DNA of 48,908 bases from the NCBI GenBank assembly GCA_025355765.1, contig JANXZB010000124.1, positions 1 to 48,908 of the forward strand, read 5' to 3'. Both the position numbers and the translations under genes were made by a program. Below are positions 1 to 48,908 of the stretch, one piece after another. Within the stretch, counting starts at the first letter, position 1. Each line of letters starts with the position of its first letter. The notes beneath the pieces were generated by a model. That model had not been told where the DNA came from. It searched no databases and saw only the letters and a list, made by a program, of their open reading frames with translations. Origin of the DNA: Actinomycetes bacterium (GTDB lineage: Bacteria > Actinomycetota > Actinomycetes > Nanopelagicales > Nanopelagicaceae).

Positions 1-131
1 TTGAGACCAGCGATGGAAAGGGCGAATGGGACACCGTCGGCGTGCACGAGAACGTGATCGCAGCGTCGGCGATGGCCTTGGAAGATGCAGTTACATTCGG
101 ACTGCTTAGGTTGGGACGAGTTCCAAGCTAG
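1..131 (+). CDS. cimA: (R)-citramalate synthase, C-terminal end only (partial)
   Basis: This is the last ~42 codons of a gene entering from the left, read from position 3 to the TAG at 129-131. The residues include WDTVGVHENVIAAS followed by AMALEDAVTFGLLR, which matches the end of the regulatory domain of citramalate synthase / 2-isopropylmalate synthase-like proteins (family pattern: W-x-TVGV-x-x-N-[IV]-I-x-A-S-x-x-AL-x-D-x-x-x-x-x-L). The enzyme condenses pyruvate and acetyl-CoA for isoleucine synthesis. The catalytic TIM barrel lies outside the window, so citramalate versus isopropylmalate activity rests on this tail alone. Its stop overlaps the stop of the convergent phosphatase gene in a shared CTAG. 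Confidence 0.72.
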   Translation, partial: ETSDGKGEWDTVGVHENVIAASAMALEDAVTFGLLRLGRVPS

Positions 132-1321
132 ATCTCGAAAGTCGCCGTCGTCTTCATTCGATGGACAACCAAGATAGTTACGTCGTCGGGTGCGTTATCC
201 CCTGCTAATTTGAGAAGTCCATCGACTACTGCGTGAGCGCTTGTTGCGTTTCTCACTGCGTTTTCAACGACGTTTAGGCTGTCGATGGTTCCTTCAAATA
301 AATCCAAGACGCCGTCACTTATTGCAACCAAAGTGTCTCCTGGCTCCATCGTGAAACTTTGCTCTTGCCACACTGTGTCAATTCCAGCACCTAACGGCGG
401 GTTCTCCGACCTCAAACGAGTGGTCGTGCCGTCATCACAGAGCACAAACGCGAGTCCGTGACCGGCGTCTACGTAGCGAACCTCTCCCGAATTGGTGTTG
501 AGTCGAGCATGGAAAAGCGTAGCGAAGCTGCCTACGCTATTGAGATCAGAATCTAGCGTTATCGCCGCCACTTCAACGGCTCTTACCAGATCACCACTTT
601 TAGAGCCCGCGCGCAAAACGGCACGGACAGTCGCTGCAATTATCGCGGCTGCCATTCCTTTTCCCATCACATCGACGAGAGTGAAGGCCTCGCCTTCATC
701 GACGTTGTACCAATCATAAAAATCTCCGCCGACCGCGCGGGCACTTGCACAACCGCCCGCTACTTCGTAGCCGCGGAGAACGGCGCGGTGCTTTGGGAGA
801 AGCCCACGTTGCACCTCTGCCGCCCTATCCAGCTCCGCATCAATCATCATCTCCTTCTGGACCCATAACGCGAGATCCATCAAGATTTCCTTTTCCTCGC
901 TCGTAATGGACCTCGGTTTAGGATCAAAGATGCACAATGCGCCAATTCGATCCCCACTGGGTGTTGTTAAGGGATACCCCGCATAGAAGCGAATATTGGG
1001 GTCGCCTAAAACCAATGGATTGCTGGCAAACTGTTCGTCTTTAGTTGCGTCTGGCACGTCGAAAATTTCGGGTCTGCGAATTGTGAAGTCACAGAAAGCA
1101 TCGCTGCGCTTGCCTTCTGTAAGATCGGTGCCGATTTTGGATTTGAACCATTGCCTATCTTGATCAATCAGGGAAATTGCGGCGGTTTCGACGCCAAAGA
1201 GTTGTTGGGCCAATCGAGTGATCCGATCAAATCTCTCCTCAGGCGGAGTATCAAGAATGTGGAGGTCGTTAAGGGCTGCCTGACGCTTCGCCTCCTTTTC
1301 CAGCGAGGTCACCTGACTCAT
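128..1321 (-). CDS. GAF-domain PP2C/SpoIIE-type serine phosphatase (RsbU-like)
   Basis: A 397-residue protein with an N-terminal GAF domain (about residues 20-160, starting after a motif containing LDTPPEERFDRI) and a C-terminal SpoIIE/PP2C phosphatase domain (about 170-390). Metal-binding aspartates are visible in GGDFYDWY, VDVMGKGMA, DAGHG, ISDGVLDLF and DNAPDDVTIL. Such enzymes dephosphorylate a STAS-domain antagonist and so release a partner from its anti-sigma kinase. No membrane segment is seen, so it should be cytoplasmic and sense a small ligand or redox state through GAF. It is the last gene of a leftward unit and its start forms an ATGA junction with the kinase gene upstream. The ligand is unknown. 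Confidence 0.88.
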   Translation of the reverse strand: MSQVTSLEKEAKRQAALNDLHILDTPPEERFDRITRLAQQLFGVETAAISLIDQDRQWFKSKIGTDLTEGKRSDAFCDFTIRRPEIFDVPDATKDEQFASNPLVLGDPNIRFYAGYPLTTPSGDRIGALCIFDPKPRSITSEEKEILMDLALWVQKEMMIDAELDRAAEVQRGLLPKHRAVLRGYEVAGGCASARAVGGDFYDWYNVDEGEAFTLVDVMGKGMAAAIIAATVRAVLRAGSKSGDLVRAVEVAAITLDSDLNSVGSFATLFHARLNTNSGEVRYVDAGHGLAFVLCDDGTTTRLRSENPPLGAGIDTVWQEQSFTMEPGDTLVAISDGVLDLFEGTIDSLNVVENAVRNATSAHAVVDGLLKLAGDNAPDDVTILVVHRMKTTATFEI

Positions 1322-1722
1322 GAGCGAAACTCCTTCCAGATGCGCCAGGTATTTCTGCCATCTGATGAATCGAATTCAAATTTATCAACTAATGATTTCA
1401 CCATTGGAATTCCACGGCCAGATTCGGCGTAATCCTCGGGCATAATGTGAGAATCTAACTCGAGGCTAAAAAGCTCGCCATTGTCAGAAATACTGGCCTC
1501 TAGATTATCTTTTGATGTGCTGACAGTAATGTTAAAAATAACCCCAGCTGTTGTTTCAGAGTACAAGATGATATTGGCTGCGAGTTCAATAATGGCGGTT
1601 TCAATTCTGATCTTTTCTTTTGCGGGTATTTCTGGATTCTCAGTCCATATTGTTTGAAGAAAATCGTGGACCGAGTCCACATCTTCGGGGGGCGCCGTAA
1701 GATTCCTTTGATATGTAGTCAT
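1318..1722 (-). CDS. Anti-sigma regulatory factor, serine kinase (RsbW/SpoIIAB-like HATPase)
   Basis: A small GHKL ATPase. The N box is seen around ETAIIELAANIILYSE and the ATP lid glycines in ISDNGELF and ESGRGIPMVKSLVDKFEF. Family members phosphorylate a serine of their STAS antagonist and bind a sigma factor or other target. A GTG at 1731 would overlap the STAS gene by 8 bases; the ATG at 1722 lies one base beyond the STAS stop (TGA-A-ATG) and is chosen here. It sits between its expected substrate (STAS) and the phosphatase that reverses the reaction. No sigma factor gene is adjacent, so the output partner is unknown. Confidence 0.83.
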   Translation of the reverse strand: MTTYQRNLTAPPEDVDSVHDFLQTIWTENPEIPAKEKIRIETAIIELAANIILYSETTAGVIFNITVSTSKDNLEASISDNGELFSLELDSHIMPEDYAESGRGIPMVKSLVDKFEFDSSDGRNTWRIWKEFRS

Positions 1723-1723
1723 T

Positions 1724-2056
1724 TCATTCACTGAAGGCTGTTTCTGCGGTTTCGTATGCGTTGAGTACGCGATCCATGTTGGTCAACTCCAGAACAAGGC
1801 GCACCTGTTCCGTTGGTCCGGCGATTCGAAGATCTCCACCGGCTTGCCGAGTGCTCTTCAAGCCATTAATCAATGCACCAAGACCGGAGGAATCTATGAA
1901 ATCGACGGCGGAAAGATCAATTACCACTTTGGAGTTTCCGGCGGCAACGGCGGAGTGAACTTCCTGTCGCAGGTGCGGTGCTGAGACCATGTTCAATTTG
2001 CCTTCAAGTTTTAGTACTGCAACCCCTCCGCCGAGGAGTTTCGAGTGAATATCCAT
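1724..2056 (-). CDS. STAS-domain anti-sigma factor antagonist (RsbV/SpoIIAA-like)
   Basis: A 110-residue single STAS domain. The phosphorylation loop reads VDFIDSSGLGALI; the serine pair at residues 56-57 contains the site the partner kinase would modify. The length is typical of SpoIIAA/RsbV proteins. It starts at ATG 2056, two bases beyond the stop of the glycosyltransferase gene and behind a GAGGGG ribosome-binding site, so the two genes are almost certainly co-transcribed. In the family, the unphosphorylated protein captures the kinase and frees its target. The tie to a polysaccharide synthase gene suggests, by inference, control of envelope or exopolysaccharide production. Confidence 0.87.
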   Translation of the reverse strand: MDIHSKLLGGGVAVLKLEGKLNMVSAPHLRQEVHSAVAAGNSKVVIDLSAVDFIDSSGLGALINGLKSTRQAGGDLRIAGPTEQVRLVLELTNMDRVLNAYETAETAFSE

Positions 2057-2058
2057 TT

Positions 2059-3996
2059 TTATTTCCCCTCAGGTTGTACGCCACGAAATCGTACCGCTCT
2101 TAACAAAATACCCATAAGCGCCAGGTCCCATAGAACCCACGCGACATTTACGCCGGTGCCTATCGGCTCGCCTAAACCCTGCGCCAGACGCGTGATACCT
2201 ATGACTGCGGCGATGAGCAGAATGACGGAAACGACTATTTGGTACTTAATAAGTCGCCATTGGCGATTCCCTGCTTGTCGAGTTTTAGGGGTAACCACAA
2301 AACCAAGTGGTCGATCAAAGTAAACATTGGCCACGGCACTGGTGACCGCTTTCAACCAAATCGGGAATAGAGCCAAACTATATTGCTGACCCCGCCACGT
2401 GGAAATCCCCTTGCTGACGACAAAGAAAAGCAATTGGTTAGCAATCATAAATGGGATGAAATGGTAGAAATACGTTGCGGAAATAGACTTGACGGGCAAG
2501 ATGCCAAAGCAGAGATACACGACTGGAGCAACAAAGTAGACGATCGCCGCGAAGCCGCTTAGGTAACTCCACATGGTTGCGAAATAGAGGAGCTTTTGAG
2601 CTATCGAAAGCCCTTTCTGCACCAGCGGGTTTTCGCGCAACATGACCTGCATGGTGCCCTGCGCCCAGCGAAGTCGTTGTTTGAGCATGCTGCTTAGATC
2701 GTCAGGGGCAAGACCAATGGCCAACGTTTCGTGGTGATACAGGCTCTTCCATCCCATTGCATGAAGTCTCATGGACGTTGCCATGTCTTCCGTAACGGAG
2801 ACCGTTGCCAGGGGCATCAATGGTTGGGCTTCGTCAGAGCGATCAACATCTAGCGATCGAAGCAACTGTGAGACCGCTTCCAGAGCACCCAGCGGTGTTA
2901 AGTCGCGAGACGAGAGAAGGTCAGTGGTTTTTTCGACGTCTAGAATCACATCCCAATCTTCATCTGTCTGCGAATGGATCTGACCAATGATTTCTAGGTC
3001 ATCTGCCATCACTTGCAAGTGAGATTTGACTAACCTCTTAGAGACCTCTGTGATTCGACGTTGCAGTGCGTACGTGGCGTCGGCAATGGTCGCCCCGCTG
3101 CCGATTGCTAAACGCGTCTCTGCGATCGCTTGTCCAACATTCTTTAAAGAATATTGGACTTCCGGGATGTCCGATATTGACGAGCGTTGAGTACGCGCAA
3201 GAATTCGATCAGCACTCCGAAGGGCTTGCCTCACTGCAATCTCAATCTCCTTTACATATTGGGAGATTCCGAGTTGCATTAAAGCCTCTCGCCGCAAGAC
3301 TGCATTTGATCCGCAGAAGAAGGCGGCGTTCCAGGCATTCTTGCCCTGCTGGATTGGACCGTAGAAGAGAGGAGCTTGGCTTCCAAGGGGATCATAGGTA
3401 GAAACGTTGCCAAACCATTGTGGCGTCTGCACCAAGGCAATCTTAGGATCTTCAAAGTACCCAAGGGTGTGGTCGAGAATTTCTGGATATGGAACCTGAT
3501 CGGCGTCCAGAATCAACATGAACTCGCCGCTGGTCGACATTAAGGCGTTATTGAGATTACCGGCTTTCGCATGGAGTGGGCGATTCTCCCAATTAGGGCC
3601 CCGTTTTACATATCCGACTCCGATGCTTTCGGCAGCATGGCGCATTTCATCGCGGGCGCCGTCATCCAAGATCCACGTCTTGTGCGGGTAACGTATTTTC
3701 TGAGCGGCCATCGCGGTAGCAATCACAAGATCGATCGGCTCGTTGAAGGTTGTAATAAATACGTCCACCGTGAGGCCATCTGCTGGCACATGGATCACCG
3801 GCTTTCCATCTGCCCGCCACACCGTGAATCCGAAAAAGAAGACATCGATAAAGTTGTACGTCTCCGCACAAACAAGGGGTACTGCAATCCACCACGCATG
3901 CCAATTGAGGGAGAAGAACCATCTCCAAAGGATGTAATTGAGTCCAAGCGCCAAGGTGACAACCACGCACATACGTACCAGGAGATTGCGGCTCAT
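2059..3996 (-). CDS. Membrane glycosyltransferase family 2, cellulose-synthase-like, with a large internal insertion
   Basis: A 645-residue processive GT2 enzyme. Two transmembrane segments lie near residues 5-28 and 33-55, the catalytic core spans about 75-445, and several further segments lie between about 468 and 637. The core carries DDG (111-113), DAD (164-166), the acceptor motif TED (402-404) and QRLRW (440-444), the D,D,D,QxxRW set of BcsA-type synthases. No C-terminal PilZ domain is seen. About 150 residues (roughly 246-398, helical and charged) interrupt the core between the substrate loop CGSNAVLRREAL and TED, where ordinary members have about 10-15 residues. The start at ATG 3996 follows an AGGAG. 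The polymer made is unknown. It heads an operon with the partner-switching genes. Confidence 0.85.
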   Translation of the reverse strand: MSRNLLVRMCVVVTLALGLNYILWRWFFSLNWHAWWIAVPLVCAETYNFIDVFFFGFTVWRADGKPVIHVPADGLTVDVFITTFNEPIDLVIATAMAAQKIRYPHKTWILDDGARDEMRHAAESIGVGYVKRGPNWENRPLHAKAGNLNNALMSTSGEFMLILDADQVPYPEILDHTLGYFEDPKIALVQTPQWFGNVSTYDPLGSQAPLFYGPIQQGKNAWNAAFFCGSNAVLRREALMQLGISQYVKEIEIAVRQALRSADRILARTQRSSISDIPEVQYSLKNVGQAIAETRLAIGSGATIADATYALQRRITEVSKRLVKSHLQVMADDLEIIGQIHSQTDEDWDVILDVEKTTDLLSSRDLTPLGALEAVSQLLRSLDVDRSDEAQPLMPLATVSVTEDMATSMRLHAMGWKSLYHHETLAIGLAPDDLSSMLKQRLRWAQGTMQVMLRENPLVQKGLSIAQKLLYFATMWSYLSGFAAIVYFVAPVVYLCFGILPVKSISATYFYHFIPFMIANQLLFFVVSKGISTWRGQQYSLALFPIWLKAVTSAVANVYFDRPLGFVVTPKTRQAGNRQWRLIKYQIVVSVILLIAAVIGITRLAQGLGEPIGTGVNVAWVLWDLALMGILLRAVRFRGVQPEGK

Positions 3997-4091
3997 TCGG
4001 CTCCTCTGGGGATTCTTCCCCTCTTGGTATTCGTTATATGGAGTTTAGGTGCGTTAGATATAAAAAGGGGAGCCCACAGTAATCTTGAGGC

Positions 4092-5009
4092 GTGAAGACC
4101 GCGGATTTCGATGAAGTGAGTGCCACTTTTGAGGGTCATCTTCGGAGTGAGCGAGATCTCTCTATTCATAGCATTCGCGCTTACCTCGGAGACTTAGAGA
4201 GCCTTGTAAAGCATTTGCAGGCATTGGGCGTTTCTGACATTTCGAAACTGGATCTTTCTCATATTCGATCGTGGTTGGCCACGATGCAGGTCAAGGGAGG
4301 AGCGCGTACCTCCTTATCTCGGCGGGCTGTGTCGATTCGTCTCTTCACCAAATGGGCCAACAAGGTCGGGCTGATTCCGACGGATGTAGGACTGGCACTG
4401 GCAATTCCCAAAGCCCATCGCAGGTTGCCTGACGTGTTGGATATACCGAATGCTCTTCTTGCCATGCAGTCACTTGCCACGCGGGTAGGCGAGGAGGAGA
4501 CGCCCGCTGCTCTACGGGATTGCGCCATGGTCGAGGTGCTTTATGCAAGCGGGGCTCGAGTGGCCGAACTCTGTGGGCTTGATTTTGGCGATGTTGATTA
4601 TGAACGTCAGACAATCCGGGTACTTGGAAAGGGAAACAAAGAACGGACCATCCCCATTGGCAATCCTGCAATGAGCGCCCTCAAGGCATGGCTCACCGAT
4701 GGCCGTCCGAAACTGGCAACAGCAGAGTCTGCCAACGCAGTTTTTATTGGCATCCGCGGCAAGAGGATTGATCAACGCACGGTTCGTACCGTTGTTTATG
4801 AAGCCTTATCTGCCCTAGAAGGTGTGGGACGGATGGGACCGCATGGATTGCGCCATTCGGCAGCGACTCATCTGCTCGAAGGCGGCGCAGACCTGCGGAC
4901 AGTTCAGGAAATTCTCGGACATGCATCCCTTGCCACGACGCAGATCTACACCCATGTATCAACCGAGAGGTTGCAGAAGGGGTTCAAGCAGGCACATCCG
5001 CGCGCTTAA
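4092..5009 (+). CDS. xerC: Tyrosine site-specific recombinase XerC
   Basis: A 305-residue tyrosine recombinase with an N-terminal SAM-like core-binding domain (about 5-90) and a C-terminal catalytic domain. The active-site set is complete: R156 in ASGARVAEL, K180 in LGKGNKERT, H251 and R254 in HGLRHSAATHLL, H277 in LGHASLATTQ and Y286 in IYTHVS. Together with XerD it resolves chromosome dimers at dif. The position upstream of rpsB is the usual one for xerC in actinobacteria, which argues against a phage or integron integrase. It starts at GTG 4092 just after TTGAGG and is divergent from the glycosyltransferase gene across a 95-bp gap. Confidence 0.88.
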   Translation: MKTADFDEVSATFEGHLRSERDLSIHSIRAYLGDLESLVKHLQALGVSDISKLDLSHIRSWLATMQVKGGARTSLSRRAVSIRLFTKWANKVGLIPTDVGLALAIPKAHRRLPDVLDIPNALLAMQSLATRVGEEETPAALRDCAMVEVLYASGARVAELCGLDFGDVDYERQTIRVLGKGNKERTIPIGNPAMSALKAWLTDGRPKLATAESANAVFIGIRGKRIDQRTVRTVVYEALSALEGVGRMGPHGLRHSAATHLLEGGADLRTVQEILGHASLATTQIYTHVSTERLQKGFKQAHPRA

Positions 5010-5133
5010 TCTTGTGGTGCAAATCTCAGCTGACAAAGTAGAAGCAAAGGAAACGTTCGGCTACTTCCAAACAATGAGGAATATTTTTTAACTGCGTCAA
5101 AACGACGCGACCAAATATTTGGAGTTGATCAAA

Positions 5134-5646
5134 ATGAAGATGAGGATGATGGCGTCCCTGCTAGTGGGCGCGGCTTTGGTTTGGGGTTCGGGAGTTTCCG
5201 CAGGTACTGCCACTCCGTACGCATCTAGTTCCCTCAAGGCACAACTGCAATACATCGTTGAAGAAGAGAAGTTGGCCCGTGACGTTTACACCGCCCTGGC
5301 AGTGAGTGCGGTGAACCCCCGTTTTGCCGACATCGCCCGCGCCGAGCAGATTCATATGAACGAGGCGTCGGCAATTCTCAAAACCTATGGAATTTGGAAC
5401 CCAACCCTAACTCGCGCGCCAGGAGTCTTTTACAACAAGACTTTGGCAAATCTCTATACGACGCTGGTCGCCAAGGGGTCACAATCATTGTTTGATGCTT
5501 ATGCAGTCGGAGTCACCATCGAGCAGACCGATATAGCCGACTTGGCCACCATGGCAAAAAATGCCACTCAGGCAGATATTCAATATCTATTGGCATCGTT
5601 GAAGGCCGGTTCCACCAACCACCTGGCTGCTTTTAAGCGCTACTAG
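5134..5646 (+). CDS. Secreted DUF2202 (ferritin-like fold) protein
   Basis: A 170-residue protein with a signal peptide of about 22-25 residues (basic MKMR, hydrophobic ASLLVGAALVWG, small residues before the likely cleavage near VSAG). The mature part is a helical DUF2202 domain, recognised by LQYIVEEEKLARDVYTAL and IARAEQIHMNEASAIL, whose Glu and His spacing recalls ferritin-like metal sites. Function is not established for the family. ATG 5134 is chosen because GGAG at 5121-5124 sits 9 bases upstream; an in-frame TTG at 5119 has no such site. It is a single-gene unit closed by a strong hairpin. Confidence 0.8.
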   Translation: MKMRMMASLLVGAALVWGSGVSAGTATPYASSSLKAQLQYIVEEEKLARDVYTALAVSAVNPRFADIARAEQIHMNEASAILKTYGIWNPTLTRAPGVFYNKTLANLYTTLVAKGSQSLFDAYAVGVTIEQTDIADLATMAKNATQADIQYLLASLKAGSTNHLAAFKRY

Positions 5647-5660
5647 GCATATATCAAGGT

Positions 5661-5697
5661 AAAAAGCGGGGTCCTCTCAAAAAGGGGACCCCCTTTA
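5661..5697 (+). terminator. Rho-independent terminator after the DUF2202 gene
   Basis: A perfect 7-bp GC-rich stem, GGGGTCC (5668-5674) with GGACCCC (5686-5692), is preceded by five A and followed by a short T run. It lies 21 bases beyond the stop codon and separates this gene from the rpsB cluster. Confidence 0.7.
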
Positions 5698-5752
5698 CAT
5701 GCTCAAAATTGCGGAACGTTGACCCAATCTTGTCGGGTAGGATTCACCCTGC

Positions 5753-5768
5753 ATCACAAAACTGTGAT
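5753..5768. promoter_or_regulatory. Short perfect inverted repeat upstream of rpsB
   Basis: ATCACA (5753-5758) and TGTGAT (5763-5768) are separated by AAAC. It may be a protein-binding site or the start of the rpsB leader. No convincing -35/-10 pair with 16-18 bp spacing could be placed around it, so its role is open. Confidence 0.3.
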
Positions 5769-5803
5769 GACTTCACGCACCTAGCTAGAACCACCTCGGT
5801 CCA

Positions 5804-5869
5804 GTTCGCTGGTCGGTGTTTTAGGTGCAGAGGGCCGGCAGGTAGTTGGCCCAATAACCGAGAGCGAAC
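5804..5869 (+). promoter_or_regulatory. Candidate structured 5' leader of rpsB
   Basis: A long hairpin can form in the untranslated leader. GTTCGCT (5804-5810) pairs with AGCGAAC (5863-5869) and, after a small internal loop, TCGGT (5813-5817) pairs with ACCGA (5857-5861). Nested inside, GGGCC (5832-5836) pairs with GGCCC (5848-5852). The structure ends 36 bases before the rpsB ATG. Autoregulation by S2 binding its own leader is known in E. coli; applying that here is inference from position and structure alone. Confidence 0.45.
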
Positions 5870-5905
5870 CTCTTAACGGATGTTCGCAAGAAGGAGTGTG
5901 CCGCC

Positions 5906-6772
5906 ATGGCGGTTGTAACAATGCGAGAACTTCTCGACAGCGGAGTCCACTTCGGACACCAGACTCGTCGATGGAATCCAAAGATGAAGCGCTTCATTTT
6001 CACAGAGCGCAACGGCATCTACATCATCGATATCCAGCAGTCGTTAGGCCTTATTGATAGCGCCTATGAATTTGTGAAGGACGTCGTCGCCAAGGGCGGA
6101 CACGTACTTTATGTTGGAACGAAGAAGCAGGCTCAAGAGCCGATTATCCAGCAGTCGGCACGCGTTGGAATGCCTTACGTCACCGAGCGTTGGCTCGGCG
6201 GAATGCTCACCAACTTCCCAACCGTCTACAAGCGAATCCAGCGCCTCAAGGAACTTGAAGCACTTGAAACCGCCAACGACCAGCTGTTGACCAAGAAGGA
6301 ATTGCTTGTTCTTCGCCGCGAACGCGAAAAACTGAACAAGAACCTCAACGGAATTCGTAACATGACCAAGTTGCCAAGTGCAATTTGGGTAGTTGATACC
6401 AAGAAGGAACACCTCGCAGTCGCTGAGGCGAAGAAGCTAGGAATTCCCGTTATTGCAATTCTCGACACCAACTGCGATCCAGATGAAGTTGATTTCAAGA
6501 TCCCAGGCAATGACGATGCAATTCGATCGATTGGTCTTCTAACTCGCGTCATTACCGACGCGATTGCCGCTGGCCTGCAAGCACGCGCCGCGGCAAGTGT
6601 TAAAGAAGAAGTAAAGCCTGATGCGGAATCAGTTGCTGCCGGAGAGCCTTTGGCCGACTGGGAGAACGAGATCCTCACGGGTGGGGCAGTAGCCGCGGAA
6701 ACACCTGCGGAGACACTAGCGGTTGTTGAAATACCAGTAGTCGCCGAGACTGCTGTCGTAACGGAGGCATAA
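5906..6772 (+). CDS. rpsB: 30S ribosomal protein S2
   Basis: A 288-residue S2 protein, recognised by [20 protein letters not shown], the segment around [12 protein letters not shown], and [11 protein letters not shown]. It joins the small subunit late in assembly and helps seat S1 or the mRNA. The C-terminal ~50 residues form an Ala/Glu/Val-rich tail of the kind often seen in actinobacterial S2. ATG 5906 follows AAGGAG at 5891-5896. One base separates its stop from tsf, so the two are translated together. Confidence 0.98.
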
Positions 6773-6773
6773 A

Positions 6774-7598
6774 TTGAATTACTCAGCAGCAGATGTAAAG
6801 AGACTTCGCGAGGCTACGGCTGCGGGAATGCTCGACTGCAAAAAAGCGCTAGATGAGGCCGATGGTGACTACGACAAGGCAGTGGAGATCATCCGCGTTA
6901 AGGGCCTGAAAGGCGTCACCAAGCGCGAGGGTCGTCTGACCTCAAACGGCCTTGTAGTTGCAAAGGTGCAGAACAACGTCGGAGTCATGCTCGAACTCAA
7001 CTGCGAGACCGACTTCGTATCCAAAGGTGAGCGTTTTCAGGCGCTCGCTGATGAACTATTGGAGCACCTGACCGAATCAAACATCTCCGATCTTGATGCC
7101 TTCTTGGCTTCTGAGATTAAGCCTGGCAAGAAGGTTCAGGATGTCATCGATGAGGCCAATGCGACGTTGGGTGAGAAGATTGAAGTTCGTCGCATTGCAA
7201 TTCTTGAAGGGCCAGTAGGTATCTACCTGCACCGCACGAGTCCAGATCTTCCTCCGCAACTTGGCGTTATCGTCCAGTTGACCAAGGACGCTCTAGAGAT
7301 CGGTAAGGATGTCGCTCAGCACATTGCGGCATTTGCACCTTCTTATGTCAGCCGTGAAGACGTTCCAGCCGAGCTGATCGAGAACGAGCGACACGTCGCC
7401 GAGGAGACAGCCCGTAACGAGGGAAAGCCAGAGGCTTCCCTTACCAAGATCGTGGAAGGTCGGATTACTGGTTTCGTCAAGGAAGTCAGCCTGGTCGAGC
7501 AGGCATTCGCTAAGGATGCCAAGAAGACGGTCAAGCAGATTCTTGATGAGGCAGGCACTGCGGTTAAGGCCTTCAAGCGTTTCCGCGTGGGTCAGTAA
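6774..7598 (+). CDS. tsf: Translation elongation factor Ts
   Basis: A 274-residue EF-Ts, the guanine nucleotide exchange factor for EF-Tu. The N-terminal UBA-like domain and family signature are clear (VKRLREATAAGMLDCKKAL), followed by the core motif NCETDFVSKGERF. The start is TTG 6774; the Shine-Dalgarno sequence CGGAGG lies inside the end of rpsB. A TTG start for such a strongly expressed gene is unusual but fits the conserved N terminus exactly. It is the second gene of the rpsB cluster. Confidence 0.97.
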   Translation: MNYSAADVKRLREATAAGMLDCKKALDEADGDYDKAVEIIRVKGLKGVTKREGRLTSNGLVVAKVQNNVGVMLELNCETDFVSKGERFQALADELLEHLTESNISDLDAFLASEIKPGKKVQDVIDEANATLGEKIEVRRIAILEGPVGIYLHRTSPDLPPQLGVIVQLTKDALEIGKDVAQHIAAFAPSYVSREDVPAELIENERHVAEETARNEGKPEASLTKIVEGRITGFVKEVSLVEQAFAKDAKKTVKQILDEAGTAVKAFKRFRVGQ

Positions 7599-7651
7599 CG
7601 AAAGAGAACGAAGACCTTTAGAATCTGAATCAATAAGCGAGAGGAGCACTC

Positions 7652-8374
7652 ATGCCCGGTACTAGAGGTAGTTACGGGCGGGTGCTCCTTAAACTTTCTG
7701 GTGAAGTTTTCGGTGGGGTAAAGGGCATTGGCGTCGATCCTGACGTTGTTCAAGATGTGGCAAAGCAGATCGCAGATGTGGTGCGAACTGGTGTACAGGT
7801 TGCCATTGTTGTGGGAGGCGGAAATTACTTCCGCGGCGCAGAACTACAACAAAGAGGTATGGATCGAGCTCGAGCCGACTACATGGGCATGCTCGGTACC
7901 GTGATGAACTGCCTCGCCCTGCAAGATTTTCTTGAGAAGCAAGGCATCGACACACGTGTTCAAACTGCCATCACGATGGGCCAGGTCGCAGAGCCCTACA
8001 TTCCTCGCCGTGCGATTCGCCACCTTGAAAAGGGTCGCGTTGTCATCTTTGGCGCGGGAGCCGGAATGCCGTTCTTTACTACCGACACCGTCTCAGCCCA
8101 GCGGGCATTGGAGATTGGCGCCGAAGCGTTGCTTCTGGCTAAGAGCGGTGTGGATGGCGTGTACTCAAGTGATCCTAAGAAGGATCCCAGCGCTACCAAG
8201 TTCGACAATATTTCCTACGATGAGGTCATATCCAAGTCATTGGCGGTTGCCGATGCTGCTGCTTTCAGCATCTGTCGCGAAAATGGGCTGCCGATCATCG
8301 TTTTTGATCTCAAAGTCAACGGGAATATCGGTCGTGCGGTCCGCGGCGAAGTAATAGGTACTCTTGTCGCATAA
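7652..8374 (+). CDS. pyrH: Uridylate kinase (UMP kinase)
   Basis: A 240-residue amino-acid-kinase-fold enzyme that phosphorylates UMP to UDP with ATP. Phosphate-binding segments include KLSGEVFGG and [10 protein letters not shown]; the UMP-binding region [11 protein letters not shown] and [15 protein letters not shown] near the C-terminal half are typical. ATG 7652 follows GAGAGGAG. It lies 53 bp beyond tsf and ahead of frr, the standard bacterial order. Confidence 0.97.
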
Positions 8375-8428
8375 GCGATATTTGATCCAAGATCTTGCAC
8401 AAGATTTCTCGAGGGAGATGGAGTGGTA

Positions 8429-8992
8429 ATGAGTGATGTTGCTGGCACCCTGAAGGATGCCGAAACAAAGATGGACAAAGCAGTCGAGGTGGCGAAGGAA
8501 GATTTCGCCAGCGTTCGCACTGGCCGAGCCAACCCATCCCTTTTCAACAAGATCATGGTCGATTATTACGGGACCTTCACTTCTCTTTCACAACTCGCAT
8601 CCATCCAGGTGCCTGAGGCTCGCATGGCAGTCATTTCGCCTTTTGACAAAGGTGCAATGGCAGCGATCGAAAAGGCCATCCGTGAATCTGATTTGGGCGT
8701 AAATCCAGGGAACGACGGAGTGGTAATTCGCGTTGCATTTCCTCAACTCACTGAGGAGCGCCGCAAGGAGTACATCAAGGTCGTCAAGACCAAAGCAGAG
8801 GATGCCAAGATCTCGCTTCGCAATATTCGCCGAAGTGCGAAAGAGGCGATTGAGAAGTTAGAGAAAGACGGAGAAATCGGAAAAGACGACCTAACCCGCG
8901 GTGAAAAAGAATTAGAAAAAGTTACCTCTGAGCGTGTATCGAAGATTGATGATCTTTTGAAGCACAAGGAGGTTGAACTACTCGAGGTTTGA
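8429..8992 (+). CDS. frr: Ribosome recycling factor
   Basis: A 187-residue RRF with the expected three-helix-bundle domain and small beta domain; recognisable segments are [24 protein letters not shown] and [11 protein letters not shown], ending in LLEV. With EF-G it splits post-termination ribosomes. Two in-frame starts are close: GTG 8423 and ATG 8429. ATG is preferred because GGAG at 8420-8423 is 5 bases upstream and the protein then begins at the usual position. Confidence 0.97.
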
Positions 8993-9005
8993 GAGTTCAC
9001 CGCCT

Positions 9006-9851
9006 ATGAATGACCTACGCGCGATCAACGAGGCAATAAACAAGAGAGCTGGGCGACGACTCGGCCCCTCGATTGCAGTCAGCGTTTCCATCATTGCTCT
9101 TGTTTGGTTCGCGCTTGCCTATCACCGCGAACTCTTCGCTATTCTCGTAGGTATCGCGGTTATTTTCGGCATTCGCGAGATTTCTCGCGCCTTTGACGCC
9201 GACAACACGCACATCTCTGTTCCACCACTCGTATTAGCGACCATCATTTTAACTCTCGCTACTTGGCGGGGAAGCCTTGCGGGTCTGGCAATCGCCACGG
9301 CCTTCTGTCTTCCAAATCTTCTAGTTTTCTCTCTTTGGAAAGGGCCAGAGGGATTCGTAAAGCGCGCAACCGCAACGACCTTAGTTCTGATCTATCTCCC
9401 ATTTCTCGCCGGATTTATCATTCTTCTTGCACGTCCCTTCGATGGCTTCGATCGGGTGATGACTTTCGTGGTCCTGATCGCGTGCAATGACACGTTCGGC
9501 TATCTGGTTGGCGTTGTTGCGGGTCGCCATCCGTTGGTCCCAAAGGTAAGTCCGAAGAAAACATGGGAAGGACTAGCAGGTTCTCTTGTATTCACTGTTA
9601 CTGGTGGGGCGTTGAGTTTTCACTATCTCATGCATGAACACTGGTGGATTGGCGCAATTGTTGGCTTGATCGTCGTGTTCACGGCCACTAGTGGTGACCT
9701 TATTGAAAGCGCTCTAAAACGCGATTTATCGCTCAAAGATATGGGCACTTTGTTGCCAGGACACGGGGGAGTGATGGATCGTATTGATTCTGCTCTTCTA
9801 TCAGGTCCGACGGTCTGGCTTGCCTTTGAAATTGTGAAACGTTACCTATGA
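9006..9851 (+). CDS. cdsA: Phosphatidate cytidylyltransferase (CDP-diglyceride synthase)
   Basis: A 281-residue polytopic membrane enzyme making CDP-diacylglycerol from phosphatidate and CTP. The CdsA signature near the C terminus is complete, from [20 protein letters not shown] on into GVMDRIDS. Around seven to eight hydrophobic segments precede it. An upstream TTG at 8973 would overlap frr; ATG 9006 ([14 protein letters not shown]) gives a normal cytoplasmic N terminus, though its ribosome-binding site is weak and it may depend on coupling to frr. Confidence 0.93.
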
Positions 9852-10978
9852 CGCGCGCCGAGCAACCTAGCGATATTAAACTTGTCTTTGATGAGCCAAA
9901 GCTAAAGAAGAAGACGCCTCGCCACATTGCTGATTTTTCTCCAGAACAACGAAGAGATCTCGCGAAAGAACTCGGACTTCCAGCATTCCGCGCGACCCAA
10001 GTAGCTAATCACTACTTCACTCATCTCAATTCGTCGCCAGAAACTTGGTCAGACATTCCCGCTGATTTGCGTACAACCCTTGCAGAACTTTTTACACCCA
10101 AACTGATCGAGCTTGTCCGTTCAGTGACCTGTGACAACGGCATGACTCGTAAAGACCTGTGGCGCCTTCATGACGGCGTGCTGGTGGAGAGCGTTCTCAT
10201 GCGTTACACGGATCGCACGACAGTTTGCATTTCCTCGCAAGCCGGTTGCGGAATGAACTGTCCGTTTTGCGCGACAGGACAAGCCGGTTTGACTCGCAAT
10301 CTGACCGCGGGGGAGATAACCGAGCAGATCGTGGCTTCATCGCGTGCATGTGAGTCTGGCGAATTGCCCGGCGGTCCAACGCGACTTTCTAACATCGTCT
10401 TTATGGGAATGGGCGAGCCCCTTGCCAATTACAACGCGGTGATACGAACACTTCGCAACATCACAGATCCCAATCCGAACGGATTGGGGATAAGCGCGCG
10501 ATCGGTAACGGTATCGACCGTCGGCTTGGTAAACGGGATTGAGAAACTCATGAGCGAGGGATTGCCCGTTACATTGGCGGTCTCCCTTCACACCCCCGAC
10601 GATGAACTCCGTAATTCATTGGTGCCAATTAATTCACGGTGGAAGGTCAAGGAAGTTCTACAGGCCGCGGATGCATATGCAGAGAAAACGGGCCGTCGCT
10701 ATTCAATTGAGTACGCCATGATCAAGGACATCAATGATCAGACATGGCGCGCGGATCTACTTGGCCGCCTACTAAAAAATAGGAACGCCCACGTCAACTT
10801 GATTCCTTTGAACCCCACGCCGGGCTCGAAGTGGACAGCTTCTCGACCAGAGGATGAAACCGAATTCGTCAGGATTCTCGATAGTTACGGGGTTCCGACC
10901 ACCGTTCGCGACACCAGGGGACGTGAAATTGAGGGCGCTTGCGGGCAATTAGCCGCCCTTGAGGTACAAAAAGGATAG
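9848..10978 (+). CDS. rlmN: 23S rRNA (adenine-2503-C2)-methyltransferase, radical SAM
   Basis: A 376-residue RlmN that methylates C2 of A2503 in 23S rRNA and of A37 in some tRNAs. The radical SAM cysteine motif [11 protein letters not shown] is present, with GMGEPLANY, the [10 protein letters not shown] segment, and the C-terminal GACGQLA containing the methyl-carrying cysteine. Its ATG overlaps the cdsA stop as ATGA. It is the last gene of the cluster. A weak AAAAGG/CCTTTT pairing after the stop is not strong enough to call a terminator. Confidence 0.95.
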
Positions 10979-11033
10979 TTTTCGCCCCTTTTGCCCTATT
11001 TCTTCCGTTCAATCCTCGTATGTGGGGAATTTT

Positions 11034-11095
11034 GTCCCCCAAACTCGTCAAAATCGTCCCCCAAATGTCCCCCGTTCAAGTTGCCCTTTGTCCCC
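11034..11095. promoter_or_regulatory. Four phased GTCCCC(C) repeats ahead of the collagen-like gene
   Basis: GTCCCC occurs at 11034, 11056, 11067 and 11090, three of them as GTCCCCC. The spacings of 22, 11 and 23 bp place all copies on about the same face of the helix. The first copy also forms an inverted repeat with GGGGA at 11024-11028. The arrangement suggests a cooperative binding array for an unidentified regulator; chance in a C-rich strand is possible. Confidence 0.4.
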
Positions 11096-11123
11096 TATTT
11101 GTTTAACATTCAGAGACTTAGGG

Positions 11124-11132
11124 TTATCCACA
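11124..11132 (+). promoter_or_regulatory. DnaA-box-like nonamer
   Basis: TTATCCACA matches the classic DnaA box exactly. It is a single copy in the short space before the collagen-like gene, so it is not an origin. It could link expression to DnaA or be chance. Confidence 0.3.
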
Positions 11133-11163
11133 TCACACAACTCATCGGAGAGGTTGCGCGAAC

Positions 11164-13419
<2,256 letters not shown>

Positions 13420-13461
13420 TAACGGGAAATGCATATGACTACGACACTATGGGAGGAAGGC

Positions 13462-14142
13462 ATGAAAACTAGTCGTCTGCACGATTACTGGACTCATGCA
13501 GATCTTCATCCAGAAGACCTCGATTATTACGTGCACCACACGCGTCGTCGTTATTTCACAATTCTTTTTATGGTTGCCGCACTGAGTGCAATTGTCTTTT
13601 CAGCATTGACTTGGGCAATCGTTTCTTCACGACCAGTAAGAGTTACATTTGCTCTTCCCAGTCAAACGCCCACAAATGTCGTTGCCAGTCCAACTCCAAC
13701 GGTCAACCTGAGTTCTTCAGGACAGGCCGCGCTTTCAGAGAATCAACTTCGGACCGAAGTGAAGAACGTTGGCGGGTCAATCTTTTGGGCAGGTGGGATG
13801 GCAGGTGCCAAATACACCTTTAATCACCTTGCTCCTGGTCAGGATTTCATCCGCTATTTGCGTAATGGACAAGGCCTTAATGACAAGACTCAGAACTATC
13901 GAGTTATCGCCACCTACAAGCAAGCCACTGCCTACGCGACAATCCTTGCCGCATCCAAACTCGGCACGGGTGTGAGCCTCACAAACCCTGATGGCTCACT
14001 GGTCTACTACGCAAAGGCAACTCCTACGCACGTATACATGGCGTTCAAGAACTTCCCATATCAGATCGAAATCTTTGATCCTGTAGCGGGCGCATCCCTT
14101 AAGTTGGCCACTACTCCTGGCGCGATACAGGCGATCATCTAA
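13462..14142 (+). CDS. Unrecognised membrane-anchored protein next to the collagen-like gene
   Basis: A 226-residue protein not assigned to a family. A short cytoplasmic N terminus (DYWTHADLHPEDLDYY, then a basic HHTRRR) is followed by one transmembrane helix at about residues 31-52 and an extracytoplasmic Ser/Thr/Pro-rich linker. The C-terminal half is a likely alpha/beta domain (segments such as KYTFNHLAPGQDFIRYLR and VYMAFKNFPYQIEIFDP). ATG 13462 is chosen over ATG 13429 because GGAGG at 13452-13456 stands 5 bases upstream of it. Its stop overlaps the next start (TAATG), so it is coupled to the signal-peptidase-like gene. Its location suggests a part in export or anchoring of the collagen-like protein. 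Confidence 0.68.
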   Translation: MKTSRLHDYWTHADLHPEDLDYYVHHTRRRYFTILFMVAALSAIVFSALTWAIVSSRPVRVTFALPSQTPTNVVASPTPTVNLSSSGQAALSENQLRTEVKNVGGSIFWAGGMAGAKYTFNHLAPGQDFIRYLRNGQGLNDKTQNYRVIATYKQATAYATILAASKLGTGVSLTNPDGSLVYYAKATPTHVYMAFKNFPYQIEIFDPVAGASLKLATTPGAIQAII

Positions 14143-15041
14143 TGGCCGTCAACGAAATCACTCCAGAATCAGTGTTAACAGAGCATCTCGATGCCAACGA
14201 AGCCGAGAACAAAAAGGGGCAGATCTTGGTTATCTATCTGCCCGAAGGCTCCGTCATTGTCGACCGTACCGACATGGATCTGACAAAAGCACCGGAACAC
14301 ATTGCGGAGCGAATCGTCACCGCGCCTGGCGCAAAACAGACTCCGACCGAACCCCCAATGTCATCTCCACAGCCGGTTCAACACACGCTTCAGGAACTGG
14401 TTCAACTTACGGTGCAAGAGGTCATGGAAACAAATTCGAATTCTAAACGAAGCCACCAGAATCCCAGCGCGTCTGAATTCGAGCCCCGTGGCCCTCGACG
14501 TGCTCACAGAGAGCGGAGGCACCGCAGACGTCATCTCAATTGGGTGCATGGGATCAATATTGTGTTCATTACCTACATAATTCTCGCTTCAGTTCTGCCG
14601 TCCGTTATGTCTTCTTTTTTCGGAGTTAGCGTCTATGCGTCGAAAGCGGCTCATCCAGCTGCTTCGATCTCCAGCGGTGACTTGATGATCTCTAGAGAAT
14701 TTCCTGCAGTCGGTCTAAAAGTCAACGATGTGGTTCTCATTCGCGGTGCCAACACGTGGCGACTTGATGCCCGCAAGGTCATCGCCAACTCAATAGACGC
14801 CAACAATGCGACTTTAACCACCGCCGCGACCTCGGGAGCTCCAACCCAGACCACGATGACGATGCCAGTTACGTCCCTGGTCCACATAGTGTCGACAATT
14901 GTTCCGAAGCTTGGATACGTTGCGATGTTCTTATCTGCAACTCTCACAAAGGTTGTCGGTTCGATTCTCATCTTGATATTGAATTTGAGTGTCCACTATC
15001 GACGGGCCCGAAGAAGCAGATTCAGTTCAAATATCCGTTAA
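14142..15041 (+). CDS. Membrane protein resembling a degenerate SipW-type signal peptidase
   Basis: A 299-residue protein. The cytoplasmic N-terminal ~125 residues include a very basic stretch (RRAHRERRHRRRH) just before a transmembrane helix at about 132-157. The extracytoplasmic part, SSGDLMISREFPAVGLKVND on into VVLIRG and later VPKLGYVAMFL, follows the layout of S26B/SipW signal peptidases (SGSMEP-x-GDLVIV ... VGDVI ... IP-x-LGY). The SGSMEP serine motif and the usual catalytic Lys/His region are not recognisable, so catalysis is doubtful. A C-terminal membrane segment lies near 262-285. SipW enzymes process biofilm surface proteins; here a non-catalytic chaperone or assembly role is possible. 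The family call is tentative. Confidence 0.5.
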   Translation: MAVNEITPESVLTEHLDANEAENKKGQILVIYLPEGSVIVDRTDMDLTKAPEHIAERIVTAPGAKQTPTEPPMSSPQPVQHTLQELVQLTVQEVMETNSNSKRSHQNPSASEFEPRGPRRAHRERRHRRRHLNWVHGINIVFITYIILASVLPSVMSSFFGVSVYASKAAHPAASISSGDLMISREFPAVGLKVNDVVLIRGANTWRLDARKVIANSIDANNATLTTAATSGAPTQTTMTMPVTSLVHIVSTIVPKLGYVAMFLSATLTKVVGSILILILNLSVHYRRARRSRFSSNIR

Positions 15042-15063
15042 TTCCGATGATAGCAAGGAATTA
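15039..15063 (+). terminator. Weak hairpin at the end of the collagen-like locus
   Basis: TAATTCC (15039-15045, including the stop codon) pairs with GGAATTA (15057-15063). A run of five T follows at 15072-15076. The stem is AT-rich and the T run is not immediately adjacent. The remaining ~220 bases up to the next gene show no further feature that could be supported. Confidence 0.35.
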
Positions 15064-15284
15064 GGCTGGAATTTTTGAGGTGGGGAGGCGCTCAATACTG
15101 TGCCGCCAAAAGGTCCTGGAATCATGCTAGAAATGCAATCCATAACAAAAGTTAATCAAAATTCTTTGCGCCATTCACCCTTTGGGCATAGACAGTTTGT
15201 CGGGCATGCACGATGATTTGGGCAAGAATTACGGAAGGACTCCCCCTGTCCTTCCCCGACCTTGACTTAAAGAAAGGTACATAC

Positions 15285-16478
15285 GTGTCCAAAAAATTAA
15301 GAGTTCTCTCTGGAGCGCTTGGCTTGATTTTGGCGACTACCGCCCTTGCCGCGATGCCAGCAAATGCCGCGGTTAACGCCTCGACAGCTCCGAACGCATC
15401 TGCGTTTGGTGGAATGGCGAAGTTGATTAAGGCTGCTCAAAAGGAAGGCACCTTAAACATCATCGCAACCCCCCGTGACTGGGCTGACTATGGCGATGCC
15501 ATGGACATTATGACCAATGTCTTCGGAATCAAGATTTCAAGCGATAACCCAGACGGATCTTCGGCTCAGGAAATTGAAGCAATCAAGACGACGAAGAACC
15601 TCGCAAAGATGCCAGATGTTGTAGACATCGGACTTTCACACGTTGCTGAGGCAGCTGGATTGTTCGCCAACTACAAAGTACGTAGCTGGATCGATATTCC
15701 AAGCGCCTGGAAAGACCCAAGTGGCAACTGGTATGGCGCCTACACAGGAAGTATCGCGATGTGCTTCGACTCATCCGTCTCTCCTGCGCCAACGTCCATC
15801 GCAAGCCTTGATAACCTCGCATACAAGAATATGTTCGCAATTCAGGGCGACCCAACAGCAGCGCAACAAGCATTGATTTCGGTCTTTGCCGTTGCAGTTG
15901 CCAAGGGCGGAAGCGCAGCCAACATCCAAAAGGGAATTGACTTCTTCCATAAGTTGAAGTCAGAGGGAATCTTTGTTCCGGTAGTTGCCAACGCAACCTC
16001 GTTTGCTTCTGGTTCTTTCAAGATCAATCTTGGTTGGGACTACAACGCCTCAGGCTTTATCGCCCAGGCAGCTTCCATTGGCAAGACCGTGAAGTGCGTC
16101 TACCCAACTGATGCAAACGTAGCTGGAACACCATACGTACTTGCAATCAATAAGACCGCTCCACATCCTGCTGCTGCCCGTCTCTGGGAAGAACTAATGT
16201 TCTCCGAGGTCAACGGCAAGCTTGCATCTGAGTTCACCGCAGCAGACAAGGCTCTTCCTTTGGATCGGCAGTTTGCTATGGCGATGGGCGGACAGAACAC
16301 CTACGTTATGGGCGGAGCAACGCCAATCACCAATGTTCAAATGATCCGCAAGGGTACAAAAACAGCACCTGCTAAGGCAGTCTCGGTTCCTTCGAATCTG
16401 CCAAAGTCGATTCTGCCAACCTTGGCACAGCAAGGCGTTGCTTCAACACTCCTGAAGTCTGCATGGCCAGGAATCTAA
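15285..16478 (+). CDS. ABC transporter periplasmic-type substrate-binding protein
   Basis: A 397-residue solute-binding protein with a clear signal peptide (KKLRVLSGALGLILATTALA, cut near ANAA). The mature fold looks like the type 2 binding proteins of the iron / polyamine / aminoethylphosphonate / thiamine group: LIKAAQKEGTLNIIATPRDW, an early strand with PDVVDIG, and GNWYGAYTGSIAMCFD. GTG 15285 with AAAGG upstream is preferred over an ATG at 15213, which would put 24 residues ahead of the signal peptide. It heads a four-gene importer operon. The ligand is unknown; the facing phosphoesterase suggests a phosphorylated organic compound. Confidence 0.83.
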   Translation: MSKKLRVLSGALGLILATTALAAMPANAAVNASTAPNASAFGGMAKLIKAAQKEGTLNIIATPRDWADYGDAMDIMTNVFGIKISSDNPDGSSAQEIEAIKTTKNLAKMPDVVDIGLSHVAEAAGLFANYKVRSWIDIPSAWKDPSGNWYGAYTGSIAMCFDSSVSPAPTSIASLDNLAYKNMFAIQGDPTAAQQALISVFAVAVAKGGSAANIQKGIDFFHKLKSEGIFVPVVANATSFASGSFKINLGWDYNASGFIAQAASIGKTVKCVYPTDANVAGTPYVLAINKTAPHPAAARLWEELMFSEVNGKLASEFTAADKALPLDRQFAMAMGGQNTYVMGGATPITNVQMIRKGTKTAPAKAVSVPSNLPKSILPTLAQQGVASTLLKSAWPGI

Positions 16479-16488
16479 GGTCAGCGGC

Positions 16489-17406
16489 TTGTCACAAATA
16501 GTGGCGGAGCGGACCGGTCCCCAAGAGGGGGCCGGTCCGCTTCCACAAAAAAGAGGCAAAAATAAAGGCAAAGGGACATTCAAGTCCCTTCTGCCTTTGT
16601 TGCCGTTTCTTGCCTTCATCGCTTATTTTCTTGTTTTCCCTCTGACCTTTATTGTTCGCGACGCTTTCTTGAGTAACGATGGACACTTCACATGGCTTAA
16701 TTTTGAAGAATGTTTTAAGGGTGTTTACGGGCACTCCTTCTATGTATCGTTGCGCCTGTCCTTTATTTCGGCGATGATCGGTGCAGTTGCGGGGTCGTTG
16801 ATCGCCAGCGCGATCGTAAAGACGGGGTCTCGCACTCGTAAGGCCGTAGCGGCTACCTCCTCTGTTCTTGCCAATACCGGCGGTGTTCCACTCGCGTTTA
16901 TGTTCCTAGCTGGATTTGGCGCGGAAGGTTTGGTTACAAAAACCTTGAAGGCGCTCGGTTGGAATATTTACGGCGGCTCGTTCACACTGTTTTCTGAGAC
17001 TGGAATCATCCTTGTTTACTGTTTCTTTCAGATTCCATTGATGGTCTTGATTTTCTCTCCTGCCCTTGAAAACGTGAAACCCGAATTGCGCGAGGCCAAT
17101 GACTCCCTTGGCGGAACGCGTATCTCATACTTTTCCAGAATTGCAGTTCCGCTGCTTTTCCCAGCATTTCTTTCAACGTCACTTCTGCTCTTTGCGAACT
17201 CGTTCTCGGCCTACGCGACTGCGCGTGCCATGACGGCTGGCACATTGCCGCTTATGCCGCTCTTGATTGGAAACCTTGTTGACGGCAATGTTCTGGCAAA
17301 CCAAGAGCACTTGGGTCACGCGATGGCAGTGTCGATGATCGGAGTATCGATAATCGTTATGGGTGTCTACTTGCTTGTTCTTCGTTTCTCGAAGGTTCGC
17401 TCATGA
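16489..17406 (+). CDS. ABC transporter permease, first of pair
   Basis: A 305-residue inner-membrane permease with six to seven hydrophobic segments. The EAA loop for ATPase contact is seen around ELREANDSLGGTRISYFSRI. The N-terminal ~30 residues are Lys/Gly-rich and cytoplasmic. The start is uncertain: TTG 16489 has AAGG 8 bases upstream, and GTG 16501 is an alternative. It ends in an ATGA overlap with the second permease. Confidence 0.84.
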   Translation: MSQIVAERTGPQEGAGPLPQKRGKNKGKGTFKSLLPLLPFLAFIAYFLVFPLTFIVRDAFLSNDGHFTWLNFEECFKGVYGHSFYVSLRLSFISAMIGAVAGSLIASAIVKTGSRTRKAVAATSSVLANTGGVPLAFMFLAGFGAEGLVTKTLKALGWNIYGGSFTLFSETGIILVYCFFQIPLMVLIFSPALENVKPELREANDSLGGTRISYFSRIAVPLLFPAFLSTSLLLFANSFSAYATARAMTAGTLPLMPLLIGNLVDGNVLANQEHLGHAMAVSMIGVSIIVMGVYLLVLRFSKVRS

Positions 17407-18182
17407 AGAAGAAACTCAACGTCGTTAACTACATCGTCCTTCTTGGGGCTACCGCATTCTTCGTCTTCCCACTTATTGCCGCGACCGAGTTCTCACTGCG
17501 GGCCAAGAACGCGACAACCCATAATTTCGATAACTACATTTGGGTCTTCAAGCAAGACGGCTTTAAAACAACCCTGGGCACTTCTTTTCGCCTAGCAATA
17601 CTGACTGCGGTGGCCGTGTTGATATTGATGGTTCCCACCATCGTATATTTGCACTTGGGTGGTGCCAGGTGGAAGCGATTTATTGAGTTCGTATGTCTTG
17701 TCCCACTGGTGGTTCCGGTTATCTCTTTTGCATTGGGCGTCCAGACAGCGTTCCCTACTTTTCTTCAGTCCACGGTTTACGAGCTTTCCTTCTTGTACGT
17801 GGTCATCTCTCTTCCTTATACATATCGAGCATTGGATGTCGGACTTTCATCGATTCCTCTTCTTACCCTTGTCGAGGCATCTCGGGCTTCGGGGGCATCG
17901 ATGAGGCAAACACTGATGTTCGTTGTAGTCCCAACAATTCGCAGTGCGGTAAACGGGGCCATCTTCTTGGCCGTAGCTCTTTCACTTGGCGAGTTCACGT
18001 TGGCAGTCCTACTCCATTGGGACACATTCCCCACGTGGATCGCGAACATATCTCAGGGTCACATTTTGGGCGCAATTTCATTGTCAGTCTTGGCATTGGT
18101 CGGCTCGTGGTTGCTTGTTCTCATAGTCGCCATCGCACCGAAATCTTTCGGATCCAATAAAACACAGGAGGTTGCAGCGTGA
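17403..18182 (+). CDS. ABC transporter permease, second of pair
   Basis: A 259-residue permease with about six membrane segments and the EAA-type loop VEASRASGASMRQTLMFVVV. It pairs with the preceding permease to form the channel, as in spermidine/putrescine and aminoethylphosphonate importers (PotB/C, PhnU/V type). Its stop overlaps the ATPase start in GTGA. Confidence 0.85.
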   Translation: MKKKLNVVNYIVLLGATAFFVFPLIAATEFSLRAKNATTHNFDNYIWVFKQDGFKTTLGTSFRLAILTAVAVLILMVPTIVYLHLGGARWKRFIEFVCLVPLVVPVISFALGVQTAFPTFLQSTVYELSFLYVVISLPYTYRALDVGLSSIPLLTLVEASRASGASMRQTLMFVVVPTIRSAVNGAIFLAVALSLGEFTLAVLLHWDTFPTWIANISQGHILGAISLSVLALVGSWLLVLIVAIAPKSFGSNKTQEVAA

Positions 18183-19246
18183 CAACGGAGAATAGAGTTT
18201 CTGTTCAACTTAAAGGTCTTCGTAAGGTGTACGGGGACGCCGTTGCCCTCGAGAACTTCAACCTTGAATTGGCACCAGGGGAGCTAGTCGCATTGCTGGG
18301 TCCCTCAGGATGCGGCAAGACGACCGCTCTCCGAATTCTGGCCGGTTTGGATACCGATCACGAAGGTCAGATCATCATTAACGGTAAAGACATTGCCAGC
18401 ATTCCTGCGAACAAGCGGAATATGGGAATGGTATTTCAGGCTTATTCGCTCTTCCCAACTATGACTGTGCTCGAGAATGTCGCCTATGGTTTGCGAGTTC
18501 GCAGAGTGGACAAGGAGAAGCGCCGCGTAAAGGCCCAAGAACTACTCGAACTTGTCGGCCTTGGAAACATGGGAAACCGCTTAGCTCACCAACTCTCAGG
18601 TGGGCAGCAACAGCGCGTGGCCCTTGCACGTGCTCTTGCCATTCAACCCAACGTTCTCCTTCTCGATGAGCCTCTATCTGCGCTGGATGCGCAGGTTCGC
18701 ACCCAACTTCGAGATGAAATCAAGAGAATCCAGACCGAGGTTGGAACAACGACACTTTTTGTAACTCACGATCAAGAAGAGGCGATGGCTATTGCTGATC
18801 GCGTCGGGGTTATGCGACACGGAGTACTTGAACAATGCGCACCCCCTCAAGAGATCTATCTGAACCCGATCAACGTGAAGGTGGCAAAGTTCGTCGGCGC
18901 CATGAACCTACTGCCAGCTGAAATCCTTTCAGCTAATGAATTGCGGGTTTTCGGCCAGAAGCTCGAACTTCGCGCCTCCGATGCGGCTGCCCCTACGGGT
19001 AAGACTGGAATGGCCCTGATTCGGCCAGAGCAACTCTCGCTCAAATTAGGAGATGGCAAAGGTCCAGCAAGTGCAACCGTCGTAAGTCGTACTTTCCTTG
19101 GACCACTTACTCGTATCTCGGTTCGAATGGTGGCGGATTCAAGCACGCTATTTATCTCAATGCCTAGTGCGCAGGCGTTGCAGTTCGTAGAAGGATCTTC
19201 GGTGGATGTCCAAATCCACGCGACGTCCGTCTTGCTCGATGCCTAG
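18179..19246 (+). CDS. ABC transporter ATP-binding protein (PotA/FbpC-type)
   Basis: A 355-residue ATPase. Walker A is GPSGCGKTT, the signature is LSGGQQQRVALARAL, Walker B runs into DEPLSALDAQ, and the switch histidine is in FVTHDQEEAM. A C-terminal TOBE-type domain (about 240-355, with MALIRPEQLSLK) places it in the PotA / FbpC / MalK-like group. GTG 18179 is preceded by GGAGG at 18167-18171. It is the last gene of the importer unit; only three bases separate it from the convergent phosphoesterase gene. Confidence 0.9.
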   Translation: MTTENRVSVQLKGLRKVYGDAVALENFNLELAPGELVALLGPSGCGKTTALRILAGLDTDHEGQIIINGKDIASIPANKRNMGMVFQAYSLFPTMTVLENVAYGLRVRRVDKEKRRVKAQELLELVGLGNMGNRLAHQLSGGQQQRVALARALAIQPNVLLLDEPLSALDAQVRTQLRDEIKRIQTEVGTTTLFVTHDQEEAMAIADRVGVMRHGVLEQCAPPQEIYLNPINVKVAKFVGAMNLLPAEILSANELRVFGQKLELRASDAAAPTGKTGMALIRPEQLSLKLGDGKGPASATVVSRTFLGPLTRISVRMVADSSTLFISMPSAQALQFVEGSSVDVQIHATSVLLDA

Positions 19247-19249
19247 TCT

Positions 19250-20809
19250 CTACTCGCGTTCGCGGATTCGCAGGACCGTATTTTTCGCCTCTGGTATGCC
19301 CTCATACCAACTAAATCCATGCCTGGCGCCCAACTCTTCGCGCCTTTGCCAGACATTTGCGCTGAGCACTCTCGATAATGCGGCCAGTTCACCAGGTGTC
19401 TGTGCGGAGCCATAGTCACTGCTGCCATTATGGTCGACGACACTGAGGCCGATGTAAATATCGCCGTTAGTCGATCTCACAACTTCTACGGTGCGACTTT
19501 GTTGTGGCCAGTCGATATGTGAGGCAGTTTCAACCAACCAGAAACCGTGTTCCGCTTCTTCAGGGCCAATCCATTCGACGTGATGCCTGTGCTCATGGCC
19601 GGCAAGCCAGAGGATCACTAGCGGATATTTCAGGAGCATCTCGCGAATTTCATCGCGGCACACTCGTCTCCCAATGGGTGCATAATCATTGAACATAAGA
19701 GTCAAGGGATGGTGCGAAGAGAGAACTACTGGCTGGGTTGAGTTGGCAATCTCCGATTCGAGCCAGGCGAATTGGATCTCATCTAATGATCCTTGCCATC
19801 CGCCGAACTCGTTGACGCTGTCGATGACGATCAATTTCACTCGTCCAACATCGGTTGAGTAGTACATCGTCTTTTCGTTCACGTTCTTCTCGCCAAAACC
19901 ATGCCCCTTGGGCGAGCCTGGAGATGAAAGGTGAAGTGCGGCAAATTGCCCTCGCTCTAGCGCGCGACGTTCGACATCTGCGGTGACTTCGACATACTTG
20001 GCATCACTTGAAGCGGGGTAGTCAGCTGGGCCAGTTTCGTTGAAGGCGCCGAGGGTTGCTTCCAAAGAGAGAGTGGATGGAAGGGACTCGTAGCGCTTGT
20101 TTCCCATCATCTCGATGCTGGTGGTCTCGTTCGGCGTGACAGTGCCTTGCAAAAGGGCGTCGTGATTGCCGTGGACTGCAAACCACGGCACATTGAGTCC
20201 AGTTGCTTTAAAGGGAGTTCTGCACGAGTCCAATAATCCAGGGACGACGGGGTAGCCATATTTATTTCGCGCGTCATCGTCGGCTCTTCCCGCCGGAGTC
20301 CCATGTGGATGCCAATACTTCACGTCGTAATGATCAGCTCCGTCATCCATGACGCCTTCGTATTTTTCAAATGCGCCAGAATCTGGGCGGATTGGTAGTC
20401 CATCTAGGAGTGCCAGATACCAATTGACTTCGTTGAGTTGCGCGTTGTCTGTTGTGTCGCCAGAGACGATTGCGGCATCGATGGGATGCCCTGACAAAGG
20501 ACCCACTTGTATCTGATTGAGTGATTGCACCATTGCTTCAACGACATGGGGGGAGAGCATCGAATGAGGGCGGTAGGTACCGATTGTTCCGACTTGCTCA
20601 CGTATCGGACTATCGGGGTCGGCCCACCGGTCCAAGAATTCCGGGCGAATCGGAGATTGCGCATCACATACGTGTAAGTCCGAAAGATGATGCATAACGA
20701 GTAAGGGCTCAGATTCTCTTGGAAACGAATATCCCAAATGCGGGGGATCTGAGATTGGTTCCAGATCGCGCCAACCCAACTCATTTGGTCTGCCTCGCTT
20801 GAAAGCCAT
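19250..20809 (-). CDS. Metallophosphoesterase (TIGR03767/PPA1498-like), no export signal
   Basis: A 519-residue calcineurin-like phosphoesterase. The metal-binding motifs are spread out: HLSDLHVCDAQS, GDTTDN, HGNHDALL, SSHHPL and GHEHRHH. This fits the actinobacterial family with long inserts between motifs. Members of that family usually carry a twin-arginine signal; here the protein starts MAFKRGRPNELGW with no hydrophobic segment, so it should be cytoplasmic. It converges on the ABC importer with a 3-bp gap, suggesting it hydrolyses the imported compound. The substrate is unknown. Confidence 0.82.
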   Translation of the reverse strand: MAFKRGRPNELGWRDLEPISDPPHLGYSFPRESEPLLVMHHLSDLHVCDAQSPIRPEFLDRWADPDSPIREQVGTIGTYRPHSMLSPHVVEAMVQSLNQIQVGPLSGHPIDAAIVSGDTTDNAQLNEVNWYLALLDGLPIRPDSGAFEKYEGVMDDGADHYDVKYWHPHGTPAGRADDDARNKYGYPVVPGLLDSCRTPFKATGLNVPWFAVHGNHDALLQGTVTPNETTSIEMMGNKRYESLPSTLSLEATLGAFNETGPADYPASSDAKYVEVTADVERRALERGQFAALHLSSPGSPKGHGFGEKNVNEKTMYYSTDVGRVKLIVIDSVNEFGGWQGSLDEIQFAWLESEIANSTQPVVLSSHHPLTLMFNDYAPIGRRVCRDEIREMLLKYPLVILWLAGHEHRHHVEWIGPEEAEHGFWLVETASHIDWPQQSRTVEVVRSTNGDIYIGLSVVDHNGSSDYGSAQTPGELAALSRVLSANVWQRREELGARHGFSWYEGIPEAKNTVLRIRERE

Positions 20810-20938
20810 GAGAGGTAGCCTAAAGGATTCCGCGCTGAATCAAGCGTAGGTGTGAGAATTTTCAAGTCGCGACACTGTTGCGTCAGAGTTACAGTTCAAA
20901 CGACACATGAAAAATGCGTCCTAGAGAAAGGCAAGAAA

Positions 20939-20992
20939 ATGACTGGCAAAATTGACCAAGCAAAGGGCCATGCAAAGCAAGCACTTGGCGGT
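20939..20992 (+). pseudogene. csbD fragment (first 18 codons)
   Basis: ATG 20939, preceded by AGAAAGG, encodes MTGKIDQAKGHAKQALGG, the typical start of a CsbD general-stress protein (about 60 residues when whole). Homology ends abruptly at ~20990, where frnE-like sequence begins in a different frame. The reading frame continues without similarity to a TAG at 21128. It is best read as the remnant of a deletion. Confidence 0.62.
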
Positions 20993-21502
20993 CGTTTGTC
21001 CCTGGTGTTTCATCGGGCACCGCCGCCCGCAGAGGGCAGTGGCGCTCTTCCCGCACCAAGCTCAAGTGGTCGTTCGGCATCGGGCCTTCCAGTCCAATCG
21101 GAGATATCAGAGGTAGTCCCGACTACTTAGTACTTGGCAAGAAAATACGGCGCCCCTGAATCCCAGATAGCGCAGATGCAGGCAAATGTCTGCGCAATCG
21201 CCGATGGCGAAGGGCTCTGCTACAAACTAGATGAGACTTTGTCTGGGAACACGATGGATGCCCACCGTCTTCTTCTGATGGCGGCAACCATGGACAAACA
21301 GGCAAAGCTACTCGAAGCGATGTTCCACGGCTACTTTGAACAGAGCCGACCTCTATTCCTGCCGGAGGATCTGCTCGCAATTACCGATGAAGTGGGAATC
21401 GATCATGGTGTGGCAAGGGAGGTCCTAGCCTCGGACGAGTATCGCGACGACGTAGAAGAGGACGTCAAGATGGCCCAGAGCCTGATTACATCATGTCGAT
21501 GA
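20970..21502 (+). pseudogene. frnE-type DsbA-family oxidoreductase, decayed and truncated
   Basis: The frame starting near 20970 encodes AVVCPWCFIGHRR (thioredoxin-fold CxxC active site) and later AVALFPHQAQVVV, but stops at TAG 21114-21116. Similarity resumes in another frame from ~21131 (LARKYGAPESQIAQMQ ... GNTMDAHRLLLMAA ... GRP-like segment, VLASDEYRDDVEED) to TGA 21500. The frame change, stop codons and missing last ~50 residues (the cis-proline GVPFFV region) show a non-functional gene. It overlaps the end of the convergent YCII gene by 17 bases. Confidence 0.75.
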
Positions 21503-21791
21503 GTTCAAGCACCTCAACACTGTAGAGACCCTTATTGTCAATTAGCAACGGATGGCCTTTCGTTAATCCAGTTGCGGCATTGAGATCTTTTGCCTCCACG
21601 ATTGTGTAACCGGTGATACCAGAGATTTTGGCGCTTGATCCATCATCGACAACTACTGTTCCGCCTCCGCATGGTGAGCCCTGATCGATTAAGGCGGCGC
21701 CAATATTGCCTAACCATGCTCCCCATTTTGCGCCTTCTTCTGGGGTCATTTCTTTGAAAGGTCCCCTGTATAAATAGATGAATTTACTCAT
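21486..21791 (-). CDS. YCII-related (YciI-like) protein
   Basis: A 101-residue ferredoxin-like-fold protein starting MSKFIYLYRGPF, with MTPEEGAKWGAWLGNIG and a C-terminal strand, as in the YCII/DGPF family. The family has no firm general function. ATG 21791 follows GGAGAG. It is the last gene of a leftward unit with an AHSA1-type gene and an ArsR regulator, a grouping common in actinobacteria. Confidence 0.82.
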   Translation of the reverse strand: MSKFIYLYRGPFKEMTPEEGAKWGAWLGNIGAALIDQGSPCGGGTVVVDDGSSAKISGITGYTIVEAKDLNAATGLTKGHPLLIDNKGLYSVEVLELIDMM

Positions 21792-21829
21792 TTCATTTCT
21801 CTCCTTTTGTATAGATGTGATTGATTTTC

Positions 21830-22801
21830 TTATACCGCGCGCCCTGTGAAGGCGAGAAGTCGTGTAAGGCTGTCGTCGGTTTCGCTAGTCGGGATTTCAT
21901 CGGCAAAGGCGCCACTTTTACGAACGTCAGGGGAGACAGTTTGTCGTGAAAGGTCGAGAACATATTCGGCAAGGGCGGGAGCCACTTCGACCGGCTGGTG
22001 AGTTGCTTTTGCGACGTCGATGGCGTGCACGAGAAGCTCGATGTTGAGGATGTTTGCGACAACATTTGCCGGCATCTCGTTCGGTCCCAGTTTGAGGAGA
22101 CCAACTAGTCCCCGGCGGCGAAATTCTTCAATTGTTTTCTGTGCGAGGTCGGCAAGTCGTACTTCATAGGAGGAGTCGGGCGCGGGGGGAGTTGCTACGC
22201 CAAGACTTGATGCAATCCGTACAATGGAGTCGTACTGGTGATCGAGGAGTTGGGCCAGATTGAAATCCGCACACGGCGTGGAATTTTGCAATTCTGAGTT
22301 GGTTACCGAACGCAACACTCTCTGTGCGATGGCGAGGACGGCCTCTGCACTTGTGAGTTCATCAAGGTGCTCAGGCGATGCCGCCCACGGATCGGCTCCA
22401 GCATCTCCTGTAGTCGTAAATTGAACCAAGCGAGCCAAGTAGTGGTCCCATCCTTCGGCGTGACCCACCTCTTGTTCTGGCGTCAATCCTTCGTGCACCA
22501 AACGAACACTTGTCCCTCCGGCGACAGGTTCCAAAGTGAGCGTTACCTTTGAGGCACCCGGCGGCAGATCTGTGGATCCGTCCCAACCCCACGTGTAGAC
22601 CAAGAATTTACCGGGTTCGAGGTGGGTGATCGTGCCCATCGCCGTGTTGCCGGGCGTGATTGTCCATCTGTACTCCCCACCGAGCCGAAGATCAATTCGG
22701 GCAGCAACTGTCTTCCAGCGGCGCAGGCGCTCGGGTTGGGTTATCAATCCGAATGCGGTCTCTGGATCAACGGGAAGTATTACGGTTTTGTCGTAGGCCA
22801 T
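21830..22801 (-). CDS. SRPBCC (AHSA1) domain fused to a mycothiol-type MDMPI/TIGR03086 domain
   Basis: A 323-residue two-domain protein. Residues ~1-145 form an AHSA1/SRPBCC ligand-binding fold (PETAFGLITQPERLRRWKTV, then DLRLGGEYRW and GWDHYLARLVQF). Residues ~150-323 match the MDMPI N-terminal / TIGR03086 DinB-like group (SELQNSTPCADFNLAQLLDH). MDMPI domains are tied to mycothiol chemistry, which fits an actinobacterial host. The start codon follows AAGGAGAG. The gene lies 11 bases beyond the ArsR stop and is probably repressed by it. Substrate unknown. Confidence 0.8.
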   Translation of the reverse strand: MAYDKTVILPVDPETAFGLITQPERLRRWKTVAARIDLRLGGEYRWTITPGNTAMGTITHLEPGKFLVYTWGWDGSTDLPPGASKVTLTLEPVAGGTSVRLVHEGLTPEQEVGHAEGWDHYLARLVQFTTTGDAGADPWAASPEHLDELTSAEAVLAIAQRVLRSVTNSELQNSTPCADFNLAQLLDHQYDSIVRIASSLGVATPPAPDSSYEVRLADLAQKTIEEFRRRGLVGLLKLGPNEMPANVVANILNIELLVHAIDVAKATHQPVEVAPALAEYVLDLSRQTVSPDVRKSGAFADEIPTSETDDSLTRLLAFTGRAV

Positions 22802-22812
22802 TGGAACTCTCC

Positions 22813-23115
22813 TTAGTTATCGTGAATGTGCTTCGCCTCGGTGAGAAGAAGATCTAGTTCGTTGCTCCAAAAAGTGTCGAACATTTTCTGTAGTCGAAGC
22901 GCCCCAGCATCGTGCAGGCGGTACAACCGGTTCCGACCCTCTTTCCTCGCGGTAACCAGACCCGCTTCGACGAGAAGCAGAAGGTGCTGGGAGATTGCCG
23001 ATCTACTGACGGGGAAACGGGCGGCCAGGGCGCTCACGCTCTTCTCGCCATCGGCAAGAAGTTGGACCAACGCACGCCTATGTGGGTCACTGATGACCTC
23101 CCAAAGATCTGACAT
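22813..23115 (-). CDS. ArsR/SmtB-family winged-helix regulator
   Basis: A 100-residue single winged helix-turn-helix domain: DPHRRALVQLLADGEKSVSA, the recognition helix region PVSRSAISQHLLLLVEAGLV, and the wing TARKEGRNRLYRL. No metal-binding cysteine pair of the ArsR/SmtB type is visible, so it is probably a non-metal sensor, as usual for regulators paired with AHSA1 genes. It is the first gene of the leftward cassette and has a perfect palindrome 9 bases upstream of its ATG. Confidence 0.88.
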   Translation of the reverse strand: MSDLWEVISDPHRRALVQLLADGEKSVSALAARFPVSRSAISQHLLLLVEAGLVTARKEGRNRLYRLHDAGALRLQKMFDTFWSNELDLLLTEAKHIHDN

Positions 23116-23123
23116 ATGAATAG

Positions 23124-23139
23124 GTTAGCGCACGCTAAC
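23124..23139. promoter_or_regulatory. Palindromic operator upstream of the ArsR gene
   Basis: GTTAGCG, CA, CGCTAAC is a perfect 16-bp inverted repeat placed just before the regulator's start. Position and symmetry fit an autorepression site for the ArsR-type dimer. Confidence 0.65.
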
Positions 23140-23230
23140 GCATTTTCTCCACCTTGCATAGTATTTTCTTGAGGAAAATTGGTTAAGTCTTATGTATCTA
23201 TCTGTGTGTTACTGATATATCATCGCTTTC

Positions 23231-23893
23231 ATGATTCTGGTCCCAACACGGGAACTCAAGGGCAATCTTTCGCAATCCGACGAGGCCTACAGTCGGATCC
23301 GCTCGATGATCGTTTCGCTCGAACTAGAGCCGGGCTCACTTATCAACGAAGCCGAGCTCATGGCGAATTTAGGTTTTGGGCGCACGCCCATTCGGGAAGC
23401 GCTTCGAACCCTGGCCAGCGAGAAATTGGTGGACGTCTATCCCAGGCGCGGGATGTTTGTAGCAAGTGTCGATGTTCAAAATCTCTCCTCCATTTCCGAG
23501 GTGCGCGCCGTCCTTGAAATCAAAGCCGCCAGTTTGGCCGCGCAGCGTTCAACTCCAGAGGACCGAGAAGTGACTGTGGAATTAATCGCTGAGATCGACG
23601 CTATCAAGGGCGATCCCAATATGAAGAAGTTGATACAGCTTGATCAACGCATTCACCGCCACATTTACCACTGCACGCACAATTCATTTTTGGAATCAAC
23701 GCTGGAGCAGTACTACGGCCATGCGCTTCGAATTTGGTTCCTTGCCCTTGATCGTGTTGAAGACCTGTCAGAGGCAGTCATTGAACATCGCGCGTTGCTC
23801 ATCGCCATTCGCGATAACGATGCGAAGGGTGCCGCAAAGGCAATGCAAGATCATGTTGAAGGATTCGAAGGAAGTATCAGAAGGAATCTCTAA
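23231..23893 (+). CDS. GntR-family (FCD domain) transcriptional regulator
   Basis: A 220-residue regulator. The N-terminal winged helix (about 15-80) shows PGSLINEAELMANLGFGRTP and IREALRTL; the C-terminal helical FCD domain (about 90-215) shows LDQRIHRHIYHCTHNSFL and the HRALLIAI helix. FCD domains bind small carboxylic or amino acids, often with a metal. It lies 27 bp ahead of the dimethylglycine dehydrogenase gene on the same strand, so it likely controls that operon. No ribosome-binding site precedes ATG 23231, and a TATATC -10-like hexamer ends 9 bases upstream, which would suit a leaderless transcript. Confidence 0.86.
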   Translation: MILVPTRELKGNLSQSDEAYSRIRSMIVSLELEPGSLINEAELMANLGFGRTPIREALRTLASEKLVDVYPRRGMFVASVDVQNLSSISEVRAVLEIKAASLAAQRSTPEDREVTVELIAEIDAIKGDPNMKKLIQLDQRIHRHIYHCTHNSFLESTLEQYYGHALRIWFLALDRVEDLSEAVIEHRALLIAIRDNDAKGAAKAMQDHVEGFEGSIRRNL

Positions 23894-23920
23894 TAGCCAT
23901 CACAAGAAAAGGATCGAGCC

Positions 23921-26440
23921 ATGAGCACAGTTCCAAGTAAGGCAAAGGCAGTTGTCATCGGAGCAGGTATTGTCGGTAACAGCATTGCTTATCACCTGGC
24001 TCGCCTAGGATGGCGCGACCTCGTGCAGATTGATAAGGGACCCCTGCCTAATCCCGGTGGCTCCACGGGACACGCATCAAACTTTATTTTTCCAGTCGAT
24101 CACTCCAAGGAAATGACCGCGATAACCATGGACAGTGTTCGGCAGTACACCGAGCTTGGTACTTTCACCCAGTGTGGCGGCATCGAAGTCGCCCGCACCC
24201 CAGAGAGAATGCAAGAGTTGCAGCGCCGAATCTCTTCAGGAAAATCCTGGGGCATTGAAGGCTCGCGAATTGTTACCCCAGCGGAAGTCAAAGCATTGGT
24301 GCCCTACATCGACGAGAGCGTCATCCTTGGTGGTTTCTACACTCCAGGAGTTGGTGTGGTGGATTCACTCCGTGCCGGCACCCTGATGCGCGAGAAAGCC
24401 GTTGAGATGGGCGCGCTACAAACCTTTGCCAACATTGAAGTCTTAGGTATGGATGTTGAAGATGGTCGGATCAGGCGAGTGCGCACTGATCACGGCGATA
24501 TTGAAGCCGAATATGTCGTCATCGCTACTGGCTGCTGGAGTCCCCGCCTGGCCAAGATGGCAGGCGCATCGATCCCGCTCACACCCGCGGTGCACCAGAT
24601 GAAGGACATCGGCCCAGTTCCATTCTTTGCTGATTCCCGTGGAGATATCGAATGGCCGATTATCCGCGACATGGATACCAATATGTATGAACGCCAGCAC
24701 GGCACTGGCCTCGAGGTTGGTTCTTACGCACACCGACCAATCTTGTACACACCGGAAGATATTCCCTCTAACGCAACTGCTGCATTGTCACCAACAGAAT
24801 TTCCCTTCACACAAGATGATTTCGATCTGCAAGATGAGCATTCACTCGAATTAATGCCATCGATCATCGGGGATGAGAACGTTCGTGAGAAGTACGCAAT
24901 CAACGGAATTCTCTCCCTTACGCCAGATGGAATGCCGATCCTAGGTGAGACACCAGAAGTAAAGGGACTTTGGACTGCATCGGCCGTTTGGGTGAAAGAG
25001 GGCCCAGGAACTGGTAAGGCCGTTGCCGAATGGATGGTGCTTGGTCAATCCGAGATTGATCTTCACTCATCGGACATCGCCAGATTCCACGAACATCAGA
25101 AGACGACGTATCATGTGAAGGCGCGTACTGCAGAAGGATTTAACAAGACCTACGGAATTGTCCACCCTTCAGAACAATATGAGAGCAATCGCAACATTCG
25201 CCTTTCCCCTTTCTATGATCAAGAGGAGGCATTGGGCGCGGAGTTTTTTGAGACTGCCGGATGGGAACGTCCATTCTGGTACAACTCGAATGCTCATCTC
25301 CTAGAGAAGTTCGGAGATCGAGTCATGCCTCGCACATCCGAGTGGGAAGCCCGATGGTGGTCACCGATCATCAACGCCGAGCACCTGCAGATGCGCGAGA
25401 CTGCCGGCGTTGTCGACCTCAGTGCTTTTGCGATTTTTGATGTGACAGGACCCGCTGCTCTCTCAGTTGTGCAGAAGGTCGCAGTGCGACAGATGGATGT
25501 CGCCGTCGGGCGAGTTGTGTACACGCCTGTGCTCGCTGAGAACGGCGGTTTCAAGTCTGACCTCACGATTATGCGCCTTGGGAAGAATCATTTCCGAGTC
25601 GTGACCGGAGGCGCCCATGGAATGGCCGATAAGAAGTGGTTCTCTGACCAACTTCCCAGCGATGGATCTGCCCAGATCTTCGATCAGACATCATCGTTCA
25701 CAACTATTGGAGTGTGGGGACCTCTGGCTCGTCAGATTTTGGCCTCCATCACCAGTGATGACCTCTCGCATGAGGCCTTCAAATTCAGTACGTGCCGGGT
25801 AATCGAAATCGGCCCACTACGCATCCTGGCTTCGAGAATTTCTTACGTGGGTGAACTCGGATGGGAGCTCTACATTCCAATCGAGCAAGGCGCAAAGTTG
25901 TGGGATCTAATCTGGCAAGCAGGTAAGGCTCATTCAATGATCCCAGTAGGCATCGGCGTCTATGGAACGACAGGTCGACTTGAGAAGAGCTACCGCGCCT
26001 ACGGTGCCGAACTCGAAACCGAATACAACGTCGTTGAAGCGGGAATGCAGACGCCCAAACTCAAAGAACAGGATTTCATCGGCAAGGCTGCCCACCTACG
26101 TCATCGCGAAGGTGCATCCATCACAACTCTCTGTTCGCTCACTGTGGACGATCACACGTCTTCAACTGGGGAAAAGAGATACATGTTGGGACGCGAGCCG
26201 ATTCTGAACCTTGACGGCTCACCAATTATTGATTCGCATGGACGACGCTCTTATGTAACAAGTGCCGGATCGGCGCCGTCGATTGGCAAGCATGTACTTA
26301 TGACCTACTTGCCGACGGATCAAGCTGTCATGGGTGCCAAGTTTCTCGTTGAGTACCTAGGCGAGCAGTATCCAGTAACTGTGGCCGGAGTTGGTGCAAC
26401 ACCTCTATTCGATCCTTCAAACGAGAGGATTTTGTCGTAA
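23921..26440 (+). CDS. Dimethylglycine dehydrogenase (FAD oxidoreductase fused to GcvT/aminomethyltransferase)
   Basis: An 839-residue protein of the DMGDH / sarcosine dehydrogenase family. An N-terminal FAD domain carries the dinucleotide motif GAGIVG (residues 14-19) and GGSTGHASNF with His51 at the position where mammalian enzymes bind FAD covalently. The domain ends near TPDGMPILGETPEVKGLW. From about residue 430 a GcvT-type folate-binding domain follows (GVVDLSAFAIFDVTGPAAL, SYVGELGWELYIP). It oxidises N,N-dimethylglycine to sarcosine and passes the methylene to THF. The adjacent etfBA genes imply electrons go to ETF rather than O2. Sarcosine as substrate cannot be excluded. The stop overlaps etfB as TAATG. 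Confidence 0.85.
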   Translation: MSTVPSKAKAVVIGAGIVGNSIAYHLARLGWRDLVQIDKGPLPNPGGSTGHASNFIFPVDHSKEMTAITMDSVRQYTELGTFTQCGGIEVARTPERMQELQRRISSGKSWGIEGSRIVTPAEVKALVPYIDESVILGGFYTPGVGVVDSLRAGTLMREKAVEMGALQTFANIEVLGMDVEDGRIRRVRTDHGDIEAEYVVIATGCWSPRLAKMAGASIPLTPAVHQMKDIGPVPFFADSRGDIEWPIIRDMDTNMYERQHGTGLEVGSYAHRPILYTPEDIPSNATAALSPTEFPFTQDDFDLQDEHSLELMPSIIGDENVREKYAINGILSLTPDGMPILGETPEVKGLWTASAVWVKEGPGTGKAVAEWMVLGQSEIDLHSSDIARFHEHQKTTYHVKARTAEGFNKTYGIVHPSEQYESNRNIRLSPFYDQEEALGAEFFETAGWERPFWYNSNAHLLEKFGDRVMPRTSEWEARWWSPIINAEHLQMRETAGVVDLSAFAIFDVTGPAALSVVQKVAVRQMDVAVGRVVYTPVLAENGGFKSDLTIMRLGKNHFRVVTGGAHGMADKKWFSDQLPSDGSAQIFDQTSSFTTIGVWGPLARQILASITSDDLSHEAFKFSTCRVIEIGPLRILASRISYVGELGWELYIPIEQGAKLWDLIWQAGKAHSMIPVGIGVYGTTGRLEKSYRAYGAELETEYNVVEAGMQTPKLKEQDFIGKAAHLRHREGASITTLCSLTVDDHTSSTGEKRYMLGREPILNLDGSPIIDSHGRRSYVTSAGSAPSIGKHVLMTYLPTDQAVMGAKFLVEYLGEQYPVTVAGVGATPLFDPSNERILS

Positions 26441-27198
26441 TGGATGTACTTGTCTGCCTCAAGCGCGTCGTCTTGGCGGGTAGCACTTTCGTGCTAACCC
26501 CCGATTCGCGCGACATTGACACCAAGCATCTTGGTTTTGGAATTAGTCCACACGAGGAGAACGCAGTTGAAGCAGGCGTTCAACTTGTTGAGCAGATGGG
26601 CGGATCGCTCACATTGCTGACTCTTGGACCAACCGATGCTGAGGAACAATTGCGTTCGCAGTTGGCTATCGGTGCCACGCGCGGAATTCTTCTTGAGACC
26701 GAGGGAGAGGATTGGGATCCGCAAGCAACGGCTGCGGCACTCGTTGAAGCCATCAAGGCCGAGGAGACCAACTTTGATCTTCTGATATTTGGTGCCGAAT
26801 CCGCCGATAGCGCGGGATATCAGATTCATATTCGTGTGGCTCACGCGCTAGGTCGACCGATTGTGACAAATGTGAAGTCAATGAAGATCGAAAACGGAAT
26901 TGCGCACTGCGAACGCGTTGTTGGAACAACTCGAGAGATCTACGAAGTTCCACTTCCTGCGGTTATTACGGTTCGCGACGGTTTGAATATCCCTCGCTAC
27001 CCATCAGTTCCAGGTCGTATCCAAGCGCGGAAAAAGCCAATCGACCACAAAAAGCCCACCCCGCGCGTGCCTAAATTGGAGAAGGTCTCGCTGAGCGTGG
27101 CTCCGTCTAACACAGCAGGAGCGCAAGTGCTGGGCAATGGTCCCGAAGCCGTTCCGGCACTGGTCGAAGTTCTCAAGACGATAGGAATACTCGCATGA
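26440..27198 (+). CDS. etfB: Electron transfer flavoprotein beta subunit
   Basis: A 252-residue ETF beta subunit: MDVLVCLKRVV start, FGISPHEENAVEAGVQL, the mid-region DLLIFGAESADSAGYQIH, and a C-terminal linker with RIQARKKPI. It forms the AMP-binding half of the heterodimer that carries electrons from dehydrogenases. It is translationally coupled to the DMG dehydrogenase before it and to etfA after it (ATGA). A dedicated ETF pair is implied by this placement. Confidence 0.92.
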   Translation: MDVLVCLKRVVLAGSTFVLTPDSRDIDTKHLGFGISPHEENAVEAGVQLVEQMGGSLTLLTLGPTDAEEQLRSQLAIGATRGILLETEGEDWDPQATAAALVEAIKAEETNFDLLIFGAESADSAGYQIHIRVAHALGRPIVTNVKSMKIENGIAHCERVVGTTREIYEVPLPAVITVRDGLNIPRYPSVPGRIQARKKPIDHKKPTPRVPKLEKVSLSVAPSNTAGAQVLGNGPEAVPALVEVLKTIGILA

Positions 27199-28169
27199 TC
27201 TTGGTATTGATCGATCACGATTTGGGCGAACTAGACCCCCTTTCATTGCGCGTCATTACGGCCGCACGCAAGCTGACCTCCGATGTGCAAGCAGTAGCTA
27301 TTGGAGAAGTCGGTGCCAACCTGGCCGGTGTTGTGGGTGAGTACGGTGCACCTATTCTTCACGTGGCAAAGCATGCGGCTCTGACTGATTACACCCCCGC
27401 CGCAAGTGGGAGAGCCCTTGCACAGTTAGTTGAAACTCTCGAGCCTGAGGCTGTTTTAGCCGCTGGCAGTCCTCGAGGCAATGAGCAGTTGGCGCATCTG
27501 GCAACGATCTTAGATCTGCCCATGGCCGCTGAGTGCAGTGTCATTTCCCTGAGCAAAACAGCGGGCGCTCCCCACTCGGTCACACGTGCCCGGTGGGCTG
27601 CCAACTTGCTGGAGGAGGCTTTCGTTCATTCCGATCTCTTGATCGCAACGGTCCTGGCGTTCTCTGTTGAGGCCGAAGCCGTTCCTGGCGCTGGTCCTGC
27701 AAAGGTTGAAATGTTCGAAGTAAATCTCGAACCATCGGATTTGCTCGTCCGTGTTCTCAGTCGTGGCGGCGAATCATCTAAAGGCGGAGTCACTCTGACT
27801 GATGCCAAGGTGATTGTCTCTGGTGGGCGAGGAGTTGGCGGACCTGACGGTTTTGCTCAACTTGAAGAACTTGCAGGATTGTTGGGCGGTGCCGTGGGTT
27901 GTTCACGCGTTGTCACCAGTGCAGGTTGGCGCCCTCATGCCGAGCAAGTCGGACAGACCGGAACGAAAGTTGCCCCCGATCTCTACATTGCCGCCGGCAT
28001 CAGTGGGGCTATGCAACACATCGCCGGATGCAAGAACAGCAAGACAATTGTCGTCATCAATACAGATCCTGAAGCACCGATTATGGCTTACGCGGATTAC
28101 GCAAAAATCGGCGACCTTCACAAAGTTATACCCGCACTTACCTCAGCAATCAGAGAAATGAAGGGCTAA
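27195..28169 (+). CDS. etfA: Electron transfer flavoprotein alpha subunit
   Basis: A 324-residue ETF alpha subunit. The C-terminal FAD-binding domain is clear: VSGGRGVGGPDGF, SAGWRPHAEQVGQTGTKVAP, AAGISGAMQHIAG and NTDPEAPIMAYADY. It accepts electrons from the dehydrogenase and gives them to the quinone pool through ETF:quinone oxidoreductase, which is not encoded in this window. Coupled to etfB. Confidence 0.93.
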   Translation: MILVLIDHDLGELDPLSLRVITAARKLTSDVQAVAIGEVGANLAGVVGEYGAPILHVAKHAALTDYTPAASGRALAQLVETLEPEAVLAAGSPRGNEQLAHLATILDLPMAAECSVISLSKTAGAPHSVTRARWAANLLEEAFVHSDLLIATVLAFSVEAEAVPGAGPAKVEMFEVNLEPSDLLVRVLSRGGESSKGGVTLTDAKVIVSGGRGVGGPDGFAQLEELAGLLGGAVGCSRVVTSAGWRPHAEQVGQTGTKVAPDLYIAAGISGAMQHIAGCKNSKTIVVINTDPEAPIMAYADYAKIGDLHKVIPALTSAIREMKG

Positions 28170-28172
28170 AAA

Positions 28173-29837
28173 GTGTCAGATATTGAAATTGCACAGGCCG
28201 CGACCATGAAGCCAATCAACGAGATTGGCGCGGTGCTAGGAATTGGTCCGTCAAACTTGGAACCGTACGGGCATTACAAGGCGAAGGTCAGTCTCAAGTA
28301 TCTCGATTCACTTCCGAAGCGCCCCAACAGCAAACTCATTCTTGTCACGGCAATTAGTCCGACGCCGGCTGGCGAGGGCAAAACAACGACAACTGTCGGA
28401 CTAGGCGATGCTCTGCGCGTCATCGGCAAGGACGCGATGATCTGCTTGCGTGAGCCATCCCTTGGACCGGTCTTTGGTATGAAGGGCGGGGCTGCCGGAG
28501 GCGGATACGCCCAGGTAGTACCAATGGAAGACATCAATTTGCACTTCACGGGCGACTTCGGCGCGATCGCATTGGCGAATAATCTGCTTGCCGCCCTTCT
28601 TGATAATCACATTCACCACGGAAACACTCTCAATATTGACGTGCGCCGAGTGGCATGGAAGCGCGTTGTTGATATGAACGATCGAGCGCTGCGCGACATC
28701 GTGGTATCTCTTGGGGGAGTCGGCAACGGCTTTCCTCGCGAGGATGGGTTCGACATTGTCGTCGCTTCAGAGATCATGGCCATTTTCTGCCTGGCAACTT
28801 CTATCGAAGACCTGAAGGCGAGAATTGCGAAAATAGTTGTTGCCTACACAAAGGATAAGAAGTCGGTCCTCGCCAGTGACCTCAAAGCGCAAGGCGCGAT
28901 GACGGTGATCTTGAAGGATGCCTTCCAACCCAACTTGGTCCAAACCCTTGAGAACACACCTGCTTTTGTCCACGGTGGTCCTTTCGCCAATATTGCGCAC
29001 GGGTGCAACTCTGTCGTTGCGACAACATCTGCTATGAAACTTGCAGATTACGTAGTCACAGAGGCAGGATTCGGCGCGGACTTGGGCGCTGAAAAGTTCA
29101 TTGATATTAAGTGCCGAAAATCTGGACTTCGGCCATCAGCTTGTGTTCTCGTCGCGACCATCCGAGCTCTGAAGTATCACGGCGGAGCGGATCTAAAGAC
29201 GATCACCGAGGAGAATCTCGAAGCCCTTGAGGCCGGCATTGTTAACCTTCAAAAGCACGTCTCTAATATTCGCGATGTTTATGGCATGCCAGTCGTTGTT
29301 TCCATTAACCATTTCACCAGCGACACGGATGCCGAGATTGCACTTCTTCGCAAGCGCGTGGAAGGAATGGGAGTTCGTATTGTTCTTGCAACCCACTGGG
29401 CTGATGGTGGCAAAGGTGCTACCGATCTTGCCAATGCTGTTGTAGAACTCTGCGATTCACCTAGCGAGGTCACTTTTGTTTATCCAGACGACGCGACACT
29501 TTGGGATAAGGTCAACACGGTCGCCAAACGCATCTACGGGGCAAGTGAAGTCACTGCAGATTCCAAAGTTCGGACAAAGATCAAGGAACTGCAAGAGAGC
29601 GGATACGGACACTTCCCAATTTGCGTTGCCAAGACTCAGTACTCGTTCTCTACAGATGCGGCTCTTCGTGGCGCACCGACAGGGCATTCAATCAATGTCC
29701 GCGAAGTTCGACTCTCCGCTGGGGCTGAGTTCATCGTGATGGTATGCGGGGAGATCATGACAATGCCAGGTCTGCCTAAGGTGCCATCGAGTGAGCGTAT
29801 TGACTATGTTGATGGCAAAGTGGTGGGGTTGTTCTAA
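28173..29837 (+). CDS. fhs: Formate-tetrahydrofolate ligase (formyl-THF synthetase)
   Basis: A 554-residue Fhs. The ATP-binding signature [38 protein letters not shown] and the folate-site segment [15 protein letters not shown] are all present and the length is typical. It interconverts formate + THF + ATP with 10-formyl-THF. Beside formate dehydrogenase and methyl-group donors it most likely runs toward formate, making ATP. GTG 28173 follows the etfA stop by three bases. Anabolic use of formate is the alternative. Confidence 0.95.
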
Positions 29838-30304
29838 TGAAATTCACTCCTTGGTCTATCGACGCGGCATCTGCCGTCTTGGCTGCTACGTGCGATAAAC
29901 CAGGGCCCGTATTGATTTCTCTTCAGGCTATCCAAGAAGAGTTTGGCTATGTTCCCGAAGGGGCCGTTGAACTAGTCGCCAAGGCATGCAATGTATCCCG
30001 CGCGGATGTGCACGGGGTCTTGACCTACTACCACGATCTACGAACATCATTGCCGCCGGCGACGGTTCTCCGGATATGCGTGGCAGAGGCTTGTCAATCC
30101 GTTGGCTCGCGGAAACTCGTAAGCGAGGTTGAGAAATCTTTCAATACGAGGATGGACGAATCCAATAAGGATGTCGAACTCAAGCCCGTCTATTGTTTGG
30201 GCAACTGCGCCCTTGGTCCTTCAGCGATAGTCAACGGCGAACTCATCGGCCGTGCAACTGCTCAAGGCATCAAGAGCATGACTTCTGTGCAGGTGAGTTC
30301 ATGA
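29837..30304 (+). CDS. fdsG: NAD-dependent formate dehydrogenase gamma subunit (FdsG, NuoE-like)
   Basis: A 155-residue thioredoxin-like [2Fe-2S] protein. The four cysteines fall in CVAEAC and later CLGNC, as in NuoE/FdsG. It relays electrons with the FMN/NAD subunit FdsB. It begins in a TAATG overlap with fhs and ends in ATGA with fdsB. The gene order G-B-A matches soluble FdsGBA-type formate dehydrogenases and argues against an isolated Complex I fragment. Confidence 0.9.
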   Translation: MKFTPWSIDAASAVLAATCDKPGPVLISLQAIQEEFGYVPEGAVELVAKACNVSRADVHGVLTYYHDLRTSLPPATVLRICVAEACQSVGSRKLVSEVEKSFNTRMDESNKDVELKPVYCLGNCALGPSAIVNGELIGRATAQGIKSMTSVQVSS

Positions 30305-31845
30305 CGAGTACGATCTACATACCTAAAGACTCCGCGGCTCGTTCCATTGGTGCAGACCATGTTGCCGCAGTAATCGAAGCCGAATCGGCAAAGCGGGGCA
30401 TAAGTATTTCAATCATCCGCAATGGCTCGCGTGGGGCATTCTGGCTAGAGCCCCTGGTGGAGGTGGAAACGAAGGAAGGACGCGTTGCCTACGGACCTGT
30501 CACGGTGGCCGATGTTGAATCACTTTTCCATTCCGCTTTTCATCTCGGCGGCGACCACCGACTCTCACTTGGCAGGACCGATGACATCCCCTGGTTATCC
30601 AGGCAAGATCGCGTCACATTTGCCCGCGTCGGGATTGTTGATCCGCATTCCATGGCTGATTATCAAGATCATGGCGGACTTGTTGGCCTTCGTCGAGCCT
30701 TATCGATGGAACAAGAAGAAATTGTCACCGAGGTAACCCAATCCGGCTTGCGCGGTCGTGGCGGTGCGGGTTTCCCAGCGGGAATCAAATGGCGCACTGT
30801 GATGGCAACGGTGGGTGAGCACAAGTACATCTGTTGCAACGCAGACGAAGGAGATAGCGGAACTTTCGCTGACCGAATGCTCATGGAAGGCGACCCCTTT
30901 ACTCTCCTTGAGGGAATGGCGATTGCGGGCCTCGCCGTCGGGGCAACCGAGGGTGTCATTTACGTTCGTTCAGAATATCCAGCGGCATATGACTCTTTGA
31001 ATCGCGCTATTGAGATAGCCAGAGAATTTGGCTGGTTGGGAAGCGATGTGCTGGGCAGCGGAATTGAATTCGATATTCGCACTCGCATCGGCGGAGGTTC
31101 TTATGTGTGCGGTGAAGAGACGGCGATGCTTGAAAGCATCGAAGGCAAGCGCGGGATAGTTCGCTCTAAACCGCCGCTACCGGCTGTACATGGACTCTTT
31201 GGGAAACCGACGGTCATCAACAATGTTCTGACGTTGGCGACAGTGCCAGCGATCCTCGCCGAGGGTGCGCAGGCGTACATGTCCAGAGGCGTCGGTCGCT
31301 CAGTTGGTACTCAGGTATTCCAACTTGCAGGAAATATTGCGCGTGGGGGAATTGTTGAAACAGCATTCGGCATAACCCTGGACTCTTTAGTCAATGATTA
31401 TGGAGCCGGAACTTTGAGCGGACGAGCCGTTCGCGCTGTTCAAATTGGCGGCCCCTTAGGCGCATATTTGCCAGTTGGCTCAATGAATGTATCGATGGAC
31501 TACGAGTCATTGCTTGCGGCAGGCGGGATGCTAGGACACGGCGGGATTGTCGTCTTTGACGAGAGCGTGGACATGGCCCAGCAAGCCAAGTTCGCGATGG
31601 AGTTCTGTGCCATCGAATCATGCGGCAAGTGCACGCCATGTCGGCTAGGCTCAACACGAGGGGCCGAGACAATCGAGAAGATCATGCTTGGCGAAGATGT
31701 ATCGGGCAACAAGAAACTTCTTCTGGACCTGTGCGAAGTGATGACAGATGGATCTTTATGCGCGATGGGCGGTCTAACACCATTGCCCGTTCGCAGTGCA
31801 ATGCTACATTTTGGGGAAGACTTCGACCGGAGAGCGAGGGTATAG
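30301..31845 (+). CDS. fdsB: NAD-dependent formate dehydrogenase beta subunit (FdsB, NuoF-like)
   Basis: A 514-residue flavoprotein. A ~120-residue N-terminal thioredoxin-like domain precedes the NuoF core with LRGRGGAGFPAGIKWRTV (NADH site), CNADEGDSGTFADR (FMN site), and the [4Fe-4S] set SCGKCTPCRLG plus a later CAMGG. It passes electrons from the Fe-S chain to NAD+. The frame is open upstream to 30193, but ATG 30301, in an ATGA overlap with fdsG, gives the proper start. Confidence 0.93.
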   Translation: MTSTIYIPKDSAARSIGADHVAAVIEAESAKRGISISIIRNGSRGAFWLEPLVEVETKEGRVAYGPVTVADVESLFHSAFHLGGDHRLSLGRTDDIPWLSRQDRVTFARVGIVDPHSMADYQDHGGLVGLRRALSMEQEEIVTEVTQSGLRGRGGAGFPAGIKWRTVMATVGEHKYICCNADEGDSGTFADRMLMEGDPFTLLEGMAIAGLAVGATEGVIYVRSEYPAAYDSLNRAIEIAREFGWLGSDVLGSGIEFDIRTRIGGGSYVCGEETAMLESIEGKRGIVRSKPPLPAVHGLFGKPTVINNVLTLATVPAILAEGAQAYMSRGVGRSVGTQVFQLAGNIARGGIVETAFGITLDSLVNDYGAGTLSGRAVRAVQIGGPLGAYLPVGSMNVSMDYESLLAAGGMLGHGGIVVFDESVDMAQQAKFAMEFCAIESCGKCTPCRLGSTRGAETIEKIMLGEDVSGNKKLLLDLCEVMTDGSLCAMGGLTPLPVRSAMLHFGEDFDRRARV

Positions 31846-31848
31846 ACA

Positions 31849-34845
31849 ATGACGCTGCTTATTGAACCCGATTACGGCACTCCCGCTAGCGAGAGTCTTG
31901 AGACCGTGCAGGTGGAGATCGATGGAGTCGCTGTAACAATTCCGGCGGATACGTCCATTATGCGTGCCTCAGCTATGGCCGGTATCTCGATTCCTAAACT
32001 TTGCGCAACAGACCGCCTCAACGCTTTTGGTTCGTGCAGACTTTGCGTCGTTGAAATTGACGGACGAAATGGCACCCCTTCATCGTGTACTACTCCTGTT
32101 GCGGAGGGCATGAAGATTTCTACCAACAGCCAACGCCTCGATCGCATTCGCCAAGGTGTCATGGAGCTATACATGTCTGACCACCCAGAGGTATGTGCTG
32201 CTGGGGATGAGTGCGAGATGCACGCAATGGCAGCAACGGTTGGCCTAAAGGAGGTTCGCTACTGCGGCCGCACACACTTGGACCTTCCAAAGGATGAATC
32301 CAATCCATATTTCACCTTCGACTCCACCGAGTGCATCGTATGCAATAGATGCGTGCGTGCCTGCGATGAAGTACAAGGCACTTTTGCTCTAACGATTGAA
32401 AATCGTGGCTTTGAAGCACGCGTTTCATCCTCTGGTACCTCATTCATTGAAAGTGAGTGCGTTTCCTGCGGCGCCTGCGTTCAAGCCTGCCCAACCGGCG
32501 CTTTGACCGAGAAGACCCTTTACACAATTGGAACTCCAACAAGATCTGTCCTCACCACCTGTGCTTATTGCGGCGTCGGCTGCACCTTTAAAGCCGAGAT
32601 GCGCGGGGACGAACTCGTGCGCATGGTGCCTTACAAAGAAGGCGGTGCCAACGAAGGACATTCTTGCGTCAAGGGCCGCTTTGCTTGGGGTTATGCCACT
32701 CACTCTGATCGTGTAACCACTCCTATGATCCGGGAGAAGATTACCGATCCATGGCGCGTTGTCAGTTGGGAACATGCTATTGACTACGCTGCAACTACAT
32801 TGAAGGCGCTGCAAGCAGAGTACGGCATCGACAGTATCGGCGGAATTAGTTCATCCCGATGCACGAATGAGGAAGTCTTTGTAGTGCAGAAGATGGTCCG
32901 TGCCGCATTCGGCAATAACAACGTGGACACCTGTGCGCGCGTCTGTCATTCTCCAACCGGCTACGGCCTGAGTCAGACCTTTGGCACATCAGCTGGCACC
33001 CAAGATTTCGAATCCGTCGAGCATGCAGATGTTGTCCTTCTCATCGGGGCAAACCCGACGGCTGCCCATCCTGTTTTTGCATCACGCCTGAAGCAGACTC
33101 TTCGCAAGGGCACCAAACTGATTGTGATAGATCCCCGTCAAATCGAATTAGTGCGCACACCGCATATCGAGGCTGCGCATCATCTTCAATTGCTTCCTGG
33201 CACCAACGTGGCAGTGATCAACGCGATTGCCCATGTCATTGCTGAAGAAGGACTCATCAACCGCGAATTCGTCAATGAGCGCTGCGATCTCGATTCATTT
33301 GCGCGCTGGGAAGAATTCATCCGCCTTCCAGAGAACAGCCCGGAGGCACTTGAGGCATCAACCCGGGTACCGGCCGAGAAGGTTCGAAAAGCAGCCCGCC
33401 TTTATGCAAGCGTTCCCAACGCGGCGATCTACTACGGCTTAGGCGTGACCGAGCACAGCCAAGGCTCGACGATGGTCATGGGCATCGCAAACTTGGCAAT
33501 GGCCACCGGAAACATCGGCCGTCCAGGTGTTGGCGTCAATCCTCTTCGTGGCCAGAACAACGTGCAGGGCTCGTGTGACATGGGCTCCTTCCCACATGAG
33601 TTGCCTGGTTACCGCCATATTTCTAATCCTAAGACTCGAGAAATCTTCGAGATCCAATGGAAGACAGTGATTAGTTCCAAGCCTGGAATGAGAATTCCGA
33701 ACATGTTCGACTCTGCAATCGCTGGAGAGTTCAAGGGCTTGTACATCCAGGGCGAAGATATTGCTCAATCTGATCCAAACATCTCGCATGTTCATGCTGC
33801 ATTGCGTTCGATGGAACTTGTCATAGTACAAGATCTATTTTTGAACGAGACGGCGAAGTTTGCTCACGTCTTCTTGCCTGGCACATCCTTCCTGGAGAAG
33901 GATGGCACCTTCACTAATGCCGAGCGACGCATCAACCGCGTCCGCCCGGTCATGGCCTCAAAGACCGGCAAGTCCGAGTACGAAGTCACGTGCGATCTTT
34001 CCACGGCGCTGGGCTACAAAATGAGCTACGAAAATGCGGCTCAAATCATGGATGAAATTGCAGCGACAACGCCTACTTTTAGCGGAGTTTCCTTTGCCAA
34101 GCTCGATGAGTTGGGCAGTATTCAGTGGCCCTGCAACGTTGACAATCCTGAAGGAACTCCCGTGATGCACGTGGACCATTTCGTCCGCGGTGAAGGCAGG
34201 TTCATGGTTACTCCTTATGTGCCAACAGATGAGAAGGCAACACGGAAGTTCCCTCTGCTTCTCACGACAGGTCGCATTCTGAGCCAGTACAACGTAGGGG
34301 CACAGACACGCAGAACGGCCAACGTGATCTGGCACTCCGAAGACATTCTCGACATCCACGAGTCTGATGCGCAGTTGCGGGGGATTGAGGACGGCTCATG
34401 GGTACGGCTATCGAGCCGCGTCGGTCAGACCATATTGAAAGCACGCATCACGGATGAAGTGCCCGCCGGAGTGGTTTATACGACCTTCCACTTCCCTGAA
34501 AGTGGGGCAAATGTCATAACGACTGAATACTCGGATTGGGCGACGAACTGCCCTGAGTACAAGGTGACCGCCGTTGATATCGCGCCAAGTTCAAAGGGTC
34601 CCCAAGAAATAGGCGAGCACACGCCTTTGGGTGATGTTGAACTGGAGTCCATTGTTCGCATGGCCAACCAAATTGCCGCGAACGTGCCTGCCAAGACCGC
34701 CCCTGAGCACGCCGTTGCTCATCACATCGAGCAGTTCTGGACTCCCTATATGCTAGAGCGGCTCATGAAGGAAGTGGATCGGTCAAAGCTTTCACCTATT
34801 GTGATTCGCGCTTTGGACTTGGAACTTAGGCACCTACCAAGCTAA
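31849..34845 (+). CDS. fdsA: NAD-dependent formate dehydrogenase alpha subunit (molybdopterin, Cys form)
   Basis: A 998-residue catalytic subunit. In order: a [2Fe-2S] domain (FGSCRLCVVE), the NuoG-like region with CAAGDECEMHA, two [4Fe-4S] motifs (CIVCNRCVRACD and CVSCGACVQACP), the Mo-domain cluster (CAYCGVGC with a later C), and the bis-MGD domains. The active-site residue is Cys366 in ARVCHSPTGYG, so no selenocysteine is needed. It oxidises formate to CO2 in the cytoplasm. No fdhD-type sulfurtransferase gene is nearby. Its last 20 bases overlap the convergent DUF1638 gene. Confidence 0.94.
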   Translation: MTLLIEPDYGTPASESLETVQVEIDGVAVTIPADTSIMRASAMAGISIPKLCATDRLNAFGSCRLCVVEIDGRNGTPSSCTTPVAEGMKISTNSQRLDRIRQGVMELYMSDHPEVCAAGDECEMHAMAATVGLKEVRYCGRTHLDLPKDESNPYFTFDSTECIVCNRCVRACDEVQGTFALTIENRGFEARVSSSGTSFIESECVSCGACVQACPTGALTEKTLYTIGTPTRSVLTTCAYCGVGCTFKAEMRGDELVRMVPYKEGGANEGHSCVKGRFAWGYATHSDRVTTPMIREKITDPWRVVSWEHAIDYAATTLKALQAEYGIDSIGGISSSRCTNEEVFVVQKMVRAAFGNNNVDTCARVCHSPTGYGLSQTFGTSAGTQDFESVEHADVVLLIGANPTAAHPVFASRLKQTLRKGTKLIVIDPRQIELVRTPHIEAAHHLQLLPGTNVAVINAIAHVIAEEGLINREFVNERCDLDSFARWEEFIRLPENSPEALEASTRVPAEKVRKAARLYASVPNAAIYYGLGVTEHSQGSTMVMGIANLAMATGNIGRPGVGVNPLRGQNNVQGSCDMGSFPHELPGYRHISNPKTREIFEIQWKTVISSKPGMRIPNMFDSAIAGEFKGLYIQGEDIAQSDPNISHVHAALRSMELVIVQDLFLNETAKFAHVFLPGTSFLEKDGTFTNAERRINRVRPVMASKTGKSEYEVTCDLSTALGYKMSYENAAQIMDEIAATTPTFSGVSFAKLDELGSIQWPCNVDNPEGTPVMHVDHFVRGEGRFMVTPYVPTDEKATRKFPLLLTTGRILSQYNVGAQTRRTANVIWHSEDILDIHESDAQLRGIEDGSWVRLSSRVGQTILKARITDEVPAGVVYTTFHFPESGANVITTEYSDWATNCPEYKVTAVDIAPSSKGPQEIGEHTPLGDVELESIVRMANQIAANVPAKTAPEHAVAHHIEQFWTPYMLERLMKEVDRSKLSPIVIRALDLELRHLPS

Positions 34846-35410
34846 GAATTTCCTTTGTGAGTCCGTCTTCGCCAACGAGCCTGATTTCTAGTGGAAGCCC
34901 AATGAGGGCCGCTGCACTTCTTGCCTGCGCTTCTAATTCAACCGTGGGTTTTTGCGCGAGCCAGATTACCTTTTCGTAATTTTTGAAGTAGTCGTCTCGA
35001 AGCTCGGGTCGCTTGTCCAAGCCCAATTCGACCACGACACTTCTGTGAAATGACTTCGCAAGGAAATCAGTGAGGAAGTATGTACCTGGAGTCTCTTCCA
35101 TGATTCCATTAATCTCATTTTGCCCAGCAAATATGTCGTAGCAGTGCTTTCCTCCCAAACGTGGCACGTGGTGGGCGGCGATAACTGCGTCAAGGGCCCC
35201 GTATGTTCCGCAATCTGCATAGGCAACGAAGCACCTCTCATGGTCGCCTTCAATCTTGGAGAGAAGCGCGTCGACCTCTCCAGCTATCTTCTCAGGAGAG
35301 TTGTGCAAGAGCGGAGGTAACGGGTAGATCGTGAGATCTAGGTTGTGCTTCTCCTGAATGGAGGCAATATGAGTGGCGATCGCCCCGCAGGCAATAACCC
35401 CGATGCTCAT
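34826..35410 (-). CDS. DUF1638 protein of the corrinoid methyltransferase cluster
   Basis: A 194-residue soluble protein with FVAYADCGTYGALDAV and LGGKHCYDIFAG, the Cys-containing segments typical of DUF1638. Function is unknown. The family is often found beside MttB-type methyltransferases and corrinoid proteins, so an accessory role in methylamine or corrinoid handling is inferred. It is the last gene of the leftward unit, 10 bp beyond the activase gene. Confidence 0.8.
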   Translation of the reverse strand: MSIGVIACGAIATHIASIQEKHNLDLTIYPLPPLLHNSPEKIAGEVDALLSKIEGDHERCFVAYADCGTYGALDAVIAAHHVPRLGGKHCYDIFAGQNEINGIMEETPGTYFLTDFLAKSFHRSVVVELGLDKRPELRDDYFKNYEKVIWLAQKPTVELEAQARSAAALIGLPLEIRLVGEDGLTKEILSLVGA

Positions 35411-35420
35411 GTTTTAAACC

Positions 35421-37298
35421 CTACTTAGGAAAGGCTAGACGATCGACGAATTTATCGTTGAAATCAGATCGGTCAGAGAGTTCGACGTAGTCGATCTCGT
35501 CCAACAAGGCCGTTGCTCCGTGACGTTCTTGCGCTGAGAGCAGAGTCATCTTGGCTCCTTCTCCCGCAACGTTGCCGGCGGAGATGATCCTTAGCACCGA
35601 GAGTTTGGGAACCAGGCCGATCTTGATGGCTGAGGCGGGTGAGAGGTATGAGCCAAAGGAACCAGCGAGGAGAACTTGTTGTATCTCACTCTCTTCAACT
35701 CCGAATTCTTCCAGGAGAAGTGCCCAGCCTGTGGCGATGGCCGCCTTGGCAAACTGAAGTTCGCGCACATCGCGTTGCGTCAAAAAAACACAGTCATTGA
35801 GGTCTCCAACTTCTCCGCCCCAGGTAAGAACGAAGACTCGCTCGCCTTCGCGTTGCAACAGACGTGGCGCCAGCAGGGGAGCAACCGCTTTAGCAATGTC
35901 ATCGTTAACAAATCTGCCTGAGTGATCCAGTAGACCGACCTGGACCAGGCAGGCACAGGCATCAACCAACCCTGAACCACATATGCCGATGGGGACCGCG
36001 TCTTCAATAGTGCCGATCACGAAATCACCATTAACAATCTTTACGGTCTCGATAGCACCAGAGGCAGCCCGCACTCCACACTTGATGGAAGCGGCCTCAA
36101 ATGCCGGACCTGCGGGAGCGGCGGTGGCCAGAATTTTCTCACCGTCTCCCAAAATGATTTCACAATTGGTTCCTACATCAATGAAGAGTCGGAGTCGTTT
36201 GTCTCGATCCATTCCCGAGGCAAGCGCTCCCGCAATGATGTCCCCGCCAACGTAAGCGCCAAGTGAAGGAAGGATCACTGCTTTGGCGTTTGGATGGATG
36301 CTGATACCGAGTTCAGTCGCTTCGACATCTGGGTAATCCGCACTAGCCATGATGAACGGCGCGACGCCGAGAGGTTCTGGATCAATACCCAGAAGAAGTT
36401 GGGTCATTGTGGCGTTGCCGGCCAGTGCCACTTCGTAAACATAGGCGGGATTGATCCCAGCCTCGTCACATACTTCATTGGTGAGTTCTGCCAACGTGGC
36501 CTGGGCCAGAGAGCGCAGCCTTTCCAGTGCAGTTGGATCGAGCATGGTTGCGCTGATTCGAGTAATGACGTCGGCACCAAAGGGTTGCTGTTTGTTCAAC
36601 ATCGATTTCACAGCTAAAGGGGTGCCTGTGTTGAGATCTAGCAAAGTGGCAACAACAGTCGTGGTGCCCAGGTCATAGGCGATTCCATAGCGAATGGCGG
36701 TGGTGTCACCCGGTTCGACATCTATGAGGGCCTGGTCAATGAATACAGCAGTGACCTTGAAGTTTGCCGCTCGCAAGACCGTGGGAAGAGTCCTGATCGA
36801 GGCCAAGGAGACGGTTGCTTCAATGTCATCGATAGCCGCGAGAAGTCTCTGGATATCGGTGCGTTGATCCTGCAACGTGGGTTCGGCTAATTCGACATAC
36901 CTCTTCTGCACAGCAGGTCGCAGGATTACTTGTCGGCCAACACCGACTGTGGCGGCCTTGGGTCGCGTGGTCAGGGGAGGCACATCGATTGCAATGTCGG
37001 TGACGGTGCGGACAAGGCAGGCTAGACGCCACCCTTGTGAAATCTCACCGGCAGTAAAAGCGCGTAGGTCTAGAGCAGAGGCGGGGATATCACCTTTGGT
37101 AATTTTGATCTTGCACTTCTTGCATGTGCCGTAACCGCCACATGTGGAATCTATTGCGATTCCATTCCACGAAGCCGCGTCAAATGCGCTGACACCCGTT
37201 GGAACGGTGATGGTTCGCTCATTCGCGACCGTGCCATCCTTTTCTAACGAGCGAATTGCAAGTTTGACGCGTCCAGTGCCATCGTGTTCAGGCAGCAT
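35421..37298 (-). CDS. Corrinoid reductive activase: [2Fe-2S] ferredoxin + ASKHA (RamA/DUF4445-like)
   Basis: A 625-residue protein. The N-terminal ferredoxin domain (about 25-105) has cysteines at 53, 59, 62 and 94 in plant-type spacing (STCGGYGTCKKCKI; RLACLV). The large C-terminal ASKHA ATPase part shows YDLGTTTVVATLLDL and LFIDVGTNCEIILG. Relatives use ATP to reduce inactive Co(II) corrinoid back to Co(I). The cluster here suggests it reactivates the adjacent corrinoid protein. Unlike archaeal RamA, which has C-terminal 4Fe-4S motifs, the redox centre is an N-terminal [2Fe-2S], as in bacterial activators. The ribosome-binding site is weak. Confidence 0.87.
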   Translation of the reverse strand: MLPEHDGTGRVKLAIRSLEKDGTVANERTITVPTGVSAFDAASWNGIAIDSTCGGYGTCKKCKIKITKGDIPASALDLRAFTAGEISQGWRLACLVRTVTDIAIDVPPLTTRPKAATVGVGRQVILRPAVQKRYVELAEPTLQDQRTDIQRLLAAIDDIEATVSLASIRTLPTVLRAANFKVTAVFIDQALIDVEPGDTTAIRYGIAYDLGTTTVVATLLDLNTGTPLAVKSMLNKQQPFGADVITRISATMLDPTALERLRSLAQATLAELTNEVCDEAGINPAYVYEVALAGNATMTQLLLGIDPEPLGVAPFIMASADYPDVEATELGISIHPNAKAVILPSLGAYVGGDIIAGALASGMDRDKRLRLFIDVGTNCEIILGDGEKILATAAPAGPAFEAASIKCGVRAASGAIETVKIVNGDFVIGTIEDAVPIGICGSGLVDACACLVQVGLLDHSGRFVNDDIAKAVAPLLAPRLLQREGERVFVLTWGGEVGDLNDCVFLTQRDVRELQFAKAAIATGWALLLEEFGVEESEIQQVLLAGSFGSYLSPASAIKIGLVPKLSVLRIISAGNVAGEGAKMTLLSAQERHGATALLDEIDYVELSDRSDFNDKFVDRLAFPK

Positions 37299-37326
37299 GG
37301 ACGGGTCTAGTTCTTTTTTAGCGATG

Positions 37327-38202
37327 TCATACCCCAGTGTTCAATGATGCCTTTGATGCCTCTAGCGAGCGGAAGCGGCTGATCCAGTTTGCGCCCCATG
37401 GGTCAAGACCCAGAAGCAAATCAGCTGCGCGCACGGCTTCGACAATAATAGGAGTTCGAGCGTCCATCACTGCACTCGTAAGTCCATGTGACATAGCCGC
37501 AGGAAGGAAAGCCGCATTTACTGCATGACGGTAGGGAAGTCCGAATGAGACGTTGGAGGCTCCTAATGTCATGTTAAGTCCCCACTTTTCGCGAATTCGG
37601 TAGATGGTCTCCAACGTGATCTTGACTGAATCAGGGTCGGCTCCAACTGGCATTGCCAGAGGATCGATGAGGAGATCCTCTAAGGGGATCTTGTACTTCT
37701 CAACGGTGCGGACAATCTTTTCAGTGATTGCCATCCGCTCTGCCACTGTCGCTGGAATTCCGGTTTCATCGTTGGGAAGAGCGATGATTGCAGCTCCGTG
37801 TTTTTTGATGAGAGGCAGAACCAGATCCATGCGATCGTCTTCACCTGTAACGCTGTTTACGAGAGCCTTGCCTTGATAAGTCTCCAGGCCGACCTGTAAG
37901 GCTTCAATGATTGAGGAGTCGATGCAGATCGGAAGATCGGTTAGCGACTGGATCATCATGATCGCACGCCCCAGCAGAGCCGGCTCATCCGTTAGAGGGA
38001 CTCCCATGTTTACATCGAGTACGTCCGCCCCGCCACTGACTTGTTGTTCGACATCTATGGCAAGTCGCGAGAAATTGTTGGCACGTAGTTGCATCTGGAA
38101 CTGCTTGCGCCCAGTCGGATTGATTCGCTCGCCGATGATGCAAAATGGCTGATCGTGCCCGATCGTCACCGTCTTTGTGGCTGACTTAAGTACTGTATGC
38201 AT
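37327..38202 (-). CDS. mtgA: Methyltetrahydrofolate:corrinoid methyltransferase (MtgA-like)
   Basis: A 291-residue pterin-binding TIM barrel: IIGERINPTGRKQF, GGADVLDVNMGVPLTDE, INPTGR-type folate contacts, SVTGEDDRMD and GASNVSFGLPYRH, as in AcsE/MtgA/MetH pterin domains. It moves the methyl from methyl-corrinoid to THF, or the reverse. In the glycine betaine pathway of Desulfitobacterium this role is played by MtgA. AGGAG stands 7 bases before the ATG. The symbol rests on context. Confidence 0.87.
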   Translation of the reverse strand: MHTVLKSATKTVTIGHDQPFCIIGERINPTGRKQFQMQLRANNFSRLAIDVEQQVSGGADVLDVNMGVPLTDEPALLGRAIMMIQSLTDLPICIDSSIIEALQVGLETYQGKALVNSVTGEDDRMDLVLPLIKKHGAAIIALPNDETGIPATVAERMAITEKIVRTVEKYKIPLEDLLIDPLAMPVGADPDSVKITLETIYRIREKWGLNMTLGASNVSFGLPYRHAVNAAFLPAAMSHGLTSAVMDARTPIIVEAVRAADLLLGLDPWGANWISRFRSLEASKASLNTGV

Positions 38203-38211
38203 CCTGGGCTC

Positions 38212-39138
38212 CTAGTGTGCGCTTATGGGAATTGCTTGGTGTATCTGTCTGGGCGTTCTGTCGAGATCCTTCATCAATCTAATCAACGTCTCATCGTGTC
38301 GAAAATCTGCAATATGAAGTCCTCGAACACCCGGCTGTGCCAGTGCATGTCTGGCCTGATCAAGGGCAAGTTGGTAGGCGGCTTCCAACTGGTCCGAACT
38401 ATTTTCAACTCGCTCGATGATGGTCCGCGGAACATCGATTCCCGGCACCTTATCGTTCATGAAATTGAGTTGGCGAGCACCCTTTAGCAACACGATTGTG
38501 GGCAGCAGGTGCAGTGACGGTGCAACTTGAGCGACACCAGCGCAGAAATTCTCAAGTCGATCTGCGTGGTAGCAGATCTGCAATTGGAGGTATCGGGCGC
38601 CGGCTCGGTGCTTCATCAGTGCTCGTTGCACGCGATACTCCAGGGGAGGGGCCGCAGCATTCTCGACGGCGCTGATATAGAAATTCGTAGGAGGCTTAAT
38701 CGCTCGGCCTGACAGGTAGACGCCACTATTGAGCGAGTGAGCCACACTGATCGCTTGTGCCGAGTCCAAGTCGAATACTCGCCGGCTTTCAGGTTCGTCA
38801 CCAGCGGTAACGTCATCACCAGTCATCAAAGAAAGATTCTCGATGCCGTGAAGGGCGGCGCCAACCATGTCTGCTTGAATCGCCAGTCGATTCTTATCTC
38901 TACAAGCGATTTGCATGATGGGCTCGAGCCCGTGCGTCTTCATAGCGATGGCCACTGAGATATTTGATGCGTGCGCATGCGCCGCCGGATTATCGGTGGC
39001 GTTTGCGGCGTCGAACCATGGCGCTAAGCGCTCGATGTTGGATACGACGCGGGCCATTCCCGCTCCGTCAATTGTTGGAAACTCTGCAGTGAATACTTTC
39101 GCATCCGAGTTCTCAAGCAGATCGCGCAGGTGCGACAT
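38212..39138 (-). CDS. metF: Methylenetetrahydrofolate reductase (MetF-type flavoprotein)
   Basis: A 308-residue MetF TIM barrel: FTAEFPTIDGAGMARV, AHASNISVAIAMKTHGLEPI, QIACRDKNRLAIQ, LSLMTGDDV and LQLQICYHADRLENF. It converts between methyl-THF and methylene-THF; in this pathway it would have to oxidise methyl-THF. The open frame reaches back to ATG 39174, but ATG 39138 overlaps the MetV stop as TGATG and leaves the natural start MSHLRDLLEN. It pairs with the MetV gene just upstream, an arrangement known from acetogens. Confidence 0.85.
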   Translation of the reverse strand: MSHLRDLLENSDAKVFTAEFPTIDGAGMARVVSNIERLAPWFDAANATDNPAAHAHASNISVAIAMKTHGLEPIMQIACRDKNRLAIQADMVGAALHGIENLSLMTGDDVTAGDEPESRRVFDLDSAQAISVAHSLNSGVYLSGRAIKPPTNFYISAVENAAAPPLEYRVQRALMKHRAGARYLQLQICYHADRLENFCAGVAQVAPSLHLLPTIVLLKGARQLNFMNDKVPGIDVPRTIIERVENSSDQLEAAYQLALDQARHALAQPGVRGLHIADFRHDETLIRLMKDLDRTPRQIHQAIPISAH

Positions 39139-39527
39139 CAATGTGCCTGGCTGGAAGTTGCGCCAGCCTTCCATCCCTTAGGGTTCTGTTGATCTCTCTT
39201 CGTGATCAGGTTGATCCAGGAGGAGGTGCCTTTCAATTGCATATTAACCGGCGGGCGAAGCTCATTGAAGTGGCCCTTCCACACGCTTGGCAGCGGCAAA
39301 GATTCTTTCCGCTCGAAGGCTTTTGCCCATACACACTGCATCTCTGGGTTCACTTCACAATTGCCGTCTTCTCGTACTCCTCCGCAAGGACCGTTGCGTA
39401 GCGTCTTAGGACAAGTCATCGGGCAAGTCATCCCAGTGGAATGCAGAACACACTGACCGCACATACGACAGTCCCATATGGGTTTCTTAATCGCATGTTC
39501 GATTAAGGGAAGCAGCTTTGGGGTCAT
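39138..39527 (-). CDS. metV: MetV-like zinc/Fe-S partner of methylene-THF reductase
   Basis: A 129-residue protein of the 'methylenetetrahydrofolate reductase C-terminal' family. Eight cysteines are clustered: C20, C23, C26, C35, C39, C48, C57 and C65 (WDCRMCGQC, CPMTCPKTL, NGPCGG, NCEVNP, MQCVW), suited to hold metal or Fe-S centres. In acetogens MetV forms a complex with MetF and delivers electrons. It is coupled to metF by TGATG and lies 12 bp beyond the corrinoid protein gene. Confidence 0.83.
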   Translation of the reverse strand: MTPKLLPLIEHAIKKPIWDCRMCGQCVLHSTGMTCPMTCPKTLRNGPCGGVREDGNCEVNPEMQCVWAKAFERKESLPLPSVWKGHFNELRPPVNMQLKGTSSWINLITKRDQQNPKGWKAGATSSQAH

Positions 39528-39539
39528 GGTGTCGGCTAA

Positions 39540-40205
39540 TTATGCAGAGACTAAATCGCGACGCTTCTTGATAAGTGCCTTTGCCAAGCGCACTGCAGTT
39601 GATGCATCGGCGGCATATCCATCAGCGCCAACAGCGTCTGCGTACTCCTGAGTCACTGGAGCGCCGCCGACCATGACGATTACCTGATCGCGAAGTCCAG
39701 CCTTGGTTATTTCATGAATGTTTACCTTGAACATTGGCATCGTGGTCGTAAGGAAGGCGGACATTCCCACAATGTCGGGCTTGTGCTCACGGATGGCTTC
39801 GATAAATTTCTCCGGAGGTGTTTGCACTCCGAGGTCGATAACGGTGAAGCCAGCGCCTTCCAGCATGATGTTCACCAGGTTCTTGCCAATATCGTGAACG
39901 TCGCCCTTTACTGTGCCCATTACATAAGTTCCGATGGACTCTGCGCCGGTCTCTGCAAGAAGTGGACGAAGTACGGCGAGTGCTCCGGACATGGCCTTTC
40001 CTGCGATAAGCATTTCGGGGACGAAGAAATCACCGCGCTCAAATCGAGCCCCAACTTCTTCGAGAGATGGAATGAGCGCGTCGAAAAGAATGGTGTCTGG
40101 TCCCATGCCTGAAGCGATAGCCTCATTGGTAAGTGCAAGAACTGCAGGAGCATTTCCCATCAGTGTCTCGTCGTAGAGTGCTTTGATGAGTTCGTCGTGG
40201 TTCAT
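39540..40205 (-). CDS. mtgC: Corrinoid-binding methyl carrier protein (MtgC/MtbC-like)
   Basis: A 221-residue protein with a helical cap domain (about 1-88) and a B12-binding Rossmann domain (about 90-215). The base-off motif is D102-x-H104-x-x-G107 in KGDVHDIGKNL, with GFTVIDLGVQTPPEKF and the MVGGAPVTQEYADAVGADGY loop. His104 coordinates cobalt. It carries the methyl from the betaine methyltransferase to the THF methyltransferase. It begins in an ATGA overlap with the IclR gene. The symbol rests on context. Confidence 0.9.
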   Translation of the reverse strand: MNHDELIKALYDETLMGNAPAVLALTNEAIASGMGPDTILFDALIPSLEEVGARFERGDFFVPEMLIAGKAMSGALAVLRPLLAETGAESIGTYVMGTVKGDVHDIGKNLVNIMLEGAGFTVIDLGVQTPPEKFIEAIREHKPDIVGMSAFLTTTMPMFKVNIHEITKAGLRDQVIVMVGGAPVTQEYADAVGADGYAADASTAVRLAKALIKKRRDLVSA

Positions 40206-40966
40206 GCAGCTCCCACTTTCTTGTTCTCGGGTAGGTGTTGGTTGGAGATTTCGGAGATAATCAATTCTCCGAGACTTGCAAGTTGCTTATCCGCGATGCG
40301 CGGGGTCGGGCCAGAAACTGAAATTGCCGCGATTACATTTCCATCGGCGTCGCGAACGGGTGCTGCCACGGCTACGAGTCCCTCTTCAAGTTCATCCTTG
40401 ATAGTTGCGTAACCTTGGCGACGAACTTGTTCTAGTTCAACGAGAAGTGTGGGGCGAGTAATAATCGAACGTGGAGTTCTCTTCTCAAGTCGCCCGATGG
40501 GAATCTTCACTGTTCCGTATGCCAACATAACTTTGCCAAGGGCCGAGCAGTGATAAGGAACTTGTGTGCCGACCCAATTCGTCGCCCCAAGTAGATAGCG
40601 CCCATCAACCTGATCGATCATTTCAACGTAACCATTTCCTGCAATTGCGAGGTTCGCTGTCTCGCCAGATTTTTCTGCCAAAGTTTCCAGAACCGGGCGC
40701 ATCTTCGTGGCTAGGTCGAGTTCATGATTTCGTTGTCTAGCAAAGCGAGTAAGGACGTTGCCGGGTAGATATGCACCAGCGCGATCTCTTTGAATAAGTC
40801 CTTGCTTCTCCAGGGCGCCAAGAAGTCGCGAAGTGGTGCTCTTGGGAAGTTCGTAGGAGAGGGCCAATTGGCTTAGCAGGGGTGGATTTACGGCCTCAAT
40901 GACGTGGATGAGAAGTGCGCTGGCACGATCGATGGCCTGCGTACCGGTGATCTCAGATTTGGCCAC
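40202..40966 (-). CDS. IclR-family transcriptional regulator of the betaine cluster
   Basis: A 254-residue regulator: winged helix (about 8-70, SQLALSYELPKSTTSRLLGA and EKQGLIQRD) and an IclR effector domain (about 85-245, DQVDGRYLLG, YHCSALGKVMLAYG, ISVSGPTPRI). An ATG at 41038 would place the start beyond the operator repeats; GTG 40966 has GGGAGGAG just upstream and is chosen. It is the first gene of the leftward operon and divergent from mtgB, so it probably controls both. The effector may be betaine or a product; not shown by sequence. Confidence 0.86.
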   Translation of the reverse strand: MAKSEITGTQAIDRASALLIHVIEAVNPPLLSQLALSYELPKSTTSRLLGALEKQGLIQRDRAGAYLPGNVLTRFARQRNHELDLATKMRPVLETLAEKSGETANLAIAGNGYVEMIDQVDGRYLLGATNWVGTQVPYHCSALGKVMLAYGTVKIPIGRLEKRTPRSIITRPTLLVELEQVRRQGYATIKDELEEGLVAVAAPVRDADGNVIAAISVSGPTPRIADKQLASLGELIISEISNQHLPENKKVGAA

Positions 40967-41003
40967 TTTCTCCTCCCCCAACGTCAAATTAGTGCCTCTA
41001 GAT

Positions 41004-41033
41004 TGTTCCACAATATGGAACGCTTGTTCCACA
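41004..41033. promoter_or_regulatory. Operator between the divergent IclR and mtgB genes
   Basis: Three alternating half-sites are seen: TGTTCCACA (41004-41012), TGGAAC (41016-41021) and TGTTCCACA (41025-41033). The outer two are exact direct repeats 21 bp apart, two helical turns, and each forms an inverted repeat with the middle one. TTCCA/TGGAA half-sites fit known IclR-family operators. Confidence 0.68.
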
Positions 41034-41100
41034 TTCATAGCGTATTGTCGTTTCCGTTCTAGGTCAACCCACCGCCCGAAAAATTTAGTTGGAGGCGCAA

Positions 41101-42540
41101 GTGTTTGAGAATCGAATGCCGCGATACGACATCCTCAGCGAGGAATCAATGTCAGTCCTTGATGCCGGATGGCGCCGAATAGTTTCTGAAATTGGCGTGG
41201 AATTCATGAGCCCCTGGGCAGTGGAACTACTTCGCGAAGCGGGGCAGAGCGTCGAAGGCGAGAATGTGAAGTTTGATCCTGAATGGATTCTCAAACAGGT
41301 AGCCAAGGTTCCGAGCGAATTCAATTTGCGCGCACGAAATCCAAAGAACAATGTTCACATCGGCGGAAACTCCATGGTCTTCGGTGGCGTGTATGGCCCT
41401 CCCTTCGTTCGTGAAGGCAATGTCCGACGAGATGCGACCTTTAAAGATTATGAAAACTTCTGCAAGCTGGCACAATCATTCGACGCTTTAGATAGCGTGG
41501 GTGGAGTTGTCTGCGAACCCAATGACCTCTCGTTGGATTCGCGTCACCTTGATATGGCCTTTGCCGCAGCGACGCTCACAGACAAGTTTTTCATGGGAAA
41601 TGTTGTAACCGCTGAGAACGCGCGCGACGTCATTAGAATGGCAGAGATCATCCACGGCGGACGTGCTGCAATCGAAGAGACTCCGGCCCTGATTTCTCTC
41701 ATCAACTGCAACTCACCCCTCCGCTGGGATGATCGCATGCTTGATTCCTTGCGTGAGTACGCCCTTGCCGGCCAACCAGTGGTTGTGACGCCCTTCCTTC
41801 TCATGGGCGCAATGAGCCCGGTAACCATTCCTGCCACCCTTGCCCAGCAAATCGCGGAGGCGCTTACCGGACTTGCCTTGGTGCAGTTGGTCCGCCCTGG
41901 CGCTCCTGTTGTATTTGGATCCTTCCTCTCCAATATCGACATGCAGTCTGGATCGCCTCAATTCGGTACCCCCGAGTCAGGAATTGGCCTGCTGTGCACG
42001 GGCCAGATTGCCCGTCACTTTAAGTTGCCATTCCGTGGAGGCGGAGGCCTTAACTCCTCACAGACCGTCGATGCTCAATCGGCCTATCAGACAATGATGA
42101 CCATGATGCCAACCTTCCTTTCGGGCACCAACTGGGTGATGCATACCGCCGGTTGGCTAGAAGGCGGCTTGGTCTCCTCCTATGACAAGTTCGTCTTGGA
42201 TATTGAAATTCTTCAATCATTGATGGTCGAATTCACCCCACTGGAATTCAATGAGTCCTCACTCGCCTTTGATGCCCACCTAGAAGTCGGACATGGCGGA
42301 CACTTCCTTGGTGCGGCTCACACAATGGATCGATTCCGTGACTGTTTCTACCGACCCTTCCTGACGAACAGCGATAATTACGAGCGCTGGACACGGTTGG
42401 GTTCACGTGACACGCGTGATCGCGCCGAAGAAATCTGGAAGAAAAAGTTGGAAGACTACGTGATGCCAGATATGGAAGCATCAACGTTATTAGAGTTGTC
42501 TGACTTTGTTGCACAGCGAAAAAGCCAACTCGACAGTTGA
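41101..42540 (+). CDS. mtgB: MttB-family methyltransferase without pyrrolysine (glycine betaine:corrinoid, MtgB-like)
   Basis: A 479-residue MttB superfamily TIM barrel: DILSEESMSVLDAGWRRIV, NPKNNVHIGGNSMVFGGVYG, VTPFLLMGAMSPVTIPATLA, and a C-terminal HTMDRFRDCFYRPF. The frame is open throughout with no internal TAG, so it belongs to the non-pyrrolysine branch that includes MtgB, MtpB and MtcB. GTG 41101 sits 5 bases after GGAGG (41091-41095). It is followed by betaine aldehyde dehydrogenase and a betaine importer, which favours glycine betaine as the methyl donor; proline betaine or carnitine are alternatives. Confidence 0.87.
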   Translation: MFENRMPRYDILSEESMSVLDAGWRRIVSEIGVEFMSPWAVELLREAGQSVEGENVKFDPEWILKQVAKVPSEFNLRARNPKNNVHIGGNSMVFGGVYGPPFVREGNVRRDATFKDYENFCKLAQSFDALDSVGGVVCEPNDLSLDSRHLDMAFAAATLTDKFFMGNVVTAENARDVIRMAEIIHGGRAAIEETPALISLINCNSPLRWDDRMLDSLREYALAGQPVVVTPFLLMGAMSPVTIPATLAQQIAEALTGLALVQLVRPGAPVVFGSFLSNIDMQSGSPQFGTPESGIGLLCTGQIARHFKLPFRGGGGLNSSQTVDAQSAYQTMMTMMPTFLSGTNWVMHTAGWLEGGLVSSYDKFVLDIEILQSLMVEFTPLEFNESSLAFDAHLEVGHGGHFLGAAHTMDRFRDCFYRPFLTNSDNYERWTRLGSRDTRDRAEEIWKKKLEDYVMPDMEASTLLELSDFVAQRKSQLDS

Positions 42541-42554
42541 ATCAGGGAGGCGCA

Positions 42555-44060
42555 ATGCCCGCTCAATCCGTCAATTCGCTATTCATTGACGGACAATGGC
42601 GCGGTGCCTCTGACGGGTCCACACGCGAAATTAGAAGTCCCCATGATAGTTCTCTCGTAACAAAGGTTTCTGAAGCAACCGCGCAAGATGCATCTGATGC
42701 AATCGCGGCCGCACGAGCCTCATTTGATTCTGGCCTCTTCTCATCGTGGAGTTGGGCGCAACGGAGCGCACTTGTGGCCCGTATCGCAGATCTCCTCGAA
42801 CGCGATGCCGAGAAGATCGCAATGCTTGAAAGTGGCGATACCGGCAAGAGAGTAATCGAGGCCGACTACGACTTAGCCGACGTGATCTCGGTCTTTCGTT
42901 ACTACGCCGGACTTGGGCTAAGCGAACACGATCGCGTGGTCCATGTCGGCGATGAGAGAATAGATAGTCGAGTTGTTAGTGAACCAGTTGGTGTTTGTGC
43001 GCTGATTGGGCCCTGGAACTACCCGCTTCTCCAAGCTTCATGGAAAGTCGCACCTGCTCTGATTGCGGGCTGTTCCTTCATTTTGAAACCAAGCGAGTTG
43101 ACGCCATCTTCGGCAATCGCACTGATGAAAGTCATGGATGAGGCCGGAACGCCTAAAGGCGTCGCGAATCTAGTTCTTGGAGCGGGCGCGGTAGTTGGTG
43201 CACCGCTGACAAGTGATAAGCGCGTCGATTTGGTTTCCTTCACTGGTGGGTTGGCAACCGGTAAGGCAATCATGGCAACTGCTTCTCAGACAGTAAAGAA
43301 GGTCGCCCTTGAACTCGGTGGCAAGAATCCGAACATCATCTTTGCGGACGCCGATTTAGAGGCCGCAATAGACAATGCGGTTACCGCAGTCTTTCTTCAC
43401 TCGGGGCAGGTATGTTCTGCTGGAACTCGTTTATTGGTGGAGCGCTCAATTCACGATCACGTTGTGGAGAGCATTGCTGCTCGAGCTAACGCGATCCGCA
43501 TGGGCGGACCGGCAGATCTCACCGCTGAGACTGGCCCACTCATTAGTCAGGCTCATTTGGGAAAGGTCTCACTCTATGTAGAGAAGGCTCTGGCCGAAGG
43601 CGCGCAGCTTCTCGCGGGAGGAAAGAGGAGCACGCACGAAAGCTTGGCGAAGGGTTGGTACTTCGAACCAACCGTTCTTGATAATTGCCGCACCAGCATG
43701 TCATGCGTCCAGGATGAATCATTCGGACCCGTCTTGACGGTTGAAACCTTCGATAGCGAAGCAGAAGCAATAGCACTGGGAAACGACACGATCTACGGTT
43801 TGGCAGGCGCGGTCTGGACTAGTGACTCTGATAAGGCTGCGCGGGTTGCAAAAGCCCTTCGTCATGGCACCATCTGGATTAATGATTTCGGCCCATATAA
43901 GGCGCAGGCGGAATGGGGAGGATTTAAAGCCTCAGGAATTGGCCGAGAGCTCGGTCCCAGCGGATTGCACGAGTACCTTGAAATTAAACACATTTGGACG
44001 AACACTTCTCCTGCACGCTCCGGTTGGTTTGAAGATTCACTTGAGAGGGAGAGTAAATGA
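42555..44060 (+). CDS. betB: Betaine aldehyde dehydrogenase (NAD(P)+-dependent ALDH)
   Basis: A 501-residue aldehyde dehydrogenase: [21 protein letters not shown]-binding [13 protein letters not shown], catalytic Glu in [10 protein letters not shown] and nucleophile Cys in [12 protein letters not shown]. It oxidises betaine aldehyde to glycine betaine. ATG 42555 with GGGAGG upstream is preferred to an in-frame TTG at 42537. It lies 14 bp beyond mtgB and overlaps proV (ATGA). Substrate is inferred from neighbours, since ALDH sequence alone is ambiguous. Confidence 0.84.
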
Positions 44061-45088
44061 GTTCGAGCGCTCCGATGATTTCGGTACGTCATCTTTGGAA
44101 AGTCTTTGGACCCAACGCGGACAAGATAGTTGGGACTCCGACGGCCGATCTAAGCCGATCCGAATTGCGAGCCCAGACTGGTAACACGATCGCGGTACGA
44201 GATGTCTCCTTTGATGTGGCCCCTGGAGAAGTCTTTGTGGTTATGGGCCTTTCTGGTTCGGGCAAATCTACTTTGGTCCGCTGCATGACACGCTTGATTG
44301 AACCCACGCAGGGTGAATTGGAACTTGAAGGCGAAGATATTCTCAAGTCCGATACAAAGAGATTGCGTGAGCTAAGGCGCACGAGTTTCTCCATGGTCTT
44401 CCAGCACTTTGGCCTCTTGCCCCACCGCAAGGTCATCGACAACATCGCTTACAGCTTGGAGATCAACGGCGTTAAAAAAGAGGCCAGACACGCTCGCGCA
44501 AATGAGGTCATAGAATTAGTTGGCTTGCAGGGATATGCCAATGCCTATCCCGATCAGCTTTCCGGCGGCATGCAGCAGCGTGTAGGCCTTGCTCGAGCGT
44601 TGGCCGTGGATCCAAAGGTGTTGTTTTTGGATGAGCCCTTTAGTGCGCTAGACCCGCTCATTCGGCGGGATATGCAGGCCGAAGTGATTCGGCTGCACCA
44701 TGAACTGGGAAAGACATTGGTCTTCATCACTCATGACTTGGCCGAAGCCGTAAAACTCGGAGATCGAATTGCGATTATGAGAGACGGCGCAATAGTTCAG
44801 ATCGGCACACCAGAGGAACTTGTTGCCTCGCCCGCCGACGACTACGTCGCAAATTTCGTCCGTGATTTCCCGAGATCACACGTGCTTACTCTGCGCTGGA
44901 TTGCACGCGCCCCCGAAGCAGATGACGATCTTATGGGGCCGATATTGCCGCCAACGATTTCTGTGAGAGACGCCGCTCGGCAAGTGCTCGAGGCGGGATG
45001 TTCCGTGCGCGTAATGGAAGACGGGCACCTCATCGGTGTCGTCACCTCGAAGGATATTTTGGAAGTCATCGCTGGAGTCGAGGTCTAG
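44057..45088 (+). CDS. proV: Glycine betaine/proline ABC transporter ATP-binding protein with CBS domain
   Basis: A 343-residue ProV/OpuAA-type ATPase: Walker [10 protein letters not shown], signature [15 protein letters not shown], Walker B with [11 protein letters not shown], and ITHDLAEAV. The C terminus (about 290-340, [19 protein letters not shown] and [12 protein letters not shown]) is a CBS-type module; in OpuA tandem CBS domains sense ionic strength. Only one CBS repeat is evident, so osmotic sensing may be reduced, fitting nutrient uptake. TAGTG joins it to the permease gene. Confidence 0.92.
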
Positions 45089-47094
45089 TGTCCACACAAA
45101 TGCTGAACCGGCCGAGCGAGATCAAGACATCTCCGCCGGCGAAGAAGCCTTCCAAACTGAATGTCTACCTTGGATTGCTCACTTTCGGGTTTCTAACATT
45201 TGCAATTCTTTTAAGGGGCAAGGCCACTTTGCCCCTTGACCGATCAAGCTTGACCTCCTTTCAAACATGGCTCAACAACGTAAGTGCGTGGATTGATACC
45301 AATCGAGATTCAAATCCCATTTTCACGTCTTTCATCAATGTGATTAGAGGTTTCATCAACGGCTTCGTAACGTTTTTGCAAAACATGATTAGCCAGACGG
45401 GTGACACACGGACTATCCCTCAGATCGGTTGGTTGGGAGTAGTGGCAATCATCGGTTTCGTCGTTTATGCAATTTCAAATGTTAGAATTGCAATTTTCTC
45501 GATTGCGGGCTTCATAAGTCTTGGTCTACTTGGCTTGTGGCAAGAATCGATGGACACGTTGGCATTGACACTCGCGGCAGTCACTCTCTCGCTTTTGATA
45601 GGAATCCCTCTAGGGATTTACGCCGGGCTTAATCCTCGATTTGAAAAATTTATTACCCCCGCTTTGGATTTCGCTCAAGTCATGCCAACATTTGTATATT
45701 TAACTCCAGTAACACTTTTCTTCCTTATCGGACCCGCTTCGGCAACCATAGTGACGCTTATCTATGCTGTGCCACCGGCACTTCGAATCACCTCTGTAGC
45801 CCTCAAGCAAGTCCCTTGGTCAAGTGTCGAAGCTGCGGTCTCCATGGGCTCCACACGTTTCCAAGCGTTGCGCAAGGTTCAGTTGCCGCAGGCCAAGCGG
45901 ACTATCGTGGTTGGAATAAACCAGACGATCATGGCCGCCTTATCCATGGTCACGATCGCAGCTCTTATTGATGCTCCAGGCCTGGGACAGGTGGTTATCC
46001 GCGCTCTTGAATCTCTCGATGTCGGGAGGGCATTCCAGGCTGGTCTAGCAATTGTCGTTCTGGCCGTCGTGCTCGATCGGTCTACTACGGCCGCCGCATC
46101 TAAAGTGGACGCAGCAAATGTCACGGTTGCATCTAGAAGTACTCATCGATTGACTCTAGTTGGATTGGCGATCGCAACTTTGGCGATCGTCTTCCTGTCA
46201 AGAATTGTTGTATGGGCTGGAGCCTTTCCGGGAGCTGGAACTTTAGGATCCAACCTTGCAAAGTATGTGAATATTTACGTCAATTGGTTTCAGACGCACT
46301 TCGTGACAATTACAAATGACATCACCGACGTGGTTTCTTACGGGTTGATCAATCCTATGCAGACCTTATTGACTCAGAGTCCTTGGTTTATCACGGGGTT
46401 GGCATTTGTCGGGCTCGGTGCCGTCCTTGGCGGAAAGAAATTGGCGGGGATCTCGCTCTTTTGCGTTCTCGCAATAGTCGGCACTGGTCTCTGGTCGGAC
46501 ACCATGGTGACACTTGCATCAACGTTGGTTGCTTCGGTGATCACGGTGGTACTGGGAGTCGTCGTCGGTACTTGGATAGGACGCAGCAAACGGGCAGATC
46601 GTTGGATCAGGCCGATTTTGGATGCGGGACAAGTATTGCCGGCATTTGTTTACCTCGTTCCATTTCTAGGTCTCTTTGGCGCAACACGATTCACCGCGAT
46701 TATGGCCGCCGTCGTTTACGCGGCACCAGCGTCCATTAAATTGATGGCGGATGGTATTCGCGGCGTTCCCGAAACCATTATTGAAGCCGCCACCGCGGCC
46801 GGCTCGTCCTCATGGCAGATGATTACGAAGGTACAGATACCGAGCGCCAGGCGTGCCCTTGCCCTTGCAACAAATCAGGGCATCATTTATGTATTGGCGA
46901 TGATCGTCGTAGGTGGGCTGGTCGGTGCCGGTGGACTCGGATACCTTGTTGTCGCAGGTTTTGCTCAGGAGAATTTGAAAGGTAAAGGTTTGGCAGCAGG
47001 TTTGGCAATAGTGCTTCTCGGAATAATGCTCGATCGCATAACCCAGGCTGCTGCACACAGGAATTCGAAGGAATACGCAGAAGCATCACACTAG
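45088..47094 (+). CDS. proW: Glycine betaine ABC permease, two ProW domains fused
   Basis: A 668-residue membrane protein holding two complete permease domains. The first (about 150-350) has the EAA loop VEAAVSMGSTRFQALRKVQL; the second (about 475-660) has IIEAATAAGSSSWQMITKVQ. Each has the ProW pattern of TLASTLVASV-type entry helices and a PAFVYL segment. Linker helices join them. Classical ProW is one such domain working as a homodimer. GTG 45088, overlapping the proV stop, is the start; the frame remains open further up into proV. Confidence 0.9.
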   Translation: MSTQMLNRPSEIKTSPPAKKPSKLNVYLGLLTFGFLTFAILLRGKATLPLDRSSLTSFQTWLNNVSAWIDTNRDSNPIFTSFINVIRGFINGFVTFLQNMISQTGDTRTIPQIGWLGVVAIIGFVVYAISNVRIAIFSIAGFISLGLLGLWQESMDTLALTLAAVTLSLLIGIPLGIYAGLNPRFEKFITPALDFAQVMPTFVYLTPVTLFFLIGPASATIVTLIYAVPPALRITSVALKQVPWSSVEAAVSMGSTRFQALRKVQLPQAKRTIVVGINQTIMAALSMVTIAALIDAPGLGQVVIRALESLDVGRAFQAGLAIVVLAVVLDRSTTAAASKVDAANVTVASRSTHRLTLVGLAIATLAIVFLSRIVVWAGAFPGAGTLGSNLAKYVNIYVNWFQTHFVTITNDITDVVSYGLINPMQTLLTQSPWFITGLAFVGLGAVLGGKKLAGISLFCVLAIVGTGLWSDTMVTLASTLVASVITVVLGVVVGTWIGRSKRADRWIRPILDAGQVLPAFVYLVPFLGLFGATRFTAIMAAVVYAAPASIKLMADGIRGVPETIIEAATAAGSSSWQMITKVQIPSARRALALATNQGIIYVLAMIVVGGLVGAGGLGYLVVAGFAQENLKGKGLAAGLAIVLLGIMLDRITQAAAHRNSKEYAEASH

Positions 47095-47097
47095 GTT

Positions 47098-47119
47098 CCG
47101 CTACTCAACCGAGTAGCGG
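47098..47119 (+). terminator. Intercistronic hairpin between proW and proX
   Basis: CCGCTACTC (47098-47106) and GAGTAGCGG (47111-47119) form a perfect 9-bp stem with an AACC loop, followed by only TTT. It lies four bases beyond the proW stop and 40 before proX. It could be a partial terminator or a stabilising 3' end for the upstream RNA. Confidence 0.55.
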
Positions 47120-47158
47120 TTTATGGCGACTTAGGTCGTCGGAGCTGGAGGACGCACA

Positions 47159-48124
47159 ATGTTTAAAAATCATCGTGCTCGGCGAGTAACAACTTACCTG
47201 CTACTAGCAGGCGCGGTGACATTTGCGTCATCAGCCGCTGGGAGTGCGCAAGCTGCCTACTCAAAGGCGAGTACGGCAAAATGCGGCACCGTAACGTTGG
47301 CAGATAACGCTTGGGTGGGATACGAAGCCAACCTTGCCGTTGTCTCCTATGTGCTCAAGCACAACTTGGGCTGCAAAGTGGTTGTGAAGAACATCAGCGA
47401 AGAAATTTCTTGGCAGGGATTTGCTTCCGGCCAGGTAGATGCAATCTTGGAGAACTGGGGGCACGATGACCTAGCCAAGAAGTACATCACCAATCAGAAG
47501 GTCGCAGTGGATCTTGGGCTCACCGGCAACAAGGGCATTATCGGTTGGTACGTCGTGCCGTGGATGGCCAAGAAATACCCAGACATTCTGAACTACAAGA
47601 ACTTGAACAAGTACGCATCAATGTTCAAGACTTCTGAGTCCGGATCAAAGGGTGCATTCCTTGATGGAGACCCGTCCTATGTAACCAACGATGAGGCGCT
47701 CATCAAGAATCTCAAACTCAATTTCAAGGTTATTTACACTGGTAGTGAAGCGGCATTGATCACTTCCTTCCGCAATGCTGAAGCGCAGAAGAAGCCGATG
47801 ATTGGCTACTTCTATGAGCCTCAGTGGTTCCTTGCGCAGGTTCCTTTGAAGCACGTAACGCTGCCTGCCTACACCATGGGCTGTGACGCTGTTGCAGCAA
47901 AGGTTGCATGCGACTATCCACCATATGCACTCAACAAGATTGCCAGAGTGAAGTTCATGAATTCCGGATCACCAGCTGCGAAGATGATCAAGAAGTTCAC
48001 GTGGACTAATGTTGATCAGAACTCCGTAGCCAAATCACTTGCGGTCGATAAGTTGACCGATGAGGCCGCTGCAATGATCTGGGTCACCAAGCACGCAGCA
48101 CAAGTTAAGGCCTGGCTCGCCTAA
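47159..48124 (+). CDS. proX: Glycine betaine ABC transporter substrate-binding protein
   Basis: A 321-residue binding protein of the OpuAC/ProX type. The signal peptide spans about residues 1-32 (basic start, TYLLLAGAVTFASSAAG, cut near AQA). The mature part has LADNAWVGYEANLAVVSYVL, ENWGHDDL and GYFYEPQWFLAQV, with aromatic residues suited to hold a quaternary ammonium. ATG 47159 follows GGAGG at 47147-47151. It belongs to the betaine importer and follows an RNA hairpin that may raise its level relative to the permease. Confidence 0.92.
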   Translation: MFKNHRARRVTTYLLLAGAVTFASSAAGSAQAAYSKASTAKCGTVTLADNAWVGYEANLAVVSYVLKHNLGCKVVVKNISEEISWQGFASGQVDAILENWGHDDLAKKYITNQKVAVDLGLTGNKGIIGWYVVPWMAKKYPDILNYKNLNKYASMFKTSESGSKGAFLDGDPSYVTNDEALIKNLKLNFKVIYTGSEAALITSFRNAEAQKKPMIGYFYEPQWFLAQVPLKHVTLPAYTMGCDAVAAKVACDYPPYALNKIARVKFMNSGSPAAKMIKKFTWTNVDQNSVAKSLAVDKLTDEAAAMIWVTKHAAQVKAWLA

Positions 48125-48140
48125 GGCGAGAGTTAAAGAT

Positions 48141-48189
48141 GTGCAAGGCGTGCCTGCTTCGAGTATTCGTAGCAGGCACGCCTGGGCAC
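48141..48189 (+). terminator. Strong hairpin after proX
   Basis: GGCGTGCCTGCT (48147-48158) pairs perfectly with AGCAGGCACGCC (48171-48182), and CGA/TCG extend it inside the loop. GTGC/GCAC at the base (48141-48144 and 48186-48189) add pairing. No long T run follows, so it may end transcription partly or protect the proX mRNA. Confidence 0.6.
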
Positions 48190-48241
48190 AGAAGTTATTT
48201 CGATTTGGCAGTACCGTCAATGAAGTGAGAGGTGGATCTCG

Positions 48242-48908
48242 GTGAGTGCGCAATACGATTACATCATCGTTGGTGGTGGCTCGGCAGGAAGCGCACTGGG
48301 CAACCGACTGAGCGCCGACCCTAAGAACGAGGTGCTCATCCTCGAAGCTGGGCGTCGGGACTCCAAGAGGGATGTATTCATTCATATGCCGGCGGCACTC
48401 GCATTTCCCATTGGCAATAAGCGCTATGACTGGATGTATGAATCCGAGCCAGAACCTTTCATGAACAATCGGCGCATTTACCACGCGCGCGGAAAGGTTC
48501 TCGGCGGTTCGAGCAGCATCAACGGGATGATTTGGCAACGTGGCAATCCTATGGATTACGAACGTTGGGCAAAGGACCAAGGCATGGAAAATTGGGATTA
48601 CGCCCATTGCCTGCCATATTTCAAACGCATGGAAAATTGTTTAGCCGACCCCAAGAATCCTTTCCGCGGCAATAGCGGCCCGCTTCAACTCGAGCGAGGT
48701 CCTGTGAAGAACCCGCTTTTTAACGCTTTTTTCAAGGCCACGGTGGAGGCGGGATATTCACTGACAGATGATGTCAACGGCTATCGCCAAGAGGGATTTG
48801 CCGCCTTTGACCGCAACGTGCGCCGCGGACGTCGCCTCAGCGCGGCGAGGGCCTACTTGTATCCCGTGAAGAATCGAAAGAACTTAACTATCAAAACGAA
48901 GGCGATGG
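48242..48908 (+). CDS. betA: Choline dehydrogenase-type GMC oxidoreductase, N-terminal part (runs off the window)
   Basis: The open frame from GTG 48242 to the window end encodes 222 residues of a GMC flavoenzyme. The FAD motif is [18 protein letters not shown], followed by VLILEAG, the [17 protein letters not shown] signature and later [12 protein letters not shown]. BetA oxidises choline to betaine aldehyde, the substrate of the betB product upstream. Other GMC alcohol dehydrogenases look alike, so the substrate rests on context. GAGGTGG lies upstream. The 117-bp gap with the hairpin suggests partly separate expression. Confidence 0.83.

What the first reader, a model, noticed from the sequence alone, without database searches (positions are those of the whole stretch)
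13462..15041. Possible dedicated export or assembly pair for the collagen-like protein
An unknown membrane protein and a SipW-like protein without the catalytic serine motif are coupled by TAATG right after the collagen gene. A non-catalytic signal-peptidase fold in a surface-fibre locus would be novel.
Basis: inference. Interest (0 to 1): 0.55.

Follow-up and report, generated by a model that had tools for sequence, protein, structure and literature searches.

The report
Dead signal peptidase beside bacterial collagen
In some freshwater actinobacteria a gene for a collagen-like surface protein is followed by two membrane-protein genes, one of which is a signal peptidase that has lost its cutting residues and was kept, probably to help hold or assemble the collagen fibre, as a similar dead enzyme does for streptococcal pili.

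Summary
Window 13462-14142 (B) encodes a one-helix membrane protein of an unnamed family. 14142-15041 (C) encodes a SipW-type (S26B) signal-peptidase domain without its Ser, His and Asp. C's predicted domain best matches human SEC11C (Z 10.0, 133 residues), and its profile matches active SipW-type relatives (99.8%, E 2e-27). Of 66 S26-type genes examined, 11 are dead and form one clade (100/99). Nine of these lie directly behind a collagen-like gene and B, in at least five neighbourhoods and two genera; none of the other 55 showed B (1 kb upstream held for 49). C is constrained (dN/dS 0.28-0.37). A cytosolic motif (GQxxxIYxPxGxVI) was found only in the collagen-linked copies. Most likely it is a non-cutting, membrane-bound assembly or holding factor for the collagen-like fibre. 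The idea is not wholly new: streptococcal SipA is a dead signal peptidase essential for pilus polymerisation. New here: the SipW branch, the collagen link and partner B. Against a strict link: TAATG coupling occurs in 2 of 9 loci, and two of eleven genomes with this collagen tail lack B and C. Function is inferred, not shown.

The parts
11164..13419 (+). Collagen-like secreted protein (751 aa): signal peptide (MLSSYSS...SSASA, by reading), N-terminal region with GP[IL] repeats, about 148 Gly-X-Y triplets in runs of five or more, C-terminal tail
   Evidence: Pfam Collagen 5.1e-61; triplet count, no LPXTG pattern
13237..13416 (+). Conserved C-terminal tail of the collagen-like protein: two invariant Cys (CV..xxG..xWGxC) and GTTYYxLxKS end
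   Evidence: Alignment A6 of 10; search of 296 genomes
13451..13460 (+). Shine-Dalgarno-like GGGAGGAAGG before B
   Evidence: read in sequence
13462..14142 (+). B: 226 aa, one transmembrane helix, extracytoplasmic domain (WAGxxxGAxYT...RYLPNGxGL...YRVIATY...PTHVY...QIEIFDP); unnamed family with paralogues elsewhere in the genome
   Evidence: alignments A1, A4, hydropathy, paralogues, no Pfam family
14140..14144 (+). TAATG overlap of B stop and C start
   Evidence: sequence; in 2 of 9 loci
14142..15041 (+). C: 299 aa catalytically dead SipW-type (S26B) signal peptidase homologue; cytosolic tail, TM1 (about residues 134-160), extracytoplasmic domain (about 161-256), TM2 (about 257-284), basic end inside
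   Evidence: topology inferred
14217..14267 (+). Cytosolic motif of C, GQILVIYLPEGSVIVDR (G26-R42), kept in collagen-linked copies
14652..14654 (+). Place of the catalytic Ser: His171 in C
14772..14774 (+). Place of the catalytic His: Arg211 in C
14829..14831 (+). Place of the catalytic Asp (GD motif): Thr230 in C

Best explanation
C is a pseudo-signal-peptidase: a membrane protein descended from a SipW-type (S26B) signal peptidase that lost its Ser, His and Asp, most simply once, in an ancestor of this clade, and was then kept. Together with B, a one-helix membrane protein with an extracytoplasmic domain, it serves the collagen-like protein encoded just upstream. Proposed mechanism (inferred): the collagen-like precursor is exported by Sec; C's non-cutting domain at the outer face of the membrane binds part of it (signal peptide or conserved C-terminal tail) and holds the chains together while they trimerise or polymerise, B contributes the second contact, and the ordinary signal peptidase LepB removes the signal peptide. 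C's cytosolic GQxxxIYxPxGxVI tail would couple this to the export machinery or to a cytosolic partner. Shown: fold kinship, loss of catalytic residues, one clade, gene linkage, constraint. Inferred: binding, assembly role, the part played by B and by the tail.
For: Kinship: profile of 7 C proteins against 17 active SipW-type relatives, probability 99.8%, E 2.1e-27 over 151 columns; the active group matches SEC11A at 1.8e-18; C's model matches SEC11C Z 10.0 and SEC11A Z 9.4, 133 residues each, rmsd 4.2 and 4.5. Dead: 11 of 66 S26-type ORFs lack His and GD, 10 of the 11 also lack the Ser; of the other 55, 55 keep Ser, 54 keep His (the other is LepB with Lys) and 51 keep GD. One clade: the 11 form one side of a branch, support 100/99, catalytic columns left out (64 rows). 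Linkage: 9 of 11 dead genes are next to B and collagen, 0 of 55 others show B within 2.5 kb (1 kb upstream is held for 49 of the 55); of the two left, one is at a contig end (L040) and one is a solo extra copy in G015 (L036). Different neighbours: radical-SAM gene/solute-binding protein, MraW, aldose epimerase/amine oxidase, ABC ATPase, Cys-Met PLP enzyme or response regulator. Constraint: dN/dS 0.28-0.37 for C and 0.15-0.20 for B in three pairs. The pattern IY[LM]P.G.VI of the cytosolic motif hits only the C proteins of the nine trios among all ORFs of 60 aa or more in the loci then held; the solo copy lacks it by reading. The six trio genomes of the window's genus give no active SipW-type match at E 1e-6, so C is probably not an accessory of one there. 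Precedent for the mechanism: SipA (PMC4049620; PMC7900414 passages).
Against: No functional data. Two of 11 genomes with a strong match to the collagen tail (G004, G464) lack B and dead C; in G004 the tail lies directly before the ABC transporter that follows C in G002. That profile was built from the nine trio tails and G464's, so the count leans towards trios. G015 carries a dead C with no collagen or B beside it (L036). C is less constrained than B. B's model is poor (mean pLDDT 55; best Z 5.3), so its role is open. For SipA itself, binding to pilin, sortase or their peptides was looked for and not seen. The pair could act on something else that shares the operon.
Confidence: 0.48

Rival explanations
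1. B and C are a permanent membrane anchor: the mature collagen-like protein has no LPXTG or other evident anchor and is held at the cell surface through its conserved C-terminal tail by the B-C pair.
For: In the five of nine trio collagens with an intact start the signal peptide looks cleavable by reading, and no LPXTG pattern was found in nine of nine; the tail with two Cys is conserved; B and C both appear to expose a domain outside the membrane.
Against: The same tail occurs in G004 and G464 without B-C. Sortase matches exist in the genome, on other contigs, and sorting signals other than LPXTG were not tested.
Confidence: 0.22
2. C is a regulator of processing: it binds the precursor's signal peptide like a signal peptidase but does not cut, delaying or directing cleavage by LepB.
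For: The fold is kept while the catalytic residues are lost; the genome has LepB (C79, 145.9 bits) to do the cutting, plus a short S26-like ORF on C58 that I did not study.
Against: The densest run of invariant residues in C is the cytosolic motif, not the former active-site region; the substrate groove was not tested.
Confidence: 0.17
3. C is still a protease that uses other residues.
For: One member (G016) has a Ser at the aligned position; seven of 11 have Arg at the His position.
Against: No Ser, His, Asp, Lys or Cys is shared by the clade at these places; the Ser position reads H, H, H, I, L, S, A, V, Y, Y, Y.
Confidence: 0.03
4. B and C have nothing to do with the collagen-like protein; the linkage is inherited, and C is drifting.
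For: B belongs to a family with many copies elsewhere; C evolves faster than B; a solo dead C exists (L036).
Against: The trio stays together with at least five sets of neighbours and in two genera; dN/dS of C is well under 1; no stop codons inside the nine C genes tested.
Confidence: 0.08

Closest known systems
SipA/LepA of Streptococcus pyogenes FCT-2, -3 and -4 pili
   Same: Signal-peptidase fold without catalytic residues, membrane-associated, encoded in a surface-fibre operon; no peptidase activity found; essential for fibre polymerisation (PMC4049620; PMC7900414, which also says that homologues in S. agalactiae and S. pneumoniae are needed for pili).
   Different: SipA is compared with the bacterial Ser-Lys (S26A) type and works with a class B sortase on pilins with sorting signals; C belongs to the S26B (SipW/SEC11, Ser-His-Asp) branch, has a long cytosolic tail and two membrane helices, and lies with B and a collagen-like protein without LPXTG or linked sortase. 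Some SipA homologues (S. suis, S. agalactiae) appear to keep the dyad (PMC4049620 passage); no member of C's clade does.
SipW of Bacillus (TasA/CalY fibre operons)
   Same: Same branch of signal peptidases; sits in a fibre operon. A bifunctional SipW controlling surface-adhered biofilm is named in the title of Terra et al. 2012 (title seen in a reference list only; paper not held).
   Different: [quoted passage not shown] C has lost all three catalytic residues and lies with a collagen-like gene.
Active SipW-type genes of the same bacterial family (e.g. L041, L042, L056)
   Same: Closest relatives of C among those compared, by profile and tree.
   Different: Keep GSMxP, HR and GDxN; have no B and no cytosolic motif; lie beside secreted-protein genes that I read as TasA/CalY-like (Pfam gave only Peptidase_M73, E 0.0011 and below the cut-off, in one of three tested).
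CapP-TasA-CalY of B. cereus (PMC13082335, abstract and outline seen)
   Same: Sortase-independent fibre with a dedicated chaperone-like assembly protein.
   Different: No relation by sequence was tested; the abstract does not call CapP a signal peptidase.

Membership tests
SipW-type (S26B) signal peptidase | S26B fold | tested here: met
   SEC11C Z 10.0, 133 residues, rmsd 4.2 (Foldseek E only 0.027); hhalign to active relatives 99.8%
SipW-type (S26B) signal peptidase | catalytic Ser in SMxP | tested here: not met
   H171 in C; Ser lost in 10 of 11, SMxP in 11 of 11
SipW-type (S26B) signal peptidase | catalytic His and Asp (HR, GDxN) | tested here: not met
   11 of 11 lack both
SipW-type (S26B) signal peptidase | score over the curated cut-off of TIGR02228 or NF046067 | tested here: not met
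   window C no match; best of nine others 27.9 bits against 51.85 and 29.7 against 190
SipA-type pilus assembly pseudo-peptidase | signal-peptidase fold without catalytic residues, encoded beside a surface-fibre gene | tested here: met
SipA-type pilus assembly pseudo-peptidase | same branch of the superfamily as SipA | tested here: inconclusive
   nearest relatives compared are S26B; SipA itself was not put in the tree and is not in the listed rows
SipA-type pilus assembly pseudo-peptidase | pilins with LPXTG-like signal and pilus sortase in the operon | tested here: not met
   no LPXTG pattern in nine collagens; no sortase among the three genes; the genome's sortase matches lie on other contigs
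SipA-type pilus assembly pseudo-peptidase | required for fibre polymerisation | not testable with these tools
   needs an experiment
Bacterial collagen-like protein (upstream gene) | Gly-X-Y repeats with export signal | tested here: met
   Pfam 5.1e-61; 148 triplets; the signal peptide is judged by reading and hydropathy only

The most novel reading that the evidence does not exclude
A sortase-independent assembly system for a bacterial collagen-like fibre, in which a dead SipW-type signal peptidase and a new one-helix partner (B) have been recruited. It would be a second, independent case, after streptococcal SipA, of a signal peptidase turned into a fibre-assembly factor, this time from the S26B branch.
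Probability: 0.42. Interest if true: 0.72.

Novelty: new variant of a known kind. Interest (0 to 1): 0.56.

Why it matters
How bacteria make and fix collagen-like fibres is poorly known, and how SipA helps pili form is still open. A second lineage in which a dead signal peptidase is tied to a surface fibre would say that the peptide-binding fold itself, not the cut, is what such systems need, and it gives a setting without a linked sortase in which to test that. It also supplies a genetic marker (dead C with the GQxxxIYxPxGxVI tail) for finding collagen-fibre loci in freshwater actinobacteria.

Tried and rejected
Pfam and NCBIfam on B and C alone: nothing useful. A single-sequence scan of genome contigs with C found no relatives; the scan with B's alignment found six loci. 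Viral contigs: no relative of C. C's profile against PDB sequences: no real match; B's: none. B's predicted structure is too poor for a fold statement: mean pLDDT 55, best match Z 5.3, 76 residues, Dip2269, with mixed rows below; I do not claim a new fold. In one search EF-P/eIF5A domains follow at Z 8.0-8.7 over about 60 residues and LexA-type domains at up to 8.2; I read the former as a shared small barrel, not kinship. SipA does not appear in the listed rows; absence there proves nothing. Idea that TAATG coupling is a conserved feature: rejected (2 of 9). Idea that C serves an active SipW: unlikely in the window's genus, where 7 of 21 genomes have a dead C, 7 have an active SipW-type gene and none has both (chance of no overlap 0.03 by simple counting with relatedness ignored; drafts may miss genes); but three genomes of a second genus (G281, G492, G512) have both. 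Idea that C is a pseudogene: rejected by constraint and open frames. Promoter and terminator scan of 10900-15300: one promoter-like site against 2.8 expected, nine terminator-like against 5.0 expected, none placed to delimit the operon. Papers: searches for collagen-like with freshwater actinobacteria, SipW with pseudoenzyme, and SipW with catalytic activity, TasA and surface-adhered returned none; Nanopelagicales with collagen returned one, on phages (PMC10202952, one passage seen).

Rows left out or limited: L061-L066 were left out as the same contigs as L034, L037, L035, L039, L091, L098 (shared sequence checked); partial ORFs L126 and L054:1-386 were left out of the tree. L101 (Ser and His kept, GD lost) and three other ORFs without GD, one of them LepB, are counted among the 55 not-dead. 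Of the 55, 25 lie within 2.5 kb of an end of the stretch held, and 6 have under 1 kb held upstream, so an unseen B is possible there. The dN/dS figures come from a simple Nei-Gojobori script; most other pairs were saturated.

Full report
What is there. The window is contig C113 of a 1.7 Mb draft genome. The six named contigs that hold a relative of B are actinobacterial MAGs, one of them labelled Candidatus Planktophila. A collagen-like gene (11164-13419) is followed by B and C. B's likely start is 13462, behind GGGAGGAAGG; C starts inside B's stop codon (TAATG). By hydropathy B has one membrane helix and C has two; basic residues stand before the first and after the second helix of C, so its tail and end should lie inside the cell and the domain between the helices outside (topology inferred).

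C is a dead SipW-type signal peptidase. Alone it matches no signal-peptidase model. Of nine relatives scanned, two reach TIGR02228 at E 2.6e-5 and 1.9e-6, and one of these NF046067 at 4.3e-7, all under the cut-offs. A profile of seven C proteins aligns with 17 active SipW-type relatives at 99.8% probability, E 2.1e-27, across 151 columns that include both membrane helices. That active group matches human SEC11A at 1.8e-18. The predicted domain (pLDDT 79-93 in blocks from residue 141 to 260; alignment of 7) has SEC11C and SEC11A as its best matches, Z 10.0 and 9.4 over 133 residues. Foldseek's own E-value is weak, 0.027, and small barrels of EF-P/eIF5A follow at Z 8.0-8.7 over about 60 residues, so the fold evidence leans on the profile comparison. 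Catalytic places: 66 S26-type ORFs from the loci held were aligned (recounted). Eleven, the window's included, lack the His and the GD motif; ten of these lack the Ser, and the eleventh (G016) has a Ser but no SMxP motif. Of the other 55, 55 keep the Ser, 54 the His (the exception is the window genome's LepB, with Lys as expected of S26A), 51 the GD. With the catalytic columns taken out, the eleven form one side of a branch, support 100/99 (64 rows). The simplest reading is that catalysis was lost once and the gene then diversified over two genera.

It is kept with B and collagen. Nine of the eleven dead genes have B and a collagen-like gene directly upstream; of the rest one stands at a contig end (L040, G003) and one is an extra copy in G015 with neither (L036). 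None of the 55 others shows B within 2.5 kb on its strand (1 kb upstream is held for 49 of them); one (L106, G464) has a collagen-like gene nearby. The neighbours of the trio differ: a radical-SAM gene and a solute-binding protein gene (window, G015; G013 on the side that its contig holds), MraW (G018, one side), aldose epimerase and amine oxidase (G016), ABC ATPase (G002, one side), Cys/Met PLP enzyme or response regulator (second genus). Pairs close enough to measure give dN/dS 0.28-0.37 for C and 0.15-0.20 for B. The densest conservation in C is a cytosolic motif, GQxxxIYxPxGxVI; a pattern scan of the ORFs held found it only in the C proteins of the nine trios, and the solo copy lacks it by reading.

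Results against a strict link. A search of 296 genomes of the family with the collagen tail gave 18 genomes at E 1e-3 and 11 under 1e-14. Nine of these 11 are the trio genomes; G004 and G464 have the tail without B and C. The profile was built from the nine trio tails and G464's, so only G004 is an outside find. In G004 the tail lies directly before an ABC transporter set that by reading is the one that follows C in G002. So the collagen-like gene can persist without the pair. TAATG occurs in two of nine trios.

B. B is one of several related one-helix proteins in these genomes: 10 of 21 genomes of the genus have at least one match at E 1e-10, up to eight per genome, and six of the 49 matches listed are the collagen-linked type. 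Of 296 genomes of the class, 6 match at E 1e-3; outside the family these are G189 (1.8e-23) and, weakly, G247 and G139. No Pfam family fits and the model is poor.

How it may work. The five trio collagens with an intact start carry signal peptides that look cleavable by reading, and the window genome has LepB, so cutting need not depend on C. The best reading is that C binds without cutting, as SipA is proposed to do. For SipA it is reported that deletion abolishes pilus polymerisation, that mutating the Asp at the Ser place and a nearby Lys has no visible effect, and that the peptide cleft is conserved; binding of pilin, sortase and peptides was looked for and not seen (PMC4049620, discussion part 1; PMC7900414, passages). 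For C only the anatomy is shown.

Novelty. A dead signal peptidase in a fibre locus is known. New are the S26B branch, the collagen link, the partner B, the cytosolic tail and the absence of a linked sortase. The listings of my paper searches showed no report of it in the open library; subscription papers are mostly not held.

Noticed in passing
G000 contigs C122, C80, C73, C77, C68 (L084-L088): Further B-family one-helix proteins in the same genome, two in tandem on C122; an unnamed, multi-copy family with an extracytoplasmic domain.
   Followed up: partly
L034:8125-8745, L035:10324-10947, L055:4528-5130: A small methyltransferase-like ORF directly follows C in two genomes, and one like it lies next to a different collagen-like gene in another genus; Pfam matches are weak and below the cut-offs in two of three, none in the third. 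It may modify the collagen-like protein.
   Followed up: partly
L036:9894-10640: A second dead signal peptidase in G015, alone, without the cytosolic motif.
   Followed up: partly
L106:6775-7569, L136:4753-5568: Collagen-like genes of two other genomes lie beside a protein whose end resembles the DUF1566-type domain recalled from Legionella Lcl (by eye and recall only).
   Followed up: no
L053:5681-16935: G039 has five SipW-type peptidase ORFs close together among secreted-protein genes that I read as TasA/CalY-like; one has altered motifs (HT, GRE).
   Followed up: no
L133:5169-5393 against L039:1-3653: What reads as the same locus with and without B-C (G002 and G004): a natural comparison for loss or gain of the pair.
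   Followed up: partly
window 11164-11660: The N-terminal part of the collagen-like protein has repeated GP[IL]x[IV] units, by eye also in G281 and G512.
   Followed up: no
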